From positions 17,098,618 to 17,162,617 of the forward strand of contig JASKMD010000003.1 of the NCBI GenBank assembly GCA_030144725.1: a stretch of 64,000 nt of DNA, written 5' to 3'. Below, piece by piece: positions 1-64,000 of the stretch (position 1 is the first letter of the stretch; every line of letters starts with the position of its first letter). The notes beneath the pieces are model-generated. The model ran no database searches. It had not been told where the DNA came from and saw nothing but the letters and a program-made list of their open reading frames with translations. Position numbers and translations under genes: made by a program. This DNA is from Haematococcus lacustris. Lineage: Eukaryota > Chlorophyta > Chlorophyceae > Chlamydomonadales > Haematococcaceae.

Positions 1-575
1 TACCAGGGGTCGGTTTCTTATCATTTCCTGTCATTTTCTGTTAGTTGGGGTCGCTAGTTGGGGCCTGCTAGCAAAAGTTAGCATGGTGAGCATACATATA
101 TAGAGTGACCCCATTCTGGTGAATGGCATACGCTGCTGGTGCAGGGCCTAGGTACAGTCCACACTATTGTTATACAGGCTAATTCTGAGCCTAAGGAGGG
201 CTCCCTCATCTAGCATGAGCCCAAGGCGCGCGGGTATTGCATGTCCTTGATGGCCCTGAAGGGCACAGCCCGCAAGTGAGGGACACAACGTCTTGCTGTC
301 AAAGGGTATGGTTTGTGTTTCTCCTCTTTGATAATGGAGCCAGGCACGTTGTTCAGCGAAATGTGGCTAGGTCTTCCATTGAATTGGCGAGCTGTCCGAC
401 TCCCCGATCTAGCTACCATGTCAAGTTCACACATGAATGCTTGAATTTCTTTGGTCCACTCACAGCCATCCCGGGCTTTATTTGTGAGCTTGTTGGTGTT
501 GGCGTTGCCAGCCAGACTTCGACACATCGCCGTGCTCGATCCACCGGCCGTTGTCAGAAAGCCAGGACAGCTGCC
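1..575. other. Upstream flank of the ARF gene; short dispersed repeat at its left edge
   Basis: No gene is recognised here. The first 60 bases (TACCAGGGGTC followed by a tract ending TTAGTTGGGG) recur nearly intact at 17753-17793, so the window opens in a dispersed repeat. Open frames crossing this stretch are not supported by any recognisable motif. The 200 bases before 576 would hold the promoter and 5' UTR of the ARF gene; no clear TATA box was seen. Confidence 0.4.
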
Positions 576-1917
<1,342 letters not shown>

Positions 1918-3611
1918 GCAGTGAACAGAGGCCAGATACAGCACCTGGCTGCAGATGAGCAGCACCAGCAGCACTGTGAGGACAGCTGTGAATTGAATTA
2001 GGAAAGCCAGCACAGTGGGGCAGGCATGGATGTGATGTCTGTGCTTGTGAGAAGCAGGTGACAGGGCAGTGTGCCCCAATCTACCCAGCAGATTGTGTCC
2101 ACAGAGACACCTCTCATTAGTTGACATGTGGTGCAGCATGTCAGATGCACTGGTGGACTGCAGCCCAACACATTGAAGGCTCGCGTAAGATCGCATGTGC
2201 ATCAGTCAGTGTGTGCCTGTGCATGAGTTGCACGTGTAAATCCCGTGTATAGCTGTCCTCTTCCAGCTTTGTTCTGATGTGAGGGCTGTTACTGCACTGG
2301 GTGGGTAGCGGTAGGCAGGGAAGGGATGTCAGCGCTGGTACACCCAGGTGAGCAATACAACCCGTTTCAGCATCCAGGTGGAGCATAAATGCTACCTGCG
2401 CAAGAGGGAGTACGACATCACAGTTGCATGTAAGTACTAGATGACCAGCACTACGCAAAATCACCAGATACTGCGCAAAGTGACGCAGCTGGTGCTCTCA
2501 GCCACGAACAGTCTGTTGAGCTTGTGCGACTAATGTATGCAGGGTCATGTCAGCTCTGCAAGCAGGTACCTGGTGACAGCCAGCACCACACCAGGGGTGC
2601 AGGCCGTACCCTGCATGTTGTTCACAACTACACTCAGCTAAACTCGCTTACTCAACTACCACCATTGCTCGCTGCACCCTCATGCACTTCGATGCTAGAT
2701 TACATCCATGTATGCTCACCATGCTAACCTTAGCTAACAGGCAAACGACTAAGCAGCAGCAGTCGAGGGTGTAGGCGCCCACCCCGGTGGTAGGCACCCT
2801 CCCTACCTCCCTGACATACGATCAGCTGTACTGCAGTTCGAGACAGTGTTACACAACACATGGAGCGTCATGTTACCAGAAACTGTATGCGTAGCCCCTC
2901 CAGCAAGCTCAGTTTCCTCTACCAACGACCAGCCCAGGCTACCAGGATGTGTCGTGTCGACCTGGGTGGCATCATGGCCACCATAGCACCACCGTGCATC
3001 TGGAGCCTACCTGCCGCTCATATGGCCACACAGGCCTGGGTCACTTGAGAAGCGCTAGGCCGCCTTCACGCACGGCTTTAATAAACGCAGCAAGCCTTGT
3101 TACATCCTTACGCAATCCTGTGCAGCACAGTATGCACAACACAGTAGGCACAGCATTCAGTGTCTGCACTACTGCCCTCGTTTATGTCTTCTAAGCTGTA
3201 GGCAGGGTGCGGGTGGGAAGATGGGACACAGATGCCGTGGACCTGCACGGCGATGGGCAACATGATGTGTGCCCATGGCATGGCGTGCCTGCATCATGCT
3301 GGCTTGGGCTGTGGTTGTCTTCATTGGCGACCATGCACGTTCAACAAGGCAGGTCGGCCAGAGTACAAGGTGTTGCTGGTGCCGTTGACGATGCTCATGT
3401 TGCCCCAGCTTTGAAAGCTGCTTGCATAACTTGTTATTTTCAAGCGCCTGCTTCTTACCAGCAGCCTATGGGTGTGCTCGGCTACAGTCAGTGGTTAACT
3501 CCCATGCGCAGGTGGGAAGCCCTTTTACCCCTACTGGCTACCCCTCCCATTGAACCACCACGTAAGGGACATTTGACTTTGCGGCGTGCTTGGTGAGAGT
3601 TGAGTTGTCAT
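1918..3611. other. ARF 3' UTR and intergenic sequence
   Basis: The first 500 bases are probably the ARF 3' UTR; a TGTAA, the usual chlorophycean polyadenylation signal, occurs near 2427 and another near 2235. Short open frames on both strands beyond 2500 show no family resemblance, no convincing splice structure and no repeat character. I see no gene in 2500-3611. Confidence 0.4.
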
Positions 3612-5372
3612 TTAAACGCGGAACGCCTTATCTTTGCGTTGCGCTTGCGCCTGCGCGCCCGAGCTGCTGGCACCCACGGTGACCGGCAGTCTGCTCAGCT
3701 TCTTACCCAAGGTGCACAGCTGCATCACGCTGTCTGGTGCAAATGAGCACAGAAGGGTGAGGCACTCATCGTCCCATCTTGCAGCTGGCTGGCGGGGGCG
3801 GGCTGGGGCTGGAGCTGGGGGAGGGGAATGGGGAGGGAGAGGGGGAGTGAGGGGGGCAGCAACATGCTGCAGCTTTGGCAGCCCCCCTCTCTCTGAGGAA
3901 CTGTATGGGGCTGGGTGAAAAGCGTGCCTCCACCTCGCACAGCAACCTGCTCCGTTCAGCAGGGCTAATGGCTTGCAGACAGGCCAGGTTTTTGTCGTGC
4001 CAGGGGCAGGGGTCGGGGCTAGGGCTGCAGCTGGGGCAGGGGCTGGAGCAGCCGGGGGGGCTGGGGTGGGGGCTGGTGCGGGGGCTGCGATGAGGGCTAA
4101 GGTTGTGGCGAGGGCTGGGATGAGGGGAGGAGTGGGGGCCAGGGCAGGGGCTGGCATGGGGGCTGGGGTGGGGGCTGGGGCTGGGGCTAGGCTCATGTTG
4201 GGGTTCAGGCTGGGGCTGGATGAGTGGTTGCATGTAGGCTGATGGCAGGCTGTATGCCGGCGTATTGACCTCAAAGTGGATGGCCCCCTGCTGCAAGGGT
4301 GCGGGGGTGCCAGGACCCTGCTCCCCAGGTAGTGCTGCCAACTGGGATGTCGAGAAGGGCCTGCAGCACATCATGGCAGGGCAGGTAGCATGCAAGTAGC
4401 CTTCACTACTAGCTTGTAACCACTCCCAGCCCCACCCCTTGCCCCTGCCCTTCGCCCCGCTTCTCCCTCCCTTGCTACCTGGGTTGCATGATGTACTGTA
4501 GCGCAAACTCCAGTCGGCCAAGCAGTACCTCAACATCTTGCAGTGTTGACAACTGTAGCGTCACCTTGCTATCAGGCTGTGACCGCAGAAGGCGCAACAG
4601 TGTGGGTACTTGCTGTATCTGCTAGAGAACTTCAGCAGCAATAGCCCTACAGCCAGAGGACCAAAGGAGCAAAGAAGGGCAAGGCAGTTCAGCGAAGGTC
4701 AGGCTATGGCCATAGCCAGGGCAAGGCTGGTGCAAGGCTGGGCTGGTGCAGGTCAGGGCTGAGGAGTGAAAAGCGCACCTTGCGATGGCCCAGTCCTGCT
4801 GTTGCTTGGGCATGCTTGGGGGCATGGTCTGCTCGTCCTGCTCCTCAGTAGTGTGTCTGCATGACACCACACACAGAAGTGTGAAGTGGTGCTTCCACCA
4901 GGGTGCTAGGTGGAATGGGCCAAAATAGGCTGCAACCTGAGTGTGCAACTGATGTTGTTCAGCTGCCTTGCCATGTCAGCCCATCATCCAGCAGGGTCAC
5001 TCACATGATGGGCTGTTGCTCCTCGGCAGGTGAGGTCACAGGCTTGGTGGCAGGCCTGGTGAGGATGGAGAGCCCCGGTAGGTGCATCAGTGCCGGCAGG
5101 GCTGGGTGGTGCTGGCTGGACCCCTGCAGCTGGGACTGTGATGGGTGCGAGGGTGGTTGGTCTGGGAGATGGTGGGGGCAGGGCGCATGGGCTGGCCTAG
5201 GCTGTGCAGGTGCTTGCGTGGGTGTAGAGCAGAGAGGGGACATGGGCTGGAGCTGGCTGGCTGGCTCCTGCCCCCGCAGCTTGTAGGGGTTTGTAGGGGT
5301 TTGTAGGGGTTTGTAGGCGTTTGTAGGGGTGGGATTTGGAGTACAAGCCCATACCTGCAGGCATGTGCACAC
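3612..5372 (-). CDS. Unrecognised multi-exon gene, minus strand
   Basis: Coding character rests on splice-consistent exons rather than homology. An exon ending at 5005 (donor GTGAGT, preceded by EEQQPI) joins in phase to 4856-4779, which encodes HTTEEQDEQTMPPSMPKQQQ and more. A further exon, 4618-4479, encodes a leucine-rich helical stretch (QVPTLLRLLRSQ, then LGRLEFALQYIMQ). A proline-rich region (about 4400-3800) follows, and the frame ends at 3612 with a Ser/Gln/Ala-rich tail (VGASSSGAQAQAQ). The link between 4779 and 4618 is out of phase, so at least one exon is missing from this model. The 5' end is unknown; the exon containing EEQQPI lies beside a tandem TTTGTAGGGG repeat at 5281-5330. 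No enzyme or domain is recognised. Confidence 0.45.
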
Positions 5373-5914
5373 GCCAGCTTCTAAAAACTCCTCTTGGGAA
5401 ACCTTGGGAAGTGTTGAGAACTTGGCAGGGGGTCCACAGTTGAGTTCCCTAGCTATTGACGCAGGGCTGGAGACTTCGATTCACTTCGATGGTTGCCAGA
5501 CTGGCATCAGCAGAGTGGGGCAGCATGGAGGATTTAGCCCACCTCTTGGAGCCCAATCAACAAGGGATCGGCCACTGCTGTGCTCCTACTGTGGTCTCCA
5601 CCTAGTTTCAGAGCCCCTGGGCCAGCGCATGTTGGTCACGATGTTGGACATGAAGTCGGGCTCCTCGCACATCGCGCACTATCCATCGCGTAAAACAGGG
5701 ACTCACTGCTATTGGGTCAGCGTACATCAAGTCCGCAGGCTCGGTAGGGTCAGATACCCGGCAACATGCCCGACCAGCTCAGCGTGTGGCTCAGCGCGGC
5801 CGCATTCCGACGCTTCAATCCGCGTGTAAATCCGTGCAGAAATGAGTCCGGAAAAGCCGTTGTACCTTATCGTTAGGGGGGGTGGTTGTTCAATGGGAGG
5901 GGTAGCCTACTGAC
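5373..5914. other. Unassigned stretch with possible minus-strand exons
   Basis: On the minus strand two segments look exon-like: one encoding PADLMYADPIA followed by a GTGAGT donor (about 5710-5745), and one encoding PDFMSNIVTNMRWP followed by a GTGGAG donor (about 5600-5665). Neither could be joined in phase to the isomerase exon upstream or to the gene downstream, and no family is recognised. Confidence 0.25.
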
Positions 5915-6083
5915 CATCTGGGCCACACACGCCAGACGACACGTCCACCGCGGTGGGCTGTGCTGTGCAGATGGCTTGCATGACATTGTCCGGTGTGAGG
6001 CCACCTGCTGGCAGCCAGCCACCCTGGCTGGTGTGCTTGGGCAGTTGCAAGCGAGACCAATCCAGTGGCTGGCCACTGCCACC
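5915..6083 (-). CDS. Phosphoribosylanthranilate isomerase (TrpF/PAI), C-terminal exon only
   Basis: This exon encodes the C-terminal face of the PRAI beta/alpha barrel, which catalyses the Amadori rearrangement of phosphoribosylanthranilate in tryptophan synthesis. It reads GGSGQPLDW, then AGGLTPDNVMQAI, then VDVSSGVCGPD, matching the family's phosphate-binding GGTG-x-x-FDW loop, the GGL-x-P-x-NV strand and the VDVSSGVE motif. It starts after CATACAG and ends at a GTCAGT donor, leaving one base of the next codon. The upstream exons that should carry the KICGIT motif were not found within 6084-9060. A 2.2-kb transposon (6446-8596) and a Fanzor-tail repeat lie there, so the gene is either split by very large introns carrying these elements or is a disrupted remnant. 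No matching last exon was identified. Confidence 0.7.
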
Positions 6084-6365
6084 CTGTATGTATCAGGCAA
6101 CCACAAGCAAAGCCCTTGTGAGCTCCTGTGCAGGGGCGGCTACAGCAGAGCATAATAGAGGTAGACGGCAAACAGACTTGGGTAACAGCACTCACAATCA
6201 GGCTGGGTCCCAGAAATTGATGCCAAACACTAAAAGGCCAGGTGGGCCAGGCTGGGCAAGATAGCAGGCGAACACTCAACAGGCGCATTTGTGGGAAGCA
6301 CCAGACTGCCAACTACAGCAAGGCCGGGTCAGTTCAGCGATTGCTATAAGCTGTAAGCTATGCCA
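6084..6365. other. Flank between isomerase exon and repeat insertion
   Basis: No coding exon recognised. Its right end (6350-6365, GCTGTAAGCTATGCCA) resembles the sequence just past the 3' end of the inserted Fanzor tail (8671-8686, GCTGTGAGCTATTCCA), two mismatches in 16, and is read as one arm of a target duplication. Confidence 0.45.
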
Positions 6366-6919
6366 TCTACGTGGGGGCCCGGGAAAGTGCCATCTACGTG
6401 GGGGCTGCAGTCATCAAGGGTGCGACCGAGGATGCTACAACATGTGGTCACCCCGGCCATTGGCCATGCCAATCCGTGACAGGCCTGCCGCTCGCACCAC
6501 GCCCTAGTGGAGGGTAGCGAAGGCTATCGCGGTAACTCACGCGCGCTAAAACTCGCGTTTCTGACTGAAGCCTTGTCCCAGTACACCGCCCGCCACCAGG
6601 TCGGAACTTGAGATAGTGCAAACAAGCAGCGACCCACCTACAAGAGCAGGGTGGCGAGGCGCTCCGTGGCGTCCGTAGCAAAGTTCGCACCATGGAGGCA
6701 GCCTCGCAGTACTGCGGAGTAGGCCATCGCAGTGCACCATGCTACCGAGCCATGTCATTACACCACGAGACTGAGTCACGCCACGCTTAGCTGAAGTTGT
6801 GCAAGTTGGGTGCATGGCACTGTTAATTTCTTTGCTATTGGCTCAATCGGCTTTATCGGCTCAGTTCGTGCTATTCTGGCTCAGTTCGTGCTGCTGGTTT
6901 CAATCGAAAGTGCTTGGCC

Positions 6920-8023
6920 TTACATTTCATCTGCCTCGTCAACCCCCACTTCAGCCAACTGATCCTCCTCCATCTCTTGCTCCCACCTCAGATGTTCTAG
7001 GATGTCAGCCCTAAGCAATGGCTTCTTCTGCGTCAACCTCTTGCCCTTCCAGCCCAAGCACTCCCGTGCATACTCCTTCAACAGATGCACATTCAAGGTC
7101 ATGTGAGCGCTTGCAATGTGTGGTGCTCGTGCATGCAGAAGCTCCAAGCACTCAGCATCTTCCTTCTTGTCACTTGCCAGTGTCACACGTCCAAACATGG
7201 GTATGCTGCTTAGGGTAGATGCTCCATGACACGTGCACTGCTGTGGCTTGCTGCCCATGTGCCTCACACACGCACATGCAGTCTCAGACCACATGGGCGC
7301 AACCCCATCTGCAGGGAAGAACATTGCATGCATGGCCCGTGACCCAGTGATGGTGCGAAGCAGCCTGTGGGCATCAGGGTCAAGCTCAGCACACTTCTCA
7401 ACTTCCTCATCCTTGAGCACCAAACACCACCGCCGCTGCACGCTCCCCCTAGTCTGATGCGCAACACTGGCTGCTAGCTGTGCAGCTGGCACCACACACT
7501 CTACATTATGCACACCTGCCAACTGCTGAGCCTTGCACTCTGCACTGAGATCTGGGTGATCAGCGATCTGGGTGATCAGCGATCTGTTGCTGAGCGCCCC
7601 GGCCAAGGCAGGTGCGTGGGCGCTTATGGCCCCATGTGCTGGCACCCCTGCTTGACTGTTGTGGTGTTGCAAGGGCTGTTTCAAGGGCTGGCAGCTCGGT
7701 AGGGCTCTGCAGGGTGAAGGGTGGAGGAGGAGGATGTTCAGGTATGGGTTCCCGCCACAATGGTGGATTCCGCCACAATGGAGGTGTCCGCCACTGCCAT
7801 TGCCACTACTTACCAGCTTGGCACGTATCGCTTTATGGTGTGCCAGTGCAGCGCGACGTCGGGGTCTAGGATGGCCCATCGCAAATTTCGGCTTGAGATT
7901 CGCGCAGAGTGCGAGAAATGCAACGATGAGGGCGCCCAAGGGCAGCACAGGGTCCACCCCGTCGGGGATGCACCCAAGGACGCCGCCAATCACCCACTGT
8001 AATGAGATTGCCCCATGCCACAT
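6920..8023 (-). CDS. Unrecognised transposon-encoded protein, up to 367 aa
   Basis: Long open frame inside the GGTCACC element, in the sense direction from its right end. The C-terminal part looks genuinely coding: basic and helical, with WKGKRLTQKKPLLRADILEH then an acidic tail (EQEMEEDQLAEVGVDEADEM). The middle has a cysteine-rich stretch (CACVRHMGSKPQQCTCHG) and the N-terminal part a basic segment (GHPRPRRRAALAHHKAIRAK). The last 40 bases before the stop recur at the window's right end in a second copy, showing the frame belongs to the element. The first 20-60 residues may be intron. It may be the transposase or an accessory protein; no DDE-type motif could be placed. Confidence 0.55.
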   Translation of the reverse strand: MWHGAISLQWVIGGVLGCIPDGVDPVLPLGALIVAFLALCANLKPKFAMGHPRPRRRAALAHHKAIRAKLVSSGNGSGGHLHCGGIHHCGGNPYLNILLLHPSPCRALPSCQPLKQPLQHHNSQAGVPAHGAISAHAPALAGALSNRSLITQIADHPDLSAECKAQQLAGVHNVECVVPAAQLAASVAHQTRGSVQRRWCLVLKDEEVEKCAELDPDAHRLLRTITGSRAMHAMFFPADGVAPMWSETACACVRHMGSKPQQCTCHGASTLSSIPMFGRVTLASDKKEDAECLELLHARAPHIASAHMTLNVHLLKEYARECLGWKGKRLTQKKPLLRADILEHLRWEQEMEEDQLAEVGVDEADEM

Positions 8024-8203
8024 TCACCCTCTGCCACATTTTGTTATTGTATGTACCAAACTAGGTGATGGAGCATGCCTGGGGGTACATCCCGGAATGT
8101 AGACTCGCCTAGCTGTCCGACAAAGGTGTAAGCACGCGGATAGGACCACTGACCGAAAAGTTCAAGGACCTGATCGAAGCCCCGAAATGATGGGGTCTAG
8201 GCT

Positions 8204-8434
8204 TCAGCAGAGTGCACGGTAGCAAAACAAAGTCCACGCACGGTGCTGCTGACACCTCAGTGAGATGCTCTGCATGCTTGGAGGCAGGGTCAGGCAGGTC
8301 TCGCGCCAGGTGTCAGGAAGGGCCCGGGCCATGAGGGGTCCCGACCCAACCCAGGGAATCTTGCGCTTCGACCTGCGACCCACGTACGGTGGCACCCCGT
8401 TGAGCCCCAGGCTGCAGCGAGCGACCATGTTCAC
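8204..8434 (-). CDS. Transposon-encoded basic exon, 76-aa frame
   Basis: Begins close to the right terminal repeat of the GGTCACC element and reads MVARCSLGL then YVGRRSKRKIPW, a strongly basic, possibly nuclear-targeting N-terminus. A homologous stretch occurs at 48554-48630 (MVARCSLGLIKVRPYVGRRS), continuing after an inserted element at 50214. Recurrence at two loci behind the same type of terminal repeat indicates it is the first exon of the element's protein. No function recognised. Confidence 0.45.
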   Translation of the reverse strand: MNMVARCSLGLNGVPPYVGRRSKRKIPWVGSGPLMARALPDTWRETCLTLPPSMQSISLRCQQHRAWTLFCYRALC

Positions 8435-8686
8435 AGTCCGCGGGAATGGCGGGCGGTGATCAAGTACAAGGCTTCAGTCTAAAACGCGAGATTTAGCGCG
8501 CGTGACTTACCGCGAAAGTCTCAGCTACCCTTCACTAGCGCGTGGTGTGAGCGGCAGGCCTGTCACGGATTGGCATGGCCAATGGCCGGGGTGACCATGT
8601 TTGTAGTAGCTGAGTGAGATTATCCGCAGTCAAACATGTTCTTCGTTCCTCGTTGAATGAGTTTTGTTGGGCTGTGAGCTATTCCA

Positions 8687-9061
8687 GGGAGAGAAACAAA
8701 TCTGACCGGGGCCGATTCGCGGTCGGCTAGTGGTTGCGACAGACCGCCGCGAAACATGGCGTCCCTCCTCGCTCTGTAGCAGCGTGAAGGGCAACTGAGT
8801 TACTACGCAACAACGATGCGCGCTCATAAGCCCGATATCCCCAGTCAGTGAGGCGGGCGGCCAAAAAGTGCGACCGCGATTAGGGCCGAAGCATGATAGT
8901 CATAAGTAGTTGGGTGTTACTGGCGTTTAAAAACTCATTTACGGCTCATTTAAGCCATAATAGGGGAGTGAGGGCTGTTTAAGATGCGCTATTCGCCGTT
9001 AAAGAACCGTTTGAAAATTTAAACATCCGTGTTTAAGAGACATCCAGCCAGCCCAAGCTCT
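8687..9061. other. No gene seen
   Basis: AT-richer than its surroundings, with several TTTAAA-containing words (8935-9045). Neither strand shows a recognisable protein or repeat copy found elsewhere in the window. Confidence 0.35.
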
Positions 9062-9412
9062 CTAATCGTTACGCATGTCCTGCATAAACAAAGCACCCTG
9101 CAACTGCAGAAATTGCGTAGAAAGCTGTTGCACTTGCAGCTGCTGCATCTGGGTTTGCATGATGGAAACTTGCCCTGGTAGCCCTGACAACCCTGATAGC
9201 AGCCCCGCTAGCATGCTTAACCCTGGCACTTGCTGGACCAAGGTGCTTGGAGGTGGTGGTGGAAGAAGAGAGTCTGAGCCCTGCAGTGCGCTGACCGCTT
9301 GAATGGCCACTGGTGTGGGCGACTGCACCAATGGCGAACACAGTGCTTGCGTGGCACTAGATGCTACCGCACATGCACGAGCATCACCAGCATCACCAGC
9401 ACCACCACCACC

Positions 9413-9443
<31 letters not shown>

Positions 9444-9847
9444 GCAGCAGCACCACCAGCAGCAACACCACCACCACCAGCAACACCATCAACACCAGCA
9501 ACACCAGCAACACCAGCACCAGCAACATCAGCACCAACAACATTACCAGCACCAGCACCAGCACCAGCAACACCGGCACCACCAGCACCAGCAACACCAG
9601 CAACATCAGCACCAACAACACCACCAGCAGCAGCACCAGCAACACCAGCACCACCAGCAACACCAGCAACAACAGCATCACCAGCAACACCAGCAACACC
9701 AGCATCGGTGCCTTTGCTCCGTGAATTGCGGGCATCTGCAATACCGTACTCTCCCTTTTGATTCGCGTCCGCGAATCGTTTTTTTGGCCTCGCGAAATCG
9801 CGAACGAGTAAACAATGTGGTTTTTGGCTGAATCGCGAAGTGGTCAA
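9062..9847 (-). CDS. Gly/Ala/Val-repeat ORF with Gln-rich C-terminus, start inside a MITE
   Basis: Open frame of 261 codons on the minus strand. The first about 35 codons lie in an inserted MITE (9744-10214), so the annotated start is not original. The middle is a translated triplet repeat (GAGVAGVAG-like, 9371-9715). The C-terminus is non-repetitive: LSMLAGLLSGLSGLPGQV then MQTQMQQLQVQQLSTQFLQL, a plausible amphipathic helix. No known family. It may be a real low-complexity protein truncated by the MITE, or chance openness of a GC-rich repeat. Confidence 0.3.
9371..9715. repeat. CACCAG/CAGCAC triplet-rich minisatellite
   Basis: Imperfect tandem ACC/AGC triplets over about 345 bp, open in several frames on both strands (Gly/Ala/Val on minus, His/Gln or Pro/Ala on plus). 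Confidence 0.85.
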
Positions 9848-10214
9848 ACAATTATTTGACCTGCGTGAATGGTGTTGCGATGGACCGCTTCATGGTCCGT
9901 GGTATCAGTGCCGACGACGCAGCCAAAAATCTGCTACGCCAGGTCGACCAACACGAAGATGGCCCTTGCACAGTGGCTGTGACTTGGTGATCGGGTGGCT
10001 TGACTTGGTGACCTGTGCAGAAAGTGTCCACGGAGGATTGACATGTCATGCAAGGAATGGCTGTCTTGAATATTTATAGGCACACCCACGTTGTCAAAGT
10101 TGTGTTTTGCTGCAACTTTTGCATCGGGAAAAAGTAAACAATGTTTTTTTTGCATCGGGAAAGAGTATTTAATTATAGTTTTCGAGGCCTCGCGAATCAA
10201 AAGGGAGAGTACGG
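9744..10214. mobile_element. MITE with 24-bp perfect TIRs and TA duplication (471 bp)
   Basis: CCGTACTCTCCCTTTTGATT plus four more bases at 9744 is the exact inverse of 10191-10214. TA flanks both ends (9742-9743, 10215-10216), as for Tc1/mariner-type elements. No transposase frame. The right TA is immediately followed by the GGTCACC end of another element, so this MITE landed exactly at that element's border. The words GCATCGGGAAA and CGCGAATCG are repeated inside. Confidence 0.85.
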
Positions 10215-10216
10215 TA

Positions 10217-11115
10217 GGTCACCCCCGGCATTGGCTGCACCCCTGATAAAATCTTTCTGGTTTTTATGAGTGTTACAGCGATTCTCGCGCAGGGCGATGC
10301 AGCTCATTAAAGCGAAGCTAGCGGGCTGCTCGGGCTGATGTGCACCTGTGCCGGGGCGGGCGGGGGTGCTGTGAGATCGGGTCGCGTTGTGCCGGGAATG
10401 GCCTGCTTAGTGGGGCTGTGATCAGAGAACAGCTATCGCGCTCAGCGGACCAGCTTTTCAACTTTTTTAATTTTTGTCGGGCGCAGTACCCCCCTGACAT
10501 GTGTTCTAGTGCTAGTGCTAGTGCTGGTGACATGTTAAGAGTGGTGGTATGGGTTGTGGCCTGTTCCTGCACCCGAACAGCGTGCACCTCGTGTTACGTC
10601 AAATTCCGGCTTTTTCCGGCTGCCATAACTGTCCAACCAGGACGTCAAATGATGAATTGCCAGTTCAGCGCGGCTCCTTGTGTGGTCACCTAACGTGTCT
10701 GCAAAACAGAAACGCGTTGTCTTGATGTGTGGGCCGTTTCATGTGGGGGGGTGAACATTTGTATCAGCTCAGTTTATGCGTCTTTTTGACTGATTCTAGC
10801 TGCGTTTGGCTACAAAAGAGCTACAAACACCGATGTGGAGACCACCTTGACATTGCTGTCACATGTGGACTGAACCCGTGTTGAAGAATGCGATTTAAAG
10901 CGCTGTTGCATGCTGGTTTAAAAAATAGTTTGGATGCGCCGTTCACGCCGCGCTGGGTCCAAGCTGCCTACAGCAGGTGCTAAGAGTGTCTGCGTGGCGG
11001 CAGAACACGTCGCGTGTTGGGGGCCAGCCACCCGGCAAACCGCTGGGGCTGACCGCACTCTAGTCAGGCCATAAGCAGCTCATCGCACGAATCGGCGGCC
11101 TCATCCGTGCGTGTT
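10217..11115 (+). mobile_element. GGTCACC-family element without Fanzor cargo
   Basis: Starts GGTCACCCCCGGCATTGGCT. The stretch 10217-10690 matches (inverted) 48253-47900, the right part of the Fanzor-bearing element. The stretch 10998-11115 matches (inverted) 44700-44575, that element's left part. It is therefore a relative in which the Fanzor gene is absent. The right terminal repeat was not found; similarity stops near 11115. A frame at 10340-10693 is not conserved in the other copies and is not called. Confidence 0.65.
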
Positions 11116-11498
11116 ACATAGGCACACAACAGCAAGCACAAGTCAGTCTGGCACAAGGCCAGCCACTCATACACGCGCTGCAGCTGATCTTGATCATTCC
11201 CAAATGGCACCGCCACCAGCTCCTGAATGAGGCTCATAAAACCAGATGACACAACAACGCCATCAACATAGACACAGTTTTGCGCCGCATCAATGAGAAT
11301 CTCCGTGTCCTTGGTCTTCTTGATAAGCGTGCTTGTTTGCTGAGCCTTGGTAATAACAGGGTCAGACCGTAACGACGTGAACATTCCTGCGCATCCATAA
11401 CACACGCACAGGGTCGCTACGCTCCGCGGCCTCTGGCTGAGGTCTCGGGCTGCTACGCGCTCGAACCTCGGCCTCGCGTCTTTAGGCGGGCATAACAC
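11064..11498 (-). CDS. Unrecognised 144-aa ORF, partly in a GGTCACC-family element
   Basis: From about residue 40 the frame reads like real protein: SDPVITKAQQTSTLIKKTKD, VYVDGVVVSSGFMSLIQEL, then a Leu/Cys-rich helix and TDEAADSCDELLMA before the stop. The last codons lie in the block shared with 44575-44620, where TDAAADWCH is followed by a stop, so the C-terminus is element-derived. The N-terminal third is Arg-rich GC-biased sequence and may not be coding. Possibly a fragment of the element's own protein. Confidence 0.4.
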   Translation of the reverse strand: MLCPPKDARPRFERVAARDLSQRPRSVATLCVCYGCAGMFTSLRSDPVITKAQQTSTLIKKTKDTEILIDAAQNCVYVDGVVVSSGFMSLIQELVAVPFGNDQDQLQRVYEWLALCQTDLCLLLCAYVTRTDEAADSCDELLMA

Positions 11499-12429
11499 TT
11501 CAGGTTTGCCAATTATCTACTACTTAAAATCGAGGCGTTGCGGGACATGCACTCATCGCGGTAACCATTCGTCTGGCCTGAGCTGCTGCACAACACCATG
11601 TTGCACTACGATTGCGGGCACCGCCCCTTGAGGAGGCACATCTCCTCCTCCGGCGGCAGCTACGTGGGCTGTATCCCATGAGGGACGCCACTGCCAGGGC
11701 ATTTGCCTCCCCCAGCAGGCCCTCCGGGGCTGTTGCGGCGCGCAAAAGTCGGCCTCGGGCACGTGCGTGTGAAAGAGAGTCTTTTTGAATTGCTCGGGCC
11801 GAGCAAAAGAAGCAATTTAAAAATTAACTCTGCCGTGTGAGGCCCCAAAATTGACACCATTTGCAGCGCTGAACCACTCCCCGGGCTGCTGCCATAGCAC
11901 AGAAGAAACCTATGGGGCCAGACCAGTGAGAGCAGCAGCCAACCGTGCGGGCGTGCGAGCTTGACAGAGCTTGGAGCAGTCCCACCAGCGCCATCGGGGA
12001 GGAATGTATAGCATAACGTTAGGGGCCAATTACGTTGTTATAATATTATAACAATAGTATACAATTAGCCGAATTTATTGCTATATTATTATATTTGTAC
12101 GTGAACTGCGCGGGCCGAGACATTATACAATATTTCTTCACATTACGGGCTGATTCTAGGCTACTACGTGTAAGATAAGCCCGCAGCATCAATGCGTCTA
12201 CGACGCCCAGCTTTGTCGACGCCGCCTGCATTCACGGCATCCTACAGCCACGCATACAGCCTGCTCACCGCTACAGCGCCCGTTCGGAACCGCGAGGTCG
12301 AAGAGGATGTGGAGCTGGATTTCACGAGAAAATATAAAGTCTTACTTTCCCCGTAATGTGCACTTATGTTTGTGAAGACCTAGCGGGGGGAGGATAGCGT
12401 GGTTGAGTGGTCCACCACCAGGCGTAGCA
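11499..12429. other. Unassigned, with an AT-rich island
   Basis: No gene recognised. The stretch 12005-12150 is conspicuously AT-rich for this genome and contains a perfect 20-bp palindrome (TTGTTATAATATTATAACAA, 12035-12054). It looks like part of an inserted element, but no terminal repeats or duplication could be placed. Confidence 0.35.
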
Positions 12430-12681
12430 TCACTGACAGGTTACAATTACTCCCAATTGTGGGAGGATCTCTCGATATCCGGGATCCTCCGCTGTGCGCC
12501 AGGGAGTAAACGTAAATACCCCACACCGTGTTAAGCTCATGTGCGCTTTTGCTTGACCACCTGGCTGAAGATGTGCACTGCAGAAAGTTTTCAATCCGTA
12601 GAGGGGGAGACTAACAGCTTGGGCGTCGTCAACCAATTCACTTAAGCTTCCACTTAGGCTTACTTCAACCATTCCCAGCCG
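12430..12681 (-). pseudogene. Short ORF split by a Fanzor element (other part 14199-14219)
   Basis: Reads RLGMVEVSLSGSLSELVDDA ... CGVFTFTPWRTAEDPGYREI to a stop at 12430. Its 5' end is interrupted by the Fanzor insertion at 12695-14198. On the far side, 14219-14199 supplies ATG and six codons ending in the duplicated target. Joining across the insertion gives one 90-codon frame. No protein family recognised; the restored start codon mainly supports the insertion model. Confidence 0.4.
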
Positions 12682-12694
12682 GTGTGCCTGCCAG

Positions 12695-12907
12695 GCAAAC
12701 AAAACTCATTCAACAAGGAACAACATGTCGGCCTGTGGGTAATCTCACTCCACTACAAGTTGTAGCATCCTCGGTCGCACCCTTGATGACTGCAAACCCC
12801 ACTCCGGTGGCACGTTCTGGGGGCCAACCCCCATGACCACTGGGCACCCCATCAAAACTAACAGCTTAATGCTTGAAAGGCTAACAGCCTGTGCAAACTA
12901 CTAGGGC
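12695..12907 (-). ncRNA. Candidate Fanzor guide-RNA scaffold (type-1 tail)
   Basis: Follows the Fanzor stop codon and is nearly identical to the tails at 47420-47639 and 28570-28785. Includes a hairpin with five G:C pairs closing a four-base TTGG loop (GGGGGTTGGCCCCC) and the block TCAAGGGTGCGACCGAGGAT. A short deletion affects the GTTTGTAGTAGC region. The RNA role is inferred from the position of omega/f-RNAs downstream of TnpB and Fanzor genes. Confidence 0.5.
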
Positions 12908-14023
12908 CTACGCATTGTTGCGGGCCCGGCCATCAATACCCCGCCGGTACTCTGCAGCCCGGTGCAGCCTCTGCCTGACCTTGGGCAGCCGGTCATTGAC
13001 CAGCTTGTAGCGCTGATGGTACTCCTTGCCAATGGGGGGCAGGGCCTCCAGGTCAGTCCAGCGGCACAGCTCCAGGGGGCGCTGCTTGCTCTCCCCAATG
13101 CGCTGGAAGTTCAGGCACGGGTTGGTGTCCCGGTCCAGCCACCTGCCCCATGGGGGGGCCTGGGGTCGTGGCACTGGGCCAGGTGGGGGAGGGGGCTGGG
13201 CTGCGGGAGGGGGCTGGGCCTGGGCAAGGAGGACTGGGGGAGGGGGAGGGTCCTGGGCAGGGGCAGGAGGAGGGTCCTGGGCAGGGGCAGGAGGAGGGTC
13301 CTGGGCAAGGGGGGCTGGGGGAGGGGGAGGGGGGTTGGGCGGCACCTCATGGCACCACTTCAGGCCCCGCACACACTTAGCATGCCGCAGGCTCCAGGCT
13401 GGGCGCAACAGCCGGTGGTTGACCTGGCCTGCTGGGGGTACCCAGTCCGCGGGCCTAGGCTGGTTGGCCGGCAGGTGCAGCTCACATGGCTGGCGGGCAT
13501 GCACAGAGGAGCTGACACGGCTGGTGCGGAACTCGTCCACGATCACAAGCCTGTCAGGCCTGGGATCTGTGCTGGGCCTGCTGGGCTGCTCCACCACCTT
13601 GCGAAACCCCGCCCGCACCGCCCCGGCCTTCCACCCACCCTGGCTGAAGTTGCCCGCTCCCAGGAACACCGCGACGCCCCTCTCTTGGTGGTAGTGCTGG
13701 CGTGACACCCACTTCATCCCATTCACCACCTGCAGGTCAGGGTCAGGTCAGGTACACAAAGTACCTCCACCACGTGCGCACAAAGTGAACACTGACGCTA
13801 ACCCCATCCGTCTCCACCCATCCGTCTCCACCCTCCACCCCTCATCCTCTTGCTGCCCACTGTCACTGGGACCTGCATTACATGGAGTCGCAATGCCGCG
13901 TGGTGCACACTGCGTCGCGTCGTTACAGGGGCCTAGCCTTTCGTTGAGCTTAGTAGCTTAGTGGCTTACCGGCTGCACCCTGTGCGGGGGTGACGGGCGC
14001 TTGCGTTTCCTTTTCGGCGGCAT
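12908..14023 (-). pseudogene. Fanzor (TnpB-like), type 1, lacking the RuvC-I exon
   Basis: Exon 14023-13970 encodes MPPKRKRKRPSPPHRVQP, a nuclear localisation signal, and ends at a GTAAGC donor. It joins in phase to 13729-12908, the C-terminal exon. That exon keeps RLVIVDEFRTSRVSS (RuvC-II Glu), CVRGLKWC (zinc-ribbon knuckle) and WLDRDTNPCLNF (RuvC-III Asp), and ends GIDGRARNNA. Relative to the copy at 45037-47419 the coiled-coil and RuvC-I exons are absent. The product would be a short protein that cannot form the full active site but could still bind the guide RNA; that is inference. The proline-rich linker differs in repeat number from the other copy. Confidence 0.75.
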
Positions 14024-14219
14024 CACAGGGGTTCAGCAACACCATCCAGGCGGAGAGGCCGTGCTGGAAGGCGCATCAGGTCGCCATCCATTCGATTGGG
14101 GCGGAAACGGTATCCATTACAATGTATCCATTATTGCACTCTCAAAGTAAGGGTTCAGGCTCAAAGAAAGGGAGTTCAGGCTCAAAGAAAGGCTCAAAGT
14201 GTGCCTGCCAGACTTGCAT

Positions 14220-15103
14220 GGTGAATGCTCGGCATTAGGGCGCTCAAGAGCCAGTGTGCAGCGCAACACTATACAACGCATCTTACGAACTGTACGGTAC
14301 AAGGGCTATGGATGAGGGTGGCTGCTAACAGAAGGGAGGGACCTGACCCAGGTGAGGTATGCAGGTTTGCCTGAGGCGTGCCGGGCAGCTGAGTCGCTGC
14401 CGCAGCGGCTGTCCCAGCCCCATCAGTATCCACTAGGCCTCCGGTCGCAGCGTGCTTGGGGCAGGTCCACTGTTTCAGGCCTCTGTTTCAGGCAGGCTCC
14501 TGTGCCTTACACAACCTCTGGCTCCAACGCTTGCACCACAGGCCTTGTAGCGGGCTGATGATGACGATGACACTGATGATGGTGCAGCTGCCGCACCCCC
14601 GACCCCTCCCCTACCATCTCCCCCCTGATCCTCACAACACTGCACACAGCCCCCAGCGCAGCCTCAGCCACCTGCTGCCAGCCTTGGACCTGTGTAGCAC
14701 CTCTCCATGCGCCTAGTTGTAGTAGGGCAGCACCTGTGACACAACGCATCAGCAGCTTAGCCGACATCATTCCTATAGTGTGCAACGAGTCATGGGCTGT
14801 GGCAACGCTGGCCAGTGGCCCCAAATGGTTTGGCACCGAGCACCACATGGGACTGACTATGAATGCACAGGTACGGCCATGCGCCACCCATGGTGGCCTC
14901 CGGACATTGTTCAGCAGCGTCATATTTGATGATGAACTCATCCTCAAGTGTCTGTCACGTTCCATGTCATTCGTCAGAGGCCAGTGCAGCCATGTCAGGC
15001 AGTGCAGTGGAGGCCCCTCCATGCATCGCCCAGTCAATCCATCCCCACCATGCCACTCAACCCGTGTGCTTGTGCAGTGCAATTCACACGTCAGGGGGCA
15101 CAC
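14220..15103. other. Between Fanzor insertion and psaL; should hold the last psaL exon
   Basis: psaL exon 5 ends at a donor at 15104, so a short terminal exon is expected on the minus strand here, but none was identified with certainty. The plus-strand frame around 14736-14871 (SLADIIPIVCNESWAVATLA) is followed by a possible GTACG donor but resembles no known family. Confidence 0.3.
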
Positions 15104-15994
15104 CTGGGTGCAAATGTAGGCCCACGCCACTCCAGACAGCCCACCAACAGCCCACCCAGCCGTGAACTCAGACCACCTGCAGGCACACCCACCCCACCCC
15201 TTGCATCAGTCACCAGCTGGTCTGCAGCAGAAAGACAGCGGCTGCCCCTCACCCCTGGGAGGTCTGCAGGGGGTCGCGGGGGACGGAGCGACCGCTGAGG
15301 GTCTTCACGCCCAGGGGTGGCGAGCTCTGGAACATGCTGGCGCCGTACAGGGACAAGCACAGGGTCAGGATCAGGACCAGGCCAGCCCCTGACAGGCAGC
15401 CAGCGATCTCAGCGGTGCCTGGGATGTTGCGCAGGGGCCCAAACTGCGACCAGGACACAGGCAACAGGGTCAGCAGGGGAAGGCAGGGAGAGCAGCTGGC
15501 AGGTCGCGCACCTTGATGAAGGGGCCGACCAGGAAGAAGCCGTGCGCCAAGCCAATTTCCACGCCGCGCACAACGGGGGCCACGCCAGTGCGGTAAGCTG
15601 GCAGGCTGGAGAGGTAGTTAGCGACCTGAAGCGGGCTCAACAGGGGTGTCGACAACCTGGTATGTGATCGACACAACCGCTGACAAGCTTACGATGGGAG
15701 CGCTGGTCACAGGCGTCTCCAGGAAGCCGATGAACGGGTCGTTGTTCACGGGCTGGATAACTTGAGCCTAGACAGCCAGGGTGCGGCCACCAATAGCTGG
15801 TGTCAGGCAACCCGAAGCAAAGGGCTGCAACAGCTGGTTTCCGTTTGCCAGTTCAATGCTGTATGCTGGCGCTGTACCTTCTTCTCAGCCATCGCTGACA
15901 CGCGCAGTGCGCATCGGCCAAGAGGGCGCAGCCCCAGAGCTGGCCGTGAGCCCACAGCCCTGGTCACGGTCCTGGTGGATGCGGAGAGGGCCAT
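15104..15994 (-). CDS. psaL: Photosystem I reaction centre subunit XI (PsaL), nuclear-encoded
   Basis: PsaL is the membrane subunit on the outer face of photosystem I where LHCII docks during state transitions. Exons on the minus strand: 15994-15878 (39-codon chloroplast transit peptide, [10 protein letters not shown] ... RVSAMAEKK), 15767-15693, 15625-15512, 15443-15253 and 15176-15104; every junction is in phase. Family hallmarks are [53 protein letters not shown] and GPLRN, a hydrophobic helix ([15 protein letters not shown]), GVKTLSGR and the final helix [15 protein letters not shown]. These 190 codons nearly equal the usual precursor length, so only a few residues remain in an unplaced last exon. 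No lesion seen. Confidence 0.93.
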
Positions 15995-16689
15995 CTGCAC
16001 GAGTGTGGGTGCTGTTGCGGTGGGGCCTTGAAGTGCGGAGGTGTTCACGGGTGCAAGCTCGCGATCTCCCACACTAAACACACATGGGGTTGGTAATCTT
16101 CATGCAAGTACTCGCTACGAAGTGCACCGATTTCGGTAGCGTTTGTTGCATTGGCACCTGCGAGTTACTCCGCATCTACTGGCAAGCGGCGCGTTAATCC
16201 TTGCATCAGAGTCCATGCCGGCGCAAGCGAGCGCGGACACACCTCAGCTGCTCACAACCGATTGCTATAGTGGTATGCAACGGCATCAGTGATGGAGCTG
16301 CGCCTGCTATCGAGCCAGAAGTACAATCTAAATTCAGCCCGCCAGGCTTGCTCCGCGCGCCTTTCATTGCTGCAGGCGGTGTCGGAAGACCGTCGTGGGG
16401 CCAGTGATGACTTGACATTGCATTAAACGCGCAGGGTTATGTGGGAGGCGCGTTCCTCTCTCACGCCAGTCACACAGAAAAGTACCTCCTTGCACAAATC
16501 GGCATGTTGTAAGCTGACCACTGTGACTTTTTAGAATATCGAGTCATTAAACTGTTCGTAACTCTACGACACAGCTGCTGGAAAAGAAAGCACGGCAGTT
16601 CATCAATCAGGCCCGCCGTAATTGACTTTGGCGTGACCCGACTCTGCCTTGCAGAGTTGACTAGCCTACTCCGACCGCCTGGACCCTGC
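15995..16689. other. psaL upstream region and spacer
   Basis: Contains the psaL 5' UTR and promoter (minus strand, from 15995). A CACACTAAACACACATGG stretch lies about 75 bases upstream of the start codon; no canonical TATA box is certain. No other gene recognised. Confidence 0.35.
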
Positions 16690-17150
16690 CCCCTCGCACC
16701 CCCTTGCAGCCCCACCACCTCCCAGCCCCCGCAGAAGCCTGCCAGCCCCTCCCACCCCCTCCCAGCCCCCTCACTGCCCCGCCACCCCTTCCCAACCCCT
16801 CCCAGCCCCTCCCAGCCCCCTCACTGCCCTCCCACCCCCTCCTAGCCCCCTCACTGCCCCGCCAACCCTTCCCACCCCCTCCCAGCCCCTCCCAGCCCCT
16901 CCCAGCCCCTCCCACTCCCTCCCAGCCCCCTCCCTGCCCTCCCACCCCCTCCTAGCCCCCTCAGTGCCCCGCCAACCCTTCCCACCCCCTCCCACCCCTT
17001 CCCACCCCTTCCCAGCCCCTCCCACCCCCCACCCACCCCCTCCCACCTCCTCCCAGCCTCCCCCCCCCCCCCCCCACCCCCTCCCACCTCCTCCCAGCCC
17101 CTCCCCCCCCCCCCCTAAGCCCCTCCCCCCCCCGCTGGTGCTGGTGCCGG
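16690..17150. repeat. C-rich minisatellite (CCCACCCC/CCCAGCCC units)
   Basis: About 460 bp of pyrimidine-biased tandem units such as CCCAGCCCCTCCCACC, ending in poly-C runs. The strong strand asymmetry makes long proline- or glycine-rich open frames that are not taken as genes. Confidence 0.9.
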
Positions 17151-17362
17151 TGCCGCTCCTGGGCTGCCCACCCCTCCTGCTGCCCCCCCCTGGCAGCAGC
17201 TGGCAGCTGGTGCTGGTGCCGCCCCTGGCATGCTCACCCCTCCATCTGAGCAGCAGGGGGCCACAGCGGAGCTGTACACGAGCTTGACACGCAAGCGGGG
17301 GGCGGGCGGGAGGGATCGGACCCAACATGTCGAGGAAGGTAACATAGCAATGGCATACACAC

Positions 17363-17626
17363 CTTGTGAGGCATTGCAGAGTGGCCAGGCCAACTGTACT
17401 GCTCACGAAGGGGTCAAGCATAGCAGCAACCTTGCATATTTCCGACCATGGGTGGAGGGGCGCTGTTACATCGGTTTGGCATGCCGTGATGGCCGTTTTT
17501 AATGCGGCGACTGTCCCTGACTGTGTGCAGGTGCTCCTGGGCCACGTCGGTCGCGGCGGTCTCTCGCGGCGAGGCCCGCATGAGCAAAAAGTGCATGGAT
17601 TTGAATGTGAAGATTTGAGCCGCCAT
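17363..17626 (-). CDS. Possible unrecognised gene, two minus-strand exons
   Basis: A frame starting MAAQIFTFKSMHFLLMRASP at 17626 runs through ETAATDVAQEHLHT. A second segment, 17430-17363, lies between an AG acceptor and a GTGTGT donor and reads VAAMLDPFVSSTVGLATLQ. Both look like helical protein. The phase between them is unproven and no downstream exon before the C-rich minisatellite is convincing. No family recognised. Confidence 0.25.
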
Positions 17627-17752
17627 AGCACCCAGCACACTGCACAGTATTTCATGTTACAAGCTGCACCGCATAGCTGACAGAGTCCTCTATCCAGGGA
17701 TGTGCGAAACATAAATAGAATCCACGTGGCTGAGAGGCGGCGTCGTTTTGAT

Positions 17753-17793
17753 TACCAGGGGTCAGTTCCCTGTCATTTTCTGTTAGTTGGGGA
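17753..17793. repeat. Second copy of the dispersed repeat at the window's left edge
   Basis: TACCAGGGGTCAGTTCCCTG followed by TCATTTTCTGTTAGTTGGGG repeats bases 1-55 with a short internal difference. Confidence 0.7.
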
Positions 17794-17894
17794 CACCTGA
17801 ATCAAATAAAGCATCGAAATATAATATGTAACATGTCATGTTCCTGTTCACGCGTAGCTCTGCTGTCTGCGTGTGCAACTGACATTCAGGGCCA

Positions 17895-20546
17895 ATGGCC
17901 GAAGCACACTGCCTTCCAACAAAGCGAATGATATTGCTTCCGCGCAGCCTTACCAAGACTGTCCACTTCATCCGTCATGGCGAGGGTAGGCACAGCACGC
18001 ATCAACTCAGTCAATGGCTCGGTGTGTGGCTGGGACCCAACCTCCCGTCATGTGCTCTTGCGCAGCCTTCAGCAATGTTGCTGGGCATGCGGACCACGCT
18101 CAGTACATGAGTGAAGCATGGTTTGACGCCAGCCTATCCCCCCATGGCTGGCAGCAGTGAGGCTATACACCATGCCAGCAAGAACTTGTCACTGTACTGT
18201 CACTGTACCCTGCCACGCTGTGCTCATAGGGCAGAAGCCCTGGGGCGGCACGTGCGGGCAATAGCATTGAAGCCCGAGCTGGTGGTTGTGTCACCCCTGA
18301 CGCGAGCCCTGCAGACAGCTTCTGGTGAGGCAGTTCACAGGCCACCCATGTGCCTGAGGGCCTTGCTTCGCTCCTTAGCTCTTAGTAATCAACTGCACAC
18401 CCTTAGTACTCTTAGCTCTTAGCTCGTGGTAATCAATTGCAGCCCCTCCCACCTGTTACGTAGCCTGTCGTCCACCTCACATAGTGTGACACTATGTGGA
18501 ACAACAGTGACATCCAGACTTGCAGCTTTGCCACCCTTTACCTGTGCAGCTGCGTTCGGTGCTGGCCATGCCACCAGCGAGGACGGTGAGGCCCCCCTGA
18601 TGGTGGAGTACCCAGCAATCCATGGCAGCCAACATGCACATGCAGCCATTGCTTCAAAGGGTGCCCCGCCTTTTGTGTGCATGGAGTTGTGCAGGTGGGG
18701 TGCACCTGGGTTGAGGCAGAGGCCATGTTTCAGGCCAGCATCCATGGGTTGTTGTGTGACATGACACCACAGTGTGATGCGTCCCCGTCACACTAGTGGG
18801 GAGCTACCTTACCACTGCCTCACCATTGCCTGTTGTCAATCCCCCTGCCACATGTGGAAACCTGTGCCATCTGCCTCAGTGCCCCGTGTTTGTACAAGAG
18901 TGAGCACATGCATGGTTGTGCATGTGTGTGTGTGTGTGTGTGATTGCATGGGCCTGTGTCAGAGAGCACCTGGGGGTGCACCCATGCGATCGTCGGCGTC
19001 CTACCGCCCACTACAAAGCTCACTTCCCTGCAGTGGACTTCAGCCTGGTCACAGATGTGAGTGTGACCCCAGCTGCCTACTAAGTGGGTTGGAGAATACA
19101 TCCCCTGCCTGCCTGCCTGCCTACCTGCCTGCCTGCCCGCCCAGCCAGCCTTCCTGCCTGCCCAGCTTGGTCATAGTATGTGTGTGTGTGCAAGGGACAA
19201 GTAGGGCAGCAGCAGCAGCCACATGGCAGTGCTCCAGGGCTGGTGAGCCGACAGTGAGAGCAGCAGTCAGCTATTCCCTCCACACTTCTTGGTGAGGCAG
19301 CAGGCAGGCAGCCAGTAGGCAGCTGGCATGGAGTTGTCAGCTAAAGAGCAGCGTTAAACACACCTCACCCATACCATTGCACTGCATCTGTATTCTGGGT
19401 TACACAGCACTGCCATAGCTTGTAGTGCAGGTGCAGACTGCTGCCGCTGCGCTTTATCTGCCCTTGCTCATGCTGTCACAGCTGCTGCTGCCGCCACTGC
19501 CGTTGTTGCTGCTGCACTACCGTCGCTGCTCCTTCCGATACCACACCACCGCTGCTGCTGCTGCTGCTGCTGGTGACCATCAAAGGAGACTGACCAGCTG
19601 TGGCACCCTAATGAGCGGGAGAGCAGGGCGGACATTGCTGCCCGTGGCGCTCAATTCCTCGCCTGGCTCATGTCCCGGCCTGAGTCACACATCGCAGTCG
19701 TATCTCACTCATCCTTCCTGGTAGGACTGCCTTGCACTGACATCACAACAGAGCGAAGAGGCTGGGCAGCAGGGAGGGGTTGAGGCCCAGGACCAGTGGG
19801 TGCAGCAAGGTGGACAGTACTGGGTGGTGGCCTGTGATTAGACAGCGCCTCGCATGGCAACATGGATATCTGTGCATGGGTGATCTACTGACCTGGTCTT
19901 CTGCTGGTGCTGGTCTGCTTGCTACCGCCTCTGCTCCTGTGCGTCTCACCTTGCAGCACTTCACGCTGACCAACTTCACAGGCCAGATGCATAACCTGCC
20001 CCCATCTGTGGCATCTGAGTACATGAGGTGAGGCAGCAAGGGTGGACCTAGCCTGGGTGATGACTCTCTGCCCTGCAAGCCCTGCCAAGACCAGCATCAG
20101 CCTTGCAACCCACCACCCCGTTCCCCTCTCACCACCCTCTCAGCACCCCACGCCACCCTACCTTTCACCCCGCCCTTCTCAGCATGTGGCCTTGCCCGTG
20201 ACCCAAGGTCCCGCCTCCAGCTTTTGTCATCCCCCGCTTCCACCACGCCGGCCACCCTACCACCCCAACCCACCCTACCCCACCCTACCCCAACCCAACC
20301 CTTACCCTAACCCTAACCCAAGACTCACCCTGTCTGCCCCGTGGCCCTGGACCCCAACCCCTGGACTCCATTCACCCTTTTCCATGCCCTGCCCCACAAC
20401 CTACCCTTGCTTGCCCTGGCTCCCCCGTCCACAGATGGTTTGAGAACTGTGAGCTGCGCACCCTGGTGCTGGCGGACCCTCATATGGCTGCACCGCCCCC
20501 CTGCACCACCCACTTCCCAGGCGGCCACAAAGCCCTCAGCTGCTAA
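17895..20546 (+). CDS. Phosphoglycerate-mutase-like histidine phosphatase, 8 exons, 277 aa
   Basis: Histidine phosphatase superfamily, of the plant type annotated as phosphoglycerate mutase-like; these usually act on small phosphorylated substrates that cannot be predicted. Exons: 17895-17985, 18066-18156, 18230-18324, 18550-18694, 18963-19056, 19586-19720, 19957-20027, 20435-20546, all in phase. TVHFIRHGEA holds the catalytic RHG histidine (split by intron 1). FSNVAGHADHAQYMSEAWFD and SPLTRALQTA (active-site Arg) follow, then MELCREHLGVHPCDRR (acid/phosphate pocket) and AVVSHSSFL with the second catalytic His. The C-terminus is WFENCELRTLVLAD. All catalytic residues are present, so it looks functional. 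Introns hold GT, CTGC and telomere-like repeats. Confidence 0.9.
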
Positions 20547-20954
20547 GGCAGACAGCTCAGGCAGCGCCGACCGTGACACACCACCAGGCCTCCAGCTGTC
20601 CTGGCCATGGCCTTCTCCATGTCACAGTGTGTGCCTGCATGCAGTTGGGGCATGGCGGCACCATGCGGCGCAGCAGCCTGCCCCGCCCCCACCCACCCCA
20701 TCTCGCCCCTCACCCGACAGCTGGCTACAGAGCTGGCATAGCGGCTTGCCTGTCTGTGACTGTTGTTGCCGCGTATCAGCTTGGCTGCGGCCTTCAGGCG
20801 CACCTGTATGAGTATGGCTGCCGTGAGGCCCCACACCCTGAAGGGGCCCTGCTGGAAGGAGGGGATGCAGTGAAGACCTGCGTGGTAAATTGTGGTTGCG
20901 CTGCCCATAGCTGCTGGCTGCACATGCACAGGAATGGTAGTTGCTACATGCAAG

Positions 20955-21050
20955 CATAGGGCGGGGCAGCAGCACAAGCGAAGCTGGATGCTATGTGCAA
21001 GCATAAGGTGGGGCAGCAGCACAAGCTAAGCTATATGCTACAGGCAAGCC
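20955..21050. repeat. Two-unit tandem repeat, about 50 bp each
   Basis: GCAAGCATAGGGCGGGGCAG ... and GCAAGCATAAGGTGGGGCAG ... follow one another, ending in GCAAGCCTAG. The remainder of 20547-21107 shows no gene and is likely the 3' UTR of the phosphatase gene followed by spacer. Confidence 0.6.
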
Positions 21051-21107
21051 TAGTTTTGATGAGGAGCACAGTGATCTTAGGAAGGACCGCGCCACCAGGG
21101 ATGCGGT

Positions 21108-21157
21108 TTGTAGTCATCAAGGATGCACCCAAAGGTCAACATGATGTCTCAACTTAA
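21108..21157 (+). repeat. Fragment of type-1 Fanzor tail abutting a type-2 Fanzor
   Basis: GTTTGTAGTCATCAAGGATG matches the tail block GTTTGCAGTCATCAAGGGTG and is followed directly by type-2 Fanzor sequence, suggesting one element inserted in or recombined with the other. Confidence 0.45.
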
Positions 21158-21949
21158 GTGGGTGGCAACCTGGCGAAATCCGGGGTTGTGGATCTGCACC
21201 GCACCACCTGGGTCAGCTCCGCAGTGAATGGCCAGCAGCCCTGTGAGGAGGTGCTGGACCATGAGCAGCCCACCAGGCCTACAGACTGGAAGCCTCCAGC
21301 AGGGCAAATGGACCTCCGCCCGCTGCGCCCAGCCTGGAGCCAGCCGCATGACCAGCCAGTGCGGGGCCTGATGTGGTGCCCGGTAGTGGCCCCGCGCAAG
21401 CCCCCACAGGCCCCATGCAGCAGCCAGGCAGCTACACAGCCAGTATCTTTAGAGCCAGGGCCCAACACTCCCTCGCCAGCCAAGCGCAGCAAGCGCAGCA
21501 AGCGCAGCAAGCGCAGCAAGCGCAGCAAGCGCAGCAAGCGCAGCAAGCGCAGCAAGCGCAGCAAGCGCAGCAAGCGCAGCAAGCGCAGCAAGCGCAGCAA
21601 GCGCAGCAAGCGCAGCAAGCGCAGCAAGCGCAGCAAGCGCAGCAAGCGCAGCAAGCGCAGCAAGCGCAGCAAGCGCAGCAAGCGCAGCAAGCGCAGCAAG
21701 CGCAGCAAGCGCAGCAAGCGCAGCAAGCGCAGCAAGCGCAGCAAGCGCAGCAAGCGCAGCAAGCGCAGCAAGCGCAGCAAGCGCAGCAAGCGCAAGGCGC
21801 AGGGCAAGGCTGCCAAAGCCAATCCAGCACCACAGCCAGCCCAAGTGCTACCAGCCAAGGGCAAAGACTACCCTGACCTGGGCTACAATCGGGTGCGAGA
21901 CAAGCCACCCAAGGCCCAGCAGCAGCAGCAGCCTGCTGTGGCACAGTAG
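21158..21949 (+). pseudogene. Fanzor (TnpB-like), type 2, 5'-truncated with expanded KRS repeat
   Basis: Frame begins after the RuvC-II glutamate region (HRTTWVSSAVNGQQPCEE) and continues through PPAGQMDLRPLRPAW and the zinc-knuckle segment VRGLMWC. The linker after SPAKRS has become a nine-base AAGCGCAGC array encoding Lys-Arg-Ser. The RuvC-III motif, present in the sister copy at 27985-29250 as WLDRDCNAALN, is deleted between PQPA and LPAKGKDYPDLGY. The catalytic Asp is therefore lost and the copy cannot cleave. It ends PKAQQQQQPAVAQ, as do the other type-2 copies. Confidence 0.75.
21481..21792 (+). repeat. AAGCGCAGC nonamer array, about 35 units
   Basis: Near-perfect tandem copies of a nine-base unit with essentially no divergence, implying recent expansion. 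Open in all six frames, which explains the Lys-Arg-Ser, Ala-Gln-Gln, Leu-Leu-Arg, Cys-Cys-Ala and Leu-Ala-Ala repeat frames here; only Lys-Arg-Ser is in the Fanzor frame. Confidence 0.95.
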
Positions 21950-22177
21950 TGCGTGCCCCCCATCTGACCTGTCATCAGCTTACAATCAGTTCATGCAGGT
22001 CATGCCAAATCTACACCATAGCCCTCGCGGCCAGGCAATAGTTTAGGTGGTAGGCACTCATGCACTATGTCCACGTGCATTGGGTATACTCCACACAGCT
22101 CATGAACACCATTTGAACAGTCTCGCCATTGATCACTAGTGGTCACTAGTAGGCCGACTCAAATGGAGGCCCTAGTG
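21950..22177 (+). ncRNA. Type-2 Fanzor 3' tail, ending CCTAGTG; candidate guide-RNA scaffold
   Basis: Conserved with 27984-27798 (inverted) and 63369-63506. Shared blocks are TCAGCTTACAATCAGT, CCATAGCCCTCGCGGCCAGG and GGTATACTCCACACAGC. It ends in CACTAGTG palindromes followed by TGGAGGCCCTAGTG, which read inward from the end as CACTAGGGCC. The terminal CACTA suggests the element's end is of CACTA type. The RNA role is inferred from position. Confidence 0.45.
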
Positions 22178-22240
22178 TGGGACAGGAGGGCTGTGTTGGG
22201 ATGAGAATTGTAATCGCATGGCATTCAAACTTGCGTATGT

Positions 22241-25200
22241 ATGTCTATGGCATTTGAGTTATTGTCCATGGGGACGCGAAGCGCGTTTTCCCGGCTTTGT
22301 CGCGAGTCTCTATGCACGCCCGCCAAGCGTGTCGCCTGCTGTGTAGGTGCGGTGACCCCTGTCACGTGTATTCAGCTGTGCCCCGCCCCCTTTCCTAATG
22401 CTACTTGGGTGTGGTGGACAAGCGGATACACAGGCTTGCCGTGCGACCTTGCACGCGACCACAGCCAAGCACTGTGACTCCACCTGCTTTTGCTCCAGCA
22501 CGCATGTGATTCAAGTACGCACAGCTAGCCACGACGCACATGTTGTGTCCACTCACATCACGCCAAGCACCAGTCCCTACCACCCGCCCCAGCCCCCACC
22601 TTTGCTTACATTACGGCTCGACCCGTCACAGTGCCAGCAAGTAGCCCACGCCAGCTGCATCTGTTGCATTGTGGTGTGGGGTCGCCTGTTGATATCTCTG
22701 CGACAGACATACTTGAAACTCATGGACCCAATGTATCACGTCCCTGTGCTCGCTTGATGCATGCTTGTGCTGTGAGTTGCAGGAGTGAGGGAGGTCATTC
22801 GGCTAGATGGCAGGCTGGAGGTGGTGGCCTGCAGCCCCGCAGCCCCGCAGCCGCAGGCAGCTGCCTTCAGCTCTGCAGCTAGCCCAGCGCCCTCCACACA
22901 CCCCGCTGCCCTCCCCTCCGCTGCCACCTCGGCAGCTACTCCCTCCAGCGTCACTGCTGCGCTCAGCCATGCTCAGTCGTCTGCATCCAGCCCAAAGAGT
23001 GCAGCAGCGGGCACAGCCCCCGTGGTGCCGCCCATGCCACAGTGGCAGTTGGAGCAGTTGGTTGACCTGGTTGCCAGCCACAGCAGGGTGGTGGTGTTGA
23101 CGGGTGAGTGGCTATTGGTGTGGCCACAAGCTTGGCTGCGGGTGACCAGGGAGTAACTGGGTGGCCTCAAGATCCTGCCGTGCCCCCCATGCCCTGCCGT
23201 GTCAAGCCCTGCCCTACCTCCCTAACCCTAACCCCCCTCCTCCTCCCTTTAACAATGTATGCCACCAGCCACGGACTATTTGGATCCCTTTACATTACGG
23301 GGAATGCAAGACTTTTTATCTTCCCGTAACAGCTGGCCCTTACACTAAACATTATCCACGGCAGCGGATATTCAACGGAGGCCCATCGTGGAGGGCTGCA
23401 TGTACTGCACCACACACTTCTCCGCTAGGTGCGGGATGCAGCACGGAGGCAGGGGTGCCGGACTATCGTGGGCCTCAGGGCGCATACACCAAGCACAACT
23501 TCAAGCCCATGACTCACCAGCAGGTAAGCCCAAAACTCCACCCACCCCTCACCAGTTCCCCCCAACCCTCATCAACCCCAGCGTTGCCCCCTCCCCTCCC
23601 CTACAATGTTCCACTGGCAATCGCAGGGGTAGGGCCAGGTTGGGTAGGTGGGACAGGGAGGAGGGAGATGGGACAGCCTTGCCACTGTCCTTACTCATTC
23701 AACAGCTGTGGCTCAGCTAGTTACTTCTCTCATGATGGAGAGGGTGAGAGAGCTGACATCCCAGCCTCTGCCCCATCCCCACTCCCTGGTGCCCCTGCTG
23801 CCCCTGCTGCCCCTGCTGTGCCCCCGTAGTTCATGGCAGGGGCTGCGCAGCGTGCGCGCTACTTTGCCCGCTCCTTCTTTGGCTGGCACGAGTTCAGCTC
23901 CAGCCGCCCATCAGGAGCCCAGGAGGGGCTGGCCCGCCTCGTGCAGGCCGGCTGGGTGTCACACATCATCACACGTAGGTCACACCTGGGTCACAGGTTC
24001 AGAGTGATGCACAGGTATCCGACTGGAGGTGTCCAAGGGATGGAACCATTTGTACACCGTTGCACCTTACTAAAAAAAGAGCTGGCGCAGCCATGGCATG
24101 TAAAGGTGATTGTCAGGGAAAGGGAAGAAGGCCTGCAGTACACAGCATGGCAGGGGCAGCACAGCACCGAGGCGGACAAAGGGGCCCCACCGGTACGTAC
24201 CAGGCATACGAAAGCTCAGCCAGGGCTGGCTGCTTAAGCTGGTGGTGGTCAACAAGCCGCAGTTGAGAGATAGCTGAGGATGGCAGTTGAGAGGTAGTTG
24301 AGGATGGCAGTTGAGAGGTAGTTGAGGATGGTGGTAGAGACTTAGTTATGTAAGAATGTAATAGAGGTAATGGATGATGGCAGGTGTATTTAGGCCATCA
24401 AGTTCACCTGAGGCAGTCAGGCAGCCTAGCCATCTGGCAGCCCCAGCCTTAGCCAGATTGCCAGTCCCTGGCTTGTGGGGAATGCTGGGGCGCGCTGTTC
24501 TGCACCTGTAGCGGGTCATGCCCCGACAGCAGCAGAGCCATGCCCATGCGCCCATGCACCCATGCGCTTGCTTCTGTGTGCCATGCCTCAGCCATGCCCA
24601 CATGGTCATACTCACAACCACCACCACTGTCATCATCACCAGCATCACAACCCTCACATATCCAAACTCTAACTCGTAGCGGTCACACCACCACTGCTGT
24701 TGACAGCGGCAACACCATGCAGCCGCCCTCCCAGCATTGACACAGCGCCACCGCCACCGCCATCATCACTGCCACCACCACCACTACCACCTTAACTGCC
24801 ACTGCCGTCACCACTGCCACCATGATGTCAGTAGCAGCAAGAGCAGCAGCAGCCAGTTGGTGCTGTAGTGTCATTCACGGCCTGCTGGGCTCTGTGTGCA
24901 GAGAACGTGGACCGCCTTCATCACAAGGCCGGCACCCCCGCTGACCGGGTCCTTGAGCTGCATGGCACCACCTTTGAGTGAGAGCCACAGGGGCCAACCA
25001 GGCAGGCAGGCAGATGATCTTGCTGGCAGATGCTCCTGGTCGGGCTAGGCGGTGTGAGATTACACTTCCTCCCCTGTGTGAGAATCTGCTGCCTTGCATG
25101 TCACCCTTACCCCTTCAGTCCGCAACAGCTTATACCCCTTGCTTGTGCTTGTGCTGCTAACAAGAGTTTCCTTTGCATGCCCTTCCATGCAGTCCCTAGT

Positions 25201-26707
25201 CTGTGGCTGCAGCTGTCCTGTAGAGTGTGTGTGGACGCTGCAGGGTGCGCTGCCTTGGCTGCGGGTGCCTCAGCCCCCGCCACGCCCTGCAGCAGCAGCT
25301 GGCCCGCATGAACCCAGCAGCCGCAGACCTAGCCGCCCAGCTGGCCCAGGCCAGCCACCACAGTGCCGCCCCCTCCGCCCCCCTCCACCCCCCTACAGCT
25401 GTCCAGACGGGGGACCCCACTGCTGTTGAGGAGCCGCGGGCAGGGCAGCAGCTGGGCAGCGCGTCAGAGGTGATGCGAGCAAGGCCCAGCACCCAGCCAG
25501 CGCTGGTGAGTGCTGCAGGCAGGCCGCAAGCGCAAGCACAGCACCACTCACCCTAACCACTGCCCAAGAATGCGAGGGTTCAGGGTCAGGAATCAGGGTT
25601 AGGGTTCAGGATTAGGGTTCAGGGTCAGGATTCAGGGTTGGGGTTCAAGTTTGGGGAACTTGTTGTTTGAGAGACTTGGTTGTAGGCAAAGGAGAGGAGG
25701 AGCAGGAGGTTGCGTGGTATGGCTGCCTGTGCCCGGTGCAGTGTCCATTGAAGTGTTACTCCACTGCTGGTTGCCGCATGCAGCCCTGCTCCCTGATGGC
25801 TGCCCTGTGCAGCCGGGGCCGCAGCTGGTGCCAGTACGACGCCCAGATGGGGATGTGGAGCTGCAGGACGCTGGTGCAGCCTTCCAGGTGTTGCTGCGTT
25901 GCTGAAGCCACCCCTGCAGCGCCTGCTGCAGTGCATGGCTAATCTTACTAAAACCATAACCCCAACCTGACCCATCTATATACATAAACCTGACTCAACT
26001 ATAGTCCTAAGCCCAACTATGACCCTAACCCTGAAACATGGCTGCACCCAGTGTATCTCACGTCACGTCATGCAGGTGCCGGGGTGTGAACAGTGTGGCG
26101 GGCTTCTAAAGCCGGATGTGGTCTTCTTTGGGGACGCCATCCCTAAGGTCAGGAAGGCTGACATGGGTTGCTACACTTTGGCGCCCCCCGCCTCAACCCC
26201 GCCTGCCCCACCCCACCCCATCCCATCCTGCTTTCTGTGTTGTCAATCCAGGCTGCAGAGCCTCCCCCTAACACTCTGTTTGCAGGACCGTACCCAGCGC
26301 TCCTTGCAGCTGGCCTCAGAGGCGGACCTGCTGCTCATTGTCGGTAGCTCCGTCATGGTCAGTCCCCTAGCTCTCTTCCCTGACCGCTGTACTGTGTGCC
26401 AGGGCAAGGGCAAGCAGTACCAAGCACAGGGCTAGCGTCGTGTACGTTCATTAGGCCAGGTCCAGGAGGGCTGCTGGAGAGAAGGGGGGTGACAGTGTGA
26501 GGAGTGAGGAAGCTGCTCTGGCCGCAGGTGTATTCCGCATATCGACTTGCCGATGCGACCAGCAAGGCGCGCGGCAAAGTGGGCATTGTGAATGTAGGCC
26601 CCACCCGGGCGGACGGCCTGGCCCACTGGAAGGCGGAGGCGCTGGCGGGCGAGACCATGATGCGCCTCGCCGCGCACCCCCGCCTGCTGCTCCCGCGACC
26701 TGTGTGA
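22241..26707 (+). CDS. NAD+-dependent protein deacylase, sirtuin class II (SIRT4-like), 10 exons, 467 aa
   Basis: Sirtuins remove acyl groups from lysine using NAD+. Exons: 22241-22346, 22783-23103, 23429-23523, 23830-23974, 24902-24977, 25244-25505, 25813-25887, 26076-26147, 26286-26357, 26528-26707; all phases agree. Exon 1 encodes [20 protein letters not shown], a likely mitochondrial presequence, and an Ala/Ser-rich linker follows. Motifs: [20 protein letters not shown] (NAD-binding GAG-x-S), [32 protein letters not shown] (catalytic His), zinc cysteines CLGC and [17 protein letters not shown] and [15 protein letters not shown] 45-residue Ala/Pro-rich insert after exon 6's conserved part is longer than in animal SIRT4. 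The starts of exons 6 and 7 were chosen by phase and zinc-motif alignment. Catalytic residues intact. Confidence 0.92.
25555..25660. repeat. Interstitial telomere-like GGGTTAGGGTTCAGG tract in sirtuin intron 6
   Basis: Degenerate TTAGGG/TTCAGGG repeats. Similar tracts occur as CCCTAACCCTAACCC in the histidine-phosphatase intron 7 (about 20270-20320) and CCTAACCCTAACC in sirtuin intron 2 (about 23220). Confidence 0.7.
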
Positions 26708-26982
26708 CGCATCCGTGTGACGAGCCCGTATGCACTAGCCCAGCCGGCTAGGGCGGAGCTCGCCCAGCCTAATGCGCCGTCGCAGCTGGTGTGTGTACCT
26801 CAACGCAAGAAGCATACTCAGGGCGCACCCTGTGGGAGGTCCTCAATTCCTGGCAATCAGCGAGACCCTGATGTGATCAGCCATTCTGGAATAGGAAAGA
26901 ATGAGTTGCTGTGAACTACAGTGAGTGTGAACCATTTTGTGACCTCAAGGAACGACTACTTCCTGGCCTGAATTGCGGTACA

Positions 26983-27095
26983 GTGGGGGCTGCAGTCATC
27001 AAGGGTGCGACCGAGGATGCTACAACATGTTTGTAGTAGCTGAGTGAGATTACCCGTAGGCCGACATGTCGTTCCTTGTTGAATGAGTTTTGTTG
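26983..27095 (+). repeat. Solo type-1 Fanzor tail, 5'-truncated
   Basis: Begins at the GTGGGGGCTGCAGTCATCAA point of the tail and ends GAATGAGTTTTGTTGG, with no coding sequence. No clear target duplication was found. It lies 280 bp beyond the sirtuin stop codon. Confidence 0.75.
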
Positions 27096-27797
27096 GCGCT
27101 GGTGTCACTCGCCACCCGAACAACCCTAGAACCCATGACTTTGCTACTTTTGTTGCAACCCGTTGTTGCGCAATGACGCGCCGGCTCACGCTGTTGCCGT
27201 GATGACAGGCAAGAAGCGCAAGCACATCGCACCCCGACCAGCCATCGCGCAGGTGACGCGCGGCACCCACCAGCCAGCTACTTACGCCACCTCGCGTCAC
27301 CTCACCAGAGATGCGTGTCGCCTCTTGGGAAATGCGGCAGCCCAGCATGTCAGCCTGGCTACCAAGGGGTGTGCTTGATGCCATCAGGGGCCAGCCCAGA
27401 CCAGGGTTCTCACCTGCCACTGGCCCCCAGGCCCTTCCTCCACCCCTCCCCCAGCAGAAGTGGGCCTGGGCGGCAAATAGGCTGGCTGCAACGGGGCCCA
27501 CATTGGCATGCTGGGGGGCTACAGCTTGCAGAAGCAAATACCACCATGGTGGTGGCAGACTTCTTCTTGACTGCATGCTGATGACCCTGAGAGCCAGAGG
27601 CTGTTTGCGGCGCTACGACGGCTGCAGGAGCCGGGTCCGGCGGTATGTCTAGGTTTGTCTAGTGGCCGGGGCCCAGCAGGTGAGTGCAGGGTGACTTCAA
27701 ACGGACGGTGTGCGGCCAGGGACTGGGCTGCAGCGAGCTGGTCCCTGGCAACAGAGGCCTATCTCAACAAGCTACTGCCGGCAGCCCCCTCGTCCCT
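27096..27797. other. Unassigned sequence between two Fanzor remnants
   Basis: Long open frames on both strands are not supported by motifs. A plus-strand stretch (27180-27370) reads KKRKHIAPRPAIAQVT and could be a basic exon. No family recognised. Confidence 0.3.
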
Positions 27798-27984
27798 CAC
27801 TAGGGCCTCCACTTGAGCTGGACCACTAGGGACCACTAGTGGCTACTGGCGGGAATACTAGGGACCACTAGTGGGCAATAGTCGCCCGACTCACGTGGTG
27901 TTGATGGGCTGTGTGGAGTATACCCAGGGCGTGACAAGACATGCGCTAATGTAAGCTGATAACAGCTCAAGAAGGGGGCACACA
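27798..27984 (-). ncRNA. Type-2 Fanzor tail, minus strand, terminus CACTAGGG at 27798
   Basis: On the minus strand it contains GGTATACTCCACACAGCCC and several CCACTAGTGG palindromes. It terminates at the same CTCAAGTGGAGGCCCTAGTG sequence as the copy at 21950-22177. Fixed termini at two loci define the element's 3' end. Confidence 0.45.
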
Positions 27985-29250
27985 TTACTGTGCCACAGCA
28001 GGCTGCTGCTGCTGCTGCTCCTGGTCCTTGGATGGCTTGTCTCGCAGCCGCTTGTAGCCCAGGCCGGGGTACTCCTTGCCCTTGGCTGGTAGAGCTGCCT
28101 GGTCTGGCCAGTAGCACAGCTCCAGTGGGCGCCACCTGCTCACCCCATTGCGCTGCATGTTGAGCGCTGCATTGCAGTCCCTGTCCAGCCACCTGCGTGG
28201 CTGTGGTGCTTGCTTGGCTTTGGCAGCCTTGCCCTGGGCCTTGCCTTTGCCCTCAGTGGGCTGGGTGGGCTCAGCTGCCTGCTCAGCCTTGATGCGCTTG
28301 CTGCGCTTGGCTGGCGAGGGAGTGCTGGGCCCTGGCTCTGAGGCTGATAGCTGTGTAGCTGCCTGGCTGCTGCATGGGGCATGTGGGGGCTTGCGTGGGG
28401 CCACTACCGGGCACCACATCAGGCCCCGCACTGGCTGGTCATGCGGCTGGCTCCATGCTGGGCGCAGCAGGCGCAGGTCCACCTGTCTTGCTGGGGGCTT
28501 CCAGCCTGCACGCCTGTTTAGCTGTTACCGGCGGGGTATTGATGGCCGGGCCCGCAACAATGCGTAGGCCCTAGTAGCTTGCACAGGCTGTTAGCCTTTC
28601 AAGCATTAAGCTGTTGATTTTGATGAGGTGCCCAGTGGTCATGGGGGGTGGCCCCCAGAACGTGCCATCGAGGTGGGGTTTGCAGTCATCAAGGGTGCGA
28701 CCGAGGATGCTACAACATGTTTGTAGTAGCTGAGTGAGATTACCCACAGGCCGACATGTTGTTCCTTGTTGAATGAGTTTTGTTTGCCTGTTTAGCTGCT
28801 CCTCCTCACATGGCTGCTTGCCATACACTGCTGAGCTGACCCGGGTGGTGCGGTGCTCATCCACAAGCACCACCCTGCCCCGCCGTTGGCCTGCGCCCTT
28901 GGGCCTGCACACCACCTTGCAGCAAGCAAGCAGCACCGCATCAGCACCCCACCCACCCAACCCCAGTGCCAATGCCAGCTGTGCCAAAGAAGACCACCAG
29001 CTGCTTGGCATGCCCGTGGCGCTCTATGGACACCTCCGCCATGTCCTTCTCCAACTGCAGCCATGCACCAAGGCACACACCACCTCCCAGTCCCTTACCC
29101 TCCCTCCCACCCACCCACCCTCACCTCCTTGAAGAGCTGCTCCAGCGCCCGGTCCTGGGCTCCGTACAGCCTTAGCCGCTGCCGTGCCCACTTGGGGTCC
29201 AGGTACACCTCCCACACCGCATCCAGGTGGCCAGGGTGACAGTGATGTGC
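27985..29250 (-). pseudogene. Fanzor (TnpB-like), type 2, frameshifted and split by an insertion
   Basis: Minus strand. The exon at about 29250-29131 (WEVYLDPKWARQRLRLYGAQ then ALEQLFKE) corresponds to type-1 WEEYLKPRWRRQRLAL. The next exon runs LEKDMAEVSIERHGHAKQLV, a frameshift near 28950, then GRVVLVDEHRTTRVSSAV (RuvC-II Glu) to 28799. There a 261-bp type-1 tail has inserted in the opposite direction. The frame resumes at 28524 with WKPPARQVDLRLLRPAW, VRGLMWC, an unexpanded SPAKRSKRIKAEQ linker and WLDRDCNAALNMQR (RuvC-III Asp), and ends QQQQPAVAQ. The RuvC-I region is missing upstream. It shows the ancestral form of the linker expanded at 21481-21792. Confidence 0.75.
28525..28785 (+). 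mobile_element. 261-bp 5'-truncated type-1 Fanzor tail with 13-bp target duplication
   Basis: GCCTGTTTAGCTG occurs at 28512-28524 and 28786-28798, directly flanking the insert. The insert starts in the last 13 codons of the type-1 Fanzor gene (YRRGIDGRARNNA) and runs through the complete conserved tail to GTTTTGTTT. Removing it and one duplication restores the type-2 Fanzor reading frame (EEEQLNRRAGWKP). A fixed 3' end, variable 5' end and long duplication are hallmarks of target-primed reverse transcription. Confidence 0.85.
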
Positions 29251-30318
29251 TTCAGGTTGGTCGAATTGTTGATCGGCTTTGTTGAATGTCACTTTGTTGT
29301 TGTGATCAGCGGTTATGGCTAAGGAGCGTCCCGGGCTGTATCATATTATATAGATATAGGTAGACAATAATAAATACAATTTCATTATAAGCCCTGTTTC
29401 TGCAGCGCAAGACGCCTGTGGGGACCCTGTGTCCCTCGCGCACTGGTCGTAACCGTGCGCGCTGAGGTTCGGGTGGCAGTTAGGCGGCAGTTGGCGGGCA
29501 GTTGGCGGGCAGTTGGCGGGCAGTACAGTTGGCGGGCAGTGTATCGTGCACCGGCATCATGGCTGACGCCGATGAGCGAGAGCAGATGCTTAACCGTGTT
29601 ATGCTGCCATCAAGCGACCTGTTGCTACGAGCAAATTGCAACCTGCGATAACCTTGAGATTCTGCGGTTACCAAGAGTCGAACTAGCGTCGCCAAGATGA
29701 CTAAGTGTATCATGATAGCATAATAGTCCATATACGTGTATCATGAGATATCATGATACATGCCGCTCCCTAGTTATGGCAACCCTGACTCGTCATCCCA
29801 GCTACTGCCGTCAGCCATTAGGCTGCTTTGCCCCCTTCTCTCTAGGACCATTTGCGACTTTCAGCAACGCACTTCAAAGCAAGGTGCACGAACAATGGTG
29901 CACATGGGGTCCAACGCTGGCTCTCTAGCACAGGCATGTGAGCTAACAGCGTTCTTCTAGAGAGCCAAGTTTCGGCTGCTGCCTGGCTCCATAGGCTTAT
30001 CGGAGAGAAGAGGTGGCATGTTGGGTTAGATACGAGTGGGAGCAAGGGATGGGGGCGAGTATACTGATATGAAATGGTCTGATGGGGGAAGGCTGGATGT
30101 TGTCCTGGGACCGCAGGGAAAGCAATGACACAAAGCTTTAGCAACAGTATATTGCAGAGCAGTATATTGCACTAGCAATGACACACAAAGCAAAACTCAT
30201 GGGCGCCCTTCAAACTTTTTCCCACGTGCGGCCCATATCAAGAGTGCAGAAAGCGCTCTGACATTGCTCAGTCTCGTGGCATAGCAGCTAGCAGCCTCGA
30301 CTAGCTACCTCGACAGTC
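29251..30318. other. Spacer with short repeats, a hairpin and a small ORF
   Basis: Contains an AT-rich patch (29335-29395), four GTTGGCGGGCA units (29470-29540), and a short frame at 29560-29652 reading MADADEREQMLNRVMLPSSD. A perfect hairpin lies at 29738-29759 (GTATCATGA, loop GATA, TCATGATAC). Nothing is recognised as a gene. The 100-200 bases before 30319 would be the promoter of the HAD gene. Confidence 0.35.
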
Positions 30319-33172
30319 ATGACAATTGGCGGAGGCACCGCTCCAAAGGGCGTGCGACGTGTAAAAGCCCTACTCATTGACTTGGACGATACACTGTACC
30401 GCTGCCACCAAATCCCTGCAAGCTGCCGGTCAGCAATCGAAGGTGCGACCCGCATAGAAAAGCAACGCCCAGCTCGCAGTTGCTCGCGCTTATACCTCAG
30501 TCAGTCCAGAATCAAATGGGGTGCGCTGCTGCACGGAGCATATCCGAGGAGCATCATATGCGGGACCCGTGCTAGTGCCACGTAGCTGCCAGGGGTGCAG
30601 TCATGGCATCAGCGTAGGCCCAGCACGCTCAACGCAGCGTGTGCCTGCTCCGCAGCCTACATCCACCAGCACCTGTCAGTGCCTTTGGACCAAGTGCCCC
30701 AGCTGACCAGCCAGCTGTACTTCTCCCATGGCACCACCCTGGCTGGCCTGGTGGCGTCAGGCTACAAGATCGACTACGACCACTGGCACCAACTGGTGCA
30801 CCACGAGGCTATTGACTACTCCCTGCTCAAGCCTGACCCTGTCTTGCGCAATCTGCTGTGCAGGTGAGGGGTGAGGTGGCAGGGGCAGGGGGTGCAAGAA
30901 ACAGGGGCAGGGGGAGCAGGCAGCAGCGGCAGCAAGGTAGAGGCAGGGAGGAGCTCCCATGCCACATTCCCGACTAAGCTACAGAAAACTCATTGGTAAA
31001 TGTAAATCAAGGGACTTATGACAAAAAGCCAAAAGGTCATCCTAGTATCTCCATAGCCTCCTGCCATTCTTGCCTTTCTCCTGCCACTCTTCTGCCTTTC
31101 TCCTGCCGTTTTTCCTGCCATTCTAGCATCTCAGGCTGTTCGTTCTTTCGACAACCCTGCGTGTGTCCGCAACAGAGCCCAGCGCACCTCCCATTGCAGT
31201 GTCTCCATGTATGCCTGTTTGCCTGCTGACCTGTGTGACCCAGCTTCGTAAAAGTGTGACCTGGACCTGTGACGGGTGTGACCTGTGACGGGTGTGACCT
31301 GCGCAGCATTGACATACCCAAGTTCATCCTCACAAACGCTGACCGCAAGCACGCCCAGATCTGCCTGGACCGCCTTGGGCTCAGCGACTGCTTTAAGGTA
31401 GGTTGCACCACCTAGCCTGCCTCAAGCCTGAGGCCTAGCTCAGCCCATTGACCTGCCCCTGGCCCTGCTCAGCCTGTAGAGGCCCGTGGCAGGTGGGGTG
31501 CCTGAGCCCGACCCTGTGGGCTGAATATCCGCCAGTAGGCTGGGCCAGGGGCTCCAGGGGCAGGGCCAGCAGCCGGCCAACATACCATGGTAAGCCAGTC
31601 AGCACACCCCTCTCCATGTGCATGGCCTCCATGTACGCATGGCAAGTCCCCCATACATGTGCATGGCCTCCCCTCCCTGCACTGTCCATGATGTGCCGAG
31701 CTCCCTGTCACCCGTCGCAAGCGTCAGCCATGCCCCGCCCTTTCCTGCCCCCCTGCTGCCATCTACTTCCATGTGCAGGCCGTGTATGACTTTGAGTGGG
31801 TGATGGCGGCGGCAGAGCAGCAGCACCTCATAGACCCTGGCCATGCGGTCTTGTGCAAGCCCTCCCCCCAGGTAGCCCCCCCTCACTCCTCTCCCTCATC
31901 CTCTACTCCCCCATGCCCGTCCACCGCACCCACAGTCACCCACCCACCCACCCACCCACCCACCCAAGCCTGGTCCCCTCTCCTTGACCCTCACCTGCTG
32001 TCTGCAGTGCATGCTGTGTGCAGGGTGCTGTCCAGGCTGCTGGCCTGCGCTGCTGGCTGCTTGCCACCTCCACCTGCACCACCATGATCATCATCAGCAG
32101 CCCCATGCTCACCCCACCACCCTTCAGCCCTCCTGACCCGCCATACCTCCCTGAACCTCACCCAACACCGACACATCCACCACCTCCCCAACAGTCCCCC
32201 TCAACGCATACACCTCCAACACCGGCACATCACAACCACACATCCACCTCCTCCCCACTCCAGATCCCCAACCCCACCTTCCCCCACCCCCCCAGCCTTG
32301 CGCCCTGCTGACCCTCCCCCCTCCCTGAGCTGAGCAGGTGTATCACCTTGTCCTGGCCGCCATGCACTGCACTGCCCAAGAGGTCATCTTCTTTGACGAC
32401 AGCGTGCGCAACGTAGCCGCAGCCCACTCCCTGGGCATGACCACCGTGTTGGTGAGCAGCAGCGGCTGCCAGGACACAGTCCCTGCACCACACAGGACAC
32501 AGTCCCTGCACCACACAGGACACAGTCCCTGCACCACACAGGACACAGTCCCTGCACCACACAGGACACAGTCCCTGCACCACACAGGACACAGTCCCTG
32601 CACCACACAGGACACAGTCCCTGCACCACACAGGACACAGTCCCTGCACCACACAGGACACAGTCCCTGCACCAGGGCACATTGGATGGTGGCGGCAGGC
32701 AGGGAAAGGGCACTGCTGGCGGGCGGGCGGGCATCATAAGATGAGGGTGACATGGGGTGTGTCCCCTTGCTGCCCTCCCACCACAAACCCTCACCCACGC
32801 TGATGCCGGCACAGCAATCCCACCCCTCGACTCTTACCCTGCGGTCGAGTAGATGTCAGGATGCGTTCGCTTTCCCTTTTCCTTCCTCCCGCATGGTGCA
32901 TTCCTCTCCCCTTTGTCCCTTTCGTGTTTCTTTTCTTCCTTCCCTCTGTGTGCTTTTACAAGTAATGTTTTGCAAATAAAGCAAAACAGGGTGGTTAGCG
33001 TGTGGCCTGGCTGCAGGTGGGTCAGGCAGAGCCGGTGCCAGGGTCAGACATGTGCCTGCTGCACATGCACCAGCTGCCCTCCCTGCTGCCTGAGCTTGTG
33101 GACCAGCCTGGCCTGGTGCATGCGGGGCACAACGGGGAGCTGCTGGAGCTGGTGGAGCCGCTGCAGGCCTGA
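30319..33172 (+). CDS. HAD-superfamily hydrolase, pyrimidine 5'-nucleotidase (SDT1/PHM8) type, 6 exons, 261 aa
   Basis: HAD phosphatases use an aspartyl nucleophile; the SDT1/PHM8-type branch dephosphorylates pyrimidine or other nucleoside monophosphates. Exons: 30319-30442, 30656-30863, 31307-31397, 31779-31871, 32338-32451, 33017-33172, all in phase. Motif I is LLIDLDDTLYR (both Asp present). The cap domain includes LYFSHGTTLAGLVASGYKID and HHEAIDYSLLKPDP. Motif II is FILTNADRKHA, the motif III Lys is in VLCKPSPQ, and motif IV is EVIFFDDSVRNVAAA. The C-terminus is Leu-rich (LLELVEPLQA). All four motifs are intact. Intron 5 contains a 23-bp minisatellite. Substrate is inferred from family only. 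Confidence 0.9.
32465..32672. repeat. 23-bp minisatellite, about 9 units, in HAD-gene intron 5
   Basis: Tandem GACACAGTCCCTGCACCACA plus CAG with almost no divergence; open in several frames on both strands but intronic. Confidence 0.95.
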
Positions 33173-33430
33173 CCCGGCTGCTGGGCGGGTGGCTGCAGGG
33201 CCTGGCTGCAGGCTGAGGCTGTTGCGCTGTGCACTAAGAGGCTGTTGGGGGCTTGTGGAGGATGTGGTGTGGTGGGGTATGGTGTAGCTCAGGGCTGCGG
33301 CTCACTCTTTGGCCAGATCGCTCCATGCGCCCTGTTTCAGTATCTGTGCTGTTGACATGGATTTGGAGAGAGAGCAGTGAGCCCCTCAGCACATACAGGA
33401 GGTCAGTGTGGCGCTGCTTGTGCTAGCGAC
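33173..33430 (+). repeat. Dispersed repeat shared with 43690-43935
   Basis: GGCTGCAGGGCCTGGCTGCA, GGCTGTTGGGGGCTTGTGGA and GCTCCATGCGCCCTGTT recur in the same order at 43690-43935, inside the TBC gene's 5' part. The shared stretch covers part of a predicted TBC exon (43982-43877), so one copy is a duplicated gene fragment. Here it follows the HAD stop codon and probably contributes its 3' UTR. Confidence 0.7.
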
Positions 33431-33974
33431 ACATGCTCGGTTGCTGGGCTGGGTGATGGGAGGGCTGGGCTGGGTGCGGTAGGTTCACAGCTTGTGAGTG
33501 ACCTGGCGAGTGACCACACCATATTAGCTGCGGTTCAAGAGTGTCCTGACTGTCGTGACTGCTTGCACATGGGTTGAGAAGCCATACTTTGTCTCAAGAC
33601 ACCATGTACATAAGGCAGTCATATCTGAACGTTCTGCCCGGTGTCAGGTGATACAGTACCAATTTTATAGTTGCATGCATGTTCCTTGACGGATTAAGGT
33701 TTACTGACAGACTAATTGACATGTGGCTGCGTTTGACGCCGCGTCGACACGTTTTTATCAACCGTCAGCCGGGTGTGACTGGTTGCGAGCGGCTTGCACA
33801 CGACAAGCACGATGGGCAATTCCAGGGCCTCAGTTCCCGTCAGGAAGTAACCTGCGCCATCGGCCCCGCAAACCTTTGCCGGGCCCAGTCGTGCCCGGGC
33901 TCCCATGCTCATGCCACACAGATCGGCTCGGCGGAGGTGACCACTAGCGCCAGCGAGTCGTATCAGCGGTGTAA
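33431..33974. other. No gene seen
   Basis: Short frames on both strands without motifs. No repeat shared with other parts of the window was noticed. Confidence 0.3.
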
Positions 33975-33985
33975 CTACTCATACA

Positions 33986-34145
33986 TAAGGAGCGACCGGC
34001 CAACCTAGAATTCTATTTCTAGGTTTCTAGGCTCAGGAAAATTTTCTAGGAATCCGGCCGGCCAACCTAGAATTCTATTTCTAGGTTTCTAGGCTCAGGA
34101 AACATTTCTAGGTTTCCGAGCCACCTAGAATTCTATGGGCGTACC
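33986..34145. mobile_element. 160-bp insertion with 11-bp target duplication
   Basis: CTACTCATACA is at 33975-33985 and 34146-34156. The insert has two near-identical blocks, CCTAGAATTCTATTTCTAGG then TTTCTAGGCTCAGG, separated by CCGGCCGG, with more TTTCTAGG words. No coding capacity. An 11-bp duplication fits a Mutator-like MITE or a SINE; terminal inverted repeats are not obvious. Confidence 0.7.
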
Positions 34146-34156
34146 CTACTCATACA

Positions 34157-35828
34157 GCGGTCTGACGAGCACAACTGCCGCGCTCAGCATCAGTGCAGAG
34201 GGGCTTGTAAGGAGCTGTGATATACTTTACAACTGAGTGCAGGCCCCCGAAGCAGAGGAGTTCAAAGCCCCGATAACTCAACTGTTGACGGCAGCAACAC
34301 CACAACCAGATGACAAGGGCTGCTGCCACAGCAACGCTGGTCTTGCATTCTAACCTTGCGTGGTCCCCTCACTGTGAAAGTGTGTTGTGAGGATGTGGTG
34401 CTGCAGGCAGTGCTCTCGAGGCCAGTGCCATTGCCCCTGTAGGCATCGAGGTACTGCTGGTGCTGCTGACCAAACAAAGCAGTGGTGGTCAGCCAGCTTC
34501 AACACCCACCCGGTGCCCAGTGATCCATTGCCTGGGCTGACGCAGGGCAGCCACCACACTACAGAGGCACCCCACCCCTCCCCACCCACCGCCTGGGTCC
34601 CTCCCACCACCATGGCCTGGACCTGGAAGGACAAGAAGCCCTGCTGCTGCTGCTGCTGCCCTGCTGCTGCTGCCCTGCTGCTTCACCATCGGCCGTTGGG
34701 CTGCTTAGCCACCCACCCTCTGTAGGGACATGGGCTGGACCTGGAGTGAGGCACTGGCCGCTGACAGTAGCACTTCAGATCTGTTGTGGAGTGTCCCAAA
34801 GCAGCCCAGACAGGCAGCCATGGCGTGGTGACAACACCCCCCAGCGTATCTCAGTGGCAGAGCATGGTGGAGCAGCCCAGCCATCCAGCCCAGCCAGCCC
34901 GCGCAGCCAGGCAGACCAGCAAGCTTGGTACTTGAGGGCAAGCAAGGCAGCCCGTGGGTCTCATGGTGTGCTGCGAACACCCCCCTGTTGCTGTGGAGTG
35001 CATGACTCCGTGGCAGGGCCCAGGTAAACACACCCAAAGCAGCCCCGCCTGCCTGCCAGCCCCGCCCCGCCAGTGATGGAGGCCTTGTTGGCTTGTGGCC
35101 ATGCTTGTCTGGCTGGCTTGCGAGGGAGGTGGGAGTGCATGGCGCTGTGGCAGAGCAGGGCTGGCTGAGCAGAGCCCCACAATAGCTCCTGAACTGTCAC
35201 TGTCAAGACTTGTGCCACTTGAGTGCTCAGCCTTGGTCGTGAAGTGCGGTAGGCTAGGGCTGGGTGCGCAGGGCGAACGGGGGTTGTTTAGAATAGGGCA
35301 CGGGCTAGCTGGCTGGCTGGCTGGCTGGGTAAGGCTGCTACTGCTGCTGCTGGGCTGCTGCTGTCAGGCTGGTGTGCCACCCGACACCCCTGGTTGTGGG
35401 TTGCCTCTGCCCACTCCTCCTTGGGTGATTGAGGGCCAGGAGGGCTGTGCAGTCTGGCTGAGGTCTGGCGCATGGAGTGAGGGGCGCAGAGGCAGAGCGC
35501 AGTGGAACAGGGCCAGAGCGGCCCAGTCAGCTGCAGCCTGACGAGTGTGGTTGTGTACGGCTGACTGGGCTGCTGCAGGCCCTGGCTGTACCTGGCTGGG
35601 CGGGGTCAGCAGCAGCAGCAGCAGCAGCAGCCAGGCTGGGTGCAGGTGCTGGGCCATGTCCAGCTGTGCTGGAAGAGGAGGGGGAGGAGGGGGTAGCCGG
35701 GTCAACCTACCCAGCAGCCACACCTGGCTCAGGATGTAAGTCCGTCATAGCAACGGTGCGAGTTCATCATCATTGACAAGGGGGTGCTTGGGATTGAACT
35801 TGGCTTGGCTTGGCTTGGCTGGTCCGCT
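34157..35828. other. 3' flank of the TBC gene; no gene recognised
   Basis: GC-rich sequence with CTG/CAG tracts (34640-34680, 35340-35360, 35610-35635). Frames on both strands lack motifs. The TBC 3' UTR should start at 35828 and run leftward. Confidence 0.35.
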
Positions 35829-35989
35829 TTAGCGTGGCTGGCCTGCTGCAGGTGGCTGGGGGCTGCGCGTCTGCCCGCCCTTTGCTTGTGCTTTCTCTTC
35901 CTGCTTCAGGCGATAGACATGGGCCTGGCTCAAGACCCCCGCCAGCTCCTTCTCTTCCCAGTCGGCTGTGGGCAGCCTCTGCAGCCGCC

Positions 35990-36023
<34 letters not shown>

Positions 36024-39000
36024 GGGTGCCAACAGCAGGGGTGGCAGCAGCAGCAGGGGTGTCAACCTCAACCTCCCACCCCACCCCACCCCACCCCTCC
36101 TCTCCTCCCTTGCTCCCCATACAGCCAGGTGCAGCTCCTCTCCCACATCAGGTCACACACATCCACTCCATCCATTGCAGCAGCATCATCACAGCCTGCT
36201 GTGCCAGTCAGGGAGGGCTAGGGCAGGAGGGCGGATGCAAGCACGGCCAGGCAGGCTGGCTGGCTGCATGCTGATGATTGGTGTCAGCTGTGTCAGCCGT
36301 GCCGCCACGGGTGCTGACTCATGAGGTACAGGTGGGCAGGCGGCGGTTGTGGCGGAGTAGCAGGCTGCGTCAGCGTGTCAGCTGTGTCAGCTGTGTCAGC
36401 GGTGTCAGCTGTGTCAGCGGTGTCAGCTGTGTCAGCGGTGTCAGCGGTGAGGTGGTGCTGGATGGTGGCAGCTTTGGGCACGGGGGGTGGCAGCCGTGGG
36501 CAGGGGGGTTGGCAGCTGCGGGGTGGTGGTGCTGTCAGCGTGGGGTGTTGAGGTAGGCAGGGCAGGGCTGGGTGCCAGGCCCAGATGGTGTCAGTCAGGC
36601 AGCGCCTGGCTGACCTGCAGGAACATGATCATCTCCTGGAACTCCAGAGGCAGCAGGGCTGAGCGCCAGTGGGCCAGGAAGGCGGCGCACACCTGCAAGC
36701 ACACCCCACACCACACAGCGCCACACCACCGCACTGCTGCCACATGGCCAGGCCCATGGCAGTGGTGTAGCCCCAAGGGACAGAGCCCAGCAGCGGGCCA
36801 GCAGCAGGGGCCACCAAGGGGGCCGTGGCCTCCTTAAGGCACCCCTTCTTCAGCCGCCTAGCTGTCCAACAACACATCAACGTTGAGTGCAATGCTGGTC
36901 CACCAAGGGGGTGGGGTGAGGCAGGCACTGCCGGCCATGGGAGCCTGCATGTCCAGCCATGCAAACCCGCATGATTATGGTCATCAGCTTCAGCATTAGT
37001 AACATCACAGCAGGCCACCCACACGGCAGGCAGGTGGCTGTCATCTGACTGTCACTCCTTCATTGCAACACATCACACTGGCAAGGGACCCACAAGCTAA
37101 AGTAGGAGCCATGCCGGCCTCACCTGCACCAGGTACTCGTCCAATCGGTATCCTTCTGACAGATAGGTGTCCCACTGCACACCAGATCAGAGCAGATCAG
37201 ATCAGAGCAGATCACACCAAGTCAAACCCCTGACCAGCATCAACCTGGCCCTGGCCCTGACCCTGGCCCTGACCTAACTGGTCTTGCCCGCCCGCCCAAC
37301 AATTTGCCTGCCAGCCCAGTCCGAAGAAATATGGCAGCAGCAATGAGGGGTGGCGGATGTGTTCAGCACGGCAGCGGCAGCGGCAATATCACAGTGGCAT
37401 CAGGGCGCTGGTGGCATTAGCAGGGTGGGGATGCAGGGCAGCATGGTACCTTAGCCCAGCACCCAAGCTGGGTCAAGCAAGGGGTGATGCTGTTCTGAAA
37501 CAGCCTTCTTTGCTGCCAGGCTTGCAACTCAGACACACAAGCGTAAACATCTCAACCTCCTAAACTTGCTTGTGCTCATAGTTGAGAACAAGCCTCAGTG
37601 ACGGGGGAGGTGTGGCCCAGCTTGCGGGCCCACACTACTCAGTGAAATGGGAGGTGTGGCTGCTACCTGAACACAACGTGAGAACAAGCGTCACTGGATG
37701 TGGAGATGTGGCACAGCTAGCAGGCCCCAGCTCACCCTACTGAACACATCACTAGGCTGGCGGTGTCCAAATGGAGTGGATCATCATCATCATTGGCAAT
37801 CAGGGTTGCAAGCAGTGTTTCCCTCCCTGATTTTTTGGATGCATGACTTGTGTCTCAAATTGACATGGCCCAGGTTCATGCCCTCAAATCTATAGCTCAA
37901 CCTTACTTGGACTGCTGATGGCCCACCCACCAGAGCCCACCAGAACCCACCAGAGCCACACAGCAGCAATGCCAGCATGGTGCTGGCAGCAAGGCTGCTG
38001 GTGAGCTGGACCCGCCTTGGGTACAGCCCCTGCCTTAGCTCACCAAGCGGAAGGCCAGGTGAAAGGGGAGCTCGCGGACCAGCAGGCAGTTGACCCAGCG
38101 CCAGGCAAACTGAATGAAGTCCAGCTTCTCAGCCAGCAGCCGCCGGGTCAGCTCTGGCTCCATTTCCCTGCACCAGCGAGAGGGCCAACCAGCTCCCCTA
38201 GCCCTACATGCTGGGCTCTTTCAGAGAACAGACTTACAAGTTCCATCCTTTAGGGAGCCCAAGAGTACAACAAGCATGGGACACCAAGGTCAGGGTCAGG
38301 GTCAGGGTCAGGGTCAGGGTCAGGGTCAGGGTCAGGGTCAGGGTCAGGGTCAGGGTCGAAATCAGGGTCAGGGCAGGGTGACGTTGCCTCAAGCCTCAGC
38401 TCCGCACCCAAGCCTGCTGGCATATGCGCTGGCCTCCTACCCTGCACCCTGGGCCCCCTCTCTGCCCCCGCCAGGAGCCCTGGGCCCTGAGCCGCTCACA
38501 TGGCCAGGGCCTGCAGCTGGAAGACGGTGCGCTGAATGCCCGGCTGTGCGTATGTGTAGTGGTCCTGTATGCCCTCCACCAGCTTGCATAGACACCAGTA
38601 GCAGTCGGCTTCCACGCTGAGGACCACGTCCTGAACGAGGTGGCAAGGCCAGGCAGCCGGGGCACATACACCTTCATGTCACGTCAGAGACCCACGCACC
38701 CTAACAGACAGCCTGGCCTGACCCACAAGACACCCAGGCTGGGGTGTCAGGCTGCGTGCCAGGCTGTGTTTGCCCAGTGTTTGCCGTCCCTGCCTATTTA
38801 GGAGCAGCCAGGCCCAGGGTCAAAAGCATGCCTTGGGCTTCCGTCAAGGCTAGTAGGAGCTGGGACCCGACACCTTGTCATATGCTGCCTTCCACCCTGT
38901 CCCTTCCTTCTCACTGTAGGTCTGCCATCCCTCCCCCTGCACACCCAGACGCCCTGACCACGCTTGCTTTACAGGCTGCCTGTGCAGGCCACGGTGCACA

Positions 39001-41626
39001 CCCTGGAAGCTATGGTCCACTGTCCACTATACAGCTGTAGGCCCTTGATGCTCAACGCGGCTGTGTAGGTCACGGTCCATACCTACTACGAAGTGACCCA
39101 CCTCCTGTCATCGTGACCCACATGACCCGAGTTGTGTGGGTCCAAACCAGATACCAGCTCAGGGTCATGGCACTCTACCAACACCACCACTGGCAACACT
39201 GGCATAGCGACCAGCCACTGCTGCCAATCAATCCCCTGACACCGCAGCCGCAGCGTCGCAGCTGGAACAGCCAGTGACAGCCGCAATACAGCTCGACGAG
39301 CAGCTGGCTCTTGGAAGGGCCACCAGCCAGCTGTCAGGCATTGTGTTTTCTGCCTTCTCTGCCGAAGCATCAAGCAAGATGCTGCAAGATGCGGAGGAGC
39401 GCAGCATGATAGCCTTAGAAAACAACGCAGCAGACAGCTGCAAGGCAAGACCGCAGTGGGAGCTTGCCAAGCGCTACAAGAACAAAAAGCAAGGTGGCAG
39501 AAGGTGGCAAGAAGCAGCGAGGTCGTAAGGCTGGTCAAGTGCAAGGCAGCCATTTAGGATGCGCCAGGCAGCAGCTCACAAGGCAGCGGCCCTCCCGCTG
39601 GCGACGTCTGCTGCGACTGCTACTGAGATTGTCCACCGTCATGGTGGAGGGTCCCCCTTTGGCCGAGGCGTAGCAGGGGCATGCCAGGGATGCTCGCTTC
39701 ACATATGGCAGCCTGGTGGCAGTGCTGGCTTAGGCTGACAAGCTGTGGTTTTGTACGCCAGCCTGGTGGCAGCGCTGGCTTGGCGCTGATGGGTGGGCTC
39801 ACTGAGGCTGGAAAAGTTACCCCTGCATGTATGTACCCCTGCACGTACCCCATGTACCCTTCCCTTACCCCATGTGCCCCATGTAACCCTACCCTTGCAT
39901 GTACCCCTGCATGGAACCCTGCATGCATCCACTGCATCTCCAGATGCAACTCTGCTAACATAATGCCAGCGCAACTCTGGCAACAAAAAGCAACCCTAGC
40001 GTCCGCCCACACGGTACCATAACAGCCTTCATGAGCATGTCCTATTTATGAGCATTTCCTTTACAGCCTGCCATTCCACCATAACCACAACCCCGTACAA
40101 CCTGCTCATTTGCCTAGACTCCAGCGGCGGATGTAAGCAAGCAAGGGCTGGAGGGCACTGGGACCAACACTGCATACACCCCTGGACAGCCTGGCAAGCG
40201 GTGCAGGGAGTAGGCCAGCACACACCCCTGGCTGCACGCACGCACGCCTGGCCCGCCCGCCCACCCTCACCTCTGTCAGCTGGCCAGCGTGCCAAGAGTC
40301 CAGGCTGCCTGGCAGGTGCTCCGCCAGGAAGACTGCCAGGAAGGGCGTCACCAGGTCGTTCATGCCTTGCACATACCCACTGGCAGGATGCCTGCAGCAG
40401 GCAGTCGCATGTGCATGCATGCATGGTCAGCATGCATCGGGGTATGATTATGGCAGTGGCAATGACAAGAAAACTACACTCGTCAAGTGTGACCCTGCCT
40501 TGCTGCAGGGCTGATCTGCCATCACCCTGACTTCACCCCTCCCTTCCCCAGCCTGTACCCCTGAATCTCCCTCCCTCCCTCCCTCCCTCCCTCTGCCCCT
40601 CACCTTCAGCTCCTAGCCCGACTCCCACTCTGCGCCGGCCCCGCCACCACCCCTCAGCCCTGCTGCAGTGTGCCGCACCCTCCCTTCCCCTACCCATCAC
40701 TCTGCCGACCCCTCCCTTCCCCTACCCATCACTCTGCCGACCCCTCCCTTCCCCTACCCATCACTCTGCCGACCCCTCCTCAGCCCCGCTCCAGTGAGGC
40801 AGGCCCTCCCTTCCCTTCCCTTCCCTACCCTGTACTCCCGCCCTGCCTCACTCTGGCCCTCCTCAGCCCTGCTGCAGTATGCCATGCCAAGGCCTAAGCC
40901 CCGCAACCGGCCTTGCCTCCCCATGCCCCTCCCCTCCCACCTTCCGTCTCCCACCCCGCATCCTCACCTTCCTCTCCTTAACCCCTCTCCTTCCTCTCCT
41001 TAACCCCTCTCCCTCCCTCCCCCTCCCCTCTCCTCCCCCCTGCATTTCATCCGCGTGCTCATCCCACCTGATGCCCCAGATGTACAGCAGCCGCTCCAAG
41101 CTCTTCTGGATCTGTGGCTCCTGGAAGAAGGGCACTGCGGGGGCTGTGCGCGGCACATCCACCATGACCTGCAGAACAGACGAACGAAGGAGAGACACAG
41201 CCTTGGTGCACAGGGAGGGTGGCAGGCCCTCAGGTGGGAGGGATGAGCACCCAGGCTCATGCCTGCTGGCTACCACCTCTCTGCCCTCCCTCCCTCCCCG
41301 GCCGTCCACCTCAGCCACCCTGGTCGCCCACCCTGACCCTCCTCTGCATGCAGACCATGGCTGCTCAGCCCTGGTTGCATGGGAACATCACTAAGTGCAT
41401 GGTCACTAATCGCCATGCTGCATGGGCACCCTCCCCCTGCACCCAGAGCCCCTGGCACAACCCTGACCACTTTCTCTCATTCAACCAGCGCCCTGAGTGC
41501 CCTGACCTGTCTTAATGCTGCCTGCTCGTCCTCGGAGCGCTCAGCAGCTGGGATGTCATAGTACTGGGGAAGCATGTCTGTGTACTCAGTGCGCTTGCGG
41601 GTGAGCGTGGCGGTCTGGCGGACCCT

Positions 41627-41662
<36 letters not shown>

Positions 41663-41679
41663 GTCACGGTAGCAGCAAC

Positions 41680-41733
<54 letters not shown>

Positions 41734-41775
41734 GGTGGCAGCAGCAGCAACAGCAGCGGTTACGGTAGCAGCAAC

Positions 41776-41838
<63 letters not shown>

Positions 41839-43982
41839 CCTGCCATTGTAGCGGTGGAACACAGGACGCCGGGGGACAGGACTCTGGTCGACCACGTTGA
41901 CTAGGGCAGGCGGGTGGGGGGGCAGTCAGTTATGCCATGCAGCTGACGCAGCTCAAGCAATCGAGGCCCAGCATGAAGGTGGGGTAGGGTGCTGTCGGCT
42001 GCCCCTCAGGCCTTGATGCCAGTCACCCACCGTGCGGGTGGGCAGTAGCCCAGCAGCAGGCGCCAGCACTGGGGCCGCAGGGGGTGGGGGATGCCCATCC
42101 AGGACAGCTCCCTCAGCGCCTCCACATCCACCTGCAGCCAGCAGTCAGGCCCTGGCTTTGACCCCTTTGGGCCAGCAGCCAGGCACTGTTGCTTGACCCA
42201 GCCAGGAGCCAGGCTCTGGCACTGCCACGCCCCCCCTGCAGCCAGGCCCTACACCAGCCAGGCCGAGGCAATCCTGGTGCGACACACTGGCAGCGGCTGC
42301 TGTGCCCCCCTCTCTCCTAAACCGGCCCGGCTGAGGTCTCCCTGGTCCAACAGGGTGTGCTGTGCCCCCCTCCCTCACCCAACCCCCCCAAATCCTTGCT
42401 GCACCTCCAGAGCTGCACCTGCACCTGCAGCCATCTCCCCCGGGCGGCAGGCAGTGGTGGGGTCAGACCTTCACCCTGCAGCCTGCCTCTTGGCTACTCC
42501 CCTGTTCATGGCCCTAGAGGCGCATGCACCTGCCCTGTCACTCCTGCCATTGCAAAGCCAAGCAACCATACCAAGCTGATGGCTTTTACCAGGTCATGAA
42601 GGCGTGTAACGGATCATAATGGTGTAAACCCACCATCATCATCTAGCCTGCAATTGCTGCTGCAGTCACTCCCCTTGCTGCCTGAGCAGGTCAGGCAGGG
42701 AGACACGAGGCTGGCCCAACCCTGCAGCCAGGCCTGACACCTGATCAGCTGTGGGTACATACCTGGTGGTGTGGAGCCATGCGAAGCTGGCCTCAGTTGG
42801 CGGCTGGTCTTGAGAACCCCTGGTCCCACCCAATCTCAGCCTAGGCCCCCTCCCCACCTGCTGTGCTCCTCACCCTAACATCTCCAACCCCTTGTCCAAC
42901 CACCTCGCCAACTCCCAACCACCTGTGCCCCCAGCCTTGCCCCTCCCCACCCTGACCTTTGTTCCCCACGCTGGCCCCAGGCCCCCACACTTACCACAGG
43001 GGCTTCCAGCAGCTTGTGGAACTTGTCCAGGCGGTGCTGTGGCACGCAGACAGGCGCAGGAACAAATGGCCGGGCTGGCCGGCTGCGGGCTGCAGGCTCC
43101 CCCCCTGTGGCAGCTGCTTGGAAGCTGCCCCCTGTGGCAGCTGCTGGGAAGCTGCCACCTCCCGAGCTGCTGCTGGGGCCGGCCACCTCCTCAGAGCTGT
43201 CGGGCGCGCTGCCTTTAGCTCCGACTTGGCTCTGACCGTGGGCTCCCGTGCCACTGCTGCCATTGCCTATTTTGTTCAACACCTCCTTCAGCTGCGTGGT
43301 AGCTTCCTTGACCAGGGCTGAGGCAAAGCCGCTGCTGCTGCTGCTGCTGCCAGGAGCAGGGGCTTTGCTGCTGTCCATGTCCCTGGGCCCTTGGCTGCCA
43401 CCCTCGCCTTGCACGCATGCACTGAGACCAGCCACAGTACCTGGAGAAGCTGCCTTGCCGTCCCAGCTTGCGCTCACGCATGCCTGCATTCCCACAAGCA
43501 TGCAAGCCAACAGCCTCAGCAGCCCTACATGCATCTTGTCATCACCTACAGGCAGGCTGTTGGGAGCTCGTGTGGAGTTTGTTGGAGTTTGTGTGGAGTT
43601 TGGGTGGAGCTGGGGTGGAGCTGTTGTGATGTGCTGGGGTGGGGTATTGTGGGCAGGTCCTGTGAGCCTATTGTGCTGTGTGTACTAAGAGGCTGTTGGG
43701 AGCGCCTCAGCACATAGAGGAGGCCAGTGAGGCGCTGCTTGTGCTAACAGGCGAGTGGCTGCAGGGCCTGGCTGCAGGCTGAGGCTGTTGCGCCGTGTAT
43801 TAAGAGGCTGTTGGGGGCTTGTGGAGGATGTGGTGTGGTGTGGTGTGGTTTGGTGTAGCTCAGGGCTTCAGCTCACTCCTTGGCCAAATCGCTCCATGCG
43901 CCCTGTTCCAGTATCTGTGCTGCTGTCATCCTTCATGTTGTGCATGATCTTGCTGTGTAGCTGCTTGCCCGCCTTCAGCAAG
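35829..43982 (-). CDS. TBC-domain Rab GTPase-activating protein (TBC1D22-like), at least 11 exons
   Basis: TBC proteins stimulate GTP hydrolysis by Rab GTPases with paired Arg and Gln fingers. Minus-strand exons: 43982-43877 (probable N-terminal), one ending 42995 (start uncertain; a Met lies at 43378), 42131-42031, 41624-41507, 41168-41068, 40391-40271, 38630-38500, 38167-38044, 37174-37130, 36692-36615, 35978-35829. From the HRLDKFHKLLEAP exon onward all joins are in phase. Motifs: ELSWMGIPHPLRPQCWRLLL, MVDVPRTAP (Arg finger), HPASGYVQGMNDLVTPF (Gln finger), EADCYWCLCKLVEGIQDHY, AQPGIQRTVF, FIQFAWRWVNCLLVRELPF, WDTYLSEG and LPTADWEEKELAGVLSQAHV. Order and spacing match TBC1D22A/B throughout. 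Both finger residues are present. Several introns hold large repeats; one holds unrelated coding-like sequence (39160-39680). Confidence 0.9.
36360..36450. repeat. GTGTCAGCTGTGTCAGCG tandem repeat, last TBC intron
   Basis: Five to six imperfect units alternating GTGTCAGCTG and GTGTCAGCGG; intronic on the minus-strand gene. A CAG run (35994-36020) also sits just upstream, in transcript sense, of the exon-10 acceptor. Confidence 0.8.
38285..38362. repeat. GGTCAG hexamer array, about 13 units, TBC intron
   Basis: Perfect hexamers with one interruption (GGTCGAAATCAGG). Confidence 0.95.
39160..39680 (+). other. Coding-like fragment antisense within a TBC intron
   Basis: A plus-strand frame reads FSAFSAEASSKMLQDAEERS, ENNAADSCKARPQWELAKRY and KNKKQGGRRWQEAARS, with charged, helical composition unlike random GC-rich sequence. 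It lies inside an intron of the minus-strand TBC gene and has no start or splice context, so a transposable-element remnant is likely. Family not recognised. Confidence 0.3.
40665..40790. repeat. 33-bp tandem repeat, about 3.5 units, TBC intron
   Basis: Units of CTTCCCCTACCCATCACTCT plus GCCGACCCCTCCC repeat with minimal change. Confidence 0.9.
41628..41838. repeat. CAG/CTG trinucleotide tract abutting a TBC 3' splice site
   Basis: About 210 bp of CAG triplets on the plus strand (CTG in the transcript) with a few ACG/GTA interruptions. The transcript runs CTG repeats straight into the acceptor CTGCAG at 41625, followed by the exon encoding VRQTATLTRKRTEYTDMLPQ. The frame that makes poly-Ala here is not used; splicing from 42031 to 41624 is in phase without it. 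Confidence 0.9.
43690..43935 (-). repeat. Second copy of the repeat at 33173-33430
   Basis: Same order of conserved words. Bases 43877-43935 fall within the predicted first TBC exon (TDTGTGRMERFGQG), which suggests this is the source locus and the copy at 33 kb the duplicate. Confidence 0.6.
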
Positions 43983-44519
43983 CTGCAAAGCACAAGGGTG
44001 GAGTCAGCACCAGATGTGGTGGCTGAGCTCTCTAAATGTGAGCCAGGTTGCGAGAAGTCAACCTGGTCAGATTGGATTTAATATTTGGCTTGTCTTCCAT
44101 GCTGGAGTTGCGAGCGAGTATGCCTTGGTGACGGATGCGTCATTGAGCGTGGCCATTACAAAGCCAGCGCAGAGGCAAGAAACTGGTGCATGAGCTCGCC
44201 ATTGCTCGCAAGTTCTTGGGCATAGGTGCGCTGTCAGAGTGTTACAGCATTACGAGGAGGAGGCAGCTTGATTCTGAATGGTAGTTGGAATTAGGAAAAG
44301 GAAAAGGCCAGTGTTCGCTCGTACCGTGGCAAGCAACGCGTAATGGCAAGGTTCTGGTCTTAGATAAAACCTAACAGCAGCTGCCTGATGCTAGGCAGCT
44401 CTAAATCTAAGTCAGCTCATGATCCTACGCCTGGCCAGCACACTCTTCAAGCGGGGTGTACAAGCTCATTGCAGGCGAATCGAGCAGCTAAGAAGGCCTT
44501 GTAACATGACCGGCAATGT
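43983..44519. other. Upstream of the TBC gene; no further exon identified
   Basis: The TBC start codon and promoter should lie here or to the right if the exon at 43982 is internal (it begins in phase 1). No convincing first exon seen. The right end abuts the ACGT target duplication of the Fanzor-bearing transposon. Confidence 0.35.
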
Positions 44520-45036
44520 ACGTGGTCACCCCCGCCATTGGCTGCACCCCCATGGCTCAAGAGATAACTTTCTTACTCATTTCTGCACGGATGCGGCCGC
44601 CGATTGGTGCCATTAGCTGGTTATGGCCTGACTAGAGTGCAGCCAGCCCCAGCGGTTTGCCGGATGGCTGGCCCCAACCCGCGACGGACAATTCAAAACT
44701 TTAGGTCAGCACGCGACAGTGCTGTTGCGTCCCTGCACGCATCGATACCATCTCCCAAGCTGGGTGCGTGACTGGACATTGCATCGTGACTGGACATTGC
44801 AAGTTTTCAGGTCGGCACGCAACAGTGTTGCTACGTCACAGCACGCATTGAGACCCTTTCTCAAGCTAGGGGCGTGACTGCGACGGCGGATTGCTGGCAG
44901 GTGCAAGCCGTCGAACTACAGGTTGCACAAGATGCTCAAGGCATTGATGCCTGTGGCTCCCGAGCAACCACGAGCAGCAAGAATTAGTCAAAAACATGAA
45001 GGGACTGAGCTGATAACTATGTTTGCCGTTGTGCAG

Positions 45037-47419
45037 GCTAGTGAAGGCCATGATTGACAAGAAAAGGGGAGTGAAGGCTAACTGTGCCAATGTGCAGAAA
45101 GCGAGGGAGGTGACGGCACAGCGGAGGGCTGCAGAGGCTGCTGGTCCCATTGAGATTGCTGCTGAGGCTGAGGCCCAGGCTGATGCTGGTGCTGATGAGG
45201 CTGATGCGCAGTTACACCAGCTACAGGCAGACCTGCAGCCCAGGGAGCTACAGCTTGCTCACAACCAGCGCATGCAGCAACTACAGTAACAACTCCACGA
45301 CCTCCAGCGGAGCGAGCGTCAGCGCAAGGAGCAGCAACTTGCTGATTTGGTGGCGCAGCAGCGGGCAGCTCTGCTGCAATGTGAGCATCAGTTAACTGAG
45401 CGGCAGCACCAGCTGCAGCAGCAGCAGGTGGACCTCAGCCGGAGGGAGCAGGATCTGACAGAGCGGCAGCACCAGCTGCAGCAGCAGCAGGCAGACCTTA
45501 ATTCCAGGGAGCAGCAAGCTCGCATCCAGACGTTGGCACAGCAGCTTCACAGCTTACAGCAAGAGCTCAGGTGGCTGAAGTGCAACGCGAGGTGCAGCAG
45601 TGCAACGCACCTCATGCAGCAGCAGCAGACAGACCTGCTACTAAACAAACAGCAGGTGGAGAAGCAGCATTTGGCTTATTTGCAGGCTATCAGCAACAAT
45701 CACCCCCTCCCAGACTATGGTGGGGGTGCGGGCCAGGCACTTTGTCATCGATGACAGGGTGTTGCGTGGCCTGCTGGCTGACCTGGGCCAGGACACCCTG
45801 ACACGGGCCAGGTTTGAGGCTGACAGCCTGCCCCACTGGCAGCGGTTTATCCAGTACAGCCAGCTGCAGAACAGCGGGTGGGAATTTGCCCGTAGGGTGG
45901 AGACGGATGGGGTTAGCGTGAGTGTTCACTTTGTGCGCAGCCAGGCAGTCCATGAGCCAGTAGAGCTGCCCTTCATAGGGCGTGAGCTCACAGCCACGAG
46001 TGACTACAGCCCAGCCACCCACATAGCCGTCGGGGTGGACCCCGGTGTCACCCAGGCCATCAAGGCTGCACATGCAATGCGGGACCCAGCCACAGGTCAG
46101 GTGCTCAGGCAGTGGGAGTGGGAGCTGACCAAGGGGCAGCTTAAGCATGACAGCGGGCTTACCAAAGCCAAGCAGGACACAGCCCGTTGGTCAGCTGCCA
46201 TCCAGCCACAGCTGCAGCAGCTGGCAGCTGCCACCCCAGCTGGCACCACCCTGGATGGCCTCCATGCCCACATCCTGGCCCTCAAGGCCACCTGGGACCC
46301 GCTGTGGGAGGAGTACCTCAAGCCACGCTGGCGCAGGCAGCGGTTGGCGTTGCACCATGCCCAGGAGCGCGTCATTGAGGGCTTCTGCAAGAAGGTATGA
46401 CCTGACCTGACCTGACCTGACCTGACCTGGTACCTGACCTGACCCTGACCCTGACCGGACCTGACCTGACCTGGTACCTGACCTGACCTGACCTGACCCT
46501 GACCATGACCTGACCTGGTACCTGACCTGGTACCTGACCTGGTACCTGACCTGACCCTGACCTGCAGGTGGTGAATGGGATGAAGTGGGTGTCACGCCAG
46601 CACTACCACCAAGAGAGGGGAGTGGCGGTGTACCTAGGAGCGGGCAACTTCAGCCAGGGTGGGTGGAAGGCGGGGGCGGTGCGGGCGGGGTTTCGCAAGG
46701 TGGTGGAGCAGCCCAGCAGGCCTAGCACGGATCCCAGGCCTGACAGGCTTGTGATCGTGGACGAGTTCCGCACCAGCCGTGTCAGCTCCTCTGTGCATGC
46801 CCGCCAGCCATGTGAGCTGCACCTGCCGGCCAACCAGCCTAGGCCCGCGGACTGGGTACCCCCAGCAGGCCAGGTCAACCACCGGCTGTTGCGCCCAGCC
46901 TGGAGCCTGCGGCATGCTAAGTGTGTGCGGGGCCTGAAGTGGTGCCATGAGGTGCCGCCCAACCCCCCTCCCCCTCCCCCAGCCCCCCTTGCCCAGGACC
47001 CCCCTGCCCCTGCCCAGCCCCCTCCCCTTGGCCAGGACCCTCCTCCTGCCCCTGCCCAGGACCCTCCCCCTGCCCCAGCCCAGGCCCAGCCCCCTCCCCC
47101 AGCCCAGGCCCAACCCCCTCCCGCAGCCCAGCCCCCTCCCCCAGCCCAGGCCCAACAGCGACCCCAGGCCCCCCCATGGGGCAGGTGGCTGGACCGGGAC
47201 ACCAACCCGTGCCTGAACTTCCAGCGCATTGGGGAGAGCAAGCAGCGCCCCCTGGAGCTGTGCAGCTGGAAGGAACTGGAGGCCCTGCCCCCCATTGGCA
47301 AGGAGTACCATCAGCGCTACAAGCCGGTCAATGACCGGCTGCCCAAGGTCAGGCAGAGGCTGCACCGGGCTGCAGAGTACCGGCGGGGTATTGATGGCCG
47401 GGCCCGCAACAATGCGTAG
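45037..47419 (+). CDS. Fanzor (eukaryotic TnpB-like RNA-guided nuclease), type 1, best copy
   Basis: Fanzors are eukaryotic TnpB relatives; characterised members are RNA-guided DNA endonucleases. A 5' exon starting at 45037 after GTGCAG encodes a long Gln-rich coiled coil (about 45130-45680; repeated LTERQHQLQQQQ) with one in-frame TAA at 45287. A middle exon, from about 45684 to 46394, encodes VRARHFVIDDRVLRGLLADL and THIAVGVDPGVTQAI (RuvC-I Asp), ending EGFCKK. A GACCT-repeat intron (46395-46567) follows. The last exon, 46568-47419, has VVNGMKWVSRQHYHQERG, RLVIVDEFRTSRVSS (RuvC-II Glu), CVRGLKWC, a proline-rich linker and WLDRDTNPCLNF (RuvC-III Asp). All three acidic residues remain. The first zinc knuckle is degenerate (VSS where TnpB has TCS). 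No NLS exon like that at 14023 was found upstream. The TAA means this copy may be inactive unless the coiled-coil exon is skipped. Confidence 0.85.
46395..46567 (+). repeat. CCTGA pentamer tract forming a Fanzor intron
   Basis: GTATGACCTGACCTGACC ... CTGACCTGCAG: nearly the entire intron is CCTGA/CCTGGTA repeats. The copy at 12695-14198 has a shorter version at the same place. Confidence 0.9.
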
Positions 47420-47639
47420 GCCCTAGTAGTTTGCACAGGCTGTTAGCCTTTCAAGCATCAAGCTGTTGATTTTGATGAGGTGCCCAGTGGTCATGGGGGT
47501 TGGCCCCCAGAACGTGCCACCGGAGTGGGGTTGGTAGTCATCAAGGGTGCGACCGAGGATGCTACATCGTGTTTGTAGTAGCTGAGTGAGATTACCCACA
47601 GGCCGACATGTTGTTCCTTGTTGAATGAGTTTTGTTTGC
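47420..47639 (+). ncRNA. Candidate Fanzor guide-RNA scaffold (type-1 tail)
   Basis: Begins right after the Fanzor stop. Near-identical to the tails at 12907-12695 and 28570-28785 over about 215 bases although non-coding. Features: GGGGGTTGGCCCCC hairpin, TCAAGGGTGCGACCGAGGAT, GTAGCTGAGTGAGATTACCC and a fixed 3' end GAATGAGTTTTGTTTGC. In TnpB/Fanzor systems the scaffold lies at the gene's 3' end and the guide is the adjoining flank; here that flank would start CTGAGCCTCAATGG. Role inferred, not shown. Confidence 0.55.
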
Positions 47640-48257
47640 CTGAGCCTCAATGGTCAGCTAAAGGTCGTCTCACTGCGGGTGCAGAGGTGTGGTGGAGCCA
47701 CCAAGTGTTTAAAGGTGCACGAAGAGTCAATCTGCAGAATCAAAAACGGCTTACACTGATCGGCAGCGTACTAATGGCCGAAATTGTGACTGGGTGCATG
47801 GTGCATTAGAGTCAACTTCACAGCAGCACAGACGGCCCACAAAGCAGGGCATCGCGCATTTGTCAAAGGGACACGTTGGGACTCCTCACAAAGAATCAAT
47901 CAAGCTTGTCAGCCCAGCATCTGACGTCCTGGTTGGACATTTAAGTGGACTGCAAAAAGGCCCACATTTAGGAGAACATGACATGGGGTCACGTGACACA
48001 AAATAAACTGAACGCGTCCATGCCGCGGAGCCACCGAGCGCGATAGCTGTTTCCTGATCACAGCCCCACTTTCCCGGCACAACGCCACCCTATCTTCTAA
48101 CACCCCCGCCCGCCCCGGCACAGGTGCGTATCAGCCCGAGCAGCCCAATATCCTCGCGCTGGTGAGCTGCACGGCCCTGCGCAACAATCGCTGAAAAACT
48201 CTCAAAGATCAGTCAGACAGTTATCAGGGGTGCAGCCAATGGCGGGGGTGACCACGT

Positions 48258-48632
48258 ACACGGGATGTAACATGAAACGTAACATGACGATGTAAATGTA
48301 ACGTTACACGACTACTAAGCACTGAACCATCTAGCCTAGACATTATGTAGCCTGACGCTAGGTTTGTGCATGCACCAGCGCAGGCCGTATGCTGCCACGT
48401 CCACGTCAATATGTTCTGTTTGTTGCTGGTCACCCCCGCCATTGGCCCCGCAAATGTGAGACGGTCTGGGGCGCGAATCTCCGTGTAGCTCGTGACAAAG
48501 TTTTGACGCAGCCGGGTGTAACAGCTCCGCCCGCCATTTCCGCGGACTGTGAACATGGTCGCTCGCTGCAGCCTGGGGCTCATCAAGGTGCGACCGTACG
48601 TGGGTCGCAGGTCGAAGCGCAAGATTCCTTGG
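48258..48632. mobile_element. Remnant of another GGTCACC-family element, end at 48428
   Basis: GGTCACCCCCGCCATTGGCC at 48428 faces right. After it comes the basic exon MVARCSLGLIKVRPYVGRRS (48554-48630), homologous to the protein exon in the element at 6446-8596. That sequence continues after the inserted element at 50214 (GGGTTGGGTCGGGAC). The right end was not found, so the element is decayed. The part 48258-48427 is the flank of the Fanzor-bearing element. Confidence 0.6.
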
Positions 48633-50213
48633 GGTCACCCCCGCCATTGGCTGCACCCCTGATAACTATCCGACTGATCTTTAAGAGTTTTACAGCGATT
48701 TTTGCGCAGGGCGGTGCAGCTCATCAAAGCGAAGCTAGCGGCTGCTCGGGCTGATGTGCACCTGTGCCGGGGCGGGCGGGGGTGTTGAGAAAGTTGGTCG
48801 CGTTGTGCCGGGATTGGCCTGCTTAATGGGGCTGTGATCAGCAAACAGCTATCGCGCTCAGCGGCCCTGACCTATTTAACTTTGAATTTTTAAGCGGACC
48901 TGACATGTGTTCTAGTGCTAGTGCTAGTGCTGATGACATGTTTGAGGGAGTCTGTATGGCGTGTGGCCTGTCCCTGCACCCGAACAGCGTGCAAGTCGTG
49001 TCGGGTCAAATTCCTTTTCTTGCACTCTTCTCAACCGATTTCCTGGCCAATAGGGCGCGGCTCCCCCCGTCAGGCTAGACAAGCAAGCCAAAAAAGGCCC
49101 ATTTTTTAGGGGCCCCCGCCTAATATTAGGTATTAGATTATATTAGATCTAATCCGGCCGGTATTAGATCTAATATGCGTATTAGATGACGATGTTGGAT
49201 CCTGGGCGCTGTGAGTGCAGCCGTGCGACCCTAGCGCACTGGTCGCAATTGCAAGCGCGTCACATTGTCACTTCCAGCCGGCAGGCAGGCCGGCAGCTGC
49301 ATTGGCAGCCAAGCGGCGATGGCCGCAATCAGATAACAGAAGTACAATGGCAAGAATACTGACACGTCTGTGGTGATGTTGAAAGTCCAGGCTCGCAAGT
49401 TCACCGCAACTTGGGACTTTGAGTTCGTGGAGGGCATCGCCAAAGCATTCTGCAAGCGATGCCCGCGTGCATAGAACAATGAGGGCGCCAGCGTAAAAAT
49501 TTTGACTCAAACTGAGAGGAAGCATCCGCTGCGATGCACACTACATACGGCACATTGATGAGGACAACTATAACTACTTTAACAACTTTATGAAGACTGT
49601 CACAGCGGACATCAGCGTACGCCGCGATCTCTGGGACCTCACAGCCTGATAGTAACAATACGACAGCTGCGGCAGTGGCTGCGGCCTGACCTACGAAAAT
49701 AATCACTGCCACCCACCCATCTGCCACCCATCCATCGCCCAGCATGGCCTTCAGATGCACGTGCAATGTCAACAACCGTTGTTTAGGGGTTGAGCAAGCC
49801 TCAACTTACTGAGATCCCCGCGATTTGAACCCCGGTGGGGACCTGCTCTTGCCGTCTAATATTAGGTGCGTATTAGACCCGTATTATATTAGGTCGTCTA
49901 ATATAGATCTAATATAGATTGACGCACCCTACTGGCCAACCAGGACGTCAAATGATGAACTGCCAGTTCTGTGCGGCTCCTTGTGAGTGCTCGTAACGTG
50001 TTACTAGAACAGAAACGCGTTGTCTTGATGTGTGGGCCGTTTCATGTGTGGGCGGTTACACATATTTCTGCTCAATCTCTGCATCTTTTTGACTAATTCT
50101 AGCTGCTTTTGGCTGTTAAGGAACCAGTGGCACCAACTATTAGAACACTTTGAAGTTGCTGTCACATGTGGACTGAACCTGCGCTGAAGAATGCGATATT
50201 AACGGGGGTGACC
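48633..50213 (+). mobile_element. GGTCACC-family element nested in an older one (1581 bp)
   Basis: Starts GGTCACCCCCGCCATTGGCT and ends CGGGGGTGACC; only the outer 11 bases are inverted at the right end. The uninterrupted target is seen at 8343-8362 (inverted). Comparison shows four extra bases (TTGG left, AAGG right), consistent with a diverged 4-bp duplication. The interior matches the element at 10217 except for an insert at about 49115-49935. No protein recognised; short frames at 48915 and 49377 (MLKVQARKFTATWDFEFVEG) are noted only. Confidence 0.7.
49115..49935. mobile_element. Nested insert bordered by TATTAG/AGATCTAATA palindromic words
   Basis: Absent from the sister copy at 10600. 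The left edge carries CCTAATATTAGG, TATTAGATCTAAT, CCGGCCGG and TATTAGATCTAATA; the right edge carries CTAATATTAGG, CTAATATAGATCTAATATAG and ends GACGCACCCTACTGG. A plus frame at 49377-49475 encodes TWDFEFVEGIAKAFCKR, possibly a remnant protein. Edges are approximate and no duplication was established. Confidence 0.45.
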
Positions 50214-50779
50214 AAGGGTTGGGTCGGGACACCTCATGGCACGGGCTCTTACTGACACCTGGCCCGGGACCTGGGCCGGGACCTGCCTAACCCTGCCTCC
50301 AAGCATGCAGAGCATCTCACTGAGGTGTCAACAATACCGTGCATGGACTTTGTTTCGCTACCGTGCACTCTGCTAAAGCCTTGACACTCGTGCAAATTAA
50401 GGCCTTGCTGGCTTGAAAAACCTGAGAGCTGAGGTCTGAAACTTGGTATGTGGGCTGCTGTGACCTAGGGGATGACAAGACTCTCTTGGGCCAAAGTGTA
50501 ATTCTCACTCGGTGTCTAGTTGCTGGGCCAGGTGTGGGGCTGAGACCCTGATTTTGGCTAAGGGAGTTGGCACCGTGTGACCAAAGTTACTTTTCATGAA
50601 ATGTGAGTATGAGAGGTTGTAAAGGCACTCAGGATAAATAAGGACCGGTCGCGATGGGATCGACCATAGCTCATTGGATAGCTTGCATTTAGTCCGTTCG
50701 AACGGTACAAATCTTACGTTGTAACTCGCTACCATCGCGACGAAAAAGGCCCGACAAAAAGTGTCCTGAAAAGTGCATC

Positions 50780-51303
50780 GCTTGCTGCGCAGCAACGGTA
50801 CATCCGTCGCTGCGCAGCAACGCGACACCTCTTGCTGCGCAGCAACGTGACACCCCTTGCTGCGCAGCAACTTTACATAATTTGCTGCGCAGCAACGTTG
50901 CACTTTCTACCCTTGCTGCGCAGCAACGATACATTTCTTGCTGCGCAGCAACGTTACATCTCTTGCTGCGCAGCAACGTTACTATTTTTGCTGCGCAGCA
51001 ATCTCAGCCCTTGCTGCGCAGCAACGCTACATCCCTTGCTGCGCAGCAACGTTACATTCCCTGCTGCGCAGCAACGTTACATCTGTTGCTGCGCAGTCAC
51101 TTTACATCTCTTGCTGCGCAGCAACGACACATCCCTTGCTGCGCAGCAACGTCACATCTGTTGCTGCGCAGCCACTTTACATCTCTTGCTGCGCAGCAAC
51201 TTTTCATCCCTTGCTGCGCAGCAACTTTTTATCCCTTGCTGCGCAGTAACGACACATCCCTTGCTGCGCAGCAACGTTACATCCCTTGCTGCGCAGCAAC
51301 GTC
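50780..51303. repeat. Subterminal array of 14-bp palindrome TTGCTGCGCAGCAA, about 21 copies
   Basis: Perfect dyad TTGCTGCGCAGCAA recurs about every 25 bp, separated by short spacers such as CGTTACATCCC. Four copies have single changes. In En/Spm, subterminal repeats are bound by the element's own TnpA; a similar role is inferred here. The array makes spurious Cys/Ala/Leu-rich open frames on both strands. Confidence 0.95.
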
Positions 51304-51522
51304 TCATGCTTAGCTGACATCATGCGCTGCGTACTTGTACATCAACTTGCGCAATCGTGTTCTATGAATGCTGATTGGGAACGAACAGTGCTATGCCTAA
51401 ATGGAACATGTGAAGTGTACTACCCGGGTACATGGCAATGTAATGCTCCGCATGTGGCAAGCATGCATCATAAACATGGTCATGAAGTACTCCATGAAAC
51501 CAAGTCACATGCTTCCTAATGC

Positions 51523-52263
51523 CTAACCATCGCGCACTGTGCTGCTCACATACTGCTGGAACAACATGTGCCCATGCTCCTCACCATCAGGGAAGCAGCA
51601 AACTAGCTTGTACTTGATGGTCTCGCCATCCACCAAGTACAGGTCATGCTCGCCAGCTCCAAAGACCAGGCGTGACTGCTCGCCCCGAGGCACCTCAGTC
51701 CCTGCCTCTTCGGCAGCCCTGACTGGCTGGCCATAGCTGTGGTAGCAAGCAAAGCCGGCTTCTGGACCTGCTGATGGCTTGGTCATCTTGTAAAGCCGGC
51801 ACACCGCCAAGCGTAGGTATGTCTTCTCCATGCTGGTCTGTGTCTGGCTGCTGTCACTGCTGCCCTCTGATGCCTCGGAGAAAGCGGGATCAAGGCTAAT
51901 GCTGGGAAGCTGTAGACGCATCCAGAACAGCACATGGGTTGCGTAGCTGACGGAGTTGTCATTGTTGGTTTGGTAGTCAACCTGAATCCAAGCGCTGTTG
52001 CGGACCATGGGGCGCTTGTACTCGCTGCTGTGAATCACCTCCTCATTGCACTCTGCTCGCCTGAAGCATAACACATGGTCCATGACTGCTGGAGCATCTC
52101 CACTGCTGCTGGGGAAGATGTCGTGGACGTGCTGCTCCCTGAATGGGAAGTCCTTGTCCACCTTTTTCTGCTGCTTCACAAATGTCATGGCTGCAGCCTT
52201 GATGTCCTGGCAGTGCTCCCCGGCCAGGGATGGGGGCTGGGGCATTTTGCAGCCCAGCAGCAC
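51523..52263 (-). CDS. CACTA transposase, C-terminal exon (246-aa frame)
   Basis: Frame ends at 51523. It reads DKDFPFREQHVHDIFPSSSG, MVRNSAWIQVDYQTNNDNSV and YATHVLFWMRLQLPSISLDP; further on LYLVDGETIKYKLVCCF and the terminus MLFQQYVSSTVRDG. Composition and position match the poorly conserved C-terminal region that follows the catalytic part in Tnp2 proteins. Length and lack of stops argue that it is coding. It follows the exons at 52798-54680 in the same sense. Confidence 0.55.
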   Translation of the reverse strand: MLLGCKMPQPPSLAGEHCQDIKAAAMTFVKQQKKVDKDFPFREQHVHDIFPSSSGDAPAVMDHVLCFRRAECNEEVIHSSEYKRPMVRNSAWIQVDYQTNNDNSVSYATHVLFWMRLQLPSISLDPAFSEASEGSSDSSQTQTSMEKTYLRLAVCRLYKMTKPSAGPEAGFACYHSYGQPVRAAEEAGTEVPRGEQSRLVFGAGEHDLYLVDGETIKYKLVCCFPDGEEHGHMLFQQYVSSTVRDG

Positions 52264-52797
52264 ACAAGTTGGGAGGCATTGCAGACCTCATCATCAGCAG
52301 GCTTCTCGTCCTCTCCTCCACGGTGCAAGCCAGGGGGCTGGCGGTGAGGCACCTCCACGCGGTGGCCCTGGTAACAATCCGCGTTGACTTCGGTCGCACG
52401 GATTGGCTAAGCTACCTCACCACCGCACCCAGCGGTATATAAATTGGGATGCAACGGGAAAGCCTTCCCAGGCTTGAACGGGCACCGCTTTGTCCAGCGG
52501 AATACAAATGAGGTCCGGGTGCCGCACACGACCGCTGCGGGTCACCGAGCTGTTGTGGAGTTGCTGGCGTCGTCAAGGAGGGAGCAGAGCTACCTCAACG
52601 CGGGACGTTGGCTGACAGCTGAAGTTTGGACTTTTGGAGCCTGAACTTCAGCTTTTAGTGCGACATCCGGCGGACAAGGCTGGAATTGCTCTCGTCAACG
52701 AGGAGAAGAGATAAGGCCAGCTGCCGAGTGCGCTAGTCTTTGCTCCTCTCATGCCTCTTTGTTTGCCTTGGGTGCTAGCTGTGGTCTGTGGCTACAG
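52264..52797. other. Internal spacer of the CACTA element
   Basis: No exon placed. A plus-strand frame at 52444-52644 (LNGHRFVQRNTNEVRVPH) has no supporting context. Possibly a nested insertion or long intron. Confidence 0.3.
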
Positions 52798-54793
52798 CTA
52801 GGGCAGCTTGGTGGGGACATGTCCAGCCTGTGTCCAACGTTTGGAGGTGGGAGCAGGCCGCGCCACAGGCGGAAGCTCCTCCCTTAATGCACGCCGGTTT
52901 GTACCGGAGTAGTTTTCTTTCTTTCTTCTTTCTTTCTTTCGGTGCAAGCCAGGCAAACCAAGCCCATCCTCATTGGCACCAAGGGCTTGCTCCTGACAGC
53001 CCGTCCGCACCAACTCCTCTTTCGTGGCCACACTCATCTCCAGGTTCAGGGGTGTGGCGTGGCCGCCCACCCATGCTTTGAAGTACTGCATCAGCCGCTC
53101 CACCCACATCTCCAAGTCCAAGTACATCAGCCCACGCCGCTTCTCCTGCCTTCCACTCCTGCACACACTCACACAACATACCCAACTATGTGCCTGTGTA
53201 CGTGTATCAACAACGGTGTGTAGGTGGTGAACATGTGAGGGATGACTACATAGCATAAAGTATGATATGGTACTGTGAGGTTTTCATAGGACTGGAAGGT
53301 GGTGGTGGGAGGCGGTGGTGGTGGTGGTGGTGGTGGTGGTGGTGGGCAATCAGCAGCTGATCTCACTGGCAGTTCAATATATGAAGGTTCGGCTTGAACA
53401 TGTCGTCCGGGACCTGCAATCATGCCATAAGCACCGTAAGATCATGGTGTCAAAGATGTGTACCGTGCTACTAGCCACCATACTGCACCAGCCCACCTTC
53501 ATGCTCGCCATCCACATTTCCATGTAGTACGCGTACTTGCGCAACGCCGTGTGTGCAGCATTCATGGCCTCCTCGCTGGCTTGGTTTTCATCACCTAGCC
53601 CAAAGGAATGCACACAACATATAACCATCATGCCTTCATGAGCATGGTCACAAAACTCTTGAAGCATAGTGTTTACGAGTTTGAGTGCATGTTTAGCATT
53701 GCTTGTGGTGCAAGAGGCTGCCATTCCCATCCGTGCAGGGCATGTGGCAATCGTAAGTACAATGTGAGGCAACGTTTGCTATACCTGGGCGCAAGTAGTG
53801 TGTTGCAGCGGTTCGCAGGTACCCTAGCAGCTCAGCCAGGTTGTCAGGTAGCAATCCAGCAAATAACAGCGTGCAGATGGTGAAGATGAAGTGCAGGTAG
53901 TCCTCAATGATCCAGTTGCGTCTGCAAGCAAATTGCCTGATGTTCATCATTGTTGCTCTACTATTACTGCTAAGTGCATGGTCATTTCTCACCTGTTGTC
54001 AATGCAGCATGTAGGTGCACGCCCGTAGTCAGTTGGGATGTGCAAAGCCTTCTGCCGAGCTTTGATGGTGTCCTTTGCCTTATCAGACAGTCCACTGCCA
54101 GGGGTGAACAGGTGGTTCAAGAAGGTGGTCCTTCTCCACTCCCAGGCAAAAGGTGTGGTAGAAGGGAATGACATGGATGTCCAGGGAGGAAGCAATGTCA
54201 CCCAAGTGCTGTGTTATCACGCCCACACCTCGAGCACCGCGGCATTCAGCACCGTACTGCACAGCACCGTCCCTCAAGTTCTTCTTCACTGCTAGAGCCG
54301 CCGCATGAGCTGCCTCCGCCTGCCTCTGAGCACGCCACCCACGGGCATCGTACTGCTCATCAGTCAAGTGCATGTGCTCCTGGTGGGGGTGGCCCAAGTA
54401 GGTTTGCGTCACTAATGTCACAGGGTCTGTCCACTGTATCGCCTGCACATGCATATTCATTGCAATATAGTCACTTTGTGTCCATGGTGTGCGTAGTTGC
54501 TCACCTGTTGTTTGTAGTAACCCTTGGGCTTAGGGTTTTGTCCAGGCGTATACCACTTGCAATGCATGCAGGGAGTTCCACCAGAGTGCCCAAGGCACCT
54601 AGTCAACTTCAACCTGTACACGTGCACCATGAGCATGGCACAACACCCCGTAAGTTGTCTCAAAAACAGTAGCTGAGGTTGTAGACACTGTCATGGTGTC
54701 CGTGCCATGCAATGTTCTTGCTCTCACCGTGCCGGCAAGTCAGCCATGAAGGTGATGACGATGGGTACAAAATCCCAGAAACACTTGTCAACC
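52798..54793 (-). CDS. CACTA/EnSpm Tnp2-like transposase, central exons
   Basis: Minus-strand exon segments in order: KCFWDFVPIVITFMADLPAR (54790-54730), LGHSGGTPCMHCKWYTPGQN (about 54610-54530), AIQWTDPVTLVTQTYLGHPH through LGDIASSLDIHVIPFYHTFC (54450-54150), LSDKAKDTIKARQKALHIPT then DYGRAPTCC (54110-54000), NWIIEDYLHFIFTICTLLFA then GLLPDNLAELLGYLR (53930-53790), DENQASEEAMNAAHTALRKY (53600-53500) and RGLMYLDLEMWVERLMQYFK (about 53150-53060). This follows the Transposase_21 (Tnp2) pattern: a C-x-x-C knuckle, a D/H-x-x-x-LG strand, the HIP-x-x-x-GR motif and a helical core. Exon borders are approximate. The product is broken by two nested insertions. Confidence 0.7.
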
Positions 54794-54967
54794 CACTCAC
54801 GATAAATAAGGCCGACGCGGGGGCCTTTTTTGCATCGGAAGGACATTCTGCTCCGATAGAACGATAGAACGCTGAGTTTGAAGGGGACCTCGCTCTTGAA
54901 TGAGGTCCTAACTCGCAGCGGTTGCGGAGATATAACAATCCGCGCGCGAGGTACCCCCCCCTTTTTG

Positions 54968-55562
54968 GGAATCTGCACAGATGTCGGTTAAATGAGCCCG
55001 GCATCTGTGCAGATGCATGTCGATGCCTTTAGGAAAAGCGACATCTGTGCAGATGCCGGTTATTAAATCTGTGCAGATGCATTAAAAGGCGACATCTGTG
55101 CAGATGCCGGTTATTAAATCTGTGCAGATGCATTAAAAGGCGACATCTGTGCAGATGCCGGTTATTAAATCTGTGCAGATGCATTAAAAGGCGACATCTG
55201 TGCAGATGCCGGTTATTAAATCTGTGCAGATGCATTTAAAGGCGACATCTGTGCAGATGCCGGTTATTAAATCTGTGCAGATGCATTAAAAGGCGACATC
55301 TGTGCAGATGCCGGTTCTATTTTAAGGGCGACATCTGTGCAGATGCTTGTAAGGGCGACATCTGTGCAGATGCCGGTTATTAAATCTGTGCAGATGCATT
55401 AAAAGGCGACATCTGTGCAGATGCCGGTTATTAAATCTGTGCAGATGCATAAAATGGCGACATCTGTGCAGACGCCGGTTATACTTTAAGGGCGACATCT
55501 GCACAGATGCCGACAATGTCGACATCTGCACAGATGCATACCTCGACATCTGCACAGATGCC
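54968..55562. repeat. Left subterminal array of CATCTGTGCAGATG palindromes, about 20 copies
   Basis: The 14-bp dyad CATCTGTGCAGATG or its ATCTGTGCAGAT core repeats in a higher-order unit of about 51 bp (GGCGACATCTGTGCAGATGC then CGGTTATTAAATCTGTGCAG). The last three copies carry the CTGCACAG orientation. Confidence 0.95.
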
Positions 55563-56213
55563 AAGTAGTGCAGCTGAGCACATGAAGAAAAGGCTTGCAT
55601 AAAGGTTACGCAAAGGCACCGCGAAGGAATCAAGACTCTTCCATTATTCAACAATCTGTGTGATATCTGCATGAAGTTTTCGCAAAGGTGGCGCGAAGGA
55701 AGCCAAGGAACCGCGAAGGAGCTTAGATTGCCCCATATAGCAGCAATGAGCAGCCAGGAGCAGCCAACAAAAGTCGCCAAAAGGCTAGCTACGAGCCAGC
55801 CAGCCGCTTAGGCGACCAGATGCCATCAGGTTAAGCGATAGGATCAAGATATAGCGACAGAAAACGGAAGGAGGTGCAGCGATGCAGCGACACAGCGATG
55901 CAAAGATGCGGCATAAGAAATGCATGAGGTGCAACTAGGACACGTAGCCCGAAGCCTGTGAGACGGAGCGGAAGAGGAGTGGAGGAGCCCGGAGGCGGTC
56001 AGGAGCCATGCATGAGACGAAGCTGGGTGCACTTGGCGCAGCTAGGAACAGGTAGGAGCACCCTCCCCTTCCATTCCCCCCTACCTTCCCCACACAAACC
56101 CCGCAAATGGTGAGTATGTACTCTAGCAGTCATGTGGCTCCAAGTACCTTGCCTGACTATTTGCCAACAACTAAATTGCAGGTTCAATGGTCCCAACCTC
56201 CCCTTCCCTACAC

Positions 56214-56370
56214 CTAGCCCAGCCCAGCCCAGCCCAGCCCAGCCCAGCCCAGCCCAGCCCAGCCCAGCCCAGCCCAGCCCAGCCCAGCCCAGCCCAGCCC
56301 AGCCCAGCCCAGCCCAGCCCAGCCCAGCCCAGCCCAGCCCAGCCCAGCCCAGCCCAGCCCAGCCCAGCCC
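56214..56370. repeat. CAGCC pentamer array
   Basis: About 30 perfect AGCCC units, continuing as degenerate CCCAGCC to 56470. Confidence 0.98.
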
Positions 56371-56507
56371 ACTCGACCGCCCAGCCCAGTCAGCCACCCC
56401 CAGCCCAGCCCAGCCCACCCCCAGCCCCAGCCCAGCCCAGCCCAGCCCAGCCCAGCCCCCAGCCCAGCCCCAGCCCGCCCCACCCCCTCCCACCCCACCT
56501 CCCACTC

Positions 56508-56808
56508 CCCACCCCCACCCCCACCCCCATCCCACACCCCCACCCCCACCCCCACCCCCACCCCCACCCCCACCCCCACCCCCACCCCCACCCCCACCCC
56601 CACCCCCACCCCCACCCCCACCCCCACCCCCACCCCCACCCCCACCCCCACCCCCACCCCCACCCCCACCCCCACCCCCACCCCCACCCCCACCCCCACC
56701 CCCACCCCCACCCCCACCCCCACCCCCACCCCCACCCCCACCCCCACCCCCACCCCCACCCCCACCCCCACCCCCACCCCCACCCCCACCCCCACCCCCA
56801 CCCCCACC
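56508..56808. repeat. CCCCCA hexamer array, about 50 units
   Basis: About 300 bp of perfect CCCCCA; on the other strand TGGGGG, a G-quadruplex-prone telomere-like word. It gives long Pro, His/Pro and Gly/Val frames that are not genes. Confidence 0.98.
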
Positions 56809-57579
56809 ACCTCCTCCATCACCCTACCACAAGAAGCAGGCGCATGGAGCGCAGGAGCAGCCAGGAGCTGCAGCCATGGAGGGGCTGCCAGGTAGGTATA
56901 GAAGTGGCGCTAGCAAAGTGTGAGTGGCCAGCCCTTGCACATGAGTGGTCCGATGCCCCGCCTAACTGCAAAGATGCTCCTTGTTCACTGCAGGTCCCAC
57001 GGTCAGCTCTCCCCCCTTCCCCCCCCCTTCCCCCTTCCCCCTTCCCCCTTCCCTACCCTGTCCCACCACCTCCAAGTTTGCCACCCCATCTACTTCCCCC
57101 CTTTCCCACCCCCCGCCCCACGACGCACGCACGACGCTGCAGCCCCCTCCCTACCCTACCCTTGGCGTAGCAGCCCTCTCCCTACCCTACCCTTGGCGTA
57201 GCAATCTGGAGCGGGCAACACGGAGCGGGCAGCTTGGAGTGGGATCCAGTAGTAGCAGCCCACCCAGCCCACCCTGGCCATGCCATGCACACTCACCACA
57301 ATGACCCTACCCATCCCTCTCCAAAGGGGACGATAGCTGGATGGTGGAGCACTTGCATGGTTGTCAGCCCGTGCTTGTTGCGCGACACGGCATAGGTGTG
57401 GTAGGTGGGAGTCAATGGTAGTGTGGTGTGTGAAGGATAGCGGGAGCACGTAAGTGGAGGCTATGAAGTTGCACCCCGTGTTATACATCACTAAGGAGAG
57501 GTGTAGCATCAACCTTGTTGTAGCGTCCATCCTCGTCATCTTGCCGCCTTGTTGTGATGTTGTTGTGTTGTCCTTGGTG

Positions 57580-57700
57580 TGGGGTGGGGTGGGGTGGGGT
57601 GATGGTGGTGAGGTGATGGTGATGGTATGGTGATGGTGATGGTGATGGTGATGGTGATGGTGATGCATGTTTAACCTGAGTGTGGTGATGGTGATGGTGG
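57580..57700. repeat. GGGTGGGGT and GATGGT repeats
   Basis: Four GGGGTGGGGTG units followed by GATGGT hexamers interrupted by GATGCATGTTTAACC. Confidence 0.85.
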
Positions 57701-57857
57701 TGTGTTGTGTTACCTTGTTGTTGTGTTGTGTCGTTGCTACCTTGTCACATCGTAGGGGTGTGTTGCGGTCATTGGGTGCATCAATGCATTTGCTTAGCAT
57801 TTCCATATTCAGGTGTAGTGGAGTGATGGTGCATCGAGACATGTGCTTGCAAGTCCC

Positions 57858-58130
57858 GTAGCGAGGTGTTGCGGGATGTTTGGGTGTCAATACATGTGTT
57901 TTGCGGGGGTGTTGCGGGGTGTTTGGTCGTCAATACATGTGTTTTGCGGGGGTGTAGCGAGGTGTTGCGGGGTGTTTGGTCGTCAATACATGTGTTTTGC
58001 GGGGGTGTTGCGGGGTGTTTGGTCGTCAATGCATGTGTTTTGCGGGGGTGTTGCGGGGTGTTTGGGTGTCAATACATGTGTTTTGCGGGGGTGTTGCGAG
58101 GTGTTTGGGTGTCAATACATGTGCTTTGCG
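57858..58130. repeat. About 45-bp tandem repeat, six units, varying
   Basis: Units contain GGGGTGTTGCGGGGTGTTTG and GTCAATACATGTGTTTTGCG with alternations of GGTC/GGGT. No coding role supported. Confidence 0.9.
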
Positions 58131-58149
58131 GATGTAATAGTCGATGAAA

Positions 58150-58470
58150 TAGTCGACATCTGTGCAGATGAAGCCACGACATCTGCACAGCCAAGCCGCG
58201 AATGTAATAGTCGACATCTGCGCAGATGTCGTTGTTAGCAGCTGCACAGATGTCGGTCACGACATCTGCACAGCCAAGCATTGAATGTAATAGTCGACAT
58301 CTGTGCAGATGTCGTTGTCAGCAGCTGCACAGATGTTGGTTGCGGTATACGACATCTGTGCAGATGTCGACTTTCCGCGGCTGCACAGATGTCGACATCG
58401 CCTGCATCTGTGCAGATGTCGACTATCAGCAGCTGTGCAGATTAAGGATAACCGACATCTGCACAGATTG
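58150..58470. repeat. Right subterminal array of GACATCTGTGCAGATGTC dyads, about 13 copies
   Basis: Both CTGTGCAG and CTGCACAG versions occur, many extended to GTCGACATCTGTGCAGATGT. The core equals that of the left array, so one protein could bind both ends. Confidence 0.95.
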
Positions 58471-58689
58471 CATGGTTGAAGAAATTCGCGGCCAAATTAC
58501 GTCGCAACGGATGCACGGATTACGTAAGACTTGTACCGTTCGAACGGCCTTCTACTCCTAGTTTTCAATGAGCTATGGTCGGTCCAATCGCGACCGGTCC
58601 TTGTTTATCGTGAGTGCCGTGATACGGATCATGTTGGTGAGGGCGGCTGCAGCACAAGGCAAAAAGCTCCAATGGGTGTCTATTACGTA

Positions 58690-58900
58690 GTAGATAATGG
58701 TGTCGCGGGTCGTTTTAGGCGGTTTAAAAAGGCGAGGTCGAGGCCCTGGCGCGGGGCAGCTCGAGACCGAAGCCAGCGGACACGGAGCGTAGCGACGTGG
58801 CCGCTGGCTGAGGTCGAGAGCTGTCCCGCGCCAGGGCCGAGACCGAGCCTTTTTCAACTGCCTAAATCGGCCCAGGCGACTCCATTATCTAGTGTAATTG
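58690..58900. mobile_element. Foldback MITE with about 95-bp arms
   Basis: Left arm TAGATAATGGTGTCGCGGGT ... GGTCGAGGCCCTGGCGCGGG ... GCCAGCGG is inverted at the right with modest divergence (CCGCTGG ... CCCGCGCCAGGGCCGAGACC ... CCATTATCTA). The loop is about 20 bp. It lies within the CACTA transposase region. No duplication assigned. Confidence 0.75.
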
Positions 58901-59130
58901 AGTTTTACGTAGGCGAAGCTCTATTGGCGCGGCGAAGCCGCGCAATGTGATGCTTCTTGTCACCTGCGATGGTGCTGGCCGGCTGTTACGTGTTCGTTGG
59001 GAGCACTTTTTGTTAATACACCAGGTCGCTGCAGTTAACGATTCTTAAAACGAGGTCTATTAACGATTACAACTGAGTAAAACTCAATTACACCCCGTGT
59101 AATACCCCTTGCACGGCAACCTGTGCACCC

Positions 59131-59591
59131 TTAGCATGCATGCGCCATACCTCTTATGTCTCTCATCGGTTGGTCCATGAAGCCATGGATGTACTTGGCT
59201 GGCTCACCCTTCAAGAAGATGGCTAACATTGCTATGCAGGCCTCACGACCTTGCACGTGACGTGGCACATCACGGGCGCGGAGGCCTAGCAGACCCACTG
59301 ACTGGCCGTTCACTGTCACAAAGTCCATGCCCAAGTCAATCAAGAATGCATGTACACTGTCAAAGATGCTGCCTCCTGGCACCTTTTCATCCAGCTTGCA
59401 TCGCATCTGATCTGCTGCTGGGCCTGCAATGCAAAACATCACATCAAACCATGCTGTAGCTCACGACCCTGATCACACCATCACCCATTTCTGGACACAT
59501 TTGCCCAACACAACATCAACTCACTGGCTCGAAAACTGCCCGGTGCCTCGTCTCTGCCCAACCTGAAGTACTCCAAGAAGGCTGGGCGGTT
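59131..59591 (-). CDS. CACTA transposase, N-proximal exons, cut by the gap
   Basis: The exon adjoining the gap (59591-59521) reads PAFLEYFRLGRDEAPGSFRA. After an intron, about 59420-59150 reads DEKVPGGSIFDSVHAFLIDL, VTVNGQSVGLLGLRARDVPR and FLKGEPAKYIHGFMDQPMRD. These precede the TNMIRIT exon (about 58640-58619). No domain motif is unique, but position and strand make them part of the same Tnp2-like protein. Confidence 0.55.
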
Positions 59592-60091
59592 NNNNNNNNN
59601 NNNNNNNNNNNNNNNNNNNNNNNNNNNNNNNNNNNNNNNNNNNNNNNNNNNNNNNNNNNNNNNNNNNNNNNNNNNNNNNNNNNNNNNNNNNNNNNNNNNN
59701 NNNNNNNNNNNNNNNNNNNNNNNNNNNNNNNNNNNNNNNNNNNNNNNNNNNNNNNNNNNNNNNNNNNNNNNNNNNNNNNNNNNNNNNNNNNNNNNNNNNN
59801 NNNNNNNNNNNNNNNNNNNNNNNNNNNNNNNNNNNNNNNNNNNNNNNNNNNNNNNNNNNNNNNNNNNNNNNNNNNNNNNNNNNNNNNNNNNNNNNNNNNN
59901 NNNNNNNNNNNNNNNNNNNNNNNNNNNNNNNNNNNNNNNNNNNNNNNNNNNNNNNNNNNNNNNNNNNNNNNNNNNNNNNNNNNNNNNNNNNNNNNNNNNN
60001 NNNNNNNNNNNNNNNNNNNNNNNNNNNNNNNNNNNNNNNNNNNNNNNNNNNNNNNNNNNNNNNNNNNNNNNNNNNNNNNNNNNNNNNNNNN
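59592..60091. other. Assembly gap, exactly 500 N
   Basis: A round-number run of N, normally a placeholder for unknown length. It hides the right end of the CACTA element and the 5' part of the next gene. Confidence 0.99.
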
Positions 60092-62596
60092 GCCCTGCCC
60101 ACCGTGTGTGGCCCAGAAGCTGCTGACCAGGTCCTGGCTGCTGCTGCTGCTGCTGCTGCTACCACAGTCAGCAGCAGGGGGGTGGGTGGCCAGGTCAGCC
60201 CAGGCCTGCTGTGGGTGCGTGGTCAGCAGGTGGTGGGAGGGGGGGCGGCTGACCCTGGGCAGCAGACTGGGTTGGGGCGGGGGGGGGGGTTCAGCCTGGG
60301 CCGGGGGGGAGCGGGAAGGGGGGGGGTGGGGGGGCCCCTCCTCGGCCTGGCCCAGCCCCTACAGGGGGGCAAGCAGGTGCAGGTGCAGCAGCAACCAGCA
60401 GGCTCTGGGGCCGCTTCAGGGGCACGGCGACAGCCAGGGTGGGGGGCGGGGAGCGGGGCAGGGCGGCCAGGGCGGGGGGGGGCGTCCCCCCAGAGCTGCA
60501 GGCTGCGTGGGGGCGCCTTGGAAGCAGCGGCTGACTTCTGCCAGCGCTGCTGCAAGGCGGGCAGGCCGCCCCTGATAGCAGGGGCAGGGGCAGGGGCGGC
60601 TGCTGGGGCGGCACAGGCGGACAATGGCGGTGGCAGGGCTGGTCTGACCCAGTACTGGGTGGAGTTGCTGCAGGTGAGAAGCGGGTGAGCTTTAACCCCT
60701 GCCCCTGCCCCTGCCCCTGCCCCTGCCCCTGCCCCTGCCCCTGCCCCCCGAAGCAGCCCAACCATGCGCTGTAGGTGCACATTGACGCCATGCGGGCGGC
60801 CTTCCAACTGTCCCGCCTCACCCTCAGCCCCAGTGCAGGAGCAGCAGGGGGCACAGGGGCCGCCAGATGGCCCAGGAGCAGGAGAGGCAGCCGGAGCAGC
60901 AGCAGGGGAGCCAGAAGCAGGGGGAGCAGCAGCAGGGGGAGCAGCAGCAGGGGGGAGCAGCAGCAGGGGGGGCAGCCAGATGCTATGAAGGGCTCCAATG
61001 GCCACCCAGTGCATGGCCGGCCTGACCCTGAGGTCACCCGTGCTCTGGCTCACATCTACTGTGTGCTGTTGGACGAGGCTATCAGCCGGGCGGGCGACTT
61101 CCTCCCCCCTGCCGCCATCCTACAGCACATCAGCACTCGTCACAGTCAAGCTGCCTTTGGCGAGTTCAAGGCCACCCTCGCCAGCTTGTTCAGGTCAGGA
61201 AGGGGGATGGGTGGCATTGGGCAGAGGCAGTGACGGATATTGTTCCTGGCAGTTGACGGTTGGCAGTTAGCATGATGCATTTCAAGTACCTCACATAATG
61301 CTGCGAAACCACTGGGCACTTGCGAGCGTGCCCTGCTCCTGTGCCCGCAGCGCGTGCGCGTACGAGCAGGCCATCATGAACGCCGCAAGTCGCCTCATCA
61401 TGCGGGGACGCGGTCACACAAATACGCGGCCGGTACCGGCAGCACAATGCGCACCGCAGCCCTGAGCTGTGCCCCCGGTCGCAGTCCGACGTCCAGGATT
61501 CGAACCAGCACCACCCGTCACCCTCCGCGACCTCGCCCGTCACCCTCATCAGTGATGTGGTGCGCGCCAACATGCTGGCTGCCAAGAAGGCAGCTGCGAA
61601 GTCAGCGACCTCGACAACGCCCATGGAGCTAGCGGCGTCAAGTAGCGGCGTCTTATCGCTGGCAGTGCAGGCACCAGCACCAACGCCGCGGGCAGGAGAT
61701 TTTCAAGGCGCTCTGGACACGAATGGCAGGTATGTGACAGTGAAGCGATGCACGTGGGCTTACCCCCAAAGGCCTTGCATGGCACCCATGGCCGACATGA
61801 GACAGTAGCCATGTCCAGGGTCAAAGACAGCTGAAGTGGGACAGGCGCATGTTATGCAATGCACTGACACCATGTGGTGCACCCCTGACTTATGACCGAC
61901 CCTGACCCTGGCCCTGGCCCTGGCGTGGCCCTGACCCAGGCAGTGTCAAGGCTCCAGTTCAGCCTGGCTGGCTGCTGGATAGGTGGCTGGCTGGCTGGCT
62001 GACTCACCTGGCTGACTGCTGGATAGCTGTTGACACACAGCCAGCCTCAGCCTGCAGCACCGCTGAGTGCCTAGACATGTGCAGGCATGGCTCCTGCATC
62101 TACCTATGCACAGCCACGACCTCATCCTCTCCTTTCCGTTCAAGCTTACCTTTATTCTTTATTAGTTCCTTGGTTTTTATATGTGATAGCTGTACTAACA
62201 GTTCATTGACATGCTACTATGTAATTATTTTGATACTCATCATCACGTGATAGCACGTAAGGACCACGCTGCTGGTGTGCTGCTGCCCCACCATGCAGAC
62301 AGCAGGTCCAGCGCCGTCAGATTGACGTGGTGCAGCTCCGGGCTGCCCTGGGACTGGCCCCAGCCACCCCCTCCCAGGGGCCCCAGACTGGGCCAGATGC
62401 CGCTGCAGCTACCTTGCAGCCTTCCCCTCCCGCCAGGAAACACCCCCCTGGCAGCATGATGGCTGCAGCTAGTGGCTCCGGTCCCTCACAACCATCAGAG
62501 GCAGTGGTGGGCGTGGCACACTGGGCAGGGTCAGGCGAGGAGAAGAGGTTGCAGCAGGCAGTGGGTGGTAACCGGGAAAAAGGGGGTCGCTGGTGA
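60092..62596 (+). CDS. VPS8-like CORVET subunit, C-terminal part (5' end in gap)
   Basis: VPS8 is a WD40/RING subunit of the CORVET tether acting at early endosomes. Exons: up to 60673, 60775-61193, one from 61351, one from about 61488 to 61728, and one from about 62302 to a stop at 62594. The first three join in phase; the 61351 exon's end is uncertain. Resemblance: AAADFCQRC then LTQYWVELLQVHIDAMRAAF corresponds to the CQR...W-x-x-LL stretch. DFLPPAAILQHISTRH, AAFGEFKATLASLFSACAYE and QAIMNAASRLI correspond to the FGDFK-x-T...YE-x-x-x-LDTA...L stretch seen in plant and animal VPS8. A large Gly/Pro/Gln-rich insert sits in the first exon. The final exon encodes RQIDVVQLRAALGLA and a low-complexity tail without a RING. 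Identification is by remembered pattern, not alignment. Confidence 0.5.
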
Positions 62597-63039
62597 CAGG
62601 CTGGAGCTGCCAGGTGCGGCACAATCGGTGGATGAGCTGCTGCAATGGGCCAACTTGGCGGCAGCTGGCGGGGCGCTGGTCTAGCTGCCAGTATTGGTGC
62701 GATGCCAGCTGCTACAGCGCAATTCCCCGCCTCAAGGGCTGGCACAGGAGCAATGCGCGCAGTTGCGATCTACGTCTCCACCGAAATGGTGTGACCGCAC
62801 CGTTTTCCCGCGACACATTATTCAAGTTGTGAGCAGCTGCTTGTCACAAGATGAATGAGGCGACAAAGCATTGGAGGGTAACGGAGAAGTTGGTGCACGG
62901 TCATTTCCACCGGGCTGACATTTCTTCTTTGTGATGTGGCTTACACCGCTTAAGCCGTCAGCCGTTAGGCTGCTAGGCCGACATTTCTTCACAAACCGTA
63001 TCCTCAGACCGGGGTGACATTTCTTCACAAACCGTATCC
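62597..63039. other. Spacer with a duplicated motif before a Fanzor remnant
   Basis: No gene. TGACATTTCTTCACAAACCG followed by TATCCTCAGA occurs twice (62980-63010 and 63018-63050), and TGACATTTCTTC a third time at about 62918. The repeats run into the type-2 Fanzor remnant. Confidence 0.5.
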
Positions 63040-63368
63040 TCAGAGCCAGGGCCCAGCACTCCCTCGCCAGCCAAGCGCACCAAGGTTGAGCAGGCAGCTG
63101 AGCCCACACAGCCCATCGAGGGCAAAAGCAAGGCCCAGGGCAAGGCTGCTTAAGTCAAGCCAGCACCACAGCCAGGCAAGTGGGTTGATCTGGACTGCAA
63201 TGCAGCGCTGAACAAGCAACGCTTTGGGGAGAGTAGGTGGCGCCCATTGGGAACTGGTGGTCAGACCTGCCAGCCAAGGGCAAGGAGTACCCTGGCCTGG
63301 GCTACAAGCGGGTGCGGGACAAGCCACCCAAGGCCCAGCAACAGCAGCAGCCTGCTGTGGCACAGTAG
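63040..63368 (+). pseudogene. Fanzor (TnpB-like), type 2, degenerate C-terminal fragment
   Basis: Reads EPGPSTPSPAKRTKVEQAAE, a stop in AQGKAA, then WVDLDCNAALNKQRFGESRW, where the RuvC-III WLDRD has become WVDLD. A frame change follows, before YPGLGYKRVRDKPPKAQQ and the usual PAVAQ end. Both N-terminal catalytic parts are missing. Clearly dead. Confidence 0.75.
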
Positions 63369-63506
63369 TGTGTGTCCCCCCACTTGAGTTGTCCTCAGCT
63401 TACAATTAGTGCGTGCATGCATGTCATGCCAACTCTAGACCATGGCCCTCGCGGTCAGGCAGTGGTGTAGGTGGTAGGCACTCATGCACCATGTCCATGT
63501 GCATTG
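63369..63506 (+). ncRNA. Type-2 Fanzor tail, cut by a GGTCACC element
   Basis: TCAGCTTACAATTAGT, CCATGGCCCTCGCGGTCAGG and GGTAGGCACTCATGCACCAT match the tail at 21950-22177. The match stops at GTGCATTG, where the element at 63507 begins; the rest would lie beyond the window. Confidence 0.45.
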
Positions 63507-64000
63507 GGTCACCCCGGCCATTGGCCATGCCAATCCGTGACAGGCCTGCCGCTCGCACCACGCCCTAGTGGAGGGTAGCGAAGGCTATCGCGGTAACTCA
63601 CGCGCGCTAAAACTCGCGTTTTGCACTGAAGCCTTGTCCCAGTACACCGCCCGCCACCAGGTCGAAACTTGAGATAGCGCAAACAAGCAGCGACCCACCT
63701 ACAAGAGCAGGGTGGCGAGGCGCTCCGTGGCGTCCGTAGCAAAGTTCGCACCATGGAGGCAGCCTCGCAGTACTGCGGAGTAGTGCGCCGTGCTACCGAG
63801 CCATGTCATTACACCACGAGACTGAGTCACGCCACGCTTAGCTGAAGTTATGCAAGTTGGGTGCATGGCACTGTTAATTTCTTTGCTATTGGCTCAATCG
63901 GCTTTATCGGCTCAGTTCGTGCTATTCTGGCTCAGTTGGTGCTGCTGGTTTCAATCGAAAGTGCTTGGCCTTACATTTCATCTGCCTCGTCAACCCCCAC
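63507..64000 (-). mobile_element. GGTCACC-TIR transposon, copy 2, left part (runs off the window)
   Basis: Nearly identical to 6446-6960 apart from an about 11-bp deletion near 63780. It includes the 3' end of the element's minus-strand ORF (stop near 63979). High identity between the copies implies recent activity. Confidence 0.9.

Follow-up and report, generated by a model that had tools for sequence, protein, structure and literature searches.

A probable recent 5′-truncated copy of a transposon that is abundant in Haematococcus lacustris and encodes a Fanzor1-like protein without a zinc ribbon

Does the gene-like sequence at positions 45,037 to 47,419 of a 64-kb window of DNA from Haematococcus lacustris, a green alga of the Chlamydomonadales (the window being the whole 64,000-nucleotide stretch analyzed here) encode a working Fanzor nuclease? 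Fanzors are RNA-guided DNA cutters of eukaryotes and the counterparts of TnpB and Cas12. An earlier note had read this sequence as one gene in which a Gln-rich coiled coil precedes the nuclease, and had put it forward as a candidate programmable nuclease. We find that the nuclease part has a Fanzor1-like RuvC core, and that the element copy spans 45,715 to 47,638 on the forward strand rather than 45,037 to 47,419. The locus is in all likelihood a recent 5′-truncated copy of an abundant H. lacustris transposon, the longer copies of which encode a zinc-ribbon-less Fanzor1-like protein with an intact catalytic triad; for that protein we infer RNA-guided cutting, and for the element copying at the DNA level, and the locus copy itself is expected to be inactive.

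The nuclease open reading frame is carried on the forward strand by exon a (45,717–46,394, open from an ATG at 45,717 to AAG) and exon b (46,568–47,419, open to the stop codon TAG). These exons lie in two open frames (45,645–46,400 and 46,550–47,419) that join in frame across a 173-bp intron at 46,395–46,567 (forward strand, GTATGA...CTGCAG), which has an in-frame stop directly past its donor. The intron proposed earlier holds up, in that the frames join and the borders recur in other copies; a flank-pattern search of the fetched loci found GT at 17 of 17 donors and AG at 28 of 28 acceptors. A TGACC-type minisatellite (46,398–46,564) fills the intron, the length of which ranges from 73 to 701 bp among the 15 copies with both borders found; in one copy the minisatellite has grown to ≈700 bp with the splice sites unchanged. 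The locus encodes 509 residues, and a protein search returned a deposited protein, “hypothetical protein QJQ45_026814,” that is 100% identical across the searched region.

The three segments in which a complete RuvC triad had been recognized, THIAVGVDPGV, RLVIVDEFRTS, and WLDRDTNPC, are all present in the two joined frames, and the triad itself is borne out by conservation. It consists of the RuvC-I aspartate of GVDPG (residue 108; 46,038–46,040), the alternative-position glutamate (Ealt) of VDEFRTS (residue 292; 46,763–46,765), and the RuvC-III aspartate of DRDTN (residue 437; 47,198–47,200), all on the forward strand. In an alignment of 96 of 330 fetched proteins these columns hold D in 85 of 86 ungapped rows, E in 94 of 96, and D in 88 of 88, and the proline of the DPG motif (GVDPG, 46,032–46,046) is found in 84 of 86; because rows were picked for a usable core, these counts lean toward intact members. 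Among the first 120 fetched proteins, taken unselected, DPG with its flanks occurs in 94, DE.RT[TS] in 101, and RD[CT]N in 92, and many of the others are fragments.

These residues also have the arrangement of a Fanzor. The Fanzor fingerprint is given as DPG in RuvC-I together with a glutamate six residues ahead of the zinc finger (PMC10711439, in excerpt), and at the locus six residues separate Ealt from the first zinc-ribbon position (E-FRTSRV-S). TnpB typically has D-hydrophobic-G and a canonical glutamate that precedes the zinc finger by ≈50 residues (PMC10711439, in excerpt), whereas the locus copy has DPG and Ealt. A broader definition of Fanzor and TnpB proteins reads D-X(125-275)-[TS][TS]-X-X-[C4 zinc finger]-X(5-50)-RD (PMC3627910, in excerpt); here 186 residues lead from the aspartate to the threonine of RTS, within the first interval, and the RD motif lies 80 residues past the ribbon site, a distance that is due to a Pro-rich repeat insert and is shorter in group D (described below). 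This insert (46,955–47,176, forward strand) lies between the ribbon site and RuvC-III, and thus between RuvC-II and RuvC-III as the earlier note had it, and is indeed variable in length among family members.

The 5′ end of the coding region is missing. The conserved MVGVRARH with which the locus copy resumes the family sequence begins at residue 379 of a full-length relative of 865 residues (P0003), leaving 378 N-terminal residues absent and 107 residues ahead of the RuvC-I aspartate versus 485 in that relative. In DNA comparisons, matches start at 45,715 or 45,717 in 13 loci besides the window's own two, and further in at the remaining loci; at the other end, matches finish near 47,640, at the same terminus as that of an insertion at 28,513–28,798. 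The locus copy (45,715–47,638, forward strand) thus reaches the family terminus TTTTGTTTG on its 3′ side. In the alignment, 3′ ends finish in a TTTTGTT(T/G)-type sequence that is followed within a few bases by CTG; two copies (L003 and L014) stop earlier. An inverted repeat at 44,517–44,550 and 48,227–48,260 was considered as the element termini and rejected, because the ends of the family fall within it and because this repeat also makes up a foldback at 48,030–48,865.

The family is large, and the motifs are more than a chance occurrence. Genome matches to the protein query number at least 129, a lower bound from scoring 84 of 131,508 first-look candidates, and a protein search gave 426 matches at E ≤ 1e-3. 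A 3′-end query gave 40 scored matches that are 98 to 100% identical to it; 2,161 first-look candidates were returned for this query, and the unscored ones are not taken as copies. In exon a, identity between the locus copy and fetched relatives reaches 98.7%. Longer copies measure 3.2 to 3.9 kb between duplications and, by the deposited gene models, encode a protein of ≈860 residues. A search for relatives in viral contigs yielded 83 pattern matches, none of which was confirmed.

Direct repeats were sought by comparing the 3′ flank with each copy's own upstream DNA, for 33 pattern-found 3′ ends that remained after six duplicate loci were dropped. Repeats of at least 12 bp occur in 15 of the 33 copies (8 of 1056 mispaired flanks), and repeats of at least 11 bp in 17 of the 33 (20 of 1056), which gives target duplications of 11 to 17 bp for the family. 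The other 16 copies show no repeat of at least 11 bp, and for some of these the sequence examined may stop short of the 5′ end. The locus copy (45,715–47,638) belongs to this second set: a target duplication was looked for and not found, so its 5′ break may stem from a later rearrangement.

How are such copies made? Target-primed reverse transcription typically gives 5′ truncation, a common 3′ end, and duplications of 11 to 17 bp, and the family shows all three, so a LINE machinery acting in trans might have copied the element from RNA; this alternative concerns the copying step only. Against it, none of the 17 donor sites found is followed by a spliced junction, which argues for copying as DNA rather than as spliced RNA, and the aligned 3′ ends share no poly(A) or simple tail. 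We regard reverse transcription as unlikely, while still giving it appreciable weight. We prefer copying at the DNA level. The family displays the features of a one-ended element of the CRe type, namely an intact 3′ end, 5′ truncation, and duplications of variable length.

A green-algal precedent is provided by CRe-1, CRe-2, and CRe-3 of Chlamydomonas reinhardtii, which likewise carry a multi-exon Fanzor1 gene, occur as copies that are 5′-truncated and internally deleted and keep their 3′ ends intact, make duplications of mostly 7 to 19 bp, and are regarded as non-autonomous Helitron2-type elements (PMC3627910, in excerpt). The likeness is one of element description: CRe insertions follow T-rich tetranucleotides, whereas the Haematococcus copies begin near CTG, and that source has the C4 zinc finger strictly conserved, whereas the Haematococcus family is without it (PMC3627910, in excerpt). 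Green-algal Fanzors are described as sporadic, and the Auxenochlorella Fanzor element, likened here by description, is the most abundant repeat of its genome and is called uncharacterized there (PMC12636532, in excerpt). That paper was the only one returned by a partial literature search on Haematococcus and Fanzor, and its excerpted text describes no Haematococcus Fanzor.

By analogy with the Fanzor1 of Spizellomyces punctatus (SpuFz1), the full-length protein would bind an RNA derived from the element's 3′ end, with flanking DNA serving as the guide, and its RuvC domain would cut DNA; the target may be the empty donor site. By analogy with the CRe elements, a transposase supplied in trans would copy the element at the DNA level; copying would begin at the 3′ end and often stop early, leaving 5′-truncated copies with 11- to 17-bp duplications. 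The locus copy would yield at most a 509-residue fragment. Many duplication-bounded copies with near-identical 3′ ends in one genome make the family a setting in which the role of Fanzor for its own element can be asked.

An unexpected property of the family is the missing zinc ribbon. At the locus the first CxxC site reads S-S-S-V (46,784–46,795, forward strand) and the second C-H-E-V (46,943–46,954, forward strand), so that three of the four ribbon cysteines are lost. The loss extends to the relatives, which were collected as 330 proteins from three overlapping searches (426, 550, and 171 matches, of which the best 120 were taken in each case): DE[FHY]RT[ST] is found in 246 of the 330 and is followed by CxxC in none of the 246, and CxxC at the second site occurs in none of the 330. 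A loose cysteine pattern had singled out one protein (P0292) as a member with an intact ribbon; it was discarded, as its cysteines belong to a fused, unrelated Cys-rich part. All proteins among these best 120 of each search come from H. lacustris. By motif alone they can be sorted into four groups: A, to which the locus copy belongs (RDTNPCLN), B and C (RDCNAALN), and D (RGLMSSTS or RGLMCSTS, then DRDVSAALN). RVSS is common to the groups, which suggests that the first cysteine pair was lost before they separated; the second site varies between groups. In group D (P0100 and P0214–P0330) serine stands in place of cysteine at the second zinc site (RGLMSSTS), ahead of the DRDVSAALN motif, and several deposited gene models join group D pieces to host genes.

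The C4 zinc finger of Fanzor has been called strictly conserved (PMC3627910, in excerpt), and elsewhere “many” Fanzors are said to carry a zinc finger (PMC10711439, in excerpt). A partial search of the literature on Fanzor, zinc finger, and TnpB found no title on a zinc-less Fanzor, which is no proof of novelty.

Loss of the ribbon could have taken nuclease function with it, leaving a family of RNA-guided binders, as the three cysteines missing from the locus copy and the lack of CxxC at either site in the fetched proteins would allow. Yet all three acidic residues are conserved, and selection appears strongest around the catalytic glutamate. Among genomic copies of family A, the median pairwise dN/dS is 0.26 in exon a (14 copies), 0.15 in the part of exon b that precedes the Pro-rich insert (30 copies), the segment that holds Ealt, and 0.32 in the C-terminal part (34 copies), for pairs that are non-independent and insertions that vary in age. 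Dead copies drift toward a dN/dS of 1, so the source elements were probably under purifying selection in their zinc-less form. On these grounds a family of binders is improbable. The contrary and more far-reaching reading is that H. lacustris holds at least four diverged and strongly amplified Fanzor1 lineages, descended from an ancestor in which the C4 ribbon disappeared while the nuclease stayed active, giving an RNA-guided clade whose elements insert near CTG with 11- to 17-bp duplications; we hold this, taken whole, to be an even call. If true, a selected clade without the zinc ribbon would show that the ribbon is dispensable and would supply algal nucleases for testing.

RNA-guided activity of the family would also call for a guide, and the element's untranslated 3′ end (47,420–47,638, forward strand; 37 copies aligned) is a speculative omega-RNA region. 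Its divergence is 0.105 versus 0.117 at fourfold sites (26 copies), and one block of ≈30 columns, chosen after the alignment had been viewed, diverges by 0.035. This block might belong to a guide RNA or act as a signal for transposition; little covariation is seen in the consensus fold of the 3′ end. RNA guidance is something we infer by analogy for the family, and the locus itself has turned out to be a poor candidate for the programmable nuclease once proposed: with 378 N-terminal residues missing relative to the full-length relative, the copy is probably dead, and three ribbon cysteines are lost as well. A working nuclease is better sought among the full-length relatives at other places in the genome.

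Family membership was also examined with profiles, the check suggested by the earlier note, and this evidence is weak. A Pfam scan of the locus copy gave no match, and some relatives gave weak PF07282 matches below the cut-off. PF07282 matches 9 of 26 relatives with E values no better than 0.0029, and in a further set of relatives 3 of 8, the best of these at E 0.00058 and 20.4 bits, below the cut-off of 26.3; it gives no match at E ≤ 0.001 over the whole genome. It stands in the database's precomputed column for 5 of the 120 listed relatives (the best 120 of 550), and the CxxC pair is absent from those of the annotated relatives that were inspected. NCBIfam models matched the 26 relatives by low complexity or chance, apart from one weak match to TIGR01765, a transposase N-terminal model, in one member (E 0.022). 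Sequence-profile searches of the PDB gave chance matches only and no Fanzor.

Fold comparisons of relatives point to Fanzor, with models of low confidence. The predicted structures of P0003 and P0007 have mean pLDDT values of 52.6 and 58.0, the RuvC-III region is below 50 in both, and the full-length model is of low confidence over the N-terminal part where WED and REC domains are expected. The best PDB match of the low-confidence model of a 430-residue relative is nevertheless the Spizellomyces Fanzor (PDB 8GKH, 9CEU, 9CEY, 9CEZ), with a RuvC core alike in fold and order, and each of the 50 rows listed for this core model is a Fanzor, TnpB, TranC, or Cas12-type enzyme, TnpB of ISDra2 and ISFba1 among them; the TnpBs of IS200/IS605 and IS607 share the RuvC fold. 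By the alignment ends, the glutamate of the relative's model aligns at E541 or at residue 540 of SpuFz1, and its first aspartate two to four residues from D383 (numbering from PMC10432273 and PMC11423790, both in excerpt), which places Ealt of the locus in a structural register near E541. The scores themselves are low: TM-scores to SpuFz1 are 0.22 to 0.31 for the core model of the 430-residue relative and 0.13 to 0.18 in another fold comparison, with an rmsd near 28 Å across the whole chain, the VIA rmsd is 7.8 to 8.1 Å for the full-length model, and sequence identity across the aligned part is 12 to 14%. SpuFz1 has a CCCC zinc finger (in the excerpted sources), which the Haematococcus family is without, and the locus copy is without the N-terminal part as well.

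Might the protein then belong to some other superfamily of RNase H-fold transposases, with a merely accidental likeness to Fanzor? No scanned profile reaches its curated cut-off for the locus copy, the zinc ribbon is absent, the sequence profile finds no Fanzor in the PDB, and the TM-scores are low. The DPG motif, the Ealt spacing, and the RD motif are nonetheless all in place, the best fold matches are Fanzor chains within listed matches made up of Fanzor, TnpB, TranC, and Cas12-type enzymes, and PF07282 is precomputed for five relatives. Such a chance resemblance is therefore very improbable, and the earlier assignment to the Fanzor family is supported.

The Gln-rich coiled-coil frames (45,037–45,714, forward strand), by contrast, lie outside the element. 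The coil frame at 45,017–45,289 closes with a TAA at 45,287–45,289, and the coil frame that follows (45,290–45,754) differs from the nuclease frame. In the DNA comparison, no fetched locus other than the window's own matches upstream of 45,715, and matches to the coil in the fetched loci, many of which include little upstream DNA, are CAG-type low complexity only. The longer relatives, whether deposited proteins or genomic copies (L031–L033), have another N-terminus. CAG-type repeats at 2249–2310 of L033 and at 41,625–41,839 of the window are coil-like by composition only. A deposited gene model of 730 residues (P0001) does fuse coil to nuclease; it omits ≈30 bp containing the TAA and ≈94 bp ahead of the nuclease, and its exon 1 sits in a dispersed inverted repeat at 44,516. 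With the stop codon, the change of frame, the start of homology at 45,715, and the gap of this model over the stop, we excluded the coil as a gene part; the supposed N-terminus comes from unrelated DNA that precedes a 5′-truncated copy. The reading of the locus as a whole and possibly active gene, encoding a chimera of Gln-rich coiled coil and Fanzor as in the joined gene model, is scarcely credible given the TAA and frame change, the ≈30-bp gap and repeat-derived first exon of that model, coil matches confined to CAG-type low complexity among loci often short upstream, and the different N-terminus of the longer copies.

The truncated copy has company within the window. A 5′-truncated family-A fragment of 262 bp (28,525–28,786, forward strand) is 96% identical to the locus copy over 261 bp and is bounded on both sides by a perfect 12-bp duplication, CCTGTTTAGCTG, the whole insertion extending over 28,513–28,798. 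It is nested, in opposite orientation, in a subfamily-B Fanzor copy (28,069–29,223, reverse strand, by sequence match), and one open frame spans the site once the insert and the second repeat are removed. Sequence matches also place the coding part of a second family-A copy at 12,911–13,732 (reverse strand), this copy having a 13-bp duplication, CTGGCAGGCACAC, and further Fanzor copies or fragments on the forward strand at 21,185–21,406, where the catalytic glutamate aligns with leucine, and at 63,046–63,249. Finally, the foldback repeat around the locus (44,517–44,550 and 48,030–48,865) ends in GGTCACCCCCGCCATTGGCTGCACCCC; a similar sequence breaks the Fanzor 3′ end in L014, and the repeat is translated as a first exon in a deposited gene model.
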